64,000 bases of DNA from Bryum argenteum. Its lineage: Eukaryota; Streptophyta; Bryopsida; Bryales; Bryaceae. Below, piece by piece: positions 1-64,000 of this stretch (position 1 is the first letter of the stretch; each line of letters opens with the position of its first letter). The stretch is taken from the NCBI GenBank assembly GCA_037043015.1, contig CM073329.1, positions 6,712,648 through 6,776,647 on the forward strand. The letters are read 5' to 3'. The notes below the pieces were generated by a model, which was not told the DNA's origin, searched no databases, and saw only the letters and a list, made by a program, of their open reading frames with translations. The position numbers and the translations under genes are program-made.

Positions 1-3000
1 ATTTAGATTGTTTACCAAAGGTGTACTTCTACAAGCAATTTGAAAACATTGAAAGTAAAACCAGTTCTGACTAGAAAGTTGCTTCAGAAACTGAAACTCA
101 CAATTGTAGGTACGAAGGCCAACCACAAGTAGGTATACCACCCTGCAATTTGAAAAAAAGACATAATTCAATTTAACAGATGACATGTTAGAATTTAGCA
201 AATGAGATAGATTTCTAATACAATATTAACACAAAAGAATTACAAAGATGAAGTGTAGGATCAACCATTTATATCGACAAGTAGGTAGACGCAAACAAAC
301 GCCCACAAATAAGAACTGCCAAAAACCACAACTCAATTATATTAGGCACACCGGCTTCATAAATACCATTCATTCACAATAACTAAGTACATATTTATCA
401 ATAAACAAATTGTCAACTACACTACTCATCAAGTAAAAATCAAACAGTTCTTTGTCTTAGACAAATTTATGTTTCCAATCCTAATCATAATTCTATTTCC
501 GTAATAATTTTATTAGAATCATATTAGAACATGTGCATAGGAAATTCAATCATTCATTTGTTCTAAGTTTATTCAAACTAGTTAGCAATTTGCTTCCTCT
601 TTAGTCAATTGCCATGAAAATGGATTAGGAATGGACTAATAATAAATCATTAAATAAGTTAATATTTTATACCTGATGCCAACCACATGCTGAAAGTCCT
701 TTTCTATAGTACGCTTGATATAACTGTGGAAATCAAATTCTTCTTTCAGCTGATGATGCTACACAACAGCCCACCCAAAATCAAAATAAATAAATAATCA
801 GCAATTTAGAATCATCAGCTCTCTCAACAATACTAAGCCAAATAAGACAAATATCAAAAAAGGACAACTTTATCTGCTATAAGAAGAATTGTTGCATTTT
901 TGAGAAAAGCTAAGTGCAAGAGGATTCCAACACATATAAGAATATGTGATTTAAATATCGTATGCAATATTTAGTTGTTGAAGTTAAAGTTTTATTTGTG
1001 CGAGATTCTCATTTATTGCATTGAGAAATAATTTTAGGGTACCATGTACTACGTGGTTAAAATTTGAGGCACCATAAGCCTTGGCTTGGTCGTTAGAGCT
1101 CATGGCCCCCACTGAGGAGGTCGGGGGTTCTATTACCCATGCCAGCGTGGTGCTTACCACCATAGTCCACCCAGCTATGGTGGGGGGTTCTTGGACCTCG
1201 TTGTGTGGGTATTATGAAGCCTTTTGGGGGGATACTATGTCTGGTATCTCTAAGGCACTAGTGGCTAGGTAGAAAGTAGCATAGTGTTCATTCCGAGAGG
1301 GGTTAGTAGTCCCGCCATTGGTGTGATGAGCTTCGGGCATACATTCAAGGATAGGTCGAACGAACACTCTATTCACACCAACCTGGTTGGAGATTTTCTT
1401 CTTCTTCTGGCTAATATTTGAGTTGGGTATGCCACTAATTTAAATGTGTATGTGATAATCATTGGAAAATGCCACAAAATTTCATCTTTTTTGTGAATCG
1501 TATGGGAATGGCACACACCTCAATGAAGCCGTAGCGTAAACACAAGTAATCAGCTTTGTATATGGGCTTTCCAAATTGTCTGAAGAAGCTAAACTGTAGG
1601 CCACAAATGAATTTTCAGTTGCAGGAAAAATTGCTTACATTTCTTTAAAAATGGAAAAGCAAGAACAAAAATTAGATAGTTCAACTTGAGTTGTGGTACA
1701 ACTAAGACTTTTTTTTCTAATTGAAGATAAGAAGCTTTATTGGATTTGACGTTCACACAGTGAGCTTTTTATTGCTTGTTCTCATCAACTCCTTTACATG
1801 CTTAGAGCTTTCAAGTTCTTTCTATTCCAGACAACCAAATGAAATGTATGAACATGTTCAATCAAGGGCTTGTTATCTTTGTACCTTCTACTAGTTACTA
1901 GTATGATAACAACACTATCGTCCTTGTTTATACAACCTAATTCAACTTGTGAGGTCGTCAAATTTTGATAGTGTTGATGAAACTCACCAAGTATTTGCAG
2001 ATTTGCCACCTCGTCTGCAAGCAAGATTGACCCATGCGACAAGCAACAAACTCACCAACTGAATGCTTTCCAGCCAAAGCTGCAAACATCAACAAAACCC
2101 CTCGGAAACATCATCAATCAACAAACAAAGAGAAGAAAACATAAAAACACCAAATTCACCCCTAATTCTATGCACTATAACCTCCGCCAATAGTAGAAGA
2201 GAGTCCCCACCTTTATTGATGCATTTATCTTCCAAGCCTGGAGTTTTTGTTTGGCCCTCCCATTTCTTCCACCTGTGCACCTGTTCAATCATTCATCTCT
2301 TCGATTAGTCAAGCTCCGAAAGAAACCACCAAACCCTAAAAGAAGGAACTTACATGAAAAACATGAAACCCTGTTTTTTGAGGTTACTTACTTGCCATAA
2401 GCCAACGATCACTGTAAGTGCGCTGTAACAGACGTGTATGATTGCCATGACAAAAATGAAAATGTGCAGCTGGTGCAGACCCTCCGCTGATATCACTTGC
2501 ACTTTCCCCTGCACCAGATTTACAAGGCTCACTTAAACTGCTTGAGAACTCGTGCTCACTGTTAAGATCCCTTTCTGGGTAGTATTAAAACAAGAAAAAC
2601 CAATACAAAACCCAGGGCGACAAGTTTTAGCCACGGGAGATGTGTGCTGACACCTGCAAAAGCTAAATACTCAATTCAACAACTAAAGTCATGGGGAATG
2701 AGATTTTTTGCAGTGGAGTGAGATTCGTTGCACTTTTCTGTGACAGATGTGCTCACTCCTGCCCTACGTTACATGGTTTTGTTCACTTCGGAGCTTCATC
2801 AGCCTTTCTTCCTATTCCTTTGCCATTCTAACATAGTCATTGTGGTTCTGCCAAATCTTGGTTACACAGTATTTTCATTTTAGCAATAATCAGCTTTCCT
2901 ATACGAAGTTGGCGAATGGAGACTGATAAAAGTGCCAGGTTGAGGTTTTTAGATGTGGTACCGCAGGACAAGTGACAGTTCCGCCGGAAGCAAGGAGACG

Positions 3001-3757
3001 CCTGTGCGCGCCAGCTTCGGGAGCTGTGGCGGCAACAGCTTCTTCGACGGCTTTGTACTTGCAGGGCAGCATGTAGTCAGCGAGGCGCTCCGGCATGCAG
3101 ATGGACGCAATTTTCGCCTGGAATACCGTGAGCGACAGGGATATGAACCCCAGCAGCATCAACTCTACACACACACACACACACAATCACTAAATTGCTA
3201 CTGGGGGCAACATCTAAACAGAGGGTACGCGCCCCCGCGTTTGTGAGGTGATCTCAGGGTCTCCACAAATCCTTAGCATGCCCACAAGATTCATCGACCT
3301 CTGCTTCGGTACTGCTCTTAAATGGTGAAAATTGCACTTGTCAGAGCTGGCTAGTAACAAGGAGAGGCTGGAGTTCAGGGACTCACCATCCTTGATTTGC
3401 TCTAGTGTATGCACCAACTGCTTCTGCTTCGACTTCCTCAAGTACTGCACACCCACGAATGAGACATAACCATCATCGAAATTTTTTGGGGGCTCGATCG
3501 AGCTCTAACAACCATGCTAGTCTCTATGGAGCTCAGGCTCGGCGATTGAGTAGCAGTGATAAATTGAAGGCGCAACTAGAACTTTTATCAAACGAAAACT
3601 GATTTTGAGTACTAGCAATGGATGGAAAGCATACGTTGCCCAAGTATTTGATGACCCTCTCCACAACAAGAGACGCCACAACGAAGACGGCGCACACCGC
3701 AGCCACAGCCCAAGTGGGCGTCTGCTCCAACGATTTCTCACCCTCGCCCCCCGCCAT
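1..3757 (-). CDS. MLO: MLO-family seven-transmembrane protein, 3' end outside window
   Basis: Plasma-membrane MLO proteins are plant seven-pass proteins with a calmodulin-binding tail. Several are reported to act as calcium channels, and some are powdery-mildew susceptibility factors. Exons read on the minus strand: 3635-3757 (ATG at 3757; SLEQTPTWAVAAVCAV), 3387-3444 (coiled basic segment ending LEQIKD), 2962-3164 (ELMLLGFISL, cysteines, HRRLL), 2392-2508 (GLHQLHIFIFVMAIIHV), an exon starting at 2280 (HRWKKWE), 1519-1593 (FFRQF..KADYLCLRYGF), 673-758 (EFDFHSYIKRTIE..VVGIS), roughly 299-331 (LWFLAVL) and 102-142 (GWYTYLWLAF). Phases of exons 1-4 agree exactly. A 24-bp exon at 2056-2079 is possible, and the donor of the exon starting at 2280 is unresolved. 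The last membrane helices and tail lie beyond position 1. Family assignment is firm; the middle of the gene model is tentative. Confidence 0.9.
1066..1410 (+). mobile_element. tRNA-derived SINE, copy 1 (inside an MLO intron)
   Basis: This is one of three copies in the window of a repeat of about 350 bp. The head (about 1075-1145) looks like a tRNA promoter: an A-box-like GGCTTGGTCGTTAGAGCTC and a B-box-like GGTCGGGGGTTCTATTACCC. The body carries an imperfect inverted repeat around ACCATAGTCCACCCAGCTATGGTGG and ends in a (TTC)n tract. Related copies are at 28538-31502 (interrupted) and 53289-53660. The copy lies in the MLO region, between exons at 758 and 1519, antisense to the gene. SINE identity is inferred from A/B-box spacing, length, tail and copy number. 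Confidence 0.65.
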
Positions 3758-5459
3758 TGATCGCTACTGCTGTGCTACTCCACTAGCCAAAGCAACTTAA
3801 GCTGCACTCACTCAAAACTCAAACTTCCATCTCGACACAACCACAACTCTCGTCCGGCACACTGACAATCTCTCGACATAGTCTCCAGAACCACGTGCGC
3901 CTTTAAAAGCGGACGAAACTTTGTAGATTCAAGCTTTACGCAAAATGTACGGAGCCATGCCCCCGAGGAGGGATTTAACCCTAGAACGTCGGAGCCCATA
4001 ACCGTGGCCTGAACTTTGATATGTCTTACTCTGAATCCTCCATTTCGCCACTTTACCTGAAAGTAAAATATTTTATTTTATTTTTCGTAGATGTGATCAC
4101 ATGCTTTTCATATGCTGTAAAAATTTCAGATTTTTTTGGGAAGATTTGAAATTCAAGTGAATTTTCAAAGAAAAAACAAAAATAATTCATATCAAATACA
4201 AATCACTTTCAAAAAATCTGAAATTTTTAGAATAAGGGGTCATTGTACTGAAGAATAGCATGGTGTAATCCATGGTTTCGTGTCATGCTATATTTGAAAA
4301 TTGAGAAAGAGACCCTATAGGCATGGAAACTTAAGGTGTCAGTAAATCACTAGATATTAGGAATTTCTTGAAATTCTAACTTGGAGTAGAAACAAGACTT
4401 GGTAAGATTCATTTTATGAATTAAGCTTGAACTCAAAAGAGATCATTTAGTTGCCTAAATTTGAGACTTAATAAAAGTAGGAAAAAGTTGCAGAAATGCA
4501 CTTTGTGGTGATTTGTTTTTAACCAGTCTTTCAACTTTCATACCACATGTGATCTTAGGAAATACCTTAAATGACCTCAAATGAATTCCATGATATGCTA
4601 TTATCATTCATAAATCCAATTACAAAAATCATGAATGAAATTCATCCCGCAATAATAGGTTACAGTGAAAATGTTCTGTTCATCGGACATAAAATGGCCG
4701 CTCCGACGTTCCAGGGTTAAAGGAGAAGATGCTACAGCAGTTGCCAATGAAAGCCCGGTTGGAGGCGAATATTCGGCTGTGCATGCGACCCTCATGCGAA
4801 TCTCAATGCAGTCTGAAGGCTATCAATGTAGTCCGCCGACGCAATTGCCGACGCAATTGCGCAAGGAATGATACATAGCTCCACTTGGATCGTTTTCGGA
4901 GATTATTTTATTGCAGAATGGCATTTTTTAAGAGGAAAAGGGAAATGGAGGGCTACGATGATCATGCAGGTCAATGCTATCCGTACTTGTCGATCGGAAG
5001 GAGGCCAAAGTCGGTGCCCACCTTACTTCCATGTGCGAAAAATATGTTGCTTTTGATCCTGTCGTACGAAGACTAGTCCGGGGGAGGTGCTTCCGGCGCT
5101 GATGAAGATGTTTACTGTTTCTGTTTCGGAAAGGCAGAGTGCTCACCCCCCACTTTTGAAGGGGCTGAACTATCATCTCCAAAACAGGTTTTTTCTTGAT
5201 AGACAACAAAATCATCAAACTCCGTCAACATCGCTAAAGGCCCCTTCCCACTTAGCCTTTGATAAGAGCATACATTAAAACTTAAGACCTCCACAATTTT
5301 GGGGAAATTCCTTATTCTTAGGGAAGGCCTCATCAATGAGGCTTGGAAAAGTGTCTTCAAAAGTAGCCTCAATTACATAATGGCTCCTCAAAGGCCCCAT
5401 TAACTAAGACCACTCTTAAGTCTTCAAAACTTGAGAATATTTCTAATTGTGGTGCTTCC
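3758..5459. other. Intergenic, no gene recognised
   Basis: The stretch upstream of the MLO start codon holds the MLO promoter in its first few hundred bases and then AT-rich sequence. The short open frames around 4665-5370 lack recognisable domains. No RNA gene was seen. Confidence 0.5.
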
Positions 5460-5463
5460 TTAA

Positions 5464-5825
5464 CCCTTAAACGCCCTTGGGGTCTAAAACGGGCAGCCCA
5501 AAATTGGATCACAGCATCTTTTGGACTTGGGCATCATGAATAGTGCACTTTTTGAACTTGGGCATCATGAATGGACCAATCAATGATGAGCTTGCAACCT
5601 CCTACAAGGTTATGTACCACCCCGACCTACCTACCACAATCCTTTCAAACCACAAAATCACTCATACAAATTGTGATTTGAATTGTAAAATTTCTCTTTT
5701 TGAATGCATCATAAGGAGGTGACCAGTTTGACATCAAAATATAAGTGAAAAGTTGAGCACAGTGAGAGCTACAGGGAAGATTCTGTTGGAATCAAGCCCC
5801 TCGGGCTTGCTTGGGCGTTTAAGGG
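5464..5825. mobile_element. TTAA-flanked MITE, copy 1
   Basis: This is a non-coding element of 362 bp with terminal inverted repeats beginning CCCTTAAACGCCC and ending GGGCGTTTAAGGG, flanked on both sides by TTAA (5460-5463 and 5826-5829). Target TTAA plus CCCT-type termini is the hallmark of piggyBac-superfamily elements. Related copies are at 23273-23618, 28123-28486 and 44811-45172 (the last inverted). No transposase is encoded. Confidence 0.85.
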
Positions 5826-5829
5826 TTAA

Positions 5830-7483
5830 CACTTGCCTACTAATGCTCAACTATCTTTTGTCCTCCCAAATACTAGCTAATATTTTTTTTGTCCTCCAAG
5901 TTTTAGAGTGTGCCATGTGGGCATCCATGTAGGATTGGTAATTACTAAAGAATGTAGGTGTGGACACACACTCTTTTAAGGAGATAAGACCACCTTCCAA
6001 CACCACCTCTAAGGCCAAGTGGGAACGTACCTTAAGTTAGCTAGGGTTGTCTCTTAAAAAGAAAGTCTAGTCCATGACTAATTCCTAAAGTCAAAGTGGT
6101 CCAAACCATGTTCATCAGAGTATAGAGATTATGTCATATTTGTTTCAGGAATTTTTCACATACAGTGGTACCTCGATAAGATCAACCTTGATTAGATCAA
6201 CGTCTAGTTAAGAACATTGTTCTTGTTCCTTTATTATGCAAAGAGACATTGTTTCGTTATGGTCAATGCTTGGATAAGATTAACATTTTTGTCTTTCCAA
6301 AAACGTTTATCTAATCCAAGCACCACTGTACATACAAATTTTTCGAACATCTAAATTATTTAGAATATTTTGATGATGGGTATTTACAAGTACAAAAAAT
6401 AAGTCTATGAGTATGTGTAGAAATAGTCTGTAAGTACGTATAAATTTAATCAAAAGTACTTAGCCTCCTGAAAATTTGAACTGACCTCCTTCAAGATGAT
6501 CGTTTTCTGATATCAATGTGTAACGTTTTTTGACTATGAGAATTTCAAGCGTATGATCTTGTTTAATACTTTCCAACTAGTCTGTTTATTTAGTTTTATA
6601 GTATTTAGATGTATGGATCTTGAGATATAATCAGTCAAAATTCTACTAATGTCAAACCTGTATATGTTTTCTAAATAAAAATAACTCCCTAGACAACTCA
6701 AATCGACCTACCTTCAAAACACAATGCAAACAATCAATTTCATGATTATTATCGGGAATTTTTCGTATAGGAGAACGCATGGATTAAATATTTCCAAACA
6801 CAAGAATGATCATGAAATAATTGCAAAGAGGAGAACCCGTGGCCCAAAAGCACCTTAGATGAGCATGAATGTTAAACAAGTAGAAACTAACATGCTTTTG
6901 ATGCGCCGGTGGAAGGTTTTCTCCTTTCCCTCTTTGTAAGTATTTTGCAATAGTTTTTCCCCTATTTGAGAATATTTTACTCAATCGTTCCCTTTGTGTG
7001 GAAATTCCCCATTACTCTTTCTCGAGTTTGTGTGGTAATGCACTCAATTGAACTCAATGGACTGAGACATTTAAGGAATGAACAAATGTAATAAATCTCA
7101 ACCAAACAAGAGTGCATGTATGGTGTCTAGAAATTGTAATCCAACACATTCAAGTTCGTTCTTATATTGGTTTGTAGAAATTTCTGCACTACAACCTCTG
7201 AAGACTTTCTTTCACAATAATTTGGAAATAAGAAAGGCTACTAGAAGGTCCAATTTATAAAAGTAACATAATTTCAAATTTTAAACTTGAACTTGACTCT
7301 TCAAGATGAATGCATTAAAGAAAAGAAGTATGACATTATTTAGTTCTATTTTACTAGACTATGATTGGGAGGCATTTCAAAAAATAAAATTGAAATCTGA
7401 CAATGAACAAAGGAGATCTAGCTCCTGAAACATCCTCCATTATTTCACTTTTTTCATTGTAGAAACATCATTGCAAATTCAAA
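5830..7483. other. AT-rich intergenic DNA
   Basis: No gene was recognised. Apart from the pogo-like MITE at 6163-6328, the stretch shows only short frames without domains. Confidence 0.5.
6163..6328. mobile_element. pogo/Tigger-like MITE
   Basis: A 166-bp non-coding element with imperfect terminal inverted repeats of about 24 bp. The left end starts CAGTGGTACCTCGATAAGAT; the right end read in reverse starts CAGTGGTGCTTGGATTAGAT. It is flanked by TA on both sides (6161-6162 and 6329-6330). CAGTGG termini with TA duplication are characteristic of pogo/Tigger elements of the Tc1/mariner superfamily. It must be mobilised in trans if it is active at all. Confidence 0.8.
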
Positions 7484-7634
7484 ACCAAAAGTATTTGGAT
7501 CTAGTATCTTCCAACTACAACACCAAAAGTATTTGGATCTAGTATCTTCCAACTACAACACCAAAAGTATTTGGATCTAGTATCTTCCAACTACAACACC
7601 AAAAGTATTTGGATCTAGTATCTTCCAACTACAA
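7484..7634. repeat. 38-bp tandem repeat, four copies
   Basis: Four head-to-tail, nearly identical copies of a 38-bp unit starting ACCAAAAGTATTTGGATCTA, at 7484, 7522, 7560 and 7598. There are no unique spacers, so this is a minisatellite. The near identity suggests recent expansion or slippage. Confidence 0.95.
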
Positions 7635-8040
7635 AGTTATAAGTATTTATCTCAAGATCATCATTATGTAAGTAAATACATGATTGTAAATTAATTAGTG
7701 ATTTCGCATAATTGGCTCCCAATGAAAAATCAATTATCACTAACGAATTTATGCTGTATAACATCTTAAATTGGAATAAGGCTTTCACCACAAGAAGGTA
7801 GATTTCATTTGGAATCCAATTCAACAAATTCAGTCAAAAATGGGGTTTGAATGAAAAAGATATGTTTCTTCAAAGTTTTGGGTTATCATCTAAAAAGGCC
7901 AAATTCAACACCTTCTGAGATTAGGGTTACTCATGAAAATCCACATAACTATACAACATCAGTTCAGATGAAACTCTTTTTTGTAAGTGTCTATGTTCTA
8001 TACAAGATTATTCTTAACCACCATTCTCAATATGAGTACT

Positions 8041-8295
8041 CTGCATAGTAATTTTATTGGTGGAAGGTGGAGTGCGGAAAATTGGGGCAAGTCATTGGCC
8101 CATAGGGAAGGTACATATTGGCTTCAAGGTCTAATTTACTCTGCATAGTAATTTTATTGGTGGAAGGTGAAGTGCGCAAAATTGGGGTAAGTCATTGGCC
8201 CATAGGGAAGGTACATATTAGCTTCAAGGTCTAATTTCCATTGTACTCATACGTGGCCCACTAGGAAAGGTACATAATAGCTTCAAAGTCTAATG
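8041..8295. repeat. 100-bp tandem duplication with a degenerate third copy
   Basis: Two copies of about 100 bp starting CTGCATAGTAATTTTATTGG (8041 and 8141) are followed by a degenerate partial copy (GGCCCACTAGGAAAGGTACA, about 8255-8295). No coding potential was seen. Confidence 0.85.
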
Positions 8296-8569
8296 TACGC
8301 CGTACACAATTTGTAGGACCAATGATGGACTGGCCACTCAATTCAACTACATATCGTACACAAACTATAAGACCAATGATGGCCCACTCAACTCAACTTA
8401 CATAGGAGGTATGTAGCAACTTTGAAGTCAATGTACTAACAATGAACACTTGAGAATACAGTCATTTTCACACAAATTTATCATTCTGAAACTCATGCCA
8501 TTACTGAGCAAGTTGCCTCATCTGATGCACTAAAATGTTGGTCCACATACCCACTCCATGTCGAAGTTT

Positions 8570-8645
8570 ACATGTAAAAGGCAATTTACAGAGTCACATG
8601 TAAAAGGCAATTTACAGAGTCACATGTAAAAGGCAATTTACATAT
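8570..8645. repeat. 26-bp tandem repeat, three copies
   Basis: Three consecutive copies of a 26-bp unit beginning ACATGTAAAAGGCAATTTAC; the last is incomplete. The repeat lies in the region downstream (3') of the minus-strand ribosomal protein gene. Confidence 0.9.
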
Positions 8646-9532
8646 GTGTGTTCGTAGATCAATCTTGTGCTCTACAAACACACAACGTTCATGATTCAAA
8701 ATACGAATCTAAGCTCTGTAAACAAAGTGTCCGATATTGAAGAATGTGACTTCTAACCGAAAGAATTCCTCAAGATCTTCAGAGTGATCGAGCCTCAGAA
8801 GCTGGTTGATCCATTACCGATTGAGCATGTAATGTAAAGAGCGAACATGAAGCTGCAGCAAACCAGCGACGGTGACATACAAACTAGACTGCAAAGACTG
8901 CATGACTGTCATACAAAACGACCACAAACGACCTCGTCATTCACTTTTCTTGTTCTCCATTACAATGCAGGACTATAGGTTCGGTTCAATACAGTATCAT
9001 AACTCAAATCATTATAACTTCAGCACAGAGTCTCTAACGATCCCTCTTCCATGCACTGAAGACTGTGTCGCGTTCAACAAAGTATCAACATTAGCTTGAG
9101 CTATCCCTCCCGTAAGCCCAAAGCACAGAACATTACGTAATAATACCAACTCGGATAACCCTACATCCATGACGCTCACAAATGGCATTACGGCTGAAAA
9201 TAAGTTCAAGACCTCATATTCAGTACCAATTCTCAAACTACAGCTCCATATAACCTTGTACTTGCAACACATTCAAAGATGGCCAAAGCTCCAGCCATTT
9301 CACATCATTGTAGCCAAACAACTCATAAACAATATCCAGAAGGTAAAGAAGAGGTAGGGGACAGTGGTGAATTTCGATTAACTATTCCATATCTCAAGCT
9401 ACAAATTCAAGGCGTCAAAGCCAAACCCTAAGTCAAGAATACGGGCAGCAGTGCCGTAAGAAGCAACAGAATTGACGGCCTTCTCATCTTCTCTAATAAA
9501 AATTGGCAGGAGGTAACCTTACGAAATTTGAA

Positions 9533-9841
9533 TCAGTTGAAGAGAGTCTCGTCAATGTCGACGTGAATGTACTCGGTATCGGCCGAGTCGTCCTTCTTCT
9601 GTCGTGGCGGCAACGGCGTGACAGCCAGCCCGGTGCCCTTGGAAGAATCCTTGGGACGGCAGTTGCCAAACGAGCCGCGCGCCCGCTTGCCCTTGGCAGT
9701 GCGCCTGTCGCCGCGGCCGCACACAATGGCGGGCAACCGGGATACTGAGGATGACGATGTCGACACAGTCGCTGCGCTCTGCACTGGAGCAGGAGTGAAG
9801 AAAGTGGAAGCCGAAGCAGCAATAAGTGAAGCCATCGCCAT
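9533..9841 (-). CDS. PSRP4: Plastid 30S ribosomal protein bTHXc (PSRP4/Thx type)
   Basis: A small structural protein of the chloroplast 30S subunit, homologous to the bacterial Thx peptide that sits in the head of the small subunit. The 102-aa precursor starts at ATG 9841 (MAMASLIAAS) with a Ser/Thr/Ala-rich plastid transit peptide of about 45 residues. The mature protein begins near the diagnostic basic motif CGRGDRRTAKGKR, followed by GSFGNCRPKD and a Pro/Lys linker. The acidic C-terminus (YIHVDIDETLF) matches the extended tail of the plant form. An in-frame upstream start at 9898 would add 19 residues that do not look like a transit peptide, so 9841 is preferred. The coding region is a single exon. 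Confidence 0.88.
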   Translation of the reverse strand: MAMASLIAASASTFFTPAPVQSAATVSTSSSSVSRLPAIVCGRGDRRTAKGKRARGSFGNCRPKDSSKGTGLAVTPLPPRQKKDDSADTEYIHVDIDETLFN

Positions 9842-12093
9842 AGCTAGCAATTCGCGGCTCCTCTCACTCCAAATTCCACGAACAATCTGATTACACAACT
9901 GCCTGAATACAAGATTGAATCCTTGTCAATGCTGGTACTGGAATACCATCGCCAGAGAATTGGGATAAGGTTGCATCGTCGTCGTCGTTCTCGTCGTTGC
10001 ATTCTCGTTGTTCTTATACCCGGGCTGAGGTACCGGCTATTTACAGCCGAATACCCTCCTTCACGGGTATACTGGCAGTGTTCCTACTTCCTTAGTTCTC
10101 CGGTTCAGAACGAAGAGGCTGTACCAAGAGCTTTTCCTTCCGTCGAGCGCATAGAAAATAGTTGAAATTTAACTAAAATTCTCATATAACCCTTGCATGG
10201 ACTTGCTTTGTGTGACTACTTTCAAAATCTACCTTATATAATAGACTTATGTAAATTTGGAGATAGGTAACATGCCTAATATTCTCAAATATGTTATTCA
10301 AGTGACAAAGAATAATGATGATGGAGAGAAGTTGTTATAGAAAATAGTTGGTAGGTAATATCCCAAAATCAATTACATTTCCTAGATAATGTCGATTCTA
10401 GCCCTTGCTCACCATGGTAGAAAGAATGTCTATGACACACATATGAATACAAAATTTTTAAAGTTTACTATAAAGATCACTATAAAGAACTTACCATGAT
10501 TCTCCTCTTTAATTTAGGGGAAACTTTACATGCATAATCTCACTATTAGCAAAATTCTTTGGTACTTGAGGACTTCATGGCAATAGGTGACTTTGACAAA
10601 CAACGGATTAGCCGATTTTTGACTAACAACCACTGCTTCACAAGACTTTGGTACGTGAGAACTTCATGGCGATAGGTGACTTTGACAAACAACGACTTAG
10701 TAGATTTTTGACTGACAATCATTGCTTCACAGAGCTCCGGTACGCGAGGACTTTGAGGACTTCATGGCGATAGTAGACTTTGACAAACAACGGCTCATGG
10801 CCATAGGTGATTTTGACAAACAACGGCTCATGGCGATAGGTGATTTTGACAAACAACGGCTTAGCCAATTTTTGACTGACAACCATTGCTTCAGAGAGGA
10901 CTTCATGGTGATAGCCAACTTTGACGAACAACGGCTTTACGATCATTTGCCACACGTGAGACTTTTGAACAATAACAATTAGTGCCTAAGCTATAAGTTG
11001 GTTACCCACTTCTTTATGACAATAAGTAGTGATATCCACTTGAATATTATTTACCCCGTACAAAATGCATAATAAAAATTTCCTTCGACCACCTATCCCC
11101 AAAATGTCCGTAGCACAGAGATCCACGACGCCATCTATTCGTATACCCGTTACGTGCCATCACTATCAGAAGCATCGATACTCGAGATGCGCATACCCGT
11201 CGTCCCGGGTATACGGGCGTCAGCGTACCAACCTACTATCAGGAGACCTATCAGGAGACCTCTCAGAACAAGTCTTTACAGTCCGTCGACGTTTGCAGAG
11301 CTCGCTCGAGATTTGTTCGAAGGCAGCTTCAGATTGACGACGACCAGTTCCCGCAGAGCCTGATTCGTGAAGGCGATTCAATCCGAGAGATGCGTGTTGA
11401 AAAGCGACGGGTAATATGATCACGAGAAGGGGTCGATTAGGGTATGGTGCTCTCACCGAATTTTAATTTTCTGCTTTAGTCTGCTATCAATCAATTCATC
11501 TCTGTCCCTGTCGCGATGTTTAGTTTCTGAGCTGCGGAAGATCGCGCAGAGCAACTCTAAGGTACCGGCTCTATTGTGCTCTTTTGAAAGAACTGCATAT
11601 GTCCTTTTGAAATGGCGATACTCCAATCGCATTTGAGTTTCACGATCAGAGTACTGTCAAGTAGGCAGTCATTCCTGGATCCGCTCGCCTGCGGCAGTTC
11701 AAGTTCGTTTCGATGCCGTTTCTGGTAGCCGGATTGACTTTTTCTGTATCCCGTAGAGGACTTTAAGTTCGGAAGGAACTTAGGGTTTAGAAGGTGATGT
11801 TTTACTAAAAGTGAGGGTTAGGAATTGGAATCACAAATTACGAGATGAAAAGCATATGGTGTTTGGTATCATTCGATGGACGTCATTTTCAAGGCAGTTG
11901 CTTTTCATGAGAGATGCTGAGCTTGGAGTAGGTTGTCGAGGTCTTTCTATTGTCCGATTTTTATGTGATAGTGATTGTTGTTCTTCACCGTATATAGTGA
12001 TGTAGAGTTCTCTCAGTATGAATAGTATGTAGTCTTGAATCTCTAAGGGGTTAATGATGTTTGTTGCGTGTGTTTACCAGGGGATCCTCAAGT
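9842..12093. promoter_or_regulatory. Divergent intergenic region between PSRP4 and the trihelix-ULP1 gene
   Basis: This 2.25-kb stretch separates two genes transcribed away from each other, so it should hold both promoters. The plus-strand gene probably has a leader exon and a 5' UTR intron: a good acceptor, TTTACCAG, lies at 12073-12080 just before its ATG. The stretch also contains the tandem repeat array at 10565-10940 and inverted TATACCCG motifs near 10015-10075 and 11140-11216. No other gene was recognised. Confidence 0.5.
10565..10940. repeat. Two-level tandem repeat array
   Basis: Five or more copies of a unit of about 33 bp (core TAGGTGACTTTGACAAACAA), some embedded in a larger unit of about 100 bp that adds TTTTTGACTGACAACCATTG. 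Both strands stay open over part of the array (for example repeated FDKQRL..AIGD reading plus), which is a by-product of a period divisible by three. There is no evidence that it is translated. Confidence 0.85.
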
Positions 12094-15000
12094 ATGGACT
12101 CTGGGAGGACCGAAGGGGGCGTGCCACTGTCGATGATTCCGCTCCTGGAGGTGGCGCACAGGGAGGAAGAAAAGGATTCACAAAGAGGCAGTTGGATAGC
12201 GAGGCAGGAGCAGGAAGGGAAGAAGCGGAAGAGGTCGTCAAACTGGAGCGAGGCAGAAACGCTGCAACTGCTTATATTAAGAAAAGGCCAGCTTCAGAAC
12301 AAAGACGAGCGCAAGTCGTGTCCGAAAGGCTCCAGTGCGTGGGACGAGATAGCAGCACAGCTGAAGGAACATAATTTCACGGCGAGGTTGGGGAAGCATG
12401 TGGGAGAGAGGTGGGACACGCTCAGGCGAGTATATATGGACATCGAAGAGCGCTGCAAGACAACCAAGGAAACGTATACCAGCATTCTAGATGCCAACAG
12501 AGAGCTCTTCAAGTTCATTCCCACTGAGTACACGCAACGGTGGCATGAGCTCATTGCGGAGTGCAAGCCTGGGAAACGCAGGGGCAAGAAGCCCATCGAA
12601 AGTGGAAACTCCCAAAAACTTGAGCCTGCTGCTGCACCCTCTGTGACGTCTTATAGAGTCCCTACCGAAGCGGGCTCTGACGGCAATGTGAAAGAGTATG
12701 TTCCACGCGAGAGCAGTCCAGCTTCAGGGGTCGGCGTTGCCTCTGCATTTGATAGCCTTATCAGAGACTTAGAGCGTGTCATTTCCTGCCAAAAGAAGCA
12801 GGATAAGTCATGTGGGAGGAAATATGCTAGACGAGGCAGAGACTCCGACGAGAGAGCTGAACCGAATGGCGTTGAGCTCTCGGAGGATACTTGTGATGCA
12901 GTAGAGACGAACGTGGTCGCGTCCCTGCAATCTCTGCTTACAGCATTGAAGAGTACGTCCGAGTTCACAAGTTCTGGTAAGCCAGTCCCTAATCTGCTCC
13001 AAAGAACTTCACCTCTTGGAATGCTATCCTTCGACATTTGAAAGCAAAGTTCCTGATCAAAGTTGCAACACGGTGGCGTATGATGTCTGCTATCACATCA
13101 TTGAGCGTTTTTTAGGAAGGGTGCAAGTCCAACATTACTTGAGAATGTTATGTAGCCACAAAAACATGCTAACAAGTTACACCTGACATCTGTTTTTGAT
13201 CGCAGACTCTTACCTTTTAAAAATAGACAAACGTGAATGGAATCTCGTGGAGCATAATATGCGTGCATTTTCGGAGAGGCACAGGAACACTGAACAACAT
13301 AGGTACGAACGCAGGTCCTATAAAACTAGTGTATATGTCGGCTCCACGTTGAGCATCTGAATCTTCGTTGTTGTTTACATGTAGCCCACTGTTGGATTTG
13401 GGTTTCAAAAGACTCTTGAGTTCATGGTAGCTTAAGCACCATACAATTTGTGTAGTGGGAACACTATAAGACGTATGTCTTAATAGTATAAAACGTAGCT
13501 GGAAGGGTGAAGCTGGAAGGGTGAAGGAGATACTGTTGATTGAAACATTTCATTCAATATCTCCTTCTATGGTTGGGTGGCAAGTTACCTTGAACTATAT
13601 AATATAATGATATAACTATATGATATATCATTATGGTTACACAATTCCAACACCCACTACTGATTGCGATATTTCTCATGCTACAACATGTACCATCCTT
13701 TCTTATCAGGATCAACGGCACTGAAAGAGCCTTCAGCAAGATCATTTGGCCCCCTGATGATCCGGACCCCGTTACGATCACACATGACGACATAAAGACT
13801 CTTGAGCCAGGGGGGCAGTTATCCGACAACATTGTAAATTTTTATCTGAAGTGAGTTCATATTTGTGATCTGCATATAGCTTGTTCTTTCGCAATATAAA
13901 ATCAGCTGCATGTCATATGAATGCTTGTGGAATATTGCCTGCCACAGAATCTAAATCAGATTGCTTGCTGTGGAAGAGAAGAGGCACGGTGTCGTTGCTG
14001 TTCTTGGCTACTAGACATGTTAGTTCGCCTCATCTTTGTTTGTTTAGAATTGATCTTCCTCCACGTTAGGTTAATTTCGCTAACATGATTCATTGATGTT
14101 GTCACTTTGCAGATATCTTCACTGTAGTATTACACGAATTCCGGATGTACAAATTTTCAAAACATTCACAAAGAATGTGTCGGCGAACCTAAATGTAGTC
14201 AGATACGGGAGCGTTCGACACTGGGTAAAAAGCATTTTTGACAAGAGCTATGTTATAATCCCAGTTTATAAAGAGTGAGTCTCTCCTCAAACCTTTCTGC
14301 TGTAAAATATATAGACCAGCTTGCTTTTTGGAGCCTCCATCTGATCGCTCTCGGCATTTTCTTTTCAGGGAACAATGGAGTCTTGTTATCTTGTGTTTCC
14401 CTGGACGACCACTTGCAGGTCAGAAACGCTTCTGTTCTTCTTATGCTAATAGGTTTTTTTTTTTCTAAGTGAGTTTGTGTTACATTTTGAACTTTCTCAG
14501 CAAACACTGGTGGTGTGCAGGAGGGAAGACCGGTATGGTAGCACCGTGCATTTTGCACTTGAATCCATCGAGACAGAAGGCTCATCAGGATTTGGAGAGA
14601 CACATGCGATTGTAATGGCCTATTCATCACATCTCTGCTTTTTTCACATGTCATTTCACTTGTCGGCTATAACTCATGTTTTCCTGGTTGATTTATTGCA
14701 GCATACTGCACCACGAGTGGCTTTGGCATCACGAAAACCAAGTTGCTCCACCTCACATCGCGGAGATTCCATTCTACCCTGTTGCGGTGAGCAAGTTTTA
14801 CATGAAAATAATGCGAAGCCAGTTATTTGCCAATTTACAGCAAAACTTTTTAAGATGGACTAGCGTCGGCTAATTACCCCGTTTTTGGATAGGCGAAGGC
14901 TCCACAACAGGAGAATTGCGTGGATACCGGTCTGTTGATATTACAATACGCGGAACTGTTCTTGAAGAATGGACCCGAAACATTCAGCTTGGCTCAAAGT

Positions 15001-15216
15001 CAAGGCTTTCCATTTGTAAGTACTTGGTCCTCCTTGTCTTGCTCAGATTCCGTATCATGTCTTGAGGTCATTCTGCAAGTGCCGTGTTTTGCTTCGCTAA
15101 CATGAGGATGGATGTTGCAGCTCTCAGACAGGTTGGAGTCTTCCGCTGCCATGACGATGAGGACAACTATTAAAGAGGTGTTGGACATGGATGTCTTGCA
15201 ATCCAGGGGAGGCTGA
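12094..15216 (+). CDS. Trihelix/SANT-like DNA-binding domain fused to an inactive ULP1/SENP-like domain
   Basis: Nine exons: 12094-12976, 13206-13302, 13710-13850, 14113-14274, 14369-14418, 14521-14611, 14702-14786, 14893-15015, 15121-15216. All have GT-AG borders and matching phases, giving 575 aa. Residues 48-120 form a Myb/SANT-trihelix-like domain (W51, W83, W107), preceded by KKRKR. Residues about 338-545 follow the ULP1 de-SUMOylase fold: IWPPDDPDPVTITHDDI, LSDNIVNFYLKYL, KSYVIIPVY, QWSLVILCFPG, PCILHLNP, PQQENCVDTGLLILQYAE. The catalytic His, Asp and Cys of active ULP/SENP enzymes are Gln430, Asn459 and Thr515, so cleavage is not expected, although the SUMO-binding fold could persist. 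Exon A has an in-frame stop downstream (13041) if the first intron is retained. Start: first ATG after a probable 5' UTR acceptor. The product may bind DNA and SUMO (inference). Confidence 0.82.
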
Positions 15217-17309
15217 CTGGAAGACATTGTACTCGTATCTAATGGTACATAATTCAGCTTGTTAATAATTTTAGTTTTTTCGTGTTGCTTCTTACACGAA
15301 TGGATCAACGACGGTTCAGTTACTTGTGTCAAAGCCACCAACAAGTGTTTACAGTTTTGCATTTGTAATTTACACTTACTGTCGTTGGAGGCTTACTGTG
15401 CGCTTTCAGATTAAGTCGTTTCAATATTTTGAGATTTTTTACTTCCGAACAATGACGTTGAGATTTTTAGTCTTTTTAAAGAGATATATGTTTGTAGAAT
15501 TTAAATGGACATAAGTGTTTTACTATGAACAATCGAGCACTGGACCTATGTGCATAGTTGAACATTTTATAAGTGCATGGGTAAATTTGATGTTTTCAAA
15601 TAATGGAGTTCGTTCATAGTCTGGCTTTGGTTTGTGGAAATGTGATTCGGTTCTGCGCACGTGAGAAGTTAGATTGGGGTTTTATTAGTAAATCATCTAC
15701 TCTTTGTTCATTGGTAAATCATTTACTTTGACTTCCTATAACAATCATAATATCTAGTACACCAGTCATTCTGCTTAAAGGTGTTTTCACTTATATATTA
15801 TTTAAAGCAAGTAGTTTGTTTCTTTTGTTTTGTATGTAAAATCTATATTATAAAGGCAACTACTAATTTTAGGGTTTTATTTTATGACATTATAAGATTC
15901 AATTGGAGTACCACAATTTTTTCACAGCCCCATAACCTTAAAAACCAACAGCAATGAATGTAGCTTAAAAATAACCCTTCTCATTTCAAGTTGATTCTCA
16001 AATGTCAATAAATACAAGTATTGAACAAAGTGTTTATAGATTTCATTGTATCATTATATCATTACAGACATCGCATCATGACATCGCCACATTTCCACTT
16101 CCTCAATATTAAGGGCCTGTCGGACACTGCGATGGAGAAGTCCATTGGTCAAAAAATTTAGGTCCTGTGCTCAAATGTGATTAGTTAAAAAAGGAATTCT
16201 TGACTAACAAATGGCCTTCTCCACCATAGTGTAAACCAGCCCTCATATGTGCAAGACCGTTCTATACAGTGTTTTTTATACTGGTAAAAACAAAACTCGC
16301 TACTTCTTCATCCATTCCCACACAAAACTCGCTACTTCTTCATCCACTACCACACATTTTCATCTAATTGAGCATAAGTTCATCTGATTTTGATATTTTC
16401 ATCCAAAACAAGACGAATAAGCACCAACCTCGATTTTCAGACGGAATGCGAGTTACAAAATTATTCTGCAGGATACGTTGGTTAAATTCCATCCAAATGG
16501 ACCAACGAACGAAACAAGCAAAGCGAGGAAACTTCGAGATGGGTTTGCAATTCATCGGACATGGTGGAATCATCCAGAATCCTTCAAAGTACTGATCCTC
16601 GAGTAAGCAAGGAAATAGTCAAAAAATGCACTACAAATCCATTTCTATCTTTCGAAATTGACACAAAGTACTGTACACACATCTTCTAAACGTGGATAAC
16701 CAAACAGATTGTCAAATGACGAAACACAGACAGAATGTCAAATGACGAAACACCACTGAGCTCAAAAAGCAAAAGGGAAGATGGTCAGTGGGAGTAAGCC
16801 ACGGAAGGTGATCTGCACAGGACATTCAAGCCGGTGATCCCTCCACTACACAGAGCGGGAAGTGATCGCTGCTCGGTCACCCGGCTCACGCAGTACCTTC
16901 CACTCTAATACCATCGTCACCTCGCCTTCCGGCAAGGTAGCAACAGCAACTCCACATTCGGAGCGGGCCAGCTCTCGACATGCCAGCACAGGCCTCGCCA
17001 TAGGCATCACACTTTCACATCCTCCTACTCCCACTCGGGTCACAAGCAGGCGTTACACTGCTCAGTTGACGGAGACTGGGCAAACTCCACTCTAAATAAA
17101 CCACTCAAGCCAACACGCCAATCCTTATGGGGCTTGGGTCACAATGGCAATCCTCATGAAGAGAAAGAATGGAGCAGGTTTGAGAATCCATATCTTATTC
17201 ATACAAAAGCAACATGGTACATATGGGGAGGAACCATGAAAAATTTACGCCGATTCTAAGGAGGCTATACGAGTTGGGGTTCTCGACAGATTACTGGTGA
17301 GGGTGCTGC
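15217..17309. other. Intergenic between convergent genes
   Basis: The stretch holds the 3' ends of the trihelix-ULP1 gene and of FNR. A GC-richer patch at 16846-17043 has an open minus-strand frame of 65 codons (LPEGEVTMVLEWKVLREPGD) that resembles no family I recognise. It could be an exon of an unrecognised gene or chance. Confidence 0.35.
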
Positions 17310-18995
17310 TTAGTAGACTTCGACGTGCCACTGCTTGTTCTTCTTCAAGGCGGAGAGCTTCTCCTCCCAGCTCTCGCCGCGGGCCTCAGCAACGCGCTTG
17401 AGCGTGTCCTGAATACCTGGCATCATTCCTCGCAGACCGCAGAAGTAGATGTGGGCGCCCTTGTCCAGCATCTCGAAGAGCTCCTCGCTATACTCCTCGA
17501 TCTTGTCCTGCACGTACATCTTGCCGCCCTTCTGGTTCGTCTGCTCACGGCTCAGGGCGACGTCGTACCTGAAATTCTCGGGGTACTGCTCCTTGAACTT
17601 GGTGAACTCGTCGTGGTAGAGGAGAGAGTCGCTGTTGGCAACTCCCAGGAATAGCCATGCCAGACCTCCGAACTTGAATGTCGGCACATCCTCCATGAAC
17701 ATCCGTCGCAGGAATCCCCTGTAGGGTGCAATTCCTGTTCCCGTCGCCACCATGATGTGAGTCGCGTTCGGGTCCTGCTCTGGCAACAACATCACCTTTC
17801 CTGACGGTCCCGTAATCTGCCAGCCAACCATTGTCCATACTCAAAACCACGACATAACTTTCCAAATATCACATCCAACAAGAAATATCTTATTTCACTT
17901 ATCAAACTACTCTTCATGAGTTGCTGGTCAACATAAAATAATGCCACATCAGAACCTGATGCTGCACGCTTTATTTTCTATCATATGCCGTAACTATCAC
18001 ACGATCATTGTGAGATCAAATGATTCGAAAGTGTAGTGCATTGTACTAAAGGACACTTTGAGATTCTGAAACGATGATGTGGATTGTAACATGACAGAGA
18101 TCCAGAGGACGTATCGCACGTCAACCTTCTCTAAAACGAAGACTCTGGAGTAATATTCATGCACTGGCATTGAAACTGGGACGAAATCTGAAGATACTGG
18201 TGTGAAGATCATGCAGATTCTCACTAGAATGAAGATCTGGAATGATCTGCGCACTCAATACACTACCATAGCACGCTTCGAACACTGAGAATTTGACTGT
18301 AGAATGACTAGATTAGATATCTGGTACAGAGGCACTGCATTCATGTACAAAAGAGTAGGTTGAAGATGGGCACTGACCTGCACTTTGTCGCCGGGTTTGC
18401 AATCGCAGAGGAAGTTGGAGCAGATACCCTTCTTAGCGGGGTCTTCGGCCTTGAGCTCGGGGTCCCAGTAGACAGCACGACGGACGCAGAGAGAAGCAGT
18501 CTTGCCATCGAATTCGTCACCATAGCGAGATGAGGCGATGGAGTACAGACGCACGGCGTGGGGCTGGCCGGGCTTCTTCGGGTTATCACCAGGGGGAATG
18601 ATACCGTAGCTCTGGCCTTCCCAGTAGGGCATGTCACCGTTGTGCTCGATGACGATATGGCACGTCTCACCAGTGGCATTCGGGCCGACGATGCGCTCCA
18701 CGGACTTCACCGTGCCGGTGAAAGGCTCCTTGTTCTTGAACAAATGCATCGGGGGATCGGCCGCGGCCTCGAGATCCGCCGACAGGGCGACCTTGCTCGC
18801 CTGCTCGGTGAGCGCCGCGATGGTAACGCGCCGCGCAACGACATTGCGAGCTCCAGTGGTGTTGCATTGGAGCGCCGGCAAGCGACGTCCCGTGAAGAAC
18901 GAAGCCTCCGAGCTCGTGGAAGCCGTCGTCGCAGCCGAAATCCCGACGTGGGCTACGCCCACATGAGCCGCGACTGAAGCTTGCAGACACGCCAT
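17310..18995 (-). CDS. FNR: Ferredoxin-NADP+ reductase, chloroplast (leaf type)
   Basis: The FAD enzyme that transfers electrons from photosystem-I-reduced ferredoxin to NADP+ at the thylakoid. Two exons, 18378-18995 and 17310-17816, are joined in phase 0 across a 561-bp intron (CAG/GTCAGT; GGCAG/ATT), giving 374 aa, the usual precursor length. Start is ATG 18995 ([10 protein letters not shown]), followed by a transit peptide of about 60 residues. The FAD-binding motif RLYSIASS and [12 protein letters not shown] are in exon 1. NADP-binding [31 protein letters not shown] and the C-terminal WHVEVY, with the aromatic residue that stacks on flavin, are in exon 2. All key motifs are intact. USE1 starts 564 bp away in the opposite direction. 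Confidence 0.97.
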
Positions 18996-19559
18996 TGCAG
19001 TCACTCACAGACGGATACGAAACGAGTAGCTCAGACTCCCACGAACCTTATGACAACAATGGCGCAATTTTGGATGAGTGGAGCAGCCCTACCCTCCCAA
19101 AGAGATTGCAGCTAATGTGTGGATATAAGCAACATTCAGCACCACTCACGCTTCCGGTGAATTCCTCCCTCCATCGCGAAGCTTTTCGTCTCTAAATCAG
19201 GCATTCCGTAGATGCGAACAAACATTCTGTTCCGCCTGTATAGATACTACCCCTCCATCTACCGTACCATAAAGCGACTCTCAGTTCGTAGCCACAAACA
19301 AAAGCACAGCAGCAATTTCGGACCCTGCAAATGTAGCCGTCCTGTAGATCTCGATACTTTACATTTTAGATAAGATGGGGCGATGAAAAAGGCAAAAGGT
19401 GAGGGCTAGAAAGTGACTTCGTAGGCAGAAAGCGCGGGCAGTAGCTCTGTTCCAAGTGTCGATGCTCGCGATTGAGGCCTCGGACACTTGTCTCTCTTCT
19501 TTTGTCATCAGTTCGATCACTCGAAGTCGCCGGCTCCGATTTGTGAGGGTTCGGGAGCG
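18996..19559. promoter_or_regulatory. Shared bidirectional promoter region (FNR/USE1)
   Basis: Only 564 bp separate the start codons of the divergent FNR and USE1 genes, so both promoters and 5' leaders lie here. No TATA box or named element was assigned with confidence. Confidence 0.6.
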
Positions 19560-20267
19560 ATGGGCGTGAGCAAGGCGGAGGTGAATTTGAAGCGTTTGCT
19601 GCGAGCGCAAGTGCACCAAACGAACGATGCAAAGCTGGTGCACTATGTCGCAACGATGCGATCGCTGTTAGCGGATCTGACGGGCGATCCACAGCATCAG
19701 GAGCTCGCGACGATTCCCGCGTCGCGGGCGCGCGAGTACGCGCATCAGATCGACGCCGTGGCGGAGCGGCTGCGCGGCCGCGGCGAGATCGCTCAAGACC
19801 CGATCGTCGAACCATCACCAAGCCCTAACCCTGATTTCCGACCCGAGGAAAAACAATACAGCACGAGTTATGTTCCGGCTCCGGCCCCGAGCATGCGCAG
19901 GCGTCCCCGAGGGGATGATGCTGCCGCGAAATCGCAGGCGCCGGTGGTGAGAGTGGACGCTTCGCTCCAATCGCTGGTGCAGCGCCATCGCCAGCTTCAA
20001 GAAGGCTTGACGGACGAGATGGTGATGTTGTCCGCGCAGCTCAAGGAGGGCAGCTTGTTGATGGACCAGGCGCTTCATGAGACGGATCGCGTGCTGGAAT
20101 CCACTGAGGATGCTGTTGAGGCTTCTCTTGCTTCCACGAACCGCGCCAATGTCCGCATGGGTTCTCTCTCCAGCCAGAGCTGGAAGACTAGCTGCTTGAC
20201 TTGGCTCATTCTCTTCGTCGTCTTCGGCATGTTCATGTTCATGGTGGTCTTGATCAGAGTCACGTAA
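19560..20267 (+). CDS. USE1: USE1-type SNARE, ER membrane
   Basis: Tail-anchored Q-SNARE of the ER that acts with Sec20 and Sec22-type SNAREs in Golgi-to-ER retrograde fusion. It is a single exon of 235 aa. The N-terminus (MGVSKAEVNLKRLLRAQ, then AKLVHYVATMRSLLADL) matches the plant USE1 signature. The SNARE-like heptad region spans about residues 140-205 (LVQRHRQLQEGLTDEMVMLS..LKEGSLLMDQALHETDRVLE), followed by the C-terminal hydrophobic anchor TWLILFVVFGMFMFMVVLIR and a two-residue tail. The start codon was chosen because homology begins exactly there; upstream in-frame codons lack an ATG before it and are in the leader. Head to head with FNR. Confidence 0.9.
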   Translation: MGVSKAEVNLKRLLRAQVHQTNDAKLVHYVATMRSLLADLTGDPQHQELATIPASRAREYAHQIDAVAERLRGRGEIAQDPIVEPSPSPNPDFRPEEKQYSTSYVPAPAPSMRRRPRGDDAAAKSQAPVVRVDASLQSLVQRHRQLQEGLTDEMVMLSAQLKEGSLLMDQALHETDRVLESTEDAVEASLASTNRANVRMGSLSSQSWKTSCLTWLILFVVFGMFMFMVVLIRVT

Positions 20268-22500
20268 TCCACCCACTCAACTGTAGACTCTTCGAAGTGA
20301 TGCGTAACATGCACCACTTAGCCTCGCCCTATACTAGAGTTTCGATGATACGGTAGACACTGGAGCAAGCAAAGGAGTGGCAGATCCCTCGACATCCCGT
20401 GTTCAACCACATTCCTGCAAGTAGGTAAGTCGAACTGCGCTTGACTTTAATTGGATTCTTTCAAGTAGGTAAGTTCGATTGTGCTTATGTTCAATTGGAT
20501 TTCTTCAAGTCAGTGAGGTGAATTGCTTAGATATCTGCAGTTGTGCTTGTGTTCAGACGGATTTCTTCAAATCGGTGCAGACGAATTGTTTGAATTCCTG
20601 CGTGATTGTGTTTGGTTCAATTCCTTCAATTGTGTCGGTGGATTGTTGCATTAATGCTACCATGGCTGATTTCAGGGACTGGTGCTGTCGAACTTCATGC
20701 TGGCGCTGTAACTACGACAATCCCTCTGAGAGAAGGTAAACCACCACATCCACTTCTTCAATTCTTTTGCTCAAGTGTAACTTCGGTATTTAGTGTATGA
20801 CATGATATCTTAATTCACATTCATACTCCATACAGATGAGTCTGGAGTAACTTATCAACCATTCTCAATAATGAGAAGTCAATCCAAATCAAAATAGGTT
20901 AGGAATAGAGTGTTTCTGCTACGACCTCCTTTTCGTCGGCTTTGTAGTAGTAAGAGGACTCATGCAGCATTTCATCAATCTGTATCAACGACCTCTCTAC
21001 TTTCATGTCATATTCGCATTCTTCTTCCTTGTAATTAGAAGTATGGGATCATGCATATGGTCAAATGACTTATTCAATTTCATGTTTGCATTTGCAATCG
21101 GAAGAACAAACATGCTGTTGAGTTTATTACTTCCATGTTTGCATTTGCAATCAGAAGGAACAAACATGGTATTGAGTTTTTACTTGATGTTTGTCCTCAT
21201 ATTTTCTTTTCTCTGGCTTACAATAACATTATTGCCCTTGTTTTTCTTGTGGCAGGGGTATGCGTGGTGTTCATGGTGATGCTGCATGCCCTCATTGTAC
21301 AAGAGATTAGTTTTTAATTACATATTCATTTGTGTGTAACTCAACTCCACTTTTCGATGTATGATAGTTTGAAGGGAACCTAGCAGTTAACCCTTGGAGT
21401 CCCCAAAAAAAATCAGCAAGTTGTGATCATCATAATCTCAAATGTTTAATAATCAAAGGTTTCATTTTGACATGTAAATCAAATGGAAGGTAAATTTATG
21501 GTGCTATAGATGGTTAAACTGAAGTCAACGCCAAGGAAAATTCAGTTGAAACAAAGAAGGAATAGTTACTTATATTTTTATATTAATTTTGCTTTACTTC
21601 CAATTTTTGATTGTATAATTTGACCATAGTTTGTGTGATGCTAAACCAAATTCAAACTTCAACTCCTTCACTTACAATTTCACTTTACTAGATTCCATTC
21701 ACTTGTTCAGTTATAGGTTGATTGAAGTGTCTGAGAAAAGCTCAATGAATCGAATTCAATTTTATTATATAAATTGAGGAACTTGTACAAAATTGAAGTA
21801 CAATTTAGAATCAAACCTCATCTTTCACTCCATGTAATTAAGGCAAAGTGTAAGATGACCTATTGTTAGATCTAGGGTCATGTTTACAATTTTCCATGAT
21901 TTGGGGGCTATGATCACTTCAAAATTCAATATCTCGAGATCCGTCTTCCCAATTTGATATATACTTATTGCTGGCACCTCTACTGAAAAACTTGCTTTAC
22001 ATGACACCTCATGCGCCTCGATCTGACCGACCGTTCCCAAGATTATAATGTTAATCTTAAAAAACAAATGATCTACCCTTTATAATAGATTTCACTTCAA
22101 CCATATAGTCATCTACTCTATTGATGAAACTTTTTGTAAAGAAGCTAATGTTTATTTTTGAAGTTATTGACTTATACCCTAAAAATATTTGGTGTTACTC
22201 AGTTTACTTCTAAAACTTTATCTTAAGTAGGAGTCAACCCCTACCTTAACATTTATTTTGGTTCTTTCAAAACGTATATATAAAAGTCGTGGTCCAAATC
22301 TAACTCGTATTTTCATATACCCATCTTGAAATTCTTGCTTTGTTCTTCCTAGTCAGGAATCATTTTGTCAATCTGGTCCTGCCTCACACTATTTTCCACA
22401 TTATTCAAGATTGCAATTTGGTGCACTTTTTTAGAGTTATTATATTATATATATGGTTATTAATTAATATAATTGATTATATATTACATATCCACAAGAG
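20268..22500. other. Intergenic with degenerate tandem repeats
   Basis: Downstream of USE1, about 20410-20650 holds degenerate repeats around the motif ATTGGATTTCTTCAAGT. At 21080-21175 a segment of about 60 bp (CATGTTTGCATTTGCAATC) is duplicated. At 21388 there is a solitary TTAACCCTTGGAG, possibly one end of a decayed TTAA element. No gene was recognised. Confidence 0.5.
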
Positions 22501-23073
22501 ATGAATATGGCAAATATGTCACTTTTGAGTGCTAGGATCCAAGTTCCAATGTCAATGAATAATAACATGGTGACAACTTTGTGTAGTACTAATCCTGAGA
22601 TTCCTAAAGGCCCTAAGTTCTCCCAACAGAAAATGGAAACTCCACTTGAGTTTATGAAGAAATTAGCCGCCATACAGAAACTTCAAGAGAAGAGATTCTA
22701 CGCAAATCCGCAAGTGAAAGAGAATGTTATTCGGAGTATTCCAGTGCAAGAAGCCAATGAGTTTTTCAAGGCCGGTTCTAAATACTTGGATGTTCGGACC
22801 AAAGAAGAATTCAATAATGAGCATGTTGAAGGCTCTATCAATATTCCCTATATTGAAAAGTGGAGTAGTACGAGCAGAGATAATGACTTTTTAGAGCAGG
22901 TGGAAGCAAGATTTGGTAAGCTTGATGAGATTATTGTAGGTTATACACTTGGCAAGTTCAAGTCTTTCGGGGCTGCAAACGAATTGGTAAATGCAGGTTA
23001 TACCAATGTTACTATTTTACGTGGAGGCTATGAAGCTTGGAAGAAGAGTGGACTTCCTATCCTAAACAAATAG
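22501..23073 (+). CDS. Rhodanese-domain protein lacking the catalytic cysteine
   Basis: An intronless frame of 190 aa. Residues 76-188 form a single rhodanese domain of the plant sulfurtransferase (STR/senescence-associated) type: SIPVQEANEFF, YLDVRTKEEFNNEHVEGSIN, IPYIEK, DEIIVG, GAANELVNAGYTNVTIL, GGYEAWKKSGLPI. The active-site loop, normally CxSGxRS, reads YTLGKFKS here with one extra residue, so the sulfur-carrying cysteine is Tyr148. Thiosulfate sulfurtransferase activity is therefore unlikely. The first 60 residues (Met/Asn-rich, then EFMKKLAAIQKLQEKR) could be a degraded transit region. The frame is AT-rich like its surroundings, with a TATATAT run just upstream (22441-22455). Absence of introns suggests a retrocopy (inference). 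It may be a functional non-catalytic binder or a young pseudogene. Confidence 0.75.
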   Translation: MNMANMSLLSARIQVPMSMNNNMVTTLCSTNPEIPKGPKFSQQKMETPLEFMKKLAAIQKLQEKRFYANPQVKENVIRSIPVQEANEFFKAGSKYLDVRTKEEFNNEHVEGSINIPYIEKWSSTSRDNDFLEQVEARFGKLDEIIVGYTLGKFKSFGAANELVNAGYTNVTILRGGYEAWKKSGLPILNK

Positions 23074-23272
23074 GAAAAAATGAAGATTTGTACCGATACA
23101 AATGAGGAAATCAAGAATGAAGAAGAATAAAAAGGTTCTAGAAAACCATGATACTGATATCGCTACATTGGTTTGGAGTCTTAGTAACTCATCGATGCAT
23201 TTAGCTCTGGTATCTTATTTTCTTTTTTTTGCAATAAAAGAAAGCCTTCATTTGTGTTGTATAAAACTTTAA

Positions 23273-23618
23273 CCCTTAAATGCCCAAGGGGTCTCAAACG
23301 GATCACATCATTTTATCTCTTACATTTGCACATCATGAATAGTGGACTTTTGGAACTTTGGCATCATGAATGAACCAATCAATGATAAGCTTGCAACCTC
23401 CTACAAGGTTCTGTACAACCCCAACCTACCTACCACAATCTTTTCAAAGCACAAAATCACTCTTACAAATTGTGATTTGCATTATAAAATTTCACTTTTT
23501 GAATGCATCATGAGAAGAGGACTAGTGTGACATTAAAATATAGGTGAAAAGTTGAGTACAGTGAGAGCTACAAAGCTGCTGGAAATAAGCCCATGGGGCT
23601 TTCTTGGGCGTTAAAGGG
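23273..23618. mobile_element. TTAA-flanked MITE, copy 2
   Basis: A 346-bp relative of the element at 5464-5825, same orientation, with termini CCCTTAAATGCCC and GGGCGTTAAAGGG and TTAA on both sides (23269-23272 and 23619-23622). It lies 200 bp downstream of the rhodanese gene. Confidence 0.85.
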
Positions 23619-24221
23619 TTAATCATTATTAGATTAACTTTTGAAGTAATATAATAAATGTAACAATATTTGTTTCCATGAATTTAATTGATAGTAATAT
23701 GGAGGAATGAACGGAGTTTAATAACAATATCTCACCAAGATACTTCTTCTCGCTTGTTTTTAAATAGTCATACAAACAAATAGAACAAAAAGCAAACCTT
23801 CCCTTCAACCCGGCGTCACGTCGTATGTCCGGTGCGACGGGCGCGAACTCATTTCTCTGACCTTTCTATCAAACGATCAAGGAAGCATCGATCGCACTCC
23901 CAGCTCCTCGGAGGATGGAAATGCCGATCCAGAGAATCGTGCATCACTCGATCTTACACTGAAGAATCTTCACAAACGCAATCTCCGCGAAAGAGTGAGT
24001 CTCCGGAATCAACTCAGATTCTCTTTACATTGCCACCCCACTCCCGATACCCCACCAAGTCAGCGCAATCCAAAGTCTTTCACGTATATAATGTGGCGAT
24101 AGTACTCTTCCCGACTACTGCACTGGATTGCTAGCTAAACCCCTGCTTTTGGGGTGGAGAGTGATTTTTGCAAAACCCCAGGGAGTGATTATTCGTTTTT
24201 GTTTTGGGATTGGATTTGGGT

Positions 24222-26840
24222 ATGGCAGACTACCAGCCGTATTCGGCGATGGCGACGCGGAGGCCAAGGGAGCAGCGAGGGAGTGCGGGTGACGACGACG
24301 ATGCAGTGCGCTCCCGGAGCATTCGACCCGACTTGGAGCCCGCGCCGCAGCCATGGCCTGGTATGCCGTATATCGCCGCTTTGTTGATGTTGGGCTTTCT
24401 GGCGCTTCAGCTCTACCCGTCCACGCATTGGCGTCACCCGCAGGACCGCCTCAAACGCTGGGTTCCCCACGGGGAGCCTCGCATCGTTCAGAATGAGGGC
24501 AAAGACGAATTCTACAGTAGTCTAGATGAAGTTCAGGTGCAGCAAGCTGATGACCTCGCCGCCCAGGAGGCCTCCTCCCTCGTCAAAGTAAAGCCCAGAA
24601 AGCATAGCCTCTTTCCCCTCCCTCTCTCTGCAAAATTGGAGCTGTTCGATCAGAGCATGAGTGTATTGAGGCAGATATTGTTGTACTTAAGAGTTTGATT
24701 TGATTAGTTGATTCGATGCGATGTTGAAGATTCTGGCTTCGGAGGTTTGCTGCAGGATGAGGATCATGATGAGGATACTCTTGCGTTTTTAAAGAAAGCT
24801 GGCGAGCAAGTGACTCATATCTTCGTGAGTACAGATGGAAGCGACTTCCGGCCACTAGCTGTGCTTGTGAATTCCACCATCTCTAATGCCTTGTAAGCTG
24901 AAAACCACATTCTTTCTGTAACTGTCGGTAGCTACTCGATTGTTTATCATGACATGAAAGTTAGACTTGCATTCTGGACTAGGGGGTAGAGTCCACATCA
25001 ATCCATTTTTCCATCACCAAGTGCTTTTCGTAGGTCTAGAAAATTTCACATTGGAAGGATAGTTAAACTCGGTCCTAGATAAGGTATTGGGGCTTTCAAT
25101 TTTTCCCTATCTAAGTTTTTCGTTTCGGAATATCACGTTCATATTATTGTAGACCTAAAGCTTATCACTTCATCTGAGTAACAGGCATCCCGAGCGTCTG
25201 CACTTCCATCTGGTGTTGCCGCCAAGCCATCGGTTCAGAGCAAAGCACTTGGCTGCTTTTTTCAAGGATGTGAAGATTGAGATAGTAACGTAAGTTTTTG
25301 ATACTCTCTTTCTAAGTCCATCTTTCTGCTCTCACTTGGCTACGAGTTTTATCGCTCATGAAAAGCGTGGTTGTGATTACAGTGATACCATCGACTTGAA
25401 AGAGATGGAGGAACATATTTCGTTTCGGAAAAGTAGTAAGGCGAGACCCGAGCTACAGAGCGTGTACAACTTTTTACCCTTCTTACTGCCCCTCCACTTC
25501 AAAGATGTTGGCAAATTCATCTACCTCGACGCTGACATAGTTGTCAAGGTATGCTACCGACACACAATTGTGTGTCATTCTATTCAGAAGATAAACTGCA
25601 ATTCCTAACGTTATGGGAGTGGCCTTTTCGGCTTATTTGTGCAGGGTAATATTGAGGAGCTAATGGAGATGGATCTCGAGGACAGGGCAGTAGCGGCAGT
25701 GGAGGACTGCTCTCAGAAGCTCGAGACCTACTTCGATTTCCACCAACTGGCCAAAATTCAGGCACGGCCTGATAAACCTGCTTGGGTTCCGGAGAAGCCC
25801 ATCAATCCACAGGCTTGTGTGTTTAACAGAGGTGTGCTTGTCATTGATACCAACAAATGGATCGAAGAGAATGTGACCGAAGCTATTCTGTGGTGGATGG
25901 ACGAGTTTCAGAGTGCCGATGAAGTACTTTACAAGTAAGTCCGACTACCCCAAATCCTATCCTGAAACTCACCAACGCCCAATTCAATCGGAGAACTTTA
26001 AAATTTGTACCCCATCAAAGCCTTTGACCTGCTCCCTCGTTTGTCAAATTAACCACCAGAACTGTCAATCTAGGCGTTTCTTTTGTAGTATGCATCTCTC
26101 TCTGCAAAGCATTCGTGCTACTAGTCATTTTTGAAGACCGAAGGTATCGAATGGCTGCAGTATTCATATAGTGTATGTGTTGCATTTTGGACGAGTAAGG
26201 CCAGTTCGTAGAAGCCATAACCTCATTATTCTACTTGAATTCATGATGGAAAATTCTGCGTTTTAGGTCTTGCCAAACTCAAAAAAGCTTATGCATGTCT
26301 TTCGTGTTCTGCATCATACTGAAGTTTGTGATACTGATACATTGAACAGCTGATACCACTTTCATACACAATTGATATAACCTCCATGACTGCTTCGTTT
26401 GTGATGAATAGTCTGGGATCAATGATTTTCCGAGTGATATGGTGCTGCAGTACTGATTTTGGTGTTGGTGTTTTGCCAGGTATGGCCTCTCGCAGCCTCC
26501 CTTCCTGCTGGCCCTCTACGGAAAGTACAAGAAACTCGACACGCTCTGGAACGTGCGCGGTCTGGGCCGCAACGAGTTCAGTGAGCGAGAGCGGGAGTAC
26601 TTAGCCAAGAAGTACAAGCACAAGCCAGACCGGAAGCCGTTCATCTCCTTCGAAGCGGATGCTGCCAAGATCCTGCACTTCAACGGCAAGTTCAAGCCCT
26701 GGAAACGGGTCCGGCCTGTCGGCGCCTCCTCGAGCGTTGTCTCTCGGTGTGGAGCCAAAGGAGTGGAATGTGCCAAACTCTGGTGGCAGTACCTCAATCC
26801 CCTTGCTGATGAAATCTTAAGACATGACGATACTTTGTAA
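24222..26840 (+). CDS. GT8-family glycosyltransferase, Golgi type II membrane protein
   Basis: Retaining glycosyltransferase of family GT8, which contains plant galacturonosyltransferase-like enzymes and GLT8D-type proteins. Six exons: 24222-24587, 24756-24892, 25185-25289, 25383-25548, 25645-25934, 26480-26840. Phases agree throughout, giving 474 aa. A short basic/acidic cytosolic tail is followed by a membrane anchor at residues about 49-66 (YIAALLMLGFLALQLY). The catalytic domain shows VSTDGSD, the metal-binding DxD at 252-254 (YLDADIVVK), ACVFNRGVLVIDTNKW, the QPPFLLALYG..WNVRGLG stretch, and the HxGxxKPW motif at 421-429. The WNVRGLG/KPW region looks more GLT8D-like than GAUT-like; donor and acceptor sugars cannot be named. 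The first ATG in the exon is used. Confidence 0.9.
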
Positions 26841-28122
26841 ATTATGAAACCCACCACCCCTCTTCTCCATTGATAGTAGCCCCTCCCTGATTCTTTTAGT
26901 AGGATATTATAATGTTTTGGATGTTTCACTTGTATCACTAGACATGTCTTTGAGTAGTAGTAGGTCGGAACTTTGCAGTGAAGGTAGTGTAATTTTGGAG
27001 GTATTAGTGATCTTTATGATGGGCAGTTAATTCAGAAGGTGTTAGTGACTATTTCGCTTTCGACGACAATGTGAAGGTGATCAGTGTACAGGAGGTGTAG
27101 GACGAGGTCGTAATAGCTTATGTATTACATCAATTAGGGCTTATTTGGCACAGGTCTGAGCATAATCTTCGCATTTTTGTATGCTTTTTTATTCGATTGT
27201 TGGATGTTTTTGAGGCTTCAGTTTCACATTTCTTGTATTAAAATGTGAAAATGTGTATCTCAAACTAGAATGGAGTCGAGCTCCTTGGATACGGATAATC
27301 TTTGTAATGTTCAATCATTGTAATAATGCCACTCCTGTGATCCATGTAATGTCACTCCTCGGACCTGCGCAATATCACTCCTCTGACCCATGTAATGTCA
27401 CTCTTCCACCACTATTATATCATTCCCTTCGACTGACCTCTATGGTAAGGTGTCCTATAATGGCGCAATTTTCAGCACAGAAAATCTTCAGGAATGTTGC
27501 CAGTGCAAGCAATTTTTGTGCATGGGGAAAATTAGAAGAAAACTAGAGCAAGTGGAATCATCATTTTTCGACTCTTCTACAGTAAGTAATGAATTTTTAA
27601 AGATGGAAATATAGGTGTTCTTAAAATGGTGCCCTAAAGTGACGCCCTATAATCTTTGCAGTGTGTACATGGTATTGTTGTATGGAGAAACTATTATGTA
27701 CGTGACAGTGAAGATTACTAGGGCTCCATTTTTGGCACTGTGCCATTTTTGGCTGCTCTACTATATAATGTCGACTGGTCAGATCGTATTTTAATGTGAG
27801 ATTAGATTTATAGTAAATGGCTCTAAAAGGCTCATTGTACGTATTAAAGCAAGTGGTACATTACAGCCTCCAACTTTGACTCTCAATGTAATTCACAATT
27901 CCAATTGGATAAATCTCCGAATTACTTCGCACATCTTTCAAAAATATTTACCTCTTCAACCCCCATTGATGTAGCGTCTGAAAAACATTTGAGAGGTTTC
28001 TGAGCCAATTAGAAGAAGTTAGTCAAAACATTCGAGTTTTAATTTGTGTTCGTTCTTGAGTTTCCTACCCTAGAAACACGTACTATCAAGAAGCTTTATG
28101 CTAGTAGAGAAAAACTTGTTAA
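26841..28122. other. Intergenic downstream of the GT8 gene
   Basis: It holds the GT8 3' UTR. At 27321-27402 there are three imperfect repeats of about 28 bp around ATGTAATGTCACTCCT. No gene was recognised. Confidence 0.5.
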
Positions 28123-28486
28123 CTCTTAAATGTTAGGCTATACGGATTTGGGCAGCCCAGTATTGGATCACAACATCTTTTGGACTTGGGCATCATGAAT
28201 AGTGCACTTTTTGAACTTGTGCATCATGAATGATCCAATCAATGATGAGCTTGCAACCTCCTACAAGGTTATGTACACAACCCCAACCTCTCTACCACAA
28301 TCCTTTCAAAGCACAAAATCACTCATACAAATTGTGATTTGAATTCTAAAATTTCACTTTTTGAATGCATCAGAAGAAGGTGACCAGTTTGACATCAAAA
28401 TATAAGTGAAAGGTTGAGTACATTGAGAGCTACAGAGGAAATTCTATTGGAATATGACCCCTCCGGTCACCTCAAGCGTTAAAGGA
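28123..28486. mobile_element. TTAA-flanked MITE, copy 3 (diverged ends)
   Basis: About 364 bp of the same family as 5464-5825, same orientation. The ends have decayed (CTCTTAAATGTTAGG on the left, GCGTTAAAGGA on the right), but TTAA is still present on both sides (28119-28122 and 28487-28490). This is the oldest-looking copy. Confidence 0.8.
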
Positions 28487-28621
28487 TTAACTTGCTTGTA
28501 GGGGGGTTGTAACTCAAGGTACATATGAGTTCGAAAAAGGCACCACAAACCTCGGCTTGATGGTTAGGGCTCATGGCCCCCAATGAGGAGGTCGTGAGTT
28601 CTACTCCCCATGGCGGCCTGG

Positions 28622-31300
28622 TGTGAGAGCATGTTATTGCTCTCTTTTGATGTTATTGTTTATTTGTTACTTTTATGAATGAATTGTTAATTAGCAAATG
28701 TCATTTTGAAGTAGATTGGTGAAATTAAGATAATTAAGTTTTGAATACAATATGCATGTTTGAGGATGGTTGTTGTAAGGCCTTGGATAGGATGTTTGGC
28801 ATTTATTTAAGCTTTAGATTAGATTTAGTGTGGAAGGGCTAGAGGAGGAATGAATCCCCCTAGTGGATCCATAGTTTGATGGGGAAGGACTAGAGGAGGA
28901 ATGAATCCCCCTAGTGGATCCTTAATTAGAAATAGGGTTAGTTGCTTGATTAAGAGTTAGATGTTTTACCATTGGCCTTGCACAATTAACCTCGGGTGTT
29001 CATATTTGTGTTTGAGACTTGATTGTTTTGGTCTTGTCCAATTGACTTTGTGGTGGCAATTGTGAGTTACATTCGTTTGTAGGGGTTCTTGGTGGAGGGC
29101 CATGGAGGATGGAGCGCCATGGAGGATGGAGCGTCATTCATCCATGGAGGCCTTAGATTAGGGCCTTAGGGTTAGGGTGAGCCGCCTCTTTGGCGGCTCC
29201 TCCATTTGTACTTAAGAGCTTGTTTTCAAGCTATAATCAATCAATCAATCCATTCCCTCTTGTTCATTGATTCATGTTGGTGTTCTCCTCTCCCTCTTCT
29301 AATGCTTAGTTAGTGAAGAGAAGGAAGGCCATGGGCCTCCTTCTCTCTCTTCTTGCTCCCCTCTTTCCTTGTTTTTGCTCTTCCTTGTAGATTGTTGTCA
29401 TTTGCTCATCTCCTTGGAAGTGCCTCTCGATCAAATAGCCATCAGTCCCTCGGTTTTAGTCCAAATCGATTGAGATTTAGGATGCTGGTAGATCTCCTCA
29501 GTAGCTTTCTTTTGGTATATGGCTCGTCCAATTCCGATCTGTAGGGAGGAGAAATCACCTCCCAAAGTCAGTAGTGTTGAAGGTGTTCTCGGCCGGATGG
29601 TATAAAAACAAGGCCCAGTCAAATGGCAATCAGTCCTAGGTTTTTTGTCCTATGCTTTTGAGATTTTCAGGGTAGATGCAAAATTAAGTTGGCTTTCTAA
29701 AAAGCTAATGCACGCCCAATTCCGAGCTAGGATGGAGAAATGGCGGCCTAGAATCTGAAGGGTACTTAAAAATGCATCCGGCCGGTGGTTTCTTCTTGTT
29801 CTTTCCCTTGTTCTTCATCCTCTCCTTGTTTCCCTTCTTCCCTTCTTCATTTCTCTTGTGATCTTGATCCTTGTGACCAATTGCCACCCCAAAGTGGTTT
29901 TTTGGCTCACAAATTGGTGCGTCTGCCGGGAGCTTTCTTTGTAGGCTTGTTAGCCCTGTAGGTCCATTGCTTGGAAGGCAATTATCATATGACCGTGTTG
30001 CCCCCAATTTGTGAGCCAAAAAACCACTTTGGGGTGGCAATTGGTCACAAGGATCAAGATCACAAGAGAAATGAAGAAGGGAAGAAGGGAAACAAGGAGA
30101 GGATGAAGAACAAGGGAAAGAACAAGAAGAAACCACCGGCCGAATGCATTTTTAAGTACCCTTCAGATTCTAGGCCGCCATTTCTCCATCCTAGCTCGGA
30201 ATTGGGCGTGCATTAGCTTTTTAGAAAGCCAACTTAATTTTGCATCTACCCTGAAAATCTCAAAAGCATAGGACAAAAAACCTAGGACTGATTGCCATTT
30301 GACTGGGCCTTGTTTTTATACCATCCGGCCGAGAACACCTTCAACACTATCGACTTTGGGAGGTGATTTCTCCTCCCTACAGATCGGAATTGACGAGCCA
30401 TATACCAAAAGAAAGCTACTGAGGAGATCTACCAGCATCCCAAATCTCAATCGATTTGGACTGAAACCGAGGGACTGATGGCTATTTGATCGAGAGGCAC
30501 TTCCAAGGAGATGAGCAAATGACAACAATCTACAAGGAAGAGCAAAAACAAGGAAAGAGGGGAGTTAAGAAGAGAGAGAAGGAGGCCCATGGCCTTCCTT
30601 CTCTTCACTAACTAAGCATTAGAAGAGGGAGAGGGAGAACACCAACATGAATCAATGAACAAGAGGGGAATGGATTGATTGATTGATTATAGCTTAAAAC
30701 AAGCTCTTAAGATAATGGAGGAGCCGCCAAAGAGGCGGCTCACCCTAACCCTAAGGCCCTAATCTAAGGCCTCCATGGATGAATGACGCCCATCCTCCAT
30801 GGCGCTCCATCCTCCATGGCCCTCCACCTTGAAGAACCCCTACAAACGAATGTAACTCACAATTGCCACCACAAAGTCAATTGGACAAGACCAAAACAAT
30901 CAAGTCTCAAACACAAATATGAACACCCGAGGTTAATTGTGCAAGGCCAATGGTAAAACATCTAACTCTTAATCAAGCAACTAACCCTATTTCTAATTAA
31001 GGATCCACTAGGGGGATTCATTCCTCCTCTAGTCCTTCCCCATCAAACTATGGATCCACTAGGGGGATTCATTCCTCCTCTAGCCCTTCCACACTAAATC
31101 TAATCTAAAGCTTAAATAAATGCCAAACATCCTATCCAAGGCCTTACAACAACCATCCTCAAACATGCATATTGTATTCAAAACTTAATTATCTTAATTT
31201 CACCAATCTACTTCAAAATGACATTTGCTAATTAACAATTCATTCATAAAAGTAACAAATAAACAATAACATCAAAAGAGAGCAATAACATGCTCTCACA
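28622..31300. mobile_element. Palindromic LTR-retrotransposon derivative (two inverted LTRs)
   Basis: A 2679-bp insertion whose two arms, 28622-29911 and 30010-31300, are near-perfect reverse complements joined by a 98-bp centre. Each arm starts TGTGAGAGC and ends GGCTCACA, i.e. the TG...CA form of an LTR of about 1290 bp. The whole is flanked by the 5-bp direct repeat CCTGG (28617-28621 and 31301-31305), as expected from LTR-element integrase. Three bases inside the left LTR lies TGGTGCGTCTGCCGGGA, a plausible tRNA primer-binding site. No gag or pol is encoded. Open frames inside the arms (for example 29705-30136) are mirrored in both and have no domain. Confidence 0.85.
29915..29931 (+). 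other. Candidate primer-binding site
   Basis: TGGTGCGTCTGCCGGGA begins with TGG (complement of tRNA CCA) and sits three bases after the CA end of the left LTR, the usual place for a primer-binding site. Its complement reads like the acceptor and T-arm end of a tRNA with an acceptor stem starting GCGTCTG. The tRNA species was not identified. The right arm has a different sequence after AATTGG. Confidence 0.5.
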
Positions 31301-31502
31301 CCTGGTGCTCATCACCATAGTCCACTCAACTATGGTGTAGGGTTCTTGAACCTCGTTGTATGGGTGCCTCAGAGGCCTTGGGGGACACCATGTCGGATAT
31401 CCCTAAGGCACTAGTGGCTAGATAGGAACTATGATGATGTCAAACAAAACACTCTATTCACGCCGGCCTATAAATAGGTTGGAGTTCCTCAGAGTCTTCT
31501 TC

Positions 31503-32900
31503 TGAGTGGGAAATTCTTTTTGCATGGAGATCACATGCTTTGAAGCCTAGTGAATATCGTGTACCTTTTTACTATCCAAAAAGGTTCTGTTGTTATGACA
31601 CCTATTGAGCACATTGATTGAGGCACTTTTTAATGATACTTTGAATGATTCTTACAGATGGCACTAGGTACTGGATAGAGTATGAGTTTTGAGTTATTCT
31701 ATTTCTGTGGTGCTACACGTGAAAAATGGTTGGTGCATTTTGTGCAACCTGCATGATAAGGCTGATGGATACCACTCTGACTAAGATCGACACACCTATA
31801 ACCGACAAGTTAAGAGCGTACAGTACCTGTATTGGTGGTGTAATACTGAAGGGTGATTTTTCCTTCAAAGAGAAACAGAAATGGTGGGGTTTGAACATTT
31901 TTCAATCTTTTTATTCCCAATATGTGATTTATTATGAATTTTGAAACCGAGTTTCAGTAGTGAAACTAGTAACCAACACGTAGGTCCAGAAAACCATTAC
32001 GGCATCCACATACTCACAAATTTTAAATTTTCTAGAAATTGTCAACAAAGTAAACCCTAAAACCACTAACCCTATTCCCAGAGAAAGGTTATTTTTATCT
32101 TTCGAAGCAGATCGTCGCTTTGCTCTTTTCTTGTGAAACAAGCTTTGAGCTACCCACTCTGACGAACCCCATGTCCGTGCGTTACCCGCTCTCAATTACA
32201 TTCATCGACGCTCCCCTATTCCAAAATCTAAGTTTGGCGCCATCTCGCAACGGCCACTTGAGGTCGTCTCGCGATGGTCGCCCGACGCGTCGTCTCGCGC
32301 GATGGTCGATCTTTGGAGATTTGCCGTCGTTGCGGAAGCGATGCAAAGTATGGGTGTGTCGACCTTATTGACACTTTCGCAATGCAAATGTTGTCTACAC
32401 TTTCAATTCCTCAAAAATGGGCTCAATCTTCTTGTCCCACTTCTCATGGTACAGCTTCAGCATCCGCTCTGCCAAAGTTACACCTGCATTTACACCACTA
32501 AAATGACAAAGTTACACATATACCTTTGAAAGCTTATCTTTGGAGATTTGCCGTCGTCGTTGCGGAAGCGAAACTCGCCAAAAACGACAATGGACTCCGA
32601 GGGTAACGAGCCTTCCAACAACGACAAGGCACAGGTGGTGATGAAGAAGTCCCGCAGCGCGGCCAGTTGGGTGAACGCGGCACTCACGTCGTATCTCGCC
32701 GCGTTCTCCATTCAGAGCAAGCAAAGTCCCGGATTGCGAAGCTCCGTGTCGAAGCGAGCCACGAGTCAGCAATTGCAGGTCATGCTGGACAATGGACCGT
32801 CAATAGTGCCGCGAGGAAGAAGCTCGTCACCGTCCGTCACCACGCGCGCCACTCTTTCCACCCCGTCGTCGCCCCGCTGCGGCGACGTTGGGCTTCCATC
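31503..32900. other. Mobile-element surroundings, no gene recognised
   Basis: The stretch includes two near-identical segments (TTTGGAGATTTGCCGTCGTTG at about 32310 and 32537, the second with an extra GTC). It also includes the motif GGGTGTGTCGACCTTA at 32347-32362, which recurs in inverted orientation at 35829-35845. Open frames here overlap the reverse of the transposase C-terminal region. Confidence 0.4.
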
Positions 32901-32936
32901 GCATCAGCTGCCCATGCTCTCCCTTTTCGGTATGCA

Positions 32937-34951
32937 TCACTCAGACTCCCGAATGCCCATTTGTCGCCCATGTGCCCTTTCCGTTGCCCTCGCGAGCTCA
33001 TGACTTGCTCTCTGTGCTCGCTCCGCTTCTTTGCGAGCTCGTGTCTCTGCTGCAGCTACCGCACGTTCTGCTCGGATGCGCTGTGCAAGCTCCCGTTCAG
33101 CAGCTTTGATGGCCTTTGCGTGAGCAGCCTCCGCCGCTCGAGATTCTCGCATCGCACGCGCTTCTTCTCGCTGGGCCTGCTTTAGCGCTCGTGCCTCCGC
33201 AGCCTCGGCTCTTCCTCGGCAGCGCCTGCTTCAGCGCTCGTGCCTCCGCAGCCTCGGCTTGCCTTGCGCTCTTCCTCCCGCTCAATGGCCTTCCTTTTTT
33301 TCTTCTCCTCTTTTTCCAACCGAGCTTCGTCTCTCTGTCTTGCTGATTCTGCCCTTGCCTCCTTCAATTGTAGTGCTGCATTCATGTATTCATCAGAGGT
33401 TAGCATTATTGACTTGGTGAAGTCAAGAATTGGATCCTTTGATCGGCGACTAATCCTTGCTGCAACGGTAGGTAGGGTAAGGAATTGCGTGATAGACCCC
33501 ACCGCATTGGCCTCCGCTTCCAAGCCCACGACCTCGGATACAGCTTCTGGCAAGGAGGGGTCGACATCAACAAAAAAATGCGCAACGTTAAAGTCTGGGA
33601 CGGCTGCAAATTCAGCTTCAATTTCTGCTCTATCTCCGGCAGGTATGGTGCTCTCATCTTCTCCGTCCTCTTCTTGCTGTGATCCCCCGTCGTCACTAGT
33701 ACTTCCATTTGAGTCCCTCGCATTACTGCCTGTGTCGTGTCCAGTGCCTTCTTCGTGTCCAGTGCCTACTTCGTGTCCACTGTCTCCGTTAGAGTCTCTG
33801 AAAGCCTGTGATGGAAGAAAGTGCTCATTTAAGGCGTTGAAATTCAACGGGAAAATGCCTGTAGCACTAAAACCCTTCTTGATATTGCTAGGAGATAATG
33901 CTTTCCTAAGAGCAAGTGAGACCCATTGAGCCAATGTATCTTTTGTTTTGCTTCATTGAGGTGTCTGCTACTCCGTAAGTCCCTGTGACTCTCGAAAATC
34001 TTTGTTTGAATGGTCTGAAAACTGCCACATCCAATGGCTGAAGCGCATGTGACGTATGTGCAGGAAGTGTTAACAAGTCCAAGCCGGCTGCATTTGCTTC
34101 TCTTACTACGTCCAAGGTAACATGACTGTTATGTCCATCAAGGATCAGCAAGTGGCGATTTTCGGGAGAGATACTGCCACGACCTCTCACACTTGCAATA
34201 AAATGTGACATCCACGCTGAAAAGAGGTACGACGTCATCCAAGCTCTGTTTGCATTGCCATTGTAGCTCCCGGCTCACACTCGTATATAGTTCGACGAAA
34301 ACGCTTGCCACGGAATATGTAGAAAGATGGGATAGAGTATCCGGCAAGCATTGATGCGCAGAGAACGGATAACCATTCTCTTTGGTTTGGTACAATGCTG
34401 TGAACTCGACGCGCCCCTCTTCTAGCAATGACCAAAGCTCCACCGTTTCTCCCCGTTTGTGCCCCGGATTCGTCACAATTCCATATCCTCTCGGGTGAGT
34501 ACTTGTGTAAATTGTACAAAATCTTTGAGGTTCTCGTGGAAACTTCTCACGTTCTCTTCGCAAAGTCCTTGGCACGTCTTTGATTCGAGTGCTGTGAAAC
34601 TCGCAGAGTCAATTCGGGGTGTCTCTTCTTCCACCACCGCATCCACCCCCTCGCAGGGGATTCCATTACGGAATGGTGTCCACCTCTCCTTTGTTATCTC
34701 ATAGACCTTCATGCGAAGAGCGATTGATGTGAGACCAAATCCTCCGTCGCACATGTCTATCGGGTATTTCACGAGCTCCTCCTCTTGGATGGGCTCGAGA
34801 CACTTGGAGGGCCTTTCTTCCGAGTAGACCGAATGCCCCAGCACCACTCCCGAAAGGTGGAGTAAGGTATGTTGTGCGAATTTGCTGCTTTCTTCATGTT
34901 GCTTCCACTGTCAACATCTGCTAAAGCGGCTCTGAGATCCTCGTCGTCCAC
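32937..34951 (-). pseudogene. Frameshifted pogo/Tigger-like DDE transposase
   Basis: Read on the minus strand, the pieces in order are: a psq-type helix-turn-helix start (34951; MDDEDLRAALADVDSGSN, KKAANSHNIPYSTFREW), a linker (EEELVKYPIDMCDGGFGLT), a CENP-B-like segment broken between frames (HPELTLRVSQ, then GLCEENVRSFHENL), and the DDE core (RIWNCDESGAQTG; HLLILDGHNSH; TSHALQPLDVAVFRPFK). After these come AQWVSLALRKALSPSNIKKG and a long acidic then Lys/Glu/Ala-rich C-terminal tail to about 32937. All three acidic catalytic positions survive in separate frames. Frame changes occur near 34840, 34660, 34510, 33930 and in the duplicated tail near 33200, so the gene is inactive as read. One or two breaks might instead be introns. 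It belongs to the Tc1/mariner-pogo DDE_1 group. Confidence 0.8.
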
Positions 34952-37435
34952 GATCCCCGTCTTCCGTTGTGCCCGGCTTCTACCCTGCCTTGGAATGTGC
35001 CCTGCAGATTACATCAGATTAGCATTCTAAGTTAGATTGCACCCACAAATATCTTGTCAACGAAATGGCTGATCAAGATATAATCACACCCATACCCGTA
35101 CTTGAGTGCTACATATGGCTGTGCACTAATTTGATGAGCCCAGGAGATTTTCGAATGGCTCTCCAGGACGACGACATCTTTGCGACGGAGGGTGGGGTCA
35201 CGACTCCAGGAGCGGTTTCAATGGCAACTCCATACGAGGACAGAAACTCATTTTCTGAGCAGACTTATCCCATAATGACGCGAGCTAGCAGTAGGTTTGT
35301 ACATTTTCCTTACCATGTTGCTAAGTTGAAGTTTTTGTAGAAAAAACCACCCAAATGCTAAAGGCGAGATCAGCAGCTGAAACTTAACTGTATTGAGAGG
35401 GTACTTCTAAATTAAAAGTGCAGATCCACTGAGTTAGTGTGTACCGGATAGTTATCCAAGTTTGATAATTTCTCCTCAATGTTGTGATATCTTTGCCCGA
35501 CTTGTGGGACAAGGCCAACGTTTTTGGAAGTTCGGATGAATTAGACGGTGATCTTTGTGACGACGGGGAACTCCACTTAATGAGCCTCCACCGATCGATA
35601 TGATCGATGAATGTGATTGGGTTTCTAGAACGTGAGTGTAGCGCTAGTATTGATCGATTAGTTTCGGAAGCGCGATACAGAGCAAACTTAACCCGATCGG
35701 CAGGAGTCCGCAGATTTGTCATGAAGAGTGTTGCTAGAGAGTGAGTATTATCGAGGGGTGGCTAGCCGACTTTCTAAGCGATCGAAGGTAGCGGGTCTAC
35801 CATAAAATCACACCCATACCCGACAACAGATTAAGGTTGACACACTCATACCCGACAGTCTCACGGAGATATGGACACTTACCGGAAATCCTTTCGGTGG
35901 CAAAGATCCGCGAGGCGTGGACATTCTCTCCGCGATCGCTGACCGCTCTTCCGCATTGAAGCTCGCGCTGCGGCGCATGTGATCTCGACTACACATCTTG
36001 ACCGTTTAGTTGGATTTGTGTACGATCGACGTAACGGTTTAGCCGTTGCCGACCGGATGGGCCGGCCGCTCCTCCCAAGCGAATGTGCCCGCCCTGCTCG
36101 TTGGCGGAGTGAAGCCTCGAACACCTCCGTTGCCAGCTGCTGGAGCTGGTATCTCGCTACGTTGAGAGGGCATTCGGCCTTGCGAGCGATGATGCTTGAA
36201 AGCCTCCAGGTTGCTGTAATCAACAACTTGAGTCCCAAATGGGAAATCTTCATCGGCCAGATTGTAGTCTTGGACTGATCATCGCCGAGATGAGTCGTAG
36301 TAGTTCAACTTCTCTCCGAAAGTAGCGTTGTCATCGTGGAGTGGGAAAATGTCATGTTCTTCTCTGTCCTGATGATGGCGGCGACGGGGCGGGCGGGTGA
36401 GAATCTGCGCTTCCATGTTGGACGCTGATAGTGTCAGTTACAAGTAATGCAGCCTCCTCACCTGCAAGAACGGCACTCATGACAACTGAAGTCAATTCTT
36501 CTACTGTACATACAAGAGAAGACCGGTGCATGAGCTTGCCTCACATGATAAATGAGTAAATCAATTGCATTGAGTTTGTTATGAAGACTCTCTTGTGTGA
36601 GATCGAAAGCACTCACAATGTAATAGAAATGAACAATGTCCTCTGATTCAATCGCATTCGTGTTTTATGATGAAGTTGATCATGGCTAGATTAGAAGCCC
36701 ATGTCATGGAAACGACTAGAAGTCGGCTTTGTGGAACACAATGATTGGTAATGTAGGTCATGGGAAATCAATTTGGCTGCCACCAAATCCAGCATTTCTA
36801 AGTTTGGAAACCACTTTGTTGCCACTCTGATCACAGCTGCGACACCTACCCATTTGTCATTATGACTGAACCTAATTCTCAACAAAGCCGCCACCTTTTC
36901 TTGGAACGGCTATAAACACCAGGTCGTTAATTCTGAACTCCAATTCTGAATCACCGAAATTCATGTGACATATTCCATTCTGGGAACAGGTCGTGGCTCC
37001 ACCACATACCCTGACAGTCTACAGTGCGGATGTGTGTACCGTGTCGGGTATAGGTGTGTCGACCTTAGTGTCGATGCATATCCCATGAAACTCTTGTGCC
37101 ACAACATTTCAGTTACAGTATGAGGAAGATTGACCATTGCAGTGTTTGACATCGTAGAAATGAAAAGTGTTTAGATGGGTAAGCCTTAACCCCTAAAGTG
37201 GACTGAGGCCAGATTGTGGTCGTTGTGGGTTTGGGCAACCGCTGATTTACTATTTTTGAAGTTAAAACCTTTTGGGGGTTGTATTTTCCCAAACTTTTCC
37301 AAAAAGTCATTTCACGCTTCAAAATTCCTCATACTTTAAGAGATATTTACGGTCGAAATTTGAAGACACTATTTGAAATTTGCCCAAAACAACCCATAAT
37401 GCAGTAAATGCTCCTATACTCTCAAAATCTACCTA
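34952..37435. other. Intergenic, element ends and unrecognised open frames
   Basis: The motif ATCACACCCATACCCG occurs at 35087 and 35808, with the related motif TAAGGTTGACACACTCATACCCG at 35829-35851. Its inverse (CGGGTATAGGTGTGTCGACC) is at 37044-37063. These look like ends of one or more transposons, possibly of the neighbouring transposase element. A GC-richer patch at 35880-36260 is open on both strands but resembles nothing I recognise. A solitary TTAACCCCTAAAG at 37187 may be a decayed TTAA-element end. Confidence 0.4.
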
Positions 37436-37800
37436 TAGACCAAGCACCTGACCCAAGCAAACCGGACCAAGCACCCAACCCAAACACATGACCCAAACAC
37501 ATGACCCAAGCACACGACTCAAACACATGATCCAAGCACCCGACTCAAACACATGACCCAAGCTCCCGACCCAGATACGACCCAAGCACCCCCGACCCAA
37601 GCATCCCCGACCCAAGCACCCCCGACCCAAGCATCCCCGACCCAAGCACCCTCGACCCAAGCATCCCGACCCAAGCACCCCGACGCGAGCACCCGCCCCA
37701 AGCGCCGGGCCAAGCACACCGGACCAAGCATCCAACCCAATCACCTGACCCAAACACCCCTGACCCAAACACCCCCCGACCCAAGCACTGGACTAACCAG
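37436..37800. repeat. ACCCAAGCA-type minisatellite
   Basis: A degenerate array of a unit of about 15 bp, CGACCCAAGCACCCC with variants such as CGACCCAAGCATCCC. The most regular part is about 37570-37690. The strand asymmetry is extreme: one strand has C and A but almost no G or T. Long open frames (GCLGR/AWVGD repeats) on the minus strand are by-products of the repeat. Confidence 0.9.
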
Positions 37801-40800
37801 ACGGACAGACACCGACAAGACCAACAAGACAGCCGACGCAAATCGGCGACAGCGGAGCGTTACTTCTCGCGCATGCCTAACGGCAACGTTGATGCGCTAT
37901 GATTTTTACTCACTTATGTACAGATAGAGTTAGATTCATCGATCAGTCTTCCAGATTCATGAAGTTTTACAATTCATAGAAAGCTTATAAGTCTCTCAAC
38001 CGGTTCTACTCTGCTTGGATTCTGACATAGGATGCATATTATCATGCCGAGATGGGTTCCAAATGACCATCAAAGCTCGATCCTGCTACTGGATATCCCG
38101 GTCTCACAGCAGAATGGACAATTCTAGCTCAAGTTGCATGCTCGATGCAATAATGTATCCGAATATTCAAACGATGCACCCCACGATTAGTACTCTTCCC
38201 CATCACCTCTGATGCCTAGCTACTACATGTGATCAACTGCACGCACTACTACATGTGATCAACTACATGCACTCCATCAACAGCCATTTCGTAAAATTTG
38301 TGCACTAATGTCAAACGGTACAGAATTAAAATACATCCGCAGACTTCAGCAACTGCGCATTGATTTATGCTGATGGCCCTTACAACGACTTCATCCTTCA
38401 TCTCGCAGCTCTTTGCTTTGTTTGAATGCCCAGCATGCATGGTGCTACATTGATCTGGTGGCTCTCACAACTGCTTCGATCGGTTAACCGTTCTTTGTTT
38501 TATTTTCCTCATCACATGCTGCAGGATACGTACTAGAGGAATTCGAGAGTACGGTAATCAGGGCTTTTCTGAGCCAGTTTGTTGTCAGTACGATTGCTTG
38601 ATGTGCAGGGTGCGGGGGTTGCGGACAGAAGGTGAGTACTGGGAGGAGAAGCTTCCAGGAATGTATTTCAATGGCCATACCCGAAAAAACATCCAAATCC
38701 AGTAACGTGTAAGTCGTGCAATCAATTTGTAGTCAGAAAGGAAGGTTTATCCTAAACGCCAAGATTACATACTCCAATCTCGAAAGCTTTCAAGGACCAT
38801 CTCGATTGCGACATTTCAAGAATATTCCATGGCCTTACCGCATACAATTCTTCCCTTTTCCTGCTAAAGCGAAGGAATTTGATTGTCCATAATACGAATG
38901 GGTCACTACTTCAACTAGCATAGCGGCAAAATTGAACCACATACACAAACTGGTTGTATTTACAAACTTAAGCATTCGAGCTAGAAAGAGCGAATCTCTT
39001 GCTCGCTTATAAGCTGACCACTAGCTAGCATGTACTGATCAGTTGGAGCTCACAATAACAAACATCATACAATGATAATGCAAGCTTTGTTCAGCCTCAA
39101 AGCTACTAACTCTAAACAGAGCTATTCTTGCCAATAGAGAGAAGTGCAAGGAGCCAATCTATCAAATGAAGGCGGCGGGAATCATGGAAGCAGTAATATT
39201 TTATCAATATGTATCGGGTCATCAGTTATGTTTACTTTTGATCATTCGTCTTCAGCAAGATATCTAACATACACATTATCCCTGACTCCTCGCTACACAT
39301 TCACTCCCCGTTCAAAATGTCTACTCCCCATTCTACATGCATCTCATACACCAGTACTCCAGATCCCACACGGTACAAGTGATACTCAAGAATGTGAGCA
39401 GTCATTCAACTGCAAGCAGATCGATTCACCAAACAAGGTACTTCACGTTCTTCTGTGATCATGTCCGCCGTTCATTGCCATAGCCATTTCTCCGTGTGCG
39501 TGGTCTGCAGATCCCTTGATAAGTGCGCTCTCCTTGACCAACTACTCTTGAGCATTCCAATGGCAAACGAGGGAGCCTGGCCGGTTCGATCCGGCATCTT
39601 GGCATCGAGATGGCAGACTCCAACCGCCCCATTCTCCACTCCATCAGCATGTGCATCTTCGAAGGAAATTTGAGAATGTCACAACGATGAATCTAGTCAC
39701 TTCAAAAATTCACCAAATTTTGGGATTTTACCTTTTTTTTCAGGTTTTGATTTTTGTACACATATACAAAGTCTTAATGCGAGATCTCACCATTTGGATT
39801 TTAGATCCAATTATCCTTCACATGACATTTTTATTGTCAAAGATCAGCCTTTGTAGTTGAATTGAATCAACATACCTCCATGAGAATAATCAAGCATTTC
39901 TTTAAGTTTTATAGGTTGTTTGAGGGTAGAAATTGTATAGACATGTTCCTTAATCACTTAAGAACAAGAATTTGAAGAGGCTCATATCAAATTCTTTACC
40001 AAAAATGGCATTTTTGGCCCTTAAAAAAACTAAATATCCTTTAAAATATATGAGAAATTGTCATGGGCTAAGGCTCATTTGAAAACTCGGATGTACACTC
40101 ATAGGCTAAAGCCTAGTTGCAAGCTCAGGACTCGCTAGTCGCTAGTAGACTTGCTAGTTTAGTAAAAATATTAGTATACAAGTAGGCACTTATTCATTGT
40201 AAAATTAATTCTTAAATTGATATCATTTTTCTTTGTATATGATTGTTTTGACATCAAAACGTTTATAGAAAAAACTTTTTCTTTAACTTTGAACATTACA
40301 ATCTCACACTTGGTAAGAAATTTGAATATGAGATACGATATACATGTATACATACAAGTTAAGTACCGTATCCCAAGATTACACACCTAAATATATGTCA
40401 AAAAGTTGAAAATTTCCACCTTGCATCAATAGAGGGTAGTTTTTGGCAGTTTAGAGACTTTTTTGTAGTTTTGAGGTTGATCCACCTTGGTGGTTAACTC
40501 ATAATGCTTTAGCTATGCTCTAGCTCTGTTGTGACCTCCAGACGACGATATCTAAAATCCGTGAACAATATTTTTTAAATTTGATTTTGAGAAATTCAAT
40601 TGTAGGATATTGTTTATAGCTGTCTACAGCTGTCTACGCAGTTTACCCTCTAGTTTTTGTGATATATTCACTGTGAGGATCTTGAGATATATTGAGTCAA
40701 ATTTTTAGTATTTGTGAAAACAATATGTCAAAACGGTCACATTATAGCCGTTTGGAGCATCAAGGGTTAACCGCTAACAACCTAAGAAAGCTAGAATGGC

Positions 40801-41758
40801 TTTTCGCTTGTTAGGGCAATGGGGTTAGATGTAACATTTTTCCTTAATATTTCACTTGTTGCTCTCTATATTGTGGGATGTATGTGGTAAAATCAGCAAA
40901 GCCAATTTCTTATCTTCGAGCCCTCATCTGGAAACTTTAGTTTTCTAAGTCCAAAAAAAGCAATTTAAATTTGGATTCATCTTCTTCTTTTTTTAATGGA
41001 AACATGTTCATTACCAAATCACTAATCCAAATTCCCATGTGAAATGAAACCTTCACTATTTTAAGAAGAACAGCCTTTTAACTCTACAAAAGTAAGCTTC
41101 CATGTTTTTTTGTAATTTTCCTTTCAAAATTTGAAATTTGGAAATTTCCAAATATAATCTTGCCTAAAATCAGAAACTTATAAAGCTACCTACAGATTGT
41201 TTATTCTACGTCTAAACTAAGTACAATCAACATGATAAATGTTCTAGAAAACTGGTGTTTTTATACCTTTTTCTCAAGAATAAATTGCATGAAGGTTCAA
41301 AAAGCCAAATAAGTCTTCAATTTTTTACATGGGCATGCTCAACTTGGTTTACTACAATAATAGTAATAAGTCTTGCAAAAAAATTTAACATCCCCTTTGC
41401 ACAAAATAAACTATAGTTGCCAAAAATTGCCCAAATTTTTATTTGCAAAAACTTTGAACGTCATGATCTTACACAATGGTAAAGATCCAACAATTGAGAT
41501 TTTACTCACTAACAGTGGTATTGATTGTACTAGAGAGGTTTGACATCCTACATTTGAAAGTATAAAAAATTGTAGATTCTTTTTTGACCATACCTCAATT
41601 CCAACAAGGTGGTAAGAAAATTGCATGTGGGATTATATTTTATATTGACTTTCAGAGTTTTCAACTATTTGTAGCTTATTGTAAAATAAATAATACTTTT
41701 TACTCTTAGGCAGTGCACCGGCTTGATATGATTTAAGCATTAAAGGGCGCTTTACATG
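37801..41758. other. Intergenic, diverged repeats
   Basis: No gene was recognised. The segment about 39885-40770 is a diverged repeat related to 55800-56160 and to about 57930-58170. Shared stretches include an AAGAATTTGAAGAGGCTC-type block and TTCCACCTTGCAT..AGAGGG. It ends in AAGGGTTAA at 40767-40775, another TTAA-type terminus. Confidence 0.45.
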
Positions 41759-41888
41759 AGGAGTCTAGCCATGCATGGAGCGGAAGGACGGCAAAAGTAC
41801 TCAGTCCATTTTTGGAACTACACAAAACTGACCAATCACATTGAGAGGATTATTGCCGTCCTTCGGCCCCATGCATGGCTTGACTCGT
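41759..41888. repeat. Foldback element with inverted arms of about 33 bp
   Basis: The arms GAGTCTAGCCATGCATGG.. GGAAGGACGGCAA and TTGCCGTCC.. CATGCATGGCTTGACTC pair almost completely around a loop of about 65 bp. A related start (GGGACGCTTTACATGGGGAGTC) occurs at 56829-56850, so this is probably a small foldback transposon. A transcript would form a long hairpin. Confidence 0.75.
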
Positions 41889-42807
41889 TTCTCCTTGACA
41901 CCCTTGGTCCTTTAGGCGTTACTTCTTATGTGTTGAGCAACCCATAAGAAGGAGATTGCTCGGCGTAAACCATTGCCATTATTTTATCATTATTTTATTC
42001 AACATTGAATGAAAGATGACAATCCCTAGGTAATAAAAAGCATGTGAGTGGGAATCTACATGATAAATCCCAATTTTAGGGGAATCTTTGCCCTTTAATT
42101 CCAAAGGGAAATTCTTAACAACAATTTATGAAGTCTTCAGGTCCTAAATACTCTAAAGCTTCATTGAAATATGGACTAAAAGCATGACCACTTCAGTTGT
42201 TGACTAAAAAAATCACGAAGCACATCCATCTAGAGTTTAATTTCGAAAAGGAAAGTCACCGTTCAAGCATGAAACGCTCTTTGCCTTTCGGGAACGTCAA
42301 AATCCACTATGGTGAAACCACCTATTGTCGTGCACTTAAGGAAAATTGAGGGAATCTATATAATTGGAAAGTGAAATGAGTGGGTTACTATTTTTCAAGG
42401 ATGAGGAATAGGAAAAGACTCACTTTCCCTATTTTTGTGGTTTAAAAAATAACACACATAATTAAATACAATTTTTAGAAGCAGTAGAAGCAGTAGCGTA
42501 AAGGCGGGCACCCTAATTATGTTTGCATGAGGTACATGCAAGGGAGGTTAGATCTTTATAAAAGAAAGAATCTTGGGTGCACGCCTTTAGGTAGGTGCTT
42601 GCTTATAGGTGGTTTCACCATATGAGCTCACTCTCCTGAAGTGCACGCAAGCGTCTCCTCAATCTTTTTGGAGGTTGTTTTCGACGTTCTAATAGAAGCC
42701 GCCCTGGGAGACGAAAATAGAAGACAAGTGATTGGGAACGCATGCAATGGGGCGCAAGTGGGAAGGGTGGGGGACTCAAGCATTGCGAGTATGGGTAAAA
42801 ATATTAA
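41889..42807. other. AT-rich intergenic DNA
   Basis: No gene was recognised. A short open frame at 42641-42856 has no domain and runs into the TTAA element that starts at 42808. Confidence 0.4.
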
Positions 42808-43113
42808 CCCCTATACATGCCAAATATTGAGAAACAACATAGTGGATGAAGGGTAAAAACTTTGAAGTGCCATAATTTCTTCAGTTAGAGACCGTTTGAA
42901 TGAAATCATTTGGGTTGGGTTCAAAGTAAAGTCTAGTTTGCGTGATAAAAAATTGCACACTCATATAAAGTATGAATAATTGACATGTATTTAGTGAAGG
43001 CAGCTCTTGTGTTTGAGTTTTCAAACATGGGGCATGTTTTACCATTGTAATGCAATCATGGGAAATCGAAAAGATTTCTTCATCAATTATTTTTTATGAA
43101 ATCATGATCTTAA

Positions 43114-44104
43114 CCCCTAAACGTCCCTAGTGTTGAAAAACGACATTTTGGATGAAGGGCAAAAACTTTGAAGAGCCATAACTTTGAAGAGCCATAACTT
43201 CTTCATTCAAACTTCGTTTTTGACAAAATCACTTGGGTTAGGTCACAAATCAAGTCCAGTTTATGTGGTAAAAATTGCAGACTCATAAAATCAAGTATGA
43301 ATAAATGGCATGGATTTTAGTGAAGGCAACTTTTGTTTTTGGGTTTTCAAACATTTGGCATGTTTTACCATTGCAAGCCAATTATGTGAAATCTAAAATA
43401 GTTTTTCATGAATTTTTTTTCATAGGTTTGATATTTAAATGCATCCCAACAACTTTGTAGTTGGAAGTTTTTTGATCTAAATAACTTTAGTATTGGCTTT
43501 GCAATGAAGTTTCTGCGATGAAAAAAGTGAAAAAAATGGATGATTTTTGAAGAGCTAGATCTCCTTCATCCACCGTTAGATTTTGACTTTATTTTCTGGG
43601 ATGGATTCCAATTATAGTCTATTTTTAGTGGTAGAAACCTTGACCCAATCGAGGATATATCGAAGAAAAGGCATGGATTTGAGTGCGAGGGGTCTAGTTT
43701 TGGATTATTTTTCCTTTGTAAAATTTTTGGCAATTTTCACGACTACAAGGCTACTATTTGAGCTAAGATTTTTTTTTTTGATGAATTTTTTTGGTACAAG
43801 AGTGTCTTTGAGATGAAGATGAACAACTTTCTAGTTGCTGATTTTTTGATTGCAGATTTCATGTTGGTAGTATTTTCACTTCAAAGTGGAAATGATGATA
43901 TTTTGTAGCCTGTTTTGCGCACTAATATGTTATGATCTCACAATCTATGAGGTCCCATGAGTCAAGTTTTGGTCCACATGATCTACTACAAGTCTATCAC
44001 AAGTTTGTACGGTTGAGACCTTAATAGCTTATCTTTATTTTCATCTATATCACTTTTTTTGAAAATGAGTTTTTGGCTAAAAATACCCCAAGGAAGTTTA
44101 GGGG
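43114..44104. mobile_element. TTAA-flanked element, inner copy
   Basis: A 991-bp non-coding element with termini CCCCTAAACGTCCCTAG and AGGAAGTTTAGGGG, flanked by TTAA at 43110-43113 and 44105-44108. It sits inside a relative of itself. The matching site in the copy at 55294 (ATGATCTTAAGATGAAGAC, around 55587-55605) is uninterrupted and shows a single TTAA, which confirms the insertion boundaries. An internal block (TTTGAAGAGCCATAACTT) is tandemly duplicated. Confidence 0.88.
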
Positions 44105-44453
44105 TTAAGATGACGCCTAAAGCTTTCTAGTTGGAAGCTTTTTCATCCAAATAACTTTGCTATCGGATTTGGAAGTATGTTTCTATAATGTAAAAACTGA
44201 TTAAATTTTTGAAGAGCTATATCTCCTTCATCCACTGTTGGATTTTGATTTTGTTGTTCCGGATGGGTTCCTATTTGAGTGCGGTTCATGCGGTAGAAAC
44301 CTCAACAAAATCAAACGTAAATCAAAGACAAGGCATAGATTCGAGTGCAAAGGGTTTGAATTCTTGACTACTTTTCCTAAGTAATTTTTTTGGTAGTTTT
44401 CACAATTGCAAAAAACATTATTTGCACGAAGAAATATTTCTCATGTTTTATTT

Positions 44454-44459
<6 letters not shown>

Positions 44460-44501
<42 letters not shown>

Positions 44502-44506
44502 TTTTT
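44460..44506. repeat. (TA)n followed by a T tract
   Basis: A dinucleotide TA run of about 12 units is followed by about 22 T residues, within the right part of the outer TTAA element. This is simple-sequence expansion; copies of the family elsewhere lack it. Confidence 0.95.
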
Positions 44507-44810
44507 GAGGGGTGTTATTGAGATGAAGGTAAACATCTTAGTAGTTGGTGGTTTTTACATTGCACTAAGTCAATTTTACTTCAGACTGAAAATGTTGAGA
44601 TTTTGTAATGTTTTTTTGAGTGTTGATATGTTACGATCTTGCACTCTATGAAGCCTCATGACTCAAAATTTGAGCAACATGAAGTACAATATGTCTACTA
44701 CAAGATCACACACTTGAGATCTGAATAACATACCTTTGTCTTCATGTACGGCACTTCTTTCGAGAATGTGTTCACTTTAGTACAAATGAATCAAACCATT
44801 AAGGGGTTAA

Positions 44811-45172
44811 CCCTTAAACGCCCAAGCAAGCCCGAGGGGCTTGATTCCAACAGAATCTTCTCTGTAGCTCTCAGTGTAATCAACTTTTCACTTATATTTT
44901 GATGTCAAACTTGTCACCGTCTTGTGATGCATTCAAAACCTGAAATTTTACAATTCAAATCACAATTTGTATGTATGATTTTATGGTTTGAAAGGATTGT
45001 GGTAGGTAGGTTGGGGTGGTACATAACCTTGTAGGAGGTTGCAAGCTCATCATTGATTGGTCCATTCATGGTGCCCAAGTTCAAAAAGTGCACTATTCAT
45101 GATGCCCAAGTCCAAAAGATGCTGTGATCCAATTTTGGGCTGCCCGTTTCAGACCCCATGGGCGTTTAAGGG
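44811..45172. mobile_element. TTAA-flanked MITE, copy 4 (inverted)
   Basis: A 362-bp copy of the 5464-5825 family in the opposite orientation, with near-intact termini CCCTTAAACGCCC and GGGCGTTTAAGGG and TTAA on both sides (44807-44810 and 45173-45176). It abuts the outer TTAA element directly, sharing a TTAA, so one family inserted at the target site of another. Confidence 0.9.
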
Positions 45173-45176
45173 TTAA

Positions 45177-46954
45177 CGGCCCTCAATTCCAGAAAGCGCA
45201 CGAAAGATACTAATTCCAATGCAAATATTTGAGAGCAAGAGTGACCATGCCCGCGCACTCAAAAAAAAAAAACCCAAATGTTGGAAAACGAAAACCATCA
45301 AACCTGCACCTCGGAGATATCGAAATCAGTCCACAGAACAGAACTATCATAACTCCAATGCAAATCCGAATATCCCAGCGGAGAATGCAATGCAAAAGAA
45401 AAGGACAACAGTCAGCAAGGAAGATCCCAGAACAAGTCCTCCCCTCCACAGAAAGGATTTTCAAAAGATACAATTGCCTATAAAGAATGTCAGAAGAGGG
45501 AAGCAGACTAGTAACTTACTACCTCACGATATTATGCAAGTGGTATCTTTCCCCAGGCCAAGGCCACGATTGCCCAGGACAAATAATACCACCGTGGGCC
45601 AATTCCGACCTATCAACGCCCACGGTACATCTGCCACTCTACACCCCCGTACGTACCGACCACTCCCTTCCTACCCTTGCCTCTTGCTACCCTCCTCCTT
45701 CTATCAAACTCGTACCGACCCGGCTCCCTCTCTTCCTCCCTCTCCTTCATCGCCGCTGCCTTCTCCGCCGCTTGCTTGATTGAGCCCGCATTGCACTCGC
45801 ATTGCGGTCCGGTATGTTCCGATTCGCTTTTCCCTTGCCCGATTCGCGTGCGGGCTTGCATGCATAGTCGAGTCTCGAAATTTGAGCCCGTAGTCAGTTT
45901 TATCGCAATTGCGCGAGATCGGAGACTCTGAGGCTTACTTTCATGTGCATGTGGCAATGTGATTGCAGGCCGCGGAATTGGTGGCGAGGTGGATGAGGCT
46001 GGGGAGGTGAGCAACGCGCGGCCGTCGGTCTTTCCTCTGAAGGTTGGTTGTGTTTCTCGTCATTTCCATTACTGTTGTTGTTACCTATTGAATGAGTCAG
46101 AAGAAGCTTGTGACTCAGTTACAGGAGCAGCCCTTGCTGGTATCGGACCAGCTTCTGATTGTATGGACTGACTTCATTTGCGCATCTCAATATTGAACTC
46201 TGTAGCATTGAGTGTGATTGATTTAATCATAGGGAGGCGCTTTGTAGCTAGGAGGTTCGATGTTTTAGTGGATTTCAATGGACTTTTGATTAGTGCACGG
46301 GCAGAGATCTGCATTCCTGTTAGGGCCTAATTCTGCAGTTCGTTTTAGGAACGGTGTATTCCTCGTTGTTGATCAGCTTTGAGTATTGGCGATTGTGAGG
46401 TTTGGTCACGAGGTATGGATGTTTACTCTGAGGAGTAACAGAGCATGCTGTTAGGTTCGATGCTTGAGAGGAGTTCAATGGACCTCTGATCAGTGCACGG
46501 GCAGAGTTCTGTTTTTCTTTTAGGGTCTAATTCTGCAGTTGGTAATAGGAACAGTGTATTCCTCGTTGTTCAGTAGCTTAGCAATTGTGAGGTTCGGTCA
46601 CGTCTTATGCATGTTCATTCTGAGGTATTTGAGAGTTATTTGTAGTATCAGGGCATGTTAATGTGAGTAGGCTGGAGGATTGACCAATCAGTGTTTGAGG
46701 AGGCAATCTTTCAATCTGGCACGATATTAGGGTTTGAGGACCTCGTCTTTTACTTGTACTCAAGTATAGTGAATTTCTGTTTGTAGAGGTATTGATAGAT
46801 TACCGGAATATTACCCGGGGAAGGGCCTTACCCGAAAGATTATCGGAGTCGTGAGATTTTGAAGGTTTCGGTGACTTCACTGAGGTGTTATATGTTCTGA
46901 TCTGGGTGTCGATTTTGATGCTTTTTAAGGTCTGGGACGGTTTAGCACCGTGCG
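45177..46954 (+). promoter_or_regulatory. Promoter and long leader of the desaturase gene
   Basis: GC-rich, CT-rich sequence around 45640-45830 looks like a plant transcription start and 5' UTR. A possible leader donor follows (GGTCCG/GTATGTT at 45807-45813), and a possible acceptor, TTTTTAAG/GTCTGG, lies at about 46923-46930 just before the ATG. This implies a leader intron of about 1.1 kb. The intron contains the 200-bp tandem duplication at 46255-46640. Open frames here have no domain. Confidence 0.5.
46255..46640. repeat. 200-bp tandem duplication in the desaturase leader
   Basis: Two diverged copies start GTTCGATG at 46255 and 46455. They share blocks such as CAGTGCACGGGCAGAG-type, CTAATTCTGCAGTT and GTGTATTCCTCGTTGTT. 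The unit is almost exactly 200 bp. It lies in the probable leader intron. Confidence 0.85.
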
Positions 46955-49900
46955 ATGGCACCCCACTCAACGGACGTTGCGGAGTACGCAGTCTCTGATG
47001 GATTGAGGCTGCGTGCTTCGGGAGCAAGCAGCCCTGAGTCTGAGACTCCCTTGAAGAAGTACACTCTTGAAGATGTCAGTCTTCATAGTAGCCCAACGGA
47101 TTGTTGGCTGGTTATCTGGGGCAAAGTGTACGATGTCACTAGATGGTACGAGCTCTCTGCTACCACACGAAAAGTTCTTTTGCATCGAGTCTATTGCATG
47201 CGTAGAATCTATTGAATTTAGAATGATGCTGTAGTGTGCAAAGAGTTATCAATAAACTAGACTGGTGCTTCCAAATTGAATTCAGATGTTCAGGTTGAGG
47301 TTTCTTTACTTAATGTTAGATTGTGTATTTCATGTGGTATTCGAGTCCCTGGAATTCGAGGCTATAGGAAGTGTCTGTTTGAATGTTGAGCTCGTTATAC
47401 ATGTGTGCTTTTATGACATAATCACGCAGGGAATTTGCTCCTGTGATTGTAAGAAGCGGCTGTGACATTGTATACGCTGTTCAACAGAAGCTGACGTATG
47501 ATATGGATCACTCTCTGTGTCAGGATCCCCAATCACCCAGGGGGCAGCCTTATTTACGTGAAAGCAGGACAGGATTGCACTCAGCTCTTCGATTCGTATC
47601 ATCCCCTCTATGTCAGGTGATTATTGGCCTCTACTTCAGATTTCATGCCAGTGTAGAATCATCAGCAACCCTACTTGTTACTGAAAGGTTCAGATTTTGA
47701 AGTCTCGGGATATGTTTTGATTTTCCTGCGTACTTAATTAATTCTGATTACAGAAAAATGCTTTCGAAGTACTGTATTGGGGAGTTGGCACCTATTGTTG
47801 GCGAAGACAAGTTTAAGAATGCACATCTGGAGTATAAAGATGCTGCTAGTGAAGATTTCTACTTGGTCATGAAGCAACGGGTCGAGGCTTACTTCAAGAA
47901 AAACAAGGTGTGATTTAGTTCTCGTTTTCATATATTTCAAGACTTAGAGCTTGTTCTGAATCTGCCCGCACATGGAAATCGTTTGTATCATATTTAGACG
48001 ACAAATTTGCAAAACTGACGATGGCGTGTATATTTGTGTTTCTCCCATTTCTTTCTTGGACTTCTAAGTCCTGAAGTATATCAGAGCTGAGTTGAGTTGG
48101 TCGAAATATTTATTATCTTATAGGACCCTGACGTTGCCTTTTCTTAATCAGCAAACCTTTCTCATCAAGAACCTCTTCATGCTCGCTAACATGGTCTTAA
48201 AGCACATTGTAGACCTGATGAAGTCTTTGACTGGTCCTTGCAATAATGTGCACCATCTAGAATTAGGTGATGTAGTACCTTGCTCTACTAACGATAGAAC
48301 GTGTGCAGATAAATCCCCGAACTCACTCGCACATGATGATCAAGTCACTGGTTATTCTTGTCGGATACTTCGCCTGCTATTACCTAGCTTTCTTCTGGTC
48401 GTCAAGCTTCTTTCTGTCTCTGGCCTTTGCACTGGGAATGGGTTTCTTTGCGGCGGAGGTTGGAGTATCGATACAGCATGATGGAAACCACGGTAAGTAA
48501 ATGACGGAGTCCGCAAAATCTGAAGAGGATTTTACCTACAGTATCTATGTCTGCTGTTCTTCTGACCCTTGGAATCAGCCGACTTACATGCTTTATATGT
48601 TCGTACACGCTCTTACATGCGACATCTACTGATTATTTGTGAGGCGAACTATTATTTGACAGGTGCATATACTAGCTGGTGTGGTTTCGGGTACATCATG
48701 GGAGCTTCGTTAGATCTAGTTGGGGCTAGCAGGTACTACCCTAATTCACAGTAGCAGATAACTCTGGAGGTTTCGTTGGGCAGCAGTGGTGCCTGTTTAT
48801 AGAGATGCGTGGTTTTATCTGCTTCTTTTTATGTTGCAGAATTCGTGAGTTATTGTGTAAACCTCCTTTTTTTATCCACATGCAAGGTAATCGATTGTGC
48901 TTAGACAGTTGATATGTGTTATGTTATGCATGGACTGCAGCTTCATGTGGAGGCAGCAGCACGTCGTGGGACATCACTCGTTTACCAATGTGGATAACTA
49001 TGACCCTGATATCCGTAAGTTATATTTATCTGCGGCAACTTTTACACCATAATAGAGACGCTTTCCAGTTACATGAAAGGACTGTTCTCTTGAGCGCATA
49101 TCAGCTGCAATGTCTTGAAGCCTTGAATGTGTGCTCACACTGCTTTCTTTTCTGAATTGCAGGTGTGAAAGACCCAGATATCAGGAGGGTAGTAGACACC
49201 CAACCAAGGCAGTGGTACCATTCGTATCAGGTAGCTAAGTTTTAATTATCACGCATTAATTTTTGATGAATATCTTTATCTTGTTTTTTCGTGCCGTTCC
49301 TGTGTTGTCTTGATTTGACCGCTGGTTCAGAAGATGAGAATAGGTTCGCATTTTATAGTATCTAGAGCAGGTCATAATCTACCTCAGTGGTCTGCTCGTT
49401 TTTTGAATCGTGGCTGCTAGGCTACGGGAGCGGGTGTTAGTGAAATTAACCTAATCTTATGCATGGGGAGTTTGGTTCTTTGCAGCACGTCTATCTGGCA
49501 GCTCTGTACGGATTGTTGGCGCTGAAGAGTATTTTCCTCGATGACTTCAATGCCTACTTCTCAGGATCTATTGGCCCGTAAGTACTTCCAACCTAGAGGT
49601 TTTCCTACTAGCAAATTAAAGATGAAGAATCGAACTTATCGACACTCATTATGTCTAGGAATTGCATTCCTCTGCGGAACTCTCTTCTCTATCTCATATC
49701 TCATATGTATACCCAACTTACACTACCTGCGGGTTGTGTTCCGACTCCCACTAACAGTAGGCCTTGCGAACTGAGTTCTTAAGATGACGCAAGGAATAAC
49801 CCGAGATTGTCTTTTGACAGTGTTAAGCTAGCGAAGTTGACACCCGTCGAGTTCAGTGTCCTATTCGGGGGAAAGGCGTTCTACGCATTCTACATGTTCG

Positions 49901-51702
49901 TGTTGCCATCTCTGTATGGTGTTCACTCTGCAGGGACTTTCTTTACACTATACGTGGCATCTCAGGTACTTCTTCAGGACCATATTCGTTACCTTCTCAG
50001 AGTATTTATCAGTATAGTTTTCTAGATACTCGGAAGGTTGCATGTGCCTTTTTTTGATCGGGACCTTTATAACAAGGGCCGGTTTTCAGTTAGACTGTTT
50101 AATCATAGTTAGGTGGCGAATCGTGTTCGTGGGCTTTATGTTTTGCCGTGAAAGTTGTGAATCATCGATGAATGATGATAAAATATTGGATGCTCACATG
50201 ACAGTTGTTTCCTGGGTCGTCTTATTTGTTTGGCCACTTCACTGTAACAAATACCATTGGTCCACAAAATGATTGAAATGCTACCTTTCTTAGCTTGCCA
50301 ACAATGTCTTGTCACGTAGCTCCGTGGGCTCCATGTAGTTGTGTGTCCTAGCTTCAAAATCTCATCTGGTCTCCAAGTACACTCAGGCCTTCAAGTGGTC
50401 ACAACACGTCCGACTGACGCTTTCTCGTCCTTTTCATAATTCATTAAAATCTCGTCCATTAGGCTCCAAATACCTTGGCCTAAACTTTTCCCGTCTTCTA
50501 AGATTATCTATATTCGGCTCGTACCGAGGAGTATAACCGTCTCTAAGATCCGATCCTCTGCTGCAGCTCATAACAGGGTGGATGCTAGCTTTTCTGTTTC
50601 AAGTCGCTCATGTTGTGGACGACGTTGAGTTTCCAACACCAGAAGAGAGTGACGGCAAGCTGAAGGTGAAAGGCGGTTGGGCTGCCATGCAGGTACTATC
50701 TTTGCGAAGAGATTGGTATTTCATGAACTACTTTGCATCTGTTGTTGATAAGGACATTTTGTTTGACTATCATCGAAAGAATCTTGTCCGTCCAAAACCT
50801 CCGAAAGACATGAACATTATCGACTGCATTTTAGGGTCATTTCAGAGTGTGATGTTTTGAATCAATGCTGAAGTCCTGTCGTCTTTGAAGTGAAGTGTAC
50901 TAAAATCGATGCTGAATTTACATCTTTCTTGAGTCATTCCTCCTGTCTTCTGATGATTACCAGAAGATTCTAAACATCACATGTAAGTTATGCTTTCGTT
51001 ATTTTAACGCCAAGTTCATGTGATTTGAACCGCTTTGATCAGGTTGCAACTACTACCGACTTCAGTGCACAGTCGTTGTTCTGGAGTCACGTATCTGGAG
51101 GGTTAAATAATCAGGTAAATTCTTTACGGTTCCCTTTTTTTGGCCTCGTATACTCAAGAAGTTTTGTTTCTTCCGTATCTATTTTGAATTCATTTTCTGT
51201 TCTTTCCTTTATTGTCGTCCTGGTTGTCATCAAAAGATGCTCTTGTGTAAAGTGTATGTCTTGTTACTCAGTCAGAACAGACAATACCTGACTTCTGTAT
51301 CGTCGTTGAATGATTTTCTAGATTGAGCATCACCTATTTCCAGGAGTTTGCCATCTTTACTATCCAGCCATTCAGCCCATCGTCAAGGAGACGTGCAAGG
51401 AATTTAATGTACCTTACGTAGCGTACCCAAGTGTAAGCACCTACAATCTCTTTGCGTATAATTATTACATGTTCATCGTATTTTGAGTTCTCTTGCTACA
51501 GAGCTCAGTTGAGTAGTTTAATGTACATTGTGTTCTACAGCGAGGGACATTATGATCCAGCTATGATAAGTTCATGAACTTCAATTGCTCAAACATGTGT
51601 TCTCATGAGTGTATGTCGACTACGCAGTTTTGGGCCGCATTGGTAGCTCACTTTGCGCATTTGAAGAAAGTAGGAATCACAGAGTTTCGGCTGGATGGGT
51701 GA
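46955..51702 (+). CDS. Cytochrome b5-fused front-end fatty-acid desaturase (delta-5 type)
   Basis: ER membrane enzyme that introduces a double bond on the carboxyl side of existing ones in C20 polyunsaturated fatty acids (arachidonate/EPA pathway of bryophytes). Thirteen exons: 46955-47145, 47524-47616, 47754-47907, 48309-48492, 48663-48732, 48941-49014, 49163-49230, 49486-49577, 49821-49965, 50567-50692, 51043-51114, 51322-51432, 51628-51702. Every phase agrees, giving 484 aa. The N-terminal cytochrome b5 domain has heme ligands H68 (HPGG) and H90 (SYHPLY). Histidine boxes are HDGNH (203-207), QHVVGHH (237-243) and QIEHH (423-427); the Gln in the third box is typical of front-end desaturases. 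The sequence recalls moss delta-5 desaturases; delta-6 or delta-4 specificity cannot be excluded from sequence alone. Start is ATG 46955 (MAPHSTDVAEYAVSDGLRLR). Confidence 0.94.
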
Positions 51703-53288
51703 TCATCAACCAGGTAAGACACGAGAGCTATTATCTCAATGGTATTATCCTTCGATCGGAAGCCAAAAGTGGCCGATTTTGATGCATTTTGCAATTCTGC
51801 TGAACCTGCACATCATCTTGTTTAGATCTGAAATCTACCCTTCCAACGAATGTGCTTGGGATGTACATTTAGGTCTCAATTGAGTCCACTTTCAAAGAAA
51901 ATGTACCGAATGCATACATGATATAGTGATTTGACTTGATAAAAAGTCCTGGTTGTGTGCTTCATCCTTGAAGGCCTAGTATTCATTATCTGATCCTAAA
52001 TGCTCTGAGGTGTGACAGATTCTTGACGCTGGCGCATGAAGGTCCGTGAAAGGGCAATGGATATCACAAGACACTGATGATAGCTGTAGACATATCCTTG
52101 CACTTTGGGTGTATATTAGTCCTGTTACCCCGCTAGCGCCTATTGACCCAGAAACTGATCGATGTGAGATTTGATACCTTACTCTTTTCAATGCATTTGA
52201 GTCGTGAAATGAATACTGGCGATGGAGTCTCGGTGGGTTGTTGAATGTTACGTGTACCGTCACTTAGAAATTCGCTTTGCTGTGGTCCAGCCATGTGAAG
52301 TCGGTTCAACTGGCCACTACGAGTTAAAATGATCACGTTCTGCACATGTTAAATGGAACAATGTTTGATTTTGTGATCTGACTTGTCAACTTGTGATTCT
52401 GCACTTTTAGAAAAATGCCCCCCAATTTCTATTGAAGGGGAATATGAGAATAAGCCGTACAATGATACAATGTCCATGTGACATGTGACATATAACGGAA
52501 GAGTATTGTCACCCGTCAACTGGTTACTCCAGGGAGGCCTACAGGGAATTGGTTGGAAGCCCCACCCCATGACCTCCACTTTCAAATATTCTGCACATTG
52601 TTCTAGGTTTAGAATCAAACGTGGCTTTTAAAAGCACACACCAAACATAAAGGATCCCATCACTTGATGAACACCACTGCAAACATAAAGTGGATAGTCA
52701 GTTTATCATATGTATTTTTATTGTGGGTGATCTCAAATGCGTTTGACGTTTTAATAATAATCAAGAAACTTAAATAAGAGCATAGATATATAAAATATGA
52801 TGATTTAACTTCGTTCAAATTGCGTCCTCACTGCAAGATTTCCGTTCTTCTGGCAATATTTTGAAACAATGAATCTCTCAACTTTGGGCCTTTTTACTTT
52901 AGCATCCAAGTAAACTTTTAAATACAGCCTTAATGTATCCTAATTTTACTAACATGCCATGAATTATGTAAAAGCCTACGGTAAGAGGAGGGTAGAAAGA
53001 CTCATGTAATAAATTATGGCTTTACCTAGCTCTATGTTAGAAATTGGAATGGTTGAAAGCTTACAAATAAATTCATGAATGTCTTCAAATTTGAATGGGG
53101 CGTGTGGACTCCAACTCAAATACCCTATTGGGTCTTTTCTCCTTAAAATGAGTTTATTCTGAAGAACCGTGTGAGATTAAATGACACATGAACAATGGGG
53201 AGATAAAAGTAAAGAAAAATTTCTAAGAATTAGTATTTTTGTCAAGTCCTTAAATTTATTCCTCTCTTTTAATGAGAATTATATATGT
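51703..53288. other. Intergenic downstream of the desaturase
   Basis: It holds the desaturase 3' UTR. No gene or clear repeat was recognised in the remaining AT-rich DNA. Confidence 0.5.
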
Positions 53289-53660
53289 GAGAGGCACCAC
53301 AAGCCTTGGCTTGGTGGTTGGGGCTTTGGCCCCCAATGAGGAGGTTGTGGGTACTATTCTCCATGCCGGCGTAGTGCTCTCCACTACAGTCCACCCAACT
53401 ATTGTGGGAGGTCCTTGGATCTTGTTGTATGGGTACCTCAAAGCCTTTTGGGGGGATACTATGTCAAGTATCTTCAAGGCTCTCGTAACTAGGCTAAAAA
53501 CTAGCGTAGTTACAGTGTCCACCCTTGAGAGGGGGAATTAGTATTGTTCCAATTCCCCCTTGTCCGGTGGCCATCGGGATATTAGCATTACTAACGGACA
53601 CTTCATTCACGCCGGCCCCTTAGAAAGGAACCGGAGTTCTATCTATCTATCTATACATGT
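53289..53660 (+). mobile_element. tRNA-derived SINE, copy 3
   Basis: About 370 bp, starting GCACCACAAGCCTTGGCTTG, with an A-box-like GGCTTGGTGGTTGGGGCTT, a weaker B-box (GGTTGTGGGTACTATTCTCC), the shared body (TTGGGGGGATACTATGTC, ATTCACGCCGGCC) and a (TCTA)n tail at about 53640-53655. The simple-repeat 3' tail is typical of SINEs. Confidence 0.7.
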
Positions 53661-55293
53661 GAGTGGGTTTGGCTTTTGCAAATTGTATCCAACTTCAATA
53701 TATGGCTATCCTATGAAATGTGAGAAGATGAACACCACTTCAAGCACTCAAATAACCCTACTAGAGCATGAAGTGGAAGCTCAAAGTTGAGGACCCAACA
53801 GAGATGGCCATGCCATGTCTTTTGTAAATCTATTCAACACCTAAAATGCAACATGACCACTGTTGTGATAAGACATGACCATTGTTATGTTTTGAGTAAT
53901 TTCAAGGCACAAACTATGAGAAAACATAACCATGTTGTGTTTTGAGTGACTTCGAGGCACAAACTACCTTTCACTGGCTGTATCTTAAAAACTTTGACTA
54001 AATTAGATGTCCATAAGCACCTACCATCCTCCTCGAGACCCTGTTCAACTTATCCAAAGCTCCATCCTACACAAGTGAAATGCCATATCCGCTTGGTTTG
54101 AAACTACTCATCATACTTCAACCCCTTGACTAGAATCCGGTTGTTAAAAATAAACTGAATGCATAGTTGGTCTTAACTTACGAGGGTTTTCTAATCATAA
54201 CTTGGTCGATATCCAAACTTTTGTGCAAAATCTTCCCGAATATAAATAGCTCGTAGAAACTTCAAGAGCTAGGTTCATTTCTTCTCTTCAAGTTTTGTTA
54301 TTTCTACATAATACAAAGACATGTTCTTATCACCCAAATTTTTTTATGCCTCCATTATTATCAAAAGTAGTTGTTATTGTTAAAGTTCAACCTACCTCTA
54401 GGGCAGAAATTCAACATTTTCACAAGGTTTTATATATCCTATGAAGGTAAAAAGTATGTAGACAAATGCCTAACTCACCAAGGATAAAGATTTTGATGAG
54501 TCTAAGATTCCCCATGTAAAATTGCTATCTATGGAATTCAACTGCCCTACAGGGGCAGATTAGACGGTCAGCAAAATTTAAAATAATGAAAACAGTTGAA
54601 CATGTTGATTGGGTAAGCCATGAGATAATTTGGCATTTCCATGAATCCATGGCATCATGAGGTCATGCTTGGTCATGGCACAAGTTTAGCCATGACACTC
54701 TAAATTAAGAGAAACTAAAGTTGTTGAGGTTTAGACATGATCCGGAGATTCTTGGCCACCTAGACTTTACATGTTCTTGACTCTTAATATTCTTCTTTTT
54801 ATTATTATAATAATTATTAATATAAGAGTTCCTCATTATTGTTCTAAATAATTCTCATAAAATATGAATAGAAAATTAAGTGGTGCATATTCATTTGAAG
54901 TATATTCTTTTGGAGATGGATATATTTTGAGGTTTTGTAATTGTCGCAATAGAATATTGTAGTTAATATTCACAAATTTGTGTTATTGAGAAAATAGAAG
55001 AATTTTGTTTTATGAGTGACACATTCTTTATTGATGCTTATTTGATTCTTGGTTACAACAAGGGTATTTTTTGAACTTGATTTGGCATTTTTTATGAGCT
55101 AAACAAGTACTTCTGAAATGTGATGTTTTGAAACGTATTCATTTTGAGCATATATTATTCTTATTCTTTCGGTGTGTTTTTATTCCCTAGCTAACTCTAC
55201 AACTTTATAAGCAATGTGGAAGTTGTAGAGGTGCACTCAAAAGACTTTGGACAAAGGGTGGGGATCTCACAAGTTGGTGGTCACAAACCTTAA
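53661..55293. other. AT-rich intergenic DNA
   Basis: No gene was recognised. Segments about 53800-53970 repeat a TAAGACATGACCATTGTTATG-type block imperfectly. 54420-54500 resembles the diverged repeat at 55820-55880. Confidence 0.4.
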
Positions 55294-55800
55294 CCCTTAA
55301 CTGGGTCGAATGTCGAAAATCGACATTTTGGATGACTGCAACAACTTAGAAGAGCCACAACTTTGTCCAAAGTCCGTTTTGAATGAAATCACTTGGGTTG
55401 AGTCCCAAATCAAGTCTACTTTGTGTGGTAAACTTTGCAAGCCAATACAATGAACTCTAAGTAAATGGTATTTATTCTAGTGAAAGCAGCTCTTGTTTTT
55501 GAGTTTTCAAACATGAGGAATGTTTTGCCATTGGGGGGCAATCATGGGAAATCAAAATAAATGCTTCATGATTTATTAATATAATTATGATCTTAAGATG
55601 AAGACTAACAACTTTCTAGTAAGAAGATTTCCGATCCAAATATTTCTACTACTGAATTGGTAACGATGTTTCTATCTTGAAAAGAAGTGAAATAATGGAT
55701 GATTTTTTGAGGAGCTATATCTTCTTCATCTACCGTTGGATTTTGACTTTATTTTTTGAGTTGGATTCCAATTAGAGTCTTGCTTTGATGGTAGATCAAA
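55294..55800. mobile_element. TTAA-family element, copy with uninterrupted site
   Basis: It starts CCCTTAACTGGGTCG after TTAA (55290-55293) and follows the 42808/43114 family: AATCGACATTTTGGATGA, CACTTGGGTTGAGTCCCAAA, TTTTCAAACATGAGG, TCTTCATCTACCGTTGG. The right end is not seen; sequence passes at about 55800 into another repeat. It contains the intact target ATGATCTTAAGATGAAGAC. Confidence 0.7.
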
Positions 55801-57116
55801 AATCTATATGTCCTCCAAGGGTAATTATTGTATAAACATATTCCTAACTCACTAGGAAACAAGGATTTGAAAAGCCTCAATTCAAATTCACTCTTAAAAT
55901 TGGTTCTTTTGGCTCACAAAACACTTCAAACCCACTTTGCAACTAGTGAGTTTTTTATTTTGTTCAACTTTGAACAGTTGAATCGGTCCTCACAATCGGT
56001 GAGGAATTTGAATTTGAATTTGAAATTTAGCGTACACGTACATGTAAGAAGTTAAGTACTAGATCCTACGGCTACATACACAAAAATCTCTCAAAAGTAA
56101 AAAAATTCCACCTTGCAATGAAAGAGGGCAGTTTTAAGGCTTTTCGGCAATTTTAAGGCTTTTTGGCAGTTTTAAGGCGTGGGAGCATTAGGGTTTGATT
56201 TATGCCAAAATTGATAAGAGTGTAGCCTAGGACAATGAGAACCAAAATATGATAAAGTATTCATAAAAATTCATGTGTTTCCAACTAAAAAGAAGTTGGG
56301 GCCCCCAAAAGAATCTCCAACTACTCCGAGTTGTTGTCTTCACTTTTTTGTGGGTCTTTTTTCGTAAAATCCAATTTTTTTGTGGCGGTGTAAAGCTGGG
56401 CATGAATGCATTATTTAAGCAATCAAACATTAATTTTGTGGGGGGTATATTATTCTATGAGAATTTGTCTGTAAATTCTTAACAAAACAGTAGTACAAAT
56501 GTACAAGTAACAGTAATTAACAGTACAATCTATTGATATACGTTGACTACATAAATGCCCAAGTTCATTGAAGTCATTCAAGGGTACTAGAGAAGTCAAG
56601 TCAACCTATTGGTATGAGATTGTGTAATTTGGGAAGGTACTATATTCTTTCAATAGATCATAAAGTAATTTAAAATACTATTGAGTTTTAATTGGTATCT
56701 CAAGACAAATAGTGTTGAAATTCCTCCTTACCACTTGGTCAATGTGTGTCTTATGTAGTGTCCGCATTCCACATGGAATTTTTTCCCACATATTAATCTT
56801 GTCCTTTGGTATTTGTATAGGTATTATTAGGGACGCTTTACATGGGGAGTCAAACTGAACATGGGGTTGAAGGCATATTCTCAGATTATTTGAATTGGGT
56901 TTGTCAATTTTCATTCTTTGTACATGTAAAAAATGCATCAACACATAATGCCATTCTTTGAATTTTTAATCAAGTACTATATTACATGGCTTTTTGATTG
57001 TTGGGTATTGGCCTTTGTATTTGAATTTTAGCATACCCTATGTGAGTAATCAAGAAATTCTTTTGGTGTTATAGGTCTTACAAAAGTAAAATTATGTCAA
57101 GATGCACTTAGCTTAA
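55801..57116. other. Diverged repeat and AT-rich intergenic DNA
   Basis: 55801-56160 matches the repeat at 39885-40440 (for example TTCCACCTTGCAATGAAAGAGGG). The rest has no recognisable gene. A related foldback start lies at 56829-56850. Confidence 0.4.
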
Positions 57117-57923
57117 CCCTTTCATGACCAATCAACCAAATATGGTTGCTGAAGTGTGGTTATTCCATGATTGAGTAGAATCTGTGTAGAAAGAGCAAAA
57201 TGTTAGAGAACAACGCTGGAAGAGGAGTGTGTACTGGATCTACTACACAAAACAACGATGCATTTGCAATTGCACTCGTATTCCGCCTGGTAGAGCTGTC
57301 TATACATGGTGATGAGTATGCGATAGGGTTCTTGGTCTACGAGGAACTAGACCATCAAAGCGTATACGTTTGTACAACCTGAAATCCTCCCCAAATAGAA
57401 TCAAGCACATGTTGTTTGCACACTGATTCTACGTCAAGGCTCGGCGTCTGATGAATGTGACCATGTCTGATTTTTCAATCTGACCATATTTGCTACGATA
57501 TCCCATGTATTTCTCATACGCTACCGTATACAAGGAACTGGGTTCTTGGTCTCTTTTCACACTTTAAGTTTCATAAATGCTCGAAATGCAACGCTCATGG
57601 TGTTGTTGGATAGATCTTTAAACTCTCTACAATATTGACCACATGTGTTTTGCCCAAATCTGGATACTCTGGTCTCTAATTCTATTAAAAAGCTTCGAGG
57701 TCATGTATACGCTATGTACTACACTTGACTCGGAACATCATAATACTCTTGTTCATACGGTAGATCTGACCCATGTTTGGCCACTAGCATGTATATGAAG
57801 TTCACCTCACATTTATACGGTCGGATCTTAAATTTGACCCTTCATTTGTTTGATGCATTCCAAAATACATCCAAAGACCTCAAAAAAGCCTCGACTTCCA
57901 AAACAGGAGTGGTCATGAAAGGG
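57117..57923. mobile_element. TTAA-flanked element with CCCTTTCATGACCA termini
   Basis: An 807-bp element with inverted ends (left CCCTTTCATGACCA, right TGGTCATGAAAGGG) and TTAA on each side (57113-57116 and 57924-57927). It differs in sequence from the other two TTAA families here. A 60-codon frame at 57200-57382 has no recognisable domain. It interrupts a diverged repeat: sequence on both sides (to 57112; from 57928, AAGAATATGAATTCGAAAAGC) belongs to other dispersed copies. Confidence 0.85.
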
Positions 57924-58292
57924 TTAACCAAGAATATGAATTCGAAAAGCCTCATGTAGAATTCAATCTTAGAAATAGATTTCTTGGCCCTAGAACACTT
58001 CTATCCCATCCTATAACACCGAATGTTTTTTCTGAATTTTTTATACAAATATTCCAATCTCTCAAATGGAAAGAGTTTGATCTAGGAATTGGTGTGCATA
58101 TATACATATATGTATACATGTATTTTTAGTGCATATATAAAGTTAGGTGTTAATTCCAACAAGTACACTATTCAAAATACATCCAAAAATAGAATTTCAA
58201 AATACATGAAAAACTGAAATTTCTGAGCTTGCATTGAAGATTACCAATCTTTAATAGACTGCAAGATCATTTATTCTTTGAGGCAAGTAGTT

Positions 58293-58293
<1 letters not shown>

Positions 58294-58365
<72 letters not shown>

Positions 58366-58400
58366 GTGAGTGAGAGTGTGTGAGTGAGTGAGTGAGTGAG
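58294..58400. repeat. Compound simple repeat
   Basis: A run of about 43 T is followed by about ten GTT units and then (GAGT)n. On the opposite strand it yields a poly-Gln/Lys frame with no biological support. Confidence 0.97.
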
Positions 58401-58629
58401 TACCATTATGATCTTGGGCGCGGCCGGTCGGATCAGGGTGCACGATGCGTCGTTAGAAATAGGATTTGTTCCATAGAGGTGCAAGCAAACAATCGGATCA
58501 CGATTTTGGCTGACGAATCCCAAGATATTGAATTTCTAAGTATTTATTTGTATGAGCGTGGCCCCAAAAATTTATGTGTATGAGCGTGGCAACGCCGCGG
58601 AGGCATACTAGTAACATATTACCACTCTG

Positions 58630-59300
58630 TAAAGATTACAAAATTTCATCATTTTCACTTTGAAGTGAAAATGCTTTCAGTAAACTTATTGTAATGAAAA
58701 AAAATCATCAACTAGAAAGTTGTTCACGTTAATTTCAACAACACCCTTGAACAAAATAAGAGAAACCCTTGAACCATGAGAAATTCTCTTTGTGTAGTGG
58801 TGAGAATTGCAACTAAAACTTACAAAAGAAATGTGTCCAAAACTAGACCCCATGCACAAAAATGCATACCATAGTTTCCTCACACCTTGGATGGAATCAA
58901 GATTTATACTGACATAAACTAGATCCAAACTAGAATTCAACCGAGCAGACAAGGTAGAAATCTAATTGTGGACATGCGAGAAAAAACTCCTCAAAAACCA
59001 TATAGTATTTCGATTTTTTCCAATTTTAAAAAATTATTGCAAATCCATTATCATATTAGAAAACTTCTAACTACAAAGGTGTTGAATCTCATCTTCAAGT
59101 CTTACATATGTAAGAAAAATTCATGAGAAACTGAATTGGATTTCACAATTGGCAAAAGATGCCCCTTCACTAAAATGCATGCTATAAATTTGTACTTATT
59201 TTCGATGGGTTTGCAGTTTTTATCACACAAAGTAGACTTGATTGTAGACCCAACCCAAGTGCTTTGATCCAAAATGGATTCGAGATAAAGAAGTTATGGA
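58630..59300. mobile_element. TTAA-family element, inverted and truncated copy
   Basis: Read in reverse it follows the 43114 family: CCATAACTTCTTTATCTCGA, CACTTGGGTTGGGTCTACAA, ACTTTGTGTGATAAAAACTG, GTGAACAACTTTCTAGTTGATG, CATTTTCACTTCAAAGTG. Homology stops at about 59300, where the family should continue for about 70 bp to its CCCC end. At that point the hairpin of the recombinase region begins. Confidence 0.65.
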
Positions 59301-59305
59301 CTAGG

Positions 59306-59431
59306 TAATGGTCGAGCAGCCTGTGGTTATGAGAAATAACCGATGGGGCGGTACCTACCGAGCCGCGCGAGCGGCGAGGTAGGTACTGCCCCATTGGTTA
59401 TTTCTCATAACCACGGGCTGCTGACCATTGC
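59306..59431. repeat. Large imperfect hairpin (arms of about 56 bp)
   Basis: The left arm (AATGGTCGAGCAGCCTGTGG..AAATAACC..GGGGCGGTACCTACC) pairs with the right arm (GGTAGGTACTGCCCC..GGTTATTTCTCATAACCACG..CTGACCATT) around a short GC-rich loop. It lies 180 bp upstream of the recombinase ATG, exactly where the older TTAA-family copy is cut. It may mark the end of the recombinase element or be a foldback of its own. Confidence 0.85.
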
Positions 59432-59448
59432 CGGACATAACCGAAGTC

Positions 59449-59499
59449 CGTGGATGGATGTGGATGATTTTCATCCAAACGTCTAGTAGGAATCCTTGA
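59449..59499. repeat. Inverted repeat left of the recombinase gene
   Basis: GTGGATGATTTTCATCCAAA followed by CGTCTAGTAGGAATCCTTG is repeated in inverse orientation at 61893-61943 (TCATCCAAAGCTCTAGTAGG then AATCCTTGG). The shared core of about 30 bp is nearly identical. The pair brackets the recombinase gene. Confidence 0.85.
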
Positions 59500-59613
59500 A
59501 TGAAATTTCATTTTCCGTAGGACATCCGTTTGTTCATCCCTCCCAAATAACTACGCCGCCATTGTGATGAGCCTGCCGTCATTTTCTCGCGAGGTGCGTG
59601 CTTCCTGTCTGCG

Positions 59614-61734
59614 ATGGAGCGTTCGAAGCGCAAGAGGGTTCCTACATACAAGCGGATCATGTCGATTGCTGATCGTCCTACGCATGGTCGCGGTCGAGGG
59701 CGAGGTCGTGGTGGTGAAAGTGGTAGTAGCGCTGCACCAAATCCCTACATACAGGCAGTAGCTCCAACTCTTAACCTGCAGCCTGTTTCACTTCGAAATG
59801 ATCTAATGACGGAGAATAGTCTCGTTAGTGTGGAAACTCCCTCGGTGTTTGATGAAGAAACACTAGAAGGCTTTGATATCTTCGGAATTGGGATCGATTT
59901 TTCAAGTCCTACAACTGTTGAAGTGCCGAATAGGGAGTTATCAGACACCGTTTTGAATTCAGATAGTTTTCTCGTAGATCCTGATACAGGAGTCAGTAGT
60001 AGCGACAGAAGGTCTGCCTGTGGATTTTTTGATTGTGATCCGGAAAAAATGGAAAAAATGTTAAGTTACACAGAAAATCCAAGCAAGAGATCAGATACAT
60101 GGGCGAGAAATCGGTTTGATGCTTGGAGAAATTTTTGTGGATTGGATACTTCTATTACAATTGAGAAGCTTCCTCTTCAAGAATTTGGATCAATGTTGTG
60201 TAAGTTTTTTATTATGCTGAACAAGGAAAGTGGTGAACACTATCCTACTGGAACGATCATGAGTATGCTACAAGCTTTCAATCGAATTCTGTGCCATGCT
60301 CAAGATGAAAGGATTGTTACAACCGGAATTCAGGAGGTGCCGTTTAACATAAAAACGCATCCTTGGTTCAAAGCCACTACTAGGGCTGTACAGGATGCTA
60401 TGGAACGGAGTAGAGATTTCGGTGCCAACAAACCGAGGAAGAAGGTTGATTGTATCACATTTGATGAAGAATGTAGAGTACTTTCTCATCCTAAACATTT
60501 GGCAACTCATCCGTTGGGAGTTCAGAAGAGATTTGCATATTATTGTGTTACGGTGTTTCTTATACGAGGAGGATCTGAATTGCAAGGACTTTTGGTGTCT
60601 GACTTTCAACTTGGAAAAGATGAAGCAGGGAAAGACTTTCTAAGGTAAGTTTGAACCTCTGAAATGTGGAAACTTTGAGCATGATATGTTGTATTGATAA
60701 GTTCATGATTATATTTATGCAGGTACGACGAAAGACTCTCCAAAAACTACAAAGTGTCGTTGAAGCGATTTCAGCAAGAGCACTTTCGAAGTGCGGTTGT
60801 TTCCTACAACCGAGACGTGTTGGAGACCTTTTCGACGCTCATTGAGCACATGCCACCCGAGTCTAAAACATGTGGGCCACTTTTTTTATCATGCATTCAC
60901 AATAAAAAAACGAATACATGGTTCAAGCAACAACCGGTTGGTTTGAGTACAATGCGGGGGTGGCTGAAACAGATGATGGAAACTGCTGGGATTGAAGGTA
61001 ATTTCAGCAACAAAAGCGGGAGAGTGACAGCAATTACAAGAATGTCTGCCGCTCAAGTACCAAAGGAGATAATGTCTAGCATCACGGGCCATCGCAATGA
61101 GAAAACTCTCGCCAGGTATGATTACAGCACTGTTGCAAAGCAGAAGGCAGCGCAGGCTTTAACACGGGAGCCTTACAACATGATAACGGGGGGAGCCTTT
61201 GACTTTCGAGTATCATTACCAACAAGAGTTGGAGGCATGGCATGCGCAACAATTCAGCAAGTCAGCTCCAAGTATACATGTTTCTGAAGTTACGTCGGAG
61301 TTACAAAGGTAAACATATTTTGCGTCATAGAAAGTGGTTCAAGGATGTAGCTGCGCTTTGTTGAGTTGGCTCGTGTTTTGATTTGGCTTCTATTTTGCAG
61401 GTTGAGTATTGAGGATATTCCAATGACCGAAAGTCGCGATGAAGAAGGTCTCGCTGATGAGGATGAATTTTGGGAGAATATTGATCCAGAAAAGCTAAAT
61501 AGGATAACAGAAGCTTCGATCAAGTCCAAGAAGTTCAAAGATGAGTGGCGAAAAAAACAAGAAACAACCGCGTCCACTTCTCGATCGGTTGTTGGAGGCC
61601 AGGAGAGGATTCCAGAATCCCATTCGAGACAAGAAACTGTGATGGTGCCGGAAATTGAGGAGTTAATCAAGAAATCAATACTACGCGGAAGCTTCACGAA
61701 CTGTGTTTTCAATGTGCACATTGGCGAAAAATAG
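59614..61734 (+). CDS. Tyrosine recombinase of the Crypton/DUF3504-like class
   Basis: DNA strand-exchange enzyme of the tyrosine-recombinase fold. Three exons (59614-60644, 60723-61271, 61401-61734) with canonical borders and matching phases give 637 aa. An Arg/Gly-rich N-terminus (RGRGRGRGG) is followed by an acidic linker and a SAM-like/core-binding region (about 145-260; RNRFDAWRNFCGL, LPLQEFGSMLCKFF, GTIMSMLQAFNRIL). The catalytic domain has R318 (FLIRGGSEL), K441-x-x-R444 (NKSGRVTAITRM), H467 (ITGHRNEKTLARYDYS) and Y476 (Y478 is the alternative). The HxxR histidine position is Lys. Exon 2 alone would stop at 61287; the donor AA/GTATAC at 61271 joins it in frame to exon 3, whose end (RGSFTNCVFNVHIG) fits family C-termini. 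It is a mobile-element gene or a domesticated one; inverted repeats flank it. Confidence 0.85.
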
Positions 61735-61892
61735 GGCAGCTTGGTGTGACAATGTACAAAGAACAGTCGGACAATGTAATGTGGAAAGAAATATTGTGCA
61801 ATAAAGCTGTAAATATTATGTATGTTGAAGTGTCTTTGTGTCGGATGAAGCATGGATGGGTGGACGGAAAATTGTAAAACTGGATGTCAAAT

Positions 61893-61943
61893 CCAAGGAT
61901 TCCTACTAGAGCTTTGGATGACATTCATCCTCATTCATCCATG
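61893..61943. repeat. Inverted repeat right of the recombinase gene
   Basis: Reverse-complement partner of 59449-59499. With that copy it defines a unit of 2.5 kb containing the whole recombinase gene. Confidence 0.85.
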
Positions 61944-62486
61944 TCCATAGAAGAACCATGTATCCCATATGGATAGCACGGTCATACGTACCCCTCGCCT
62001 CGGCAGGGAGTATAAGCCCCCCCCCACAAAATTGTGGCGTACTGGAAATTTTTTTCGGGTAGTAGCACCTGGCATGCATTCGTTGGCGCAGACACATAAC
62101 GCCAGGGAAGGCCAGGGAAGGCGCTGTTATGCATTATAACGCTGATCCTCTTCTCAAGTAAAAAGCTGCCACGACAGGTCAAATCGACTGGACTGCGGTT
62201 ATGGTAAATGAGTGGGGGCACATGGACCTTCTAGAAGCATAATTATTCAGCTTCTATTGAGCACGAGGGGATCTCTTTGAATAAGTCTCATCACTTGAGA
62301 AAACAAATATATATATTTTGTTAGTTATTTTATTTTGATATTCTATACTACTTAACTACATTACTGTTTCCATGCCAGAAGGGGCAAGCTTCTTCAGAGC
62401 TTTTGAGAATGCTAGGAATGTCACGTGGACCCCTATTCATGAATTGGAACTCTATGCAACTGAAATTATATTCCTTAACCTGGTGC

Positions 62487-62487
<1 letters not shown>

Positions 62488-62523
<36 letters not shown>
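62488..62523. repeat. Poly-T tract
   Basis: About 36 consecutive T residues are followed by (TTTAA)n and a TA run. It could be the reverse-strand poly-A tail of a retroposed sequence, but no source gene is visible next to it. Confidence 0.95.
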
Positions 62524-62529
<6 letters not shown>

Positions 62530-62568
62530 ATTTAATTTTTTAAATTGATTTATATATATATACATTTT

Positions 62569-62656
62569 CAATCACCTGCTACGAGGGCAATGCGCCAAAT
62601 AATCTCCTGACAAGGAGAGGGATTATTTAGCGCATTGCCCTCGTCACGGGTGATTG
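62569..62656. repeat. Near-perfect 36-bp-arm hairpin
   Basis: The arms 62569-62604 (CAATCACCTGCTACGAGGGC..) and 62621-62656 (..GCCCTCGTCACGGGTGATTG) pair with about four mismatches around a 16-nt loop. The size and mismatch pattern resemble a small-RNA precursor or a tiny foldback MITE. Transcription is unknown. Confidence 0.85.
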
Positions 62657-63478
62657 CCCAATGTAAACACCTGCACAAATCATCTAATATAGCAGTGAAA
62701 TTCAATATTGGAAGAAGGTTACGCAGATGATATTCCCATAATCCCGTGTTACGAGGGAAAATCCGCAAAAGACGATTACGCCAATAAGAAGGGAAATTTC
62801 TCCCCAGGGGTTTACAACACAGATGAAAAGAAACCTTCACAACAAATAATAGTGGTACAAGAAGCCACGTAAAGGGACAATTAGCAGAAACATGAGAATG
62901 AATGGTCTGCGCCAAGAGTTTGTTGCAACCGCGTAGTGCTATACGGACCACATGGAGGCACCCTCCTTCTAAATCCTCTTAGAAAACCATGGATTGCTCC
63001 ATTTAAAGGGGACACTTGTCTTTAGCTGTTTTCGGAAGTTGAGACCTCTAGAGCATATGAAGCTCACGTCATTTCTGTGTTGGGTACTCTAAGAAGCATG
63101 AATTGGTACCCCACGACCACGACCATAGCATGGAATCAGTGCCTGTAATTAATATGCCCTAGAACACCATAATAAAGGGGCAATGGTTCGTGGCAGTTAC
63201 TAAGGAGGCACCCATGAATCCGTGGCGACCTCCCAAGGTCGTTTGTGATAATTTTGAATTCAAACTTGAGGTCTGCGACCCCAAGTTACCCTTGGAAGCC
63301 TATTCCTTGGCATTTAATATCTATACATCACAAAATTAGGGGGCTCATTACCCCTCCTCCATCCTCCTTGGTAGCTGCTATGAACGCTTACCCATAATAA
63401 AGATAGACATGCTCTTTCTGCTTCGCAGTATCAGCGAGTGGAGTTACTCTTATCACTTTGCCACATCTCTGAAAGAAG

Positions 63479-63670
63479 ATGCCTACAATCAGCATAATTC
63501 CCGATGAACAGTCGGCTGGAATAGATGTTGATGGTGGCAGGAAGATTCTTGATTATCATCGAAGCTTGGCTGCCATAAATCTTCAGTCTTCAGGAGAAAT
63601 CTGGGTTGATCCTCGTCCTCGCGCGCTCACGAAAGCAACCAGTGACGGAGTCATCCTCCCGCAGGGATGA
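63479..63670 (+). CDS. Hypothetical short frame, unrecognised
   Basis: A 63-codon ATG frame (MPTISIIPDEQSAGIDVDGG.. EIWVDPRPRALTKATSDGVI..) has balanced composition unlike the AT-rich shadows around it. It shows no domain, signal or membrane segment that I recognise. An overlapping frame (EWSYSYHFATSLKEDAYNQH) is also open, so this could be part of a larger spliced gene running off the window. Little weight should be placed on it. Confidence 0.2.
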   Translation: MPTISIIPDEQSAGIDVDGGRKILDYHRSLAAINLQSSGEIWVDPRPRALTKATSDGVILPQG

Positions 63671-64000
63671 CTGAAGCTTGAGTGTGAGAGTTGATGTAAT
63701 GAGCAATGATCGATGCTAGCTCGGAGGTTCTAAACTAGAGCTTCGATCAGAGAAACCAAAAATGTTGTTGTTTTGCTTTTGTACATACATGATAAAATGG
63801 TGAACCGACAAATACGTGGCCACGAAAGTCAGCATGAGGGACTGGAAATGTGGCTGGATCTGCTGCATGAAGCTTGCGTCACTGAGAAGAGTATCTCGCT
63901 CTCTCGCAATGTTCCAAACAAGCAACTGTAGCACTCCTGTGCTTTGTTTGTTTTATCCGATTGAAGTACAATATAGTATTCCGAATTAAGTAGGTTCAAC

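Follow-up and report, generated by a model that had tools for sequence, protein, structure and literature searches.

An open gene model of nine exons at positions 12094-15216 of the plus strand was found to encode an N-terminal trihelix DNA-binding domain and a C-terminal C48 peptidase domain, in which the catalytic His and Cys are replaced by Gln and Thr. The window, i.e. the whole stretch of 64,000 nucleotides that was analysed, lies at C9:6712648-6776647 of a genome of 258.8 Mb in 25 contigs. It is tentatively interpreted as a nuclear plant gene, probably of a moss, coding for a trihelix-type DNA-binding protein with a dead, ULP2-like C48 docking domain, which would work without cleaving.

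Gene model and trihelix domain

The model was built by hand from GT-AG sites and comprises 1728 nt, coding for 575 aa with zero internal stops. Exon 1 (12094-12976, +) encodes residues 1-294, ends after the first base of codon 295 and contains the trihelix / Myb-SANT-like domain (residues 49-126) and a linker. Exon 2 (13206-13302, +; 97 nt) joins the trihelix and C48 parts. It has GT-AG borders and an open frame, and is the least certain exon; its codon score was not above that of random open windows (54% of the null equally high), a weak test in that several C48 exons also scored low. The C48 domain starts in exon 3 (13710-13850, +; IIWPPDDPDPV..LSDNIVNFYLK) and continues through exon 4 (14113-14274, +; ..VRHWVKSIFDKSYVIIPVYK), exon 5 (14369-14418, +; EEQWSLVILCFPG), exon 6 (14521-14611, +; PCILHLNPS), exon 7 (14702-14786, +; ILHHEWLWHHENQ..FYPVA) and exon 8 (14893-15015, +; PQQENCVDTGLLILQYAE). 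Exon 9 (15121-15216, +) codes for the C-terminal tail and ends with the stop codon TGA. The GC contents of the gene at the first, second and third codon positions were 0.54, 0.35 and 0.48, and that of its introns was 0.39; this composition by codon position resembles that of three SPF-like C48 copies described below. The span previously described for the C48 part coincides exactly with exons 5-8 of the rebuilt model.

The N-terminal domain, which was absent from the earlier note, matched Myb_DNA-bind_4 at residues 49-126 (E 8.4e-10, above the Pfam cut-off) and also Myb_DNA-bind_5 (E 4.1e-5, Pfam). Helices were predicted for it, and Trp51, Trp83 and Trp107 are invariant in four own-genome domains. 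The Myb_DNA-bind_4 domain and the conserved Trp are common to the gene and trihelix (GT) factors such as Arabidopsis GT-1, which was also the nearest PDB sequence to the trihelix part (E 0.035). A structure prediction was made that covers the single-exon trihelix part (mean pLDDT 69); the nearest PDB fold was again GT-1 (2jmw, Foldseek probability 0.98, E 0.48), which lends modest, model-based structural backing to the trihelix assignment. A C48 domain is not mentioned in a paper on the trihelix family (PMC4195496), where 'protease' and 'ulp' have 0 occurrences.

The region might also contain two adjacent genes on the same strand: the trihelix gene would then stop at 13041, and a second, dead gene for the C48 domain would start with its own exon upstream of 13710. 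When intron 1 is left unspliced, the frame of exon 1 continues to a stop at 13041, and the coding signal of exon 2, as given above, does not exceed chance. Nevertheless, the two genes would be separated by only ~670 bases, and the joined model is in frame throughout. The C7:2722k copy of the C48 domain has an AG before its C48 start at the offset and phase of the exon-3 acceptor, which suggests an upstream exon, although the exon border there is unproven and the C10:3084k copy has an open frame, not AG, before its C48 start. Two separate genes are considered unlikely, and we infer that one protein is formed from both halves.

Identity and catalytic residues of the C48 domain

Residues 363-536 matched Peptidase_C48 (PF02902) in Pfam with an E value of 3.9e-9 and 37.1 bits against a cut-off of 20.7. 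When the C48 part was compared with PDB sequences, SENP7 came first (E 2.9e-16), followed by SENP2 and SENP1. The domain had been labelled ULP1/SENP-fold; because it is closer in sequence to SENP7 than to SENP1 and SENP2, it is taken as probably ULP2-like rather than ULP1. The C48 fold and the PQQ..DxG motif are common to the gene, the plant SPF-type / ULP2 proteases and SENP6/7, whereas the gene differs from SPF-type / ULP2 proteases in the His to Gln and Cys to Thr replacements and in the C-terminal position of its C48 domain behind a trihelix domain.

Searches of the own genome gave 23 matches with the C48 domain and at least 49 with the window protein, the best candidates being scored. Other C48 copies were rebuilt with a purpose-written spliced aligner, and ten of them were compared for introns; 'SPF-like', 'OTS-like' and 'ULP1-like' are labels of the present analysis, assigned without comparison to Arabidopsis sequences. 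The five introns of the C48 part (phases 2, 2, 1, 2 and 0) were all present at the same position and in the same phase in five of the ten copies, namely the SPF-like copies C7:2722k, C10:3084k and C7:2755k, the copy C3:2623k and the Harbinger-borne copy C2:24952k, all of which keep His and Cys. Two of the five introns were common to the C5:17460k copy and three to two pogo-borne copies, the last one being a few residues off in one of these; two OTS-like copies had two and three introns in common with the gene, plus others of their own. From the shared introns, exons 3-8 probably represent an ancient set of exons of ULP2 type rather than a reading accident. The closest identity was 73/186 residues, to the C7:2722k copy, and no close paralog was found among the best-scoring candidates of the own-genome search with the window protein.

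The His, Asp and Cys positions of the C48 domain are occupied by Gln430 (exon 5, codon 14373-14375), Asn459 (exon 6, codon 14562-14564) and Thr515 (exon 8, codon 14926-14928), so that the triad of an active enzyme is absent. The residue numbers in the earlier note agreed with the model (Gln430 at 14373, Asn459 at 14562, Cys512 at 14917 and Thr515 at 14926), but its claim that all three catalytic residues were replaced held clearly for only two of them. Asn at the Asp position was also observed in own-genome copies that keep both other residues: in the Harbinger-borne C2:24952k repeat, which has His and Cys, and in four pogo-borne copies, which have HW and DCG. It was also seen in the C1:20720k copy, the model of which is less sure. 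Since Asn occurs together with His and Cys, it is by itself of little weight for catalysis, and only His to Gln and Cys to Thr are counted as clear catalytic losses, as judged from the residues present. The latter replacement (TGC to ACC) requires at least two base changes. Trp431, which follows the His position, and the Asp514-x-Gly516 frame are kept. Gln509, six residues before the Cys position and presumably the oxyanion residue, is present as had been described for the PQQ motif, and Cys512 indeed lies three residues before Thr515.

Conservation around these positions was evaluated with six copies picked for His, Cys and similarity, a set without pogo, OTS-like and ULP1-like rows, using columns filled in at least five of the six. 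It was found that 23 of the 28 columns invariant in these copies are retained in the gene. The five changes are I369V, F395N, H430Q, V506A and C515T, of which F395N falls in a poorly aligned loop. Five random changes among 28 columns would hit both catalytic columns in 2600/98280 cases (~0.026, by hand arithmetic).

The residue at the tunnel-roof position, encoded in exon 3, is Gln363 (GGQLSD), whereas five of the six copies compared carry Phe or Tyr there and the sixth carries Leu. Gln363 aligns with the Trp of HWLND in SENP2, which we take to be the equivalent of Ulp1 W448. The residue preceding the lost His is Glu429. In PMC9603560, W448, S513 and W515 are reported to line the Ulp1 tunnel. 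With Gln363 and Glu429, binding of the SUMO tail in the manner of Ulp1 may be lost. Judged by these residues, a cleft altered beyond the triad fits lost catalysis and would argue against a simple Ulp1-like grip on the SUMO tail. Gln363 thereby speaks against SUMO recognition, which the earlier note had named as a likely role. The ULPs of Arabidopsis, according to PMC6117582, all retain His-Asp-Cys.

Splicing, decay and origin

Intron 5 has two AGs near its end. The first (14500; exon start 14501) comes after a stretch rich in pyrimidines, looks stronger and stands 20 nt before the acceptor used (14521). When the eight introns were compared, the nearest AG upstream of the used acceptor was 20 nt away in intron 5 and 14 nt away in intron 8; the remaining introns had it at a distance of at least 29 nt, or had none inside the 45 nt inspected. 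Use of the 14501 acceptor would extend exon 6 at its 5' end (14501-14520, +). This extension runs into a stop at residue 458 as long as exon 5 is kept; skipping of exon 5 instead yields an in-frame form of 565 aa, with ..VYKDKHWWCAGGKTG.., read as VYKDKHWWCAGGKTGMVAPCILHLN, and containing KHWWCAG. The HW is regained in the exon-5-skipped form, the SLVILCFPG strand is gone, and Asn and Thr are as before. The nine exons were confirmed to keep phase; the previous statement that there is no stop holds only with the second of the two AGs. An alternative exon restoring HW, Asp and DCG, which the earlier note had named as evidence that would speak against its reading, was looked for as well, and none of the forms found regains His, Asp and Cys together. 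Because an AG stands 20 nt before the exon-6 acceptor, tblastn matches of pogo copies extend past the 5' end of exon 6 into intron 5 and include LSKHWWCAGG. When 16 other own-genome C48 domains were compared with the window by tblastn, no match with E <0.05 was clear of the C48 exons of the gene. The phase-1 intron at this site, common to five other copies, favours the 14521 acceptor on sequence grounds, and it is presumably the one used.

A better-placed AG that would yield a stop is one of the features expected of a recently dead pseudogene, in which catalysis would have been lost by chance and the gene would be broken or breaking, perhaps already mis-spliced before exon 6. The C48 branch of the gene is also very long (2.2 changes per column), the C48 exons are weak in coding score, and decayed C48 copies with stops are present elsewhere in the genome. 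Against this, neutral decay was simulated from a start with His and Cys, and even without frameshifts the fraction of open, splice-intact runs decreased to 37%, 4% and 0.8% at 0.01, 0.03 and 0.05 substitutions per site, respectively; an assumed frameshift rate gave fewer intact runs. Loss of both residues in a gene that stayed intact was obtained in at most 1 of 4000 runs (1/4000 at 0.03, none at the other eight divergences). The two base changes needed for Cys to Thr and the lack of an intact close copy among the best-scoring own-genome candidates also stand against a recent death, which is considered improbable. The rarity of the intact-but-lost outcome suggests that the catalytic residues were probably lost while the reading frame was still guarded. 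The synonymous distance was 3.1 to one of seven own-genome copies and saturated for the other six; dN/dS was not informative. The earlier view that a retained pseudo-protease fits better than a decaying gene is supported by the shared introns, the 23 of 28 columns, the simulation and the search for a close paralog, and expression and selection of the gene would be implied by it.

The origin of the two parts was examined with trees. The C48 tree had 17 rows, consisting of the C48 domain of the gene and 16 of the 19 rebuilt domains; C9:10060k (a near copy of C2:24952k) and the degenerate C1:35292k and C8:13292k were left out. Matched domains outside the tree included C11:5557k, C3:3720k, C10:3117k, C4:11072k and the copies of a Harbinger-like repeat on C3 and C4. 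The nearest rows by path were SPF-like copies, and AU tests accepted several placements, with p values of 0.134 for the gene with pogo copies, 0.156 with C7:2722k, 0.189 with C3:2623k, 0.334 with the OTS-like copies and 0.37 with the ULP1-like row. Grouping with the Harbinger copy alone was rejected (p 0.031), and grouping with Harbinger and pogo copies gave p 0.113. In an eight-row tree, the trihelix part and host trihelix-like genes were separated from two Harbinger-linked Myb proteins (support 91/92), and the branch of the trihelix part was again long (3.0). We read the gene as a fusion of a trihelix gene and a set of ULP2-type exons, both from the host, a mobile-element route being also possible.

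For the latter, C48 domains of the own genome also ride on pogo-like and PIF/Harbinger-like elements. A derivation of the C48 part alone or of both parts from such an element would make the gene a domesticated transposon product, which is considered quite unlikely. A pogo-like source is indicated by the WPxDxPxPV start and the Asn that pogo copies share with the gene, and the AU tests do not reject this grouping; it is weakened by the missing introns, as only three of the five occur in the two pogo copies tested, and it was not adopted. In the Harbinger copy, the five introns are complete and the Asn is present, and its element carries a DDE_Tnp_4 gene plus a Myb/SANT-like frame on the opposite strand (the latter by eye). 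This pairing was set aside, since the AU test rejects it unless the pogo copies are added. The position of the Myb-like domain among host genes and the SPF-like copies as nearest rows likewise speak against an element as the source. According to PMC6117582, Kaonashi ULP-like (KIU) C48 domains are transposon parts and potentially functional catalytically. The gene resembles KIU and transposon-borne C48 domains in having C48 outside ordinary ULP genes, but KIU are potentially catalytic and reside in transposons, whereas for this gene close copies were not found.

A trihelix-LRR array on C3 was considered as a sister fusion. The C48 gene C3:2623k lies there ~0.5 kb past an LRR frame, and the two were kept as separate genes; for the other seven members of the array, tblastn with the C48 domain of the gene gave nothing at E <1 in ~5 kb of downstream sequence per member. 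No transposase was noticed when the open frames at 9-20 kb of the window were inspected by eye. A neighbouring minus-strand exon was identified as the C-terminal half of ferredoxin-NADP reductase, with a chloroplast enzyme as the best PDB match (E 2.9e-97), which marks the genome as that of a plant nucleus. A Use1-like gene lies nearby as well.

Proposed function and known systems

It is very improbable that the protein has remained an enzyme in which Cys512 or Thr515 serves as the nucleophile together with a different base, such as the His of the exon-5-skipped KHWW form. Gln509, Trp431 and the Asp514-x-Gly516 frame are retained and the skipped form has HW. However, His is missing from the base position in the main model, the skipped form lacks the strand after HW and still carries Asn and Thr, Cys512 lies three residues away from the nucleophile position, and no precedent is known to us.

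In the docking reading, the C48 domain would have lost its general base (His to Gln) and nucleophile (Cys to Thr) and kept its fold. The trihelix part would place the protein on DNA, where the dead protease fold might dock either a ubiquitin-like protein, SUMO being the first candidate, or one of its former substrates or partners. Such docking would hold or shield marked chromatin proteins. Besides the SUMO tail, conceivable partners could be a SUMO surface away from the tail, another ubiquitin-like protein or a former substrate. The more specific proposal of a DNA-tethered reader of SUMO or a ubiquitin-like protein, in which a dead ULP2-type fold would take the place of a SIM and allow a trihelix factor to hold or protect chromatin proteins marked with SUMO, is regarded as doubtful. 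Pseudoproteases are known in several families, and a C48 reader, if true, would show a deconjugating enzyme turning into a chromatin-bound reader. Among the matches listed in the open-licence PMC literature, neither a combination of trihelix and C48 domains nor a plant C48 pseudoprotease was found.

An engineered Ulp1 C580S domain (UTAG) is described in PMC5774762 to trap SUMO, with a Kd for SUMO1 of ~12.8 nM. This tight binding indicates that a dead Ulp can be a strong reader, and a DNA-tethered dead SUMO protease, if true, would be a natural counterpart of the engineered trap. Both would have a dead Ulp fold that binds without cutting; UTAG, however, is changed at the Cys only, whereas the gene differs at the positions of Ulp1 W448, S513, H514, D531 and C580. 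The iRhoms are also reported to keep a protease fold as a binding or regulatory part, as proposed here, but they have an unrelated fold and are membrane proteins.

C48 domains on transposon-like elements

It was found that two near-identical elements, at C2:24948001-24958000 and C9:10056001-10066000 (chromosome or contig of the same genome, with position), carried a C48 (Ulp1-type SUMO protease) domain, with a likeness of 97.8-99.4% between them. In both elements a DDE_Tnp_4 transposase lay alongside the C48 domain (E 1.4e-28 for the C9 copy), and a Myb/SANT-like frame was seen by eye on the opposite strand of the C2 element. Judged from their sequence, these elements represent a C48-bearing transposon of Harbinger-like type. 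The genome search for C48 gave equal scores for this pair and for C3:13759526 and C4:21950088, which are perhaps further copies of the same element.

Repeated C48 domains were also observed at C10:230k, C7:17724k, C8:8357k, C6:14732k, C2:25595k and C8:13292k (k, position in kb), most of them with Asn at the catalytic Asp position. Because frames matching HTH_Tnp_Tc5 and DDE_1 lay next to the C10:230k copy, a SUMO-protease-like domain seems to be carried by a pogo-like transposon. Stops were present in at least two of these copies (C10:230k and C6:14732k).

Degenerate and paired C48 copies

Two other C48 copies looked degenerate: that at C5:19841k had a stop within the aligned stretch and no clearly present HW, and the DCG motif of that at C1:35292k was altered (NDCKFG). 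The genome search for C48 also gave two pairs of loci with ∼33 kb between partners, C7:2722k with C7:2755k and C10:3084k with C10:3117k, each pair on a different chromosome, which perhaps represent an old duplicated region.

Trihelix-LRR array and gene neighbourhood

The window-protein search of the genome revealed at least eight trihelix-like frames in tandem at C3:2508882-2620881. In both array members read, an LRR-like frame followed the trihelix-like frame, which is an unusual pairing; the one LRR-like frame tested matched LRR_4 and LRR_RPS2. Directly beyond the last member was a C48 gene with an intact triad.

Within the window, 89- and 33-base tandem repeats (10557-10861) were located upstream of the predicted trihelix-C48 gene. 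A ferredoxin-NADP reductase gene (17310-19004, minus strand; C-terminal exon tested) and a Use1-like gene (19476-20267, plus strand; Pfam Use1, E 1.7e-38) were also found.
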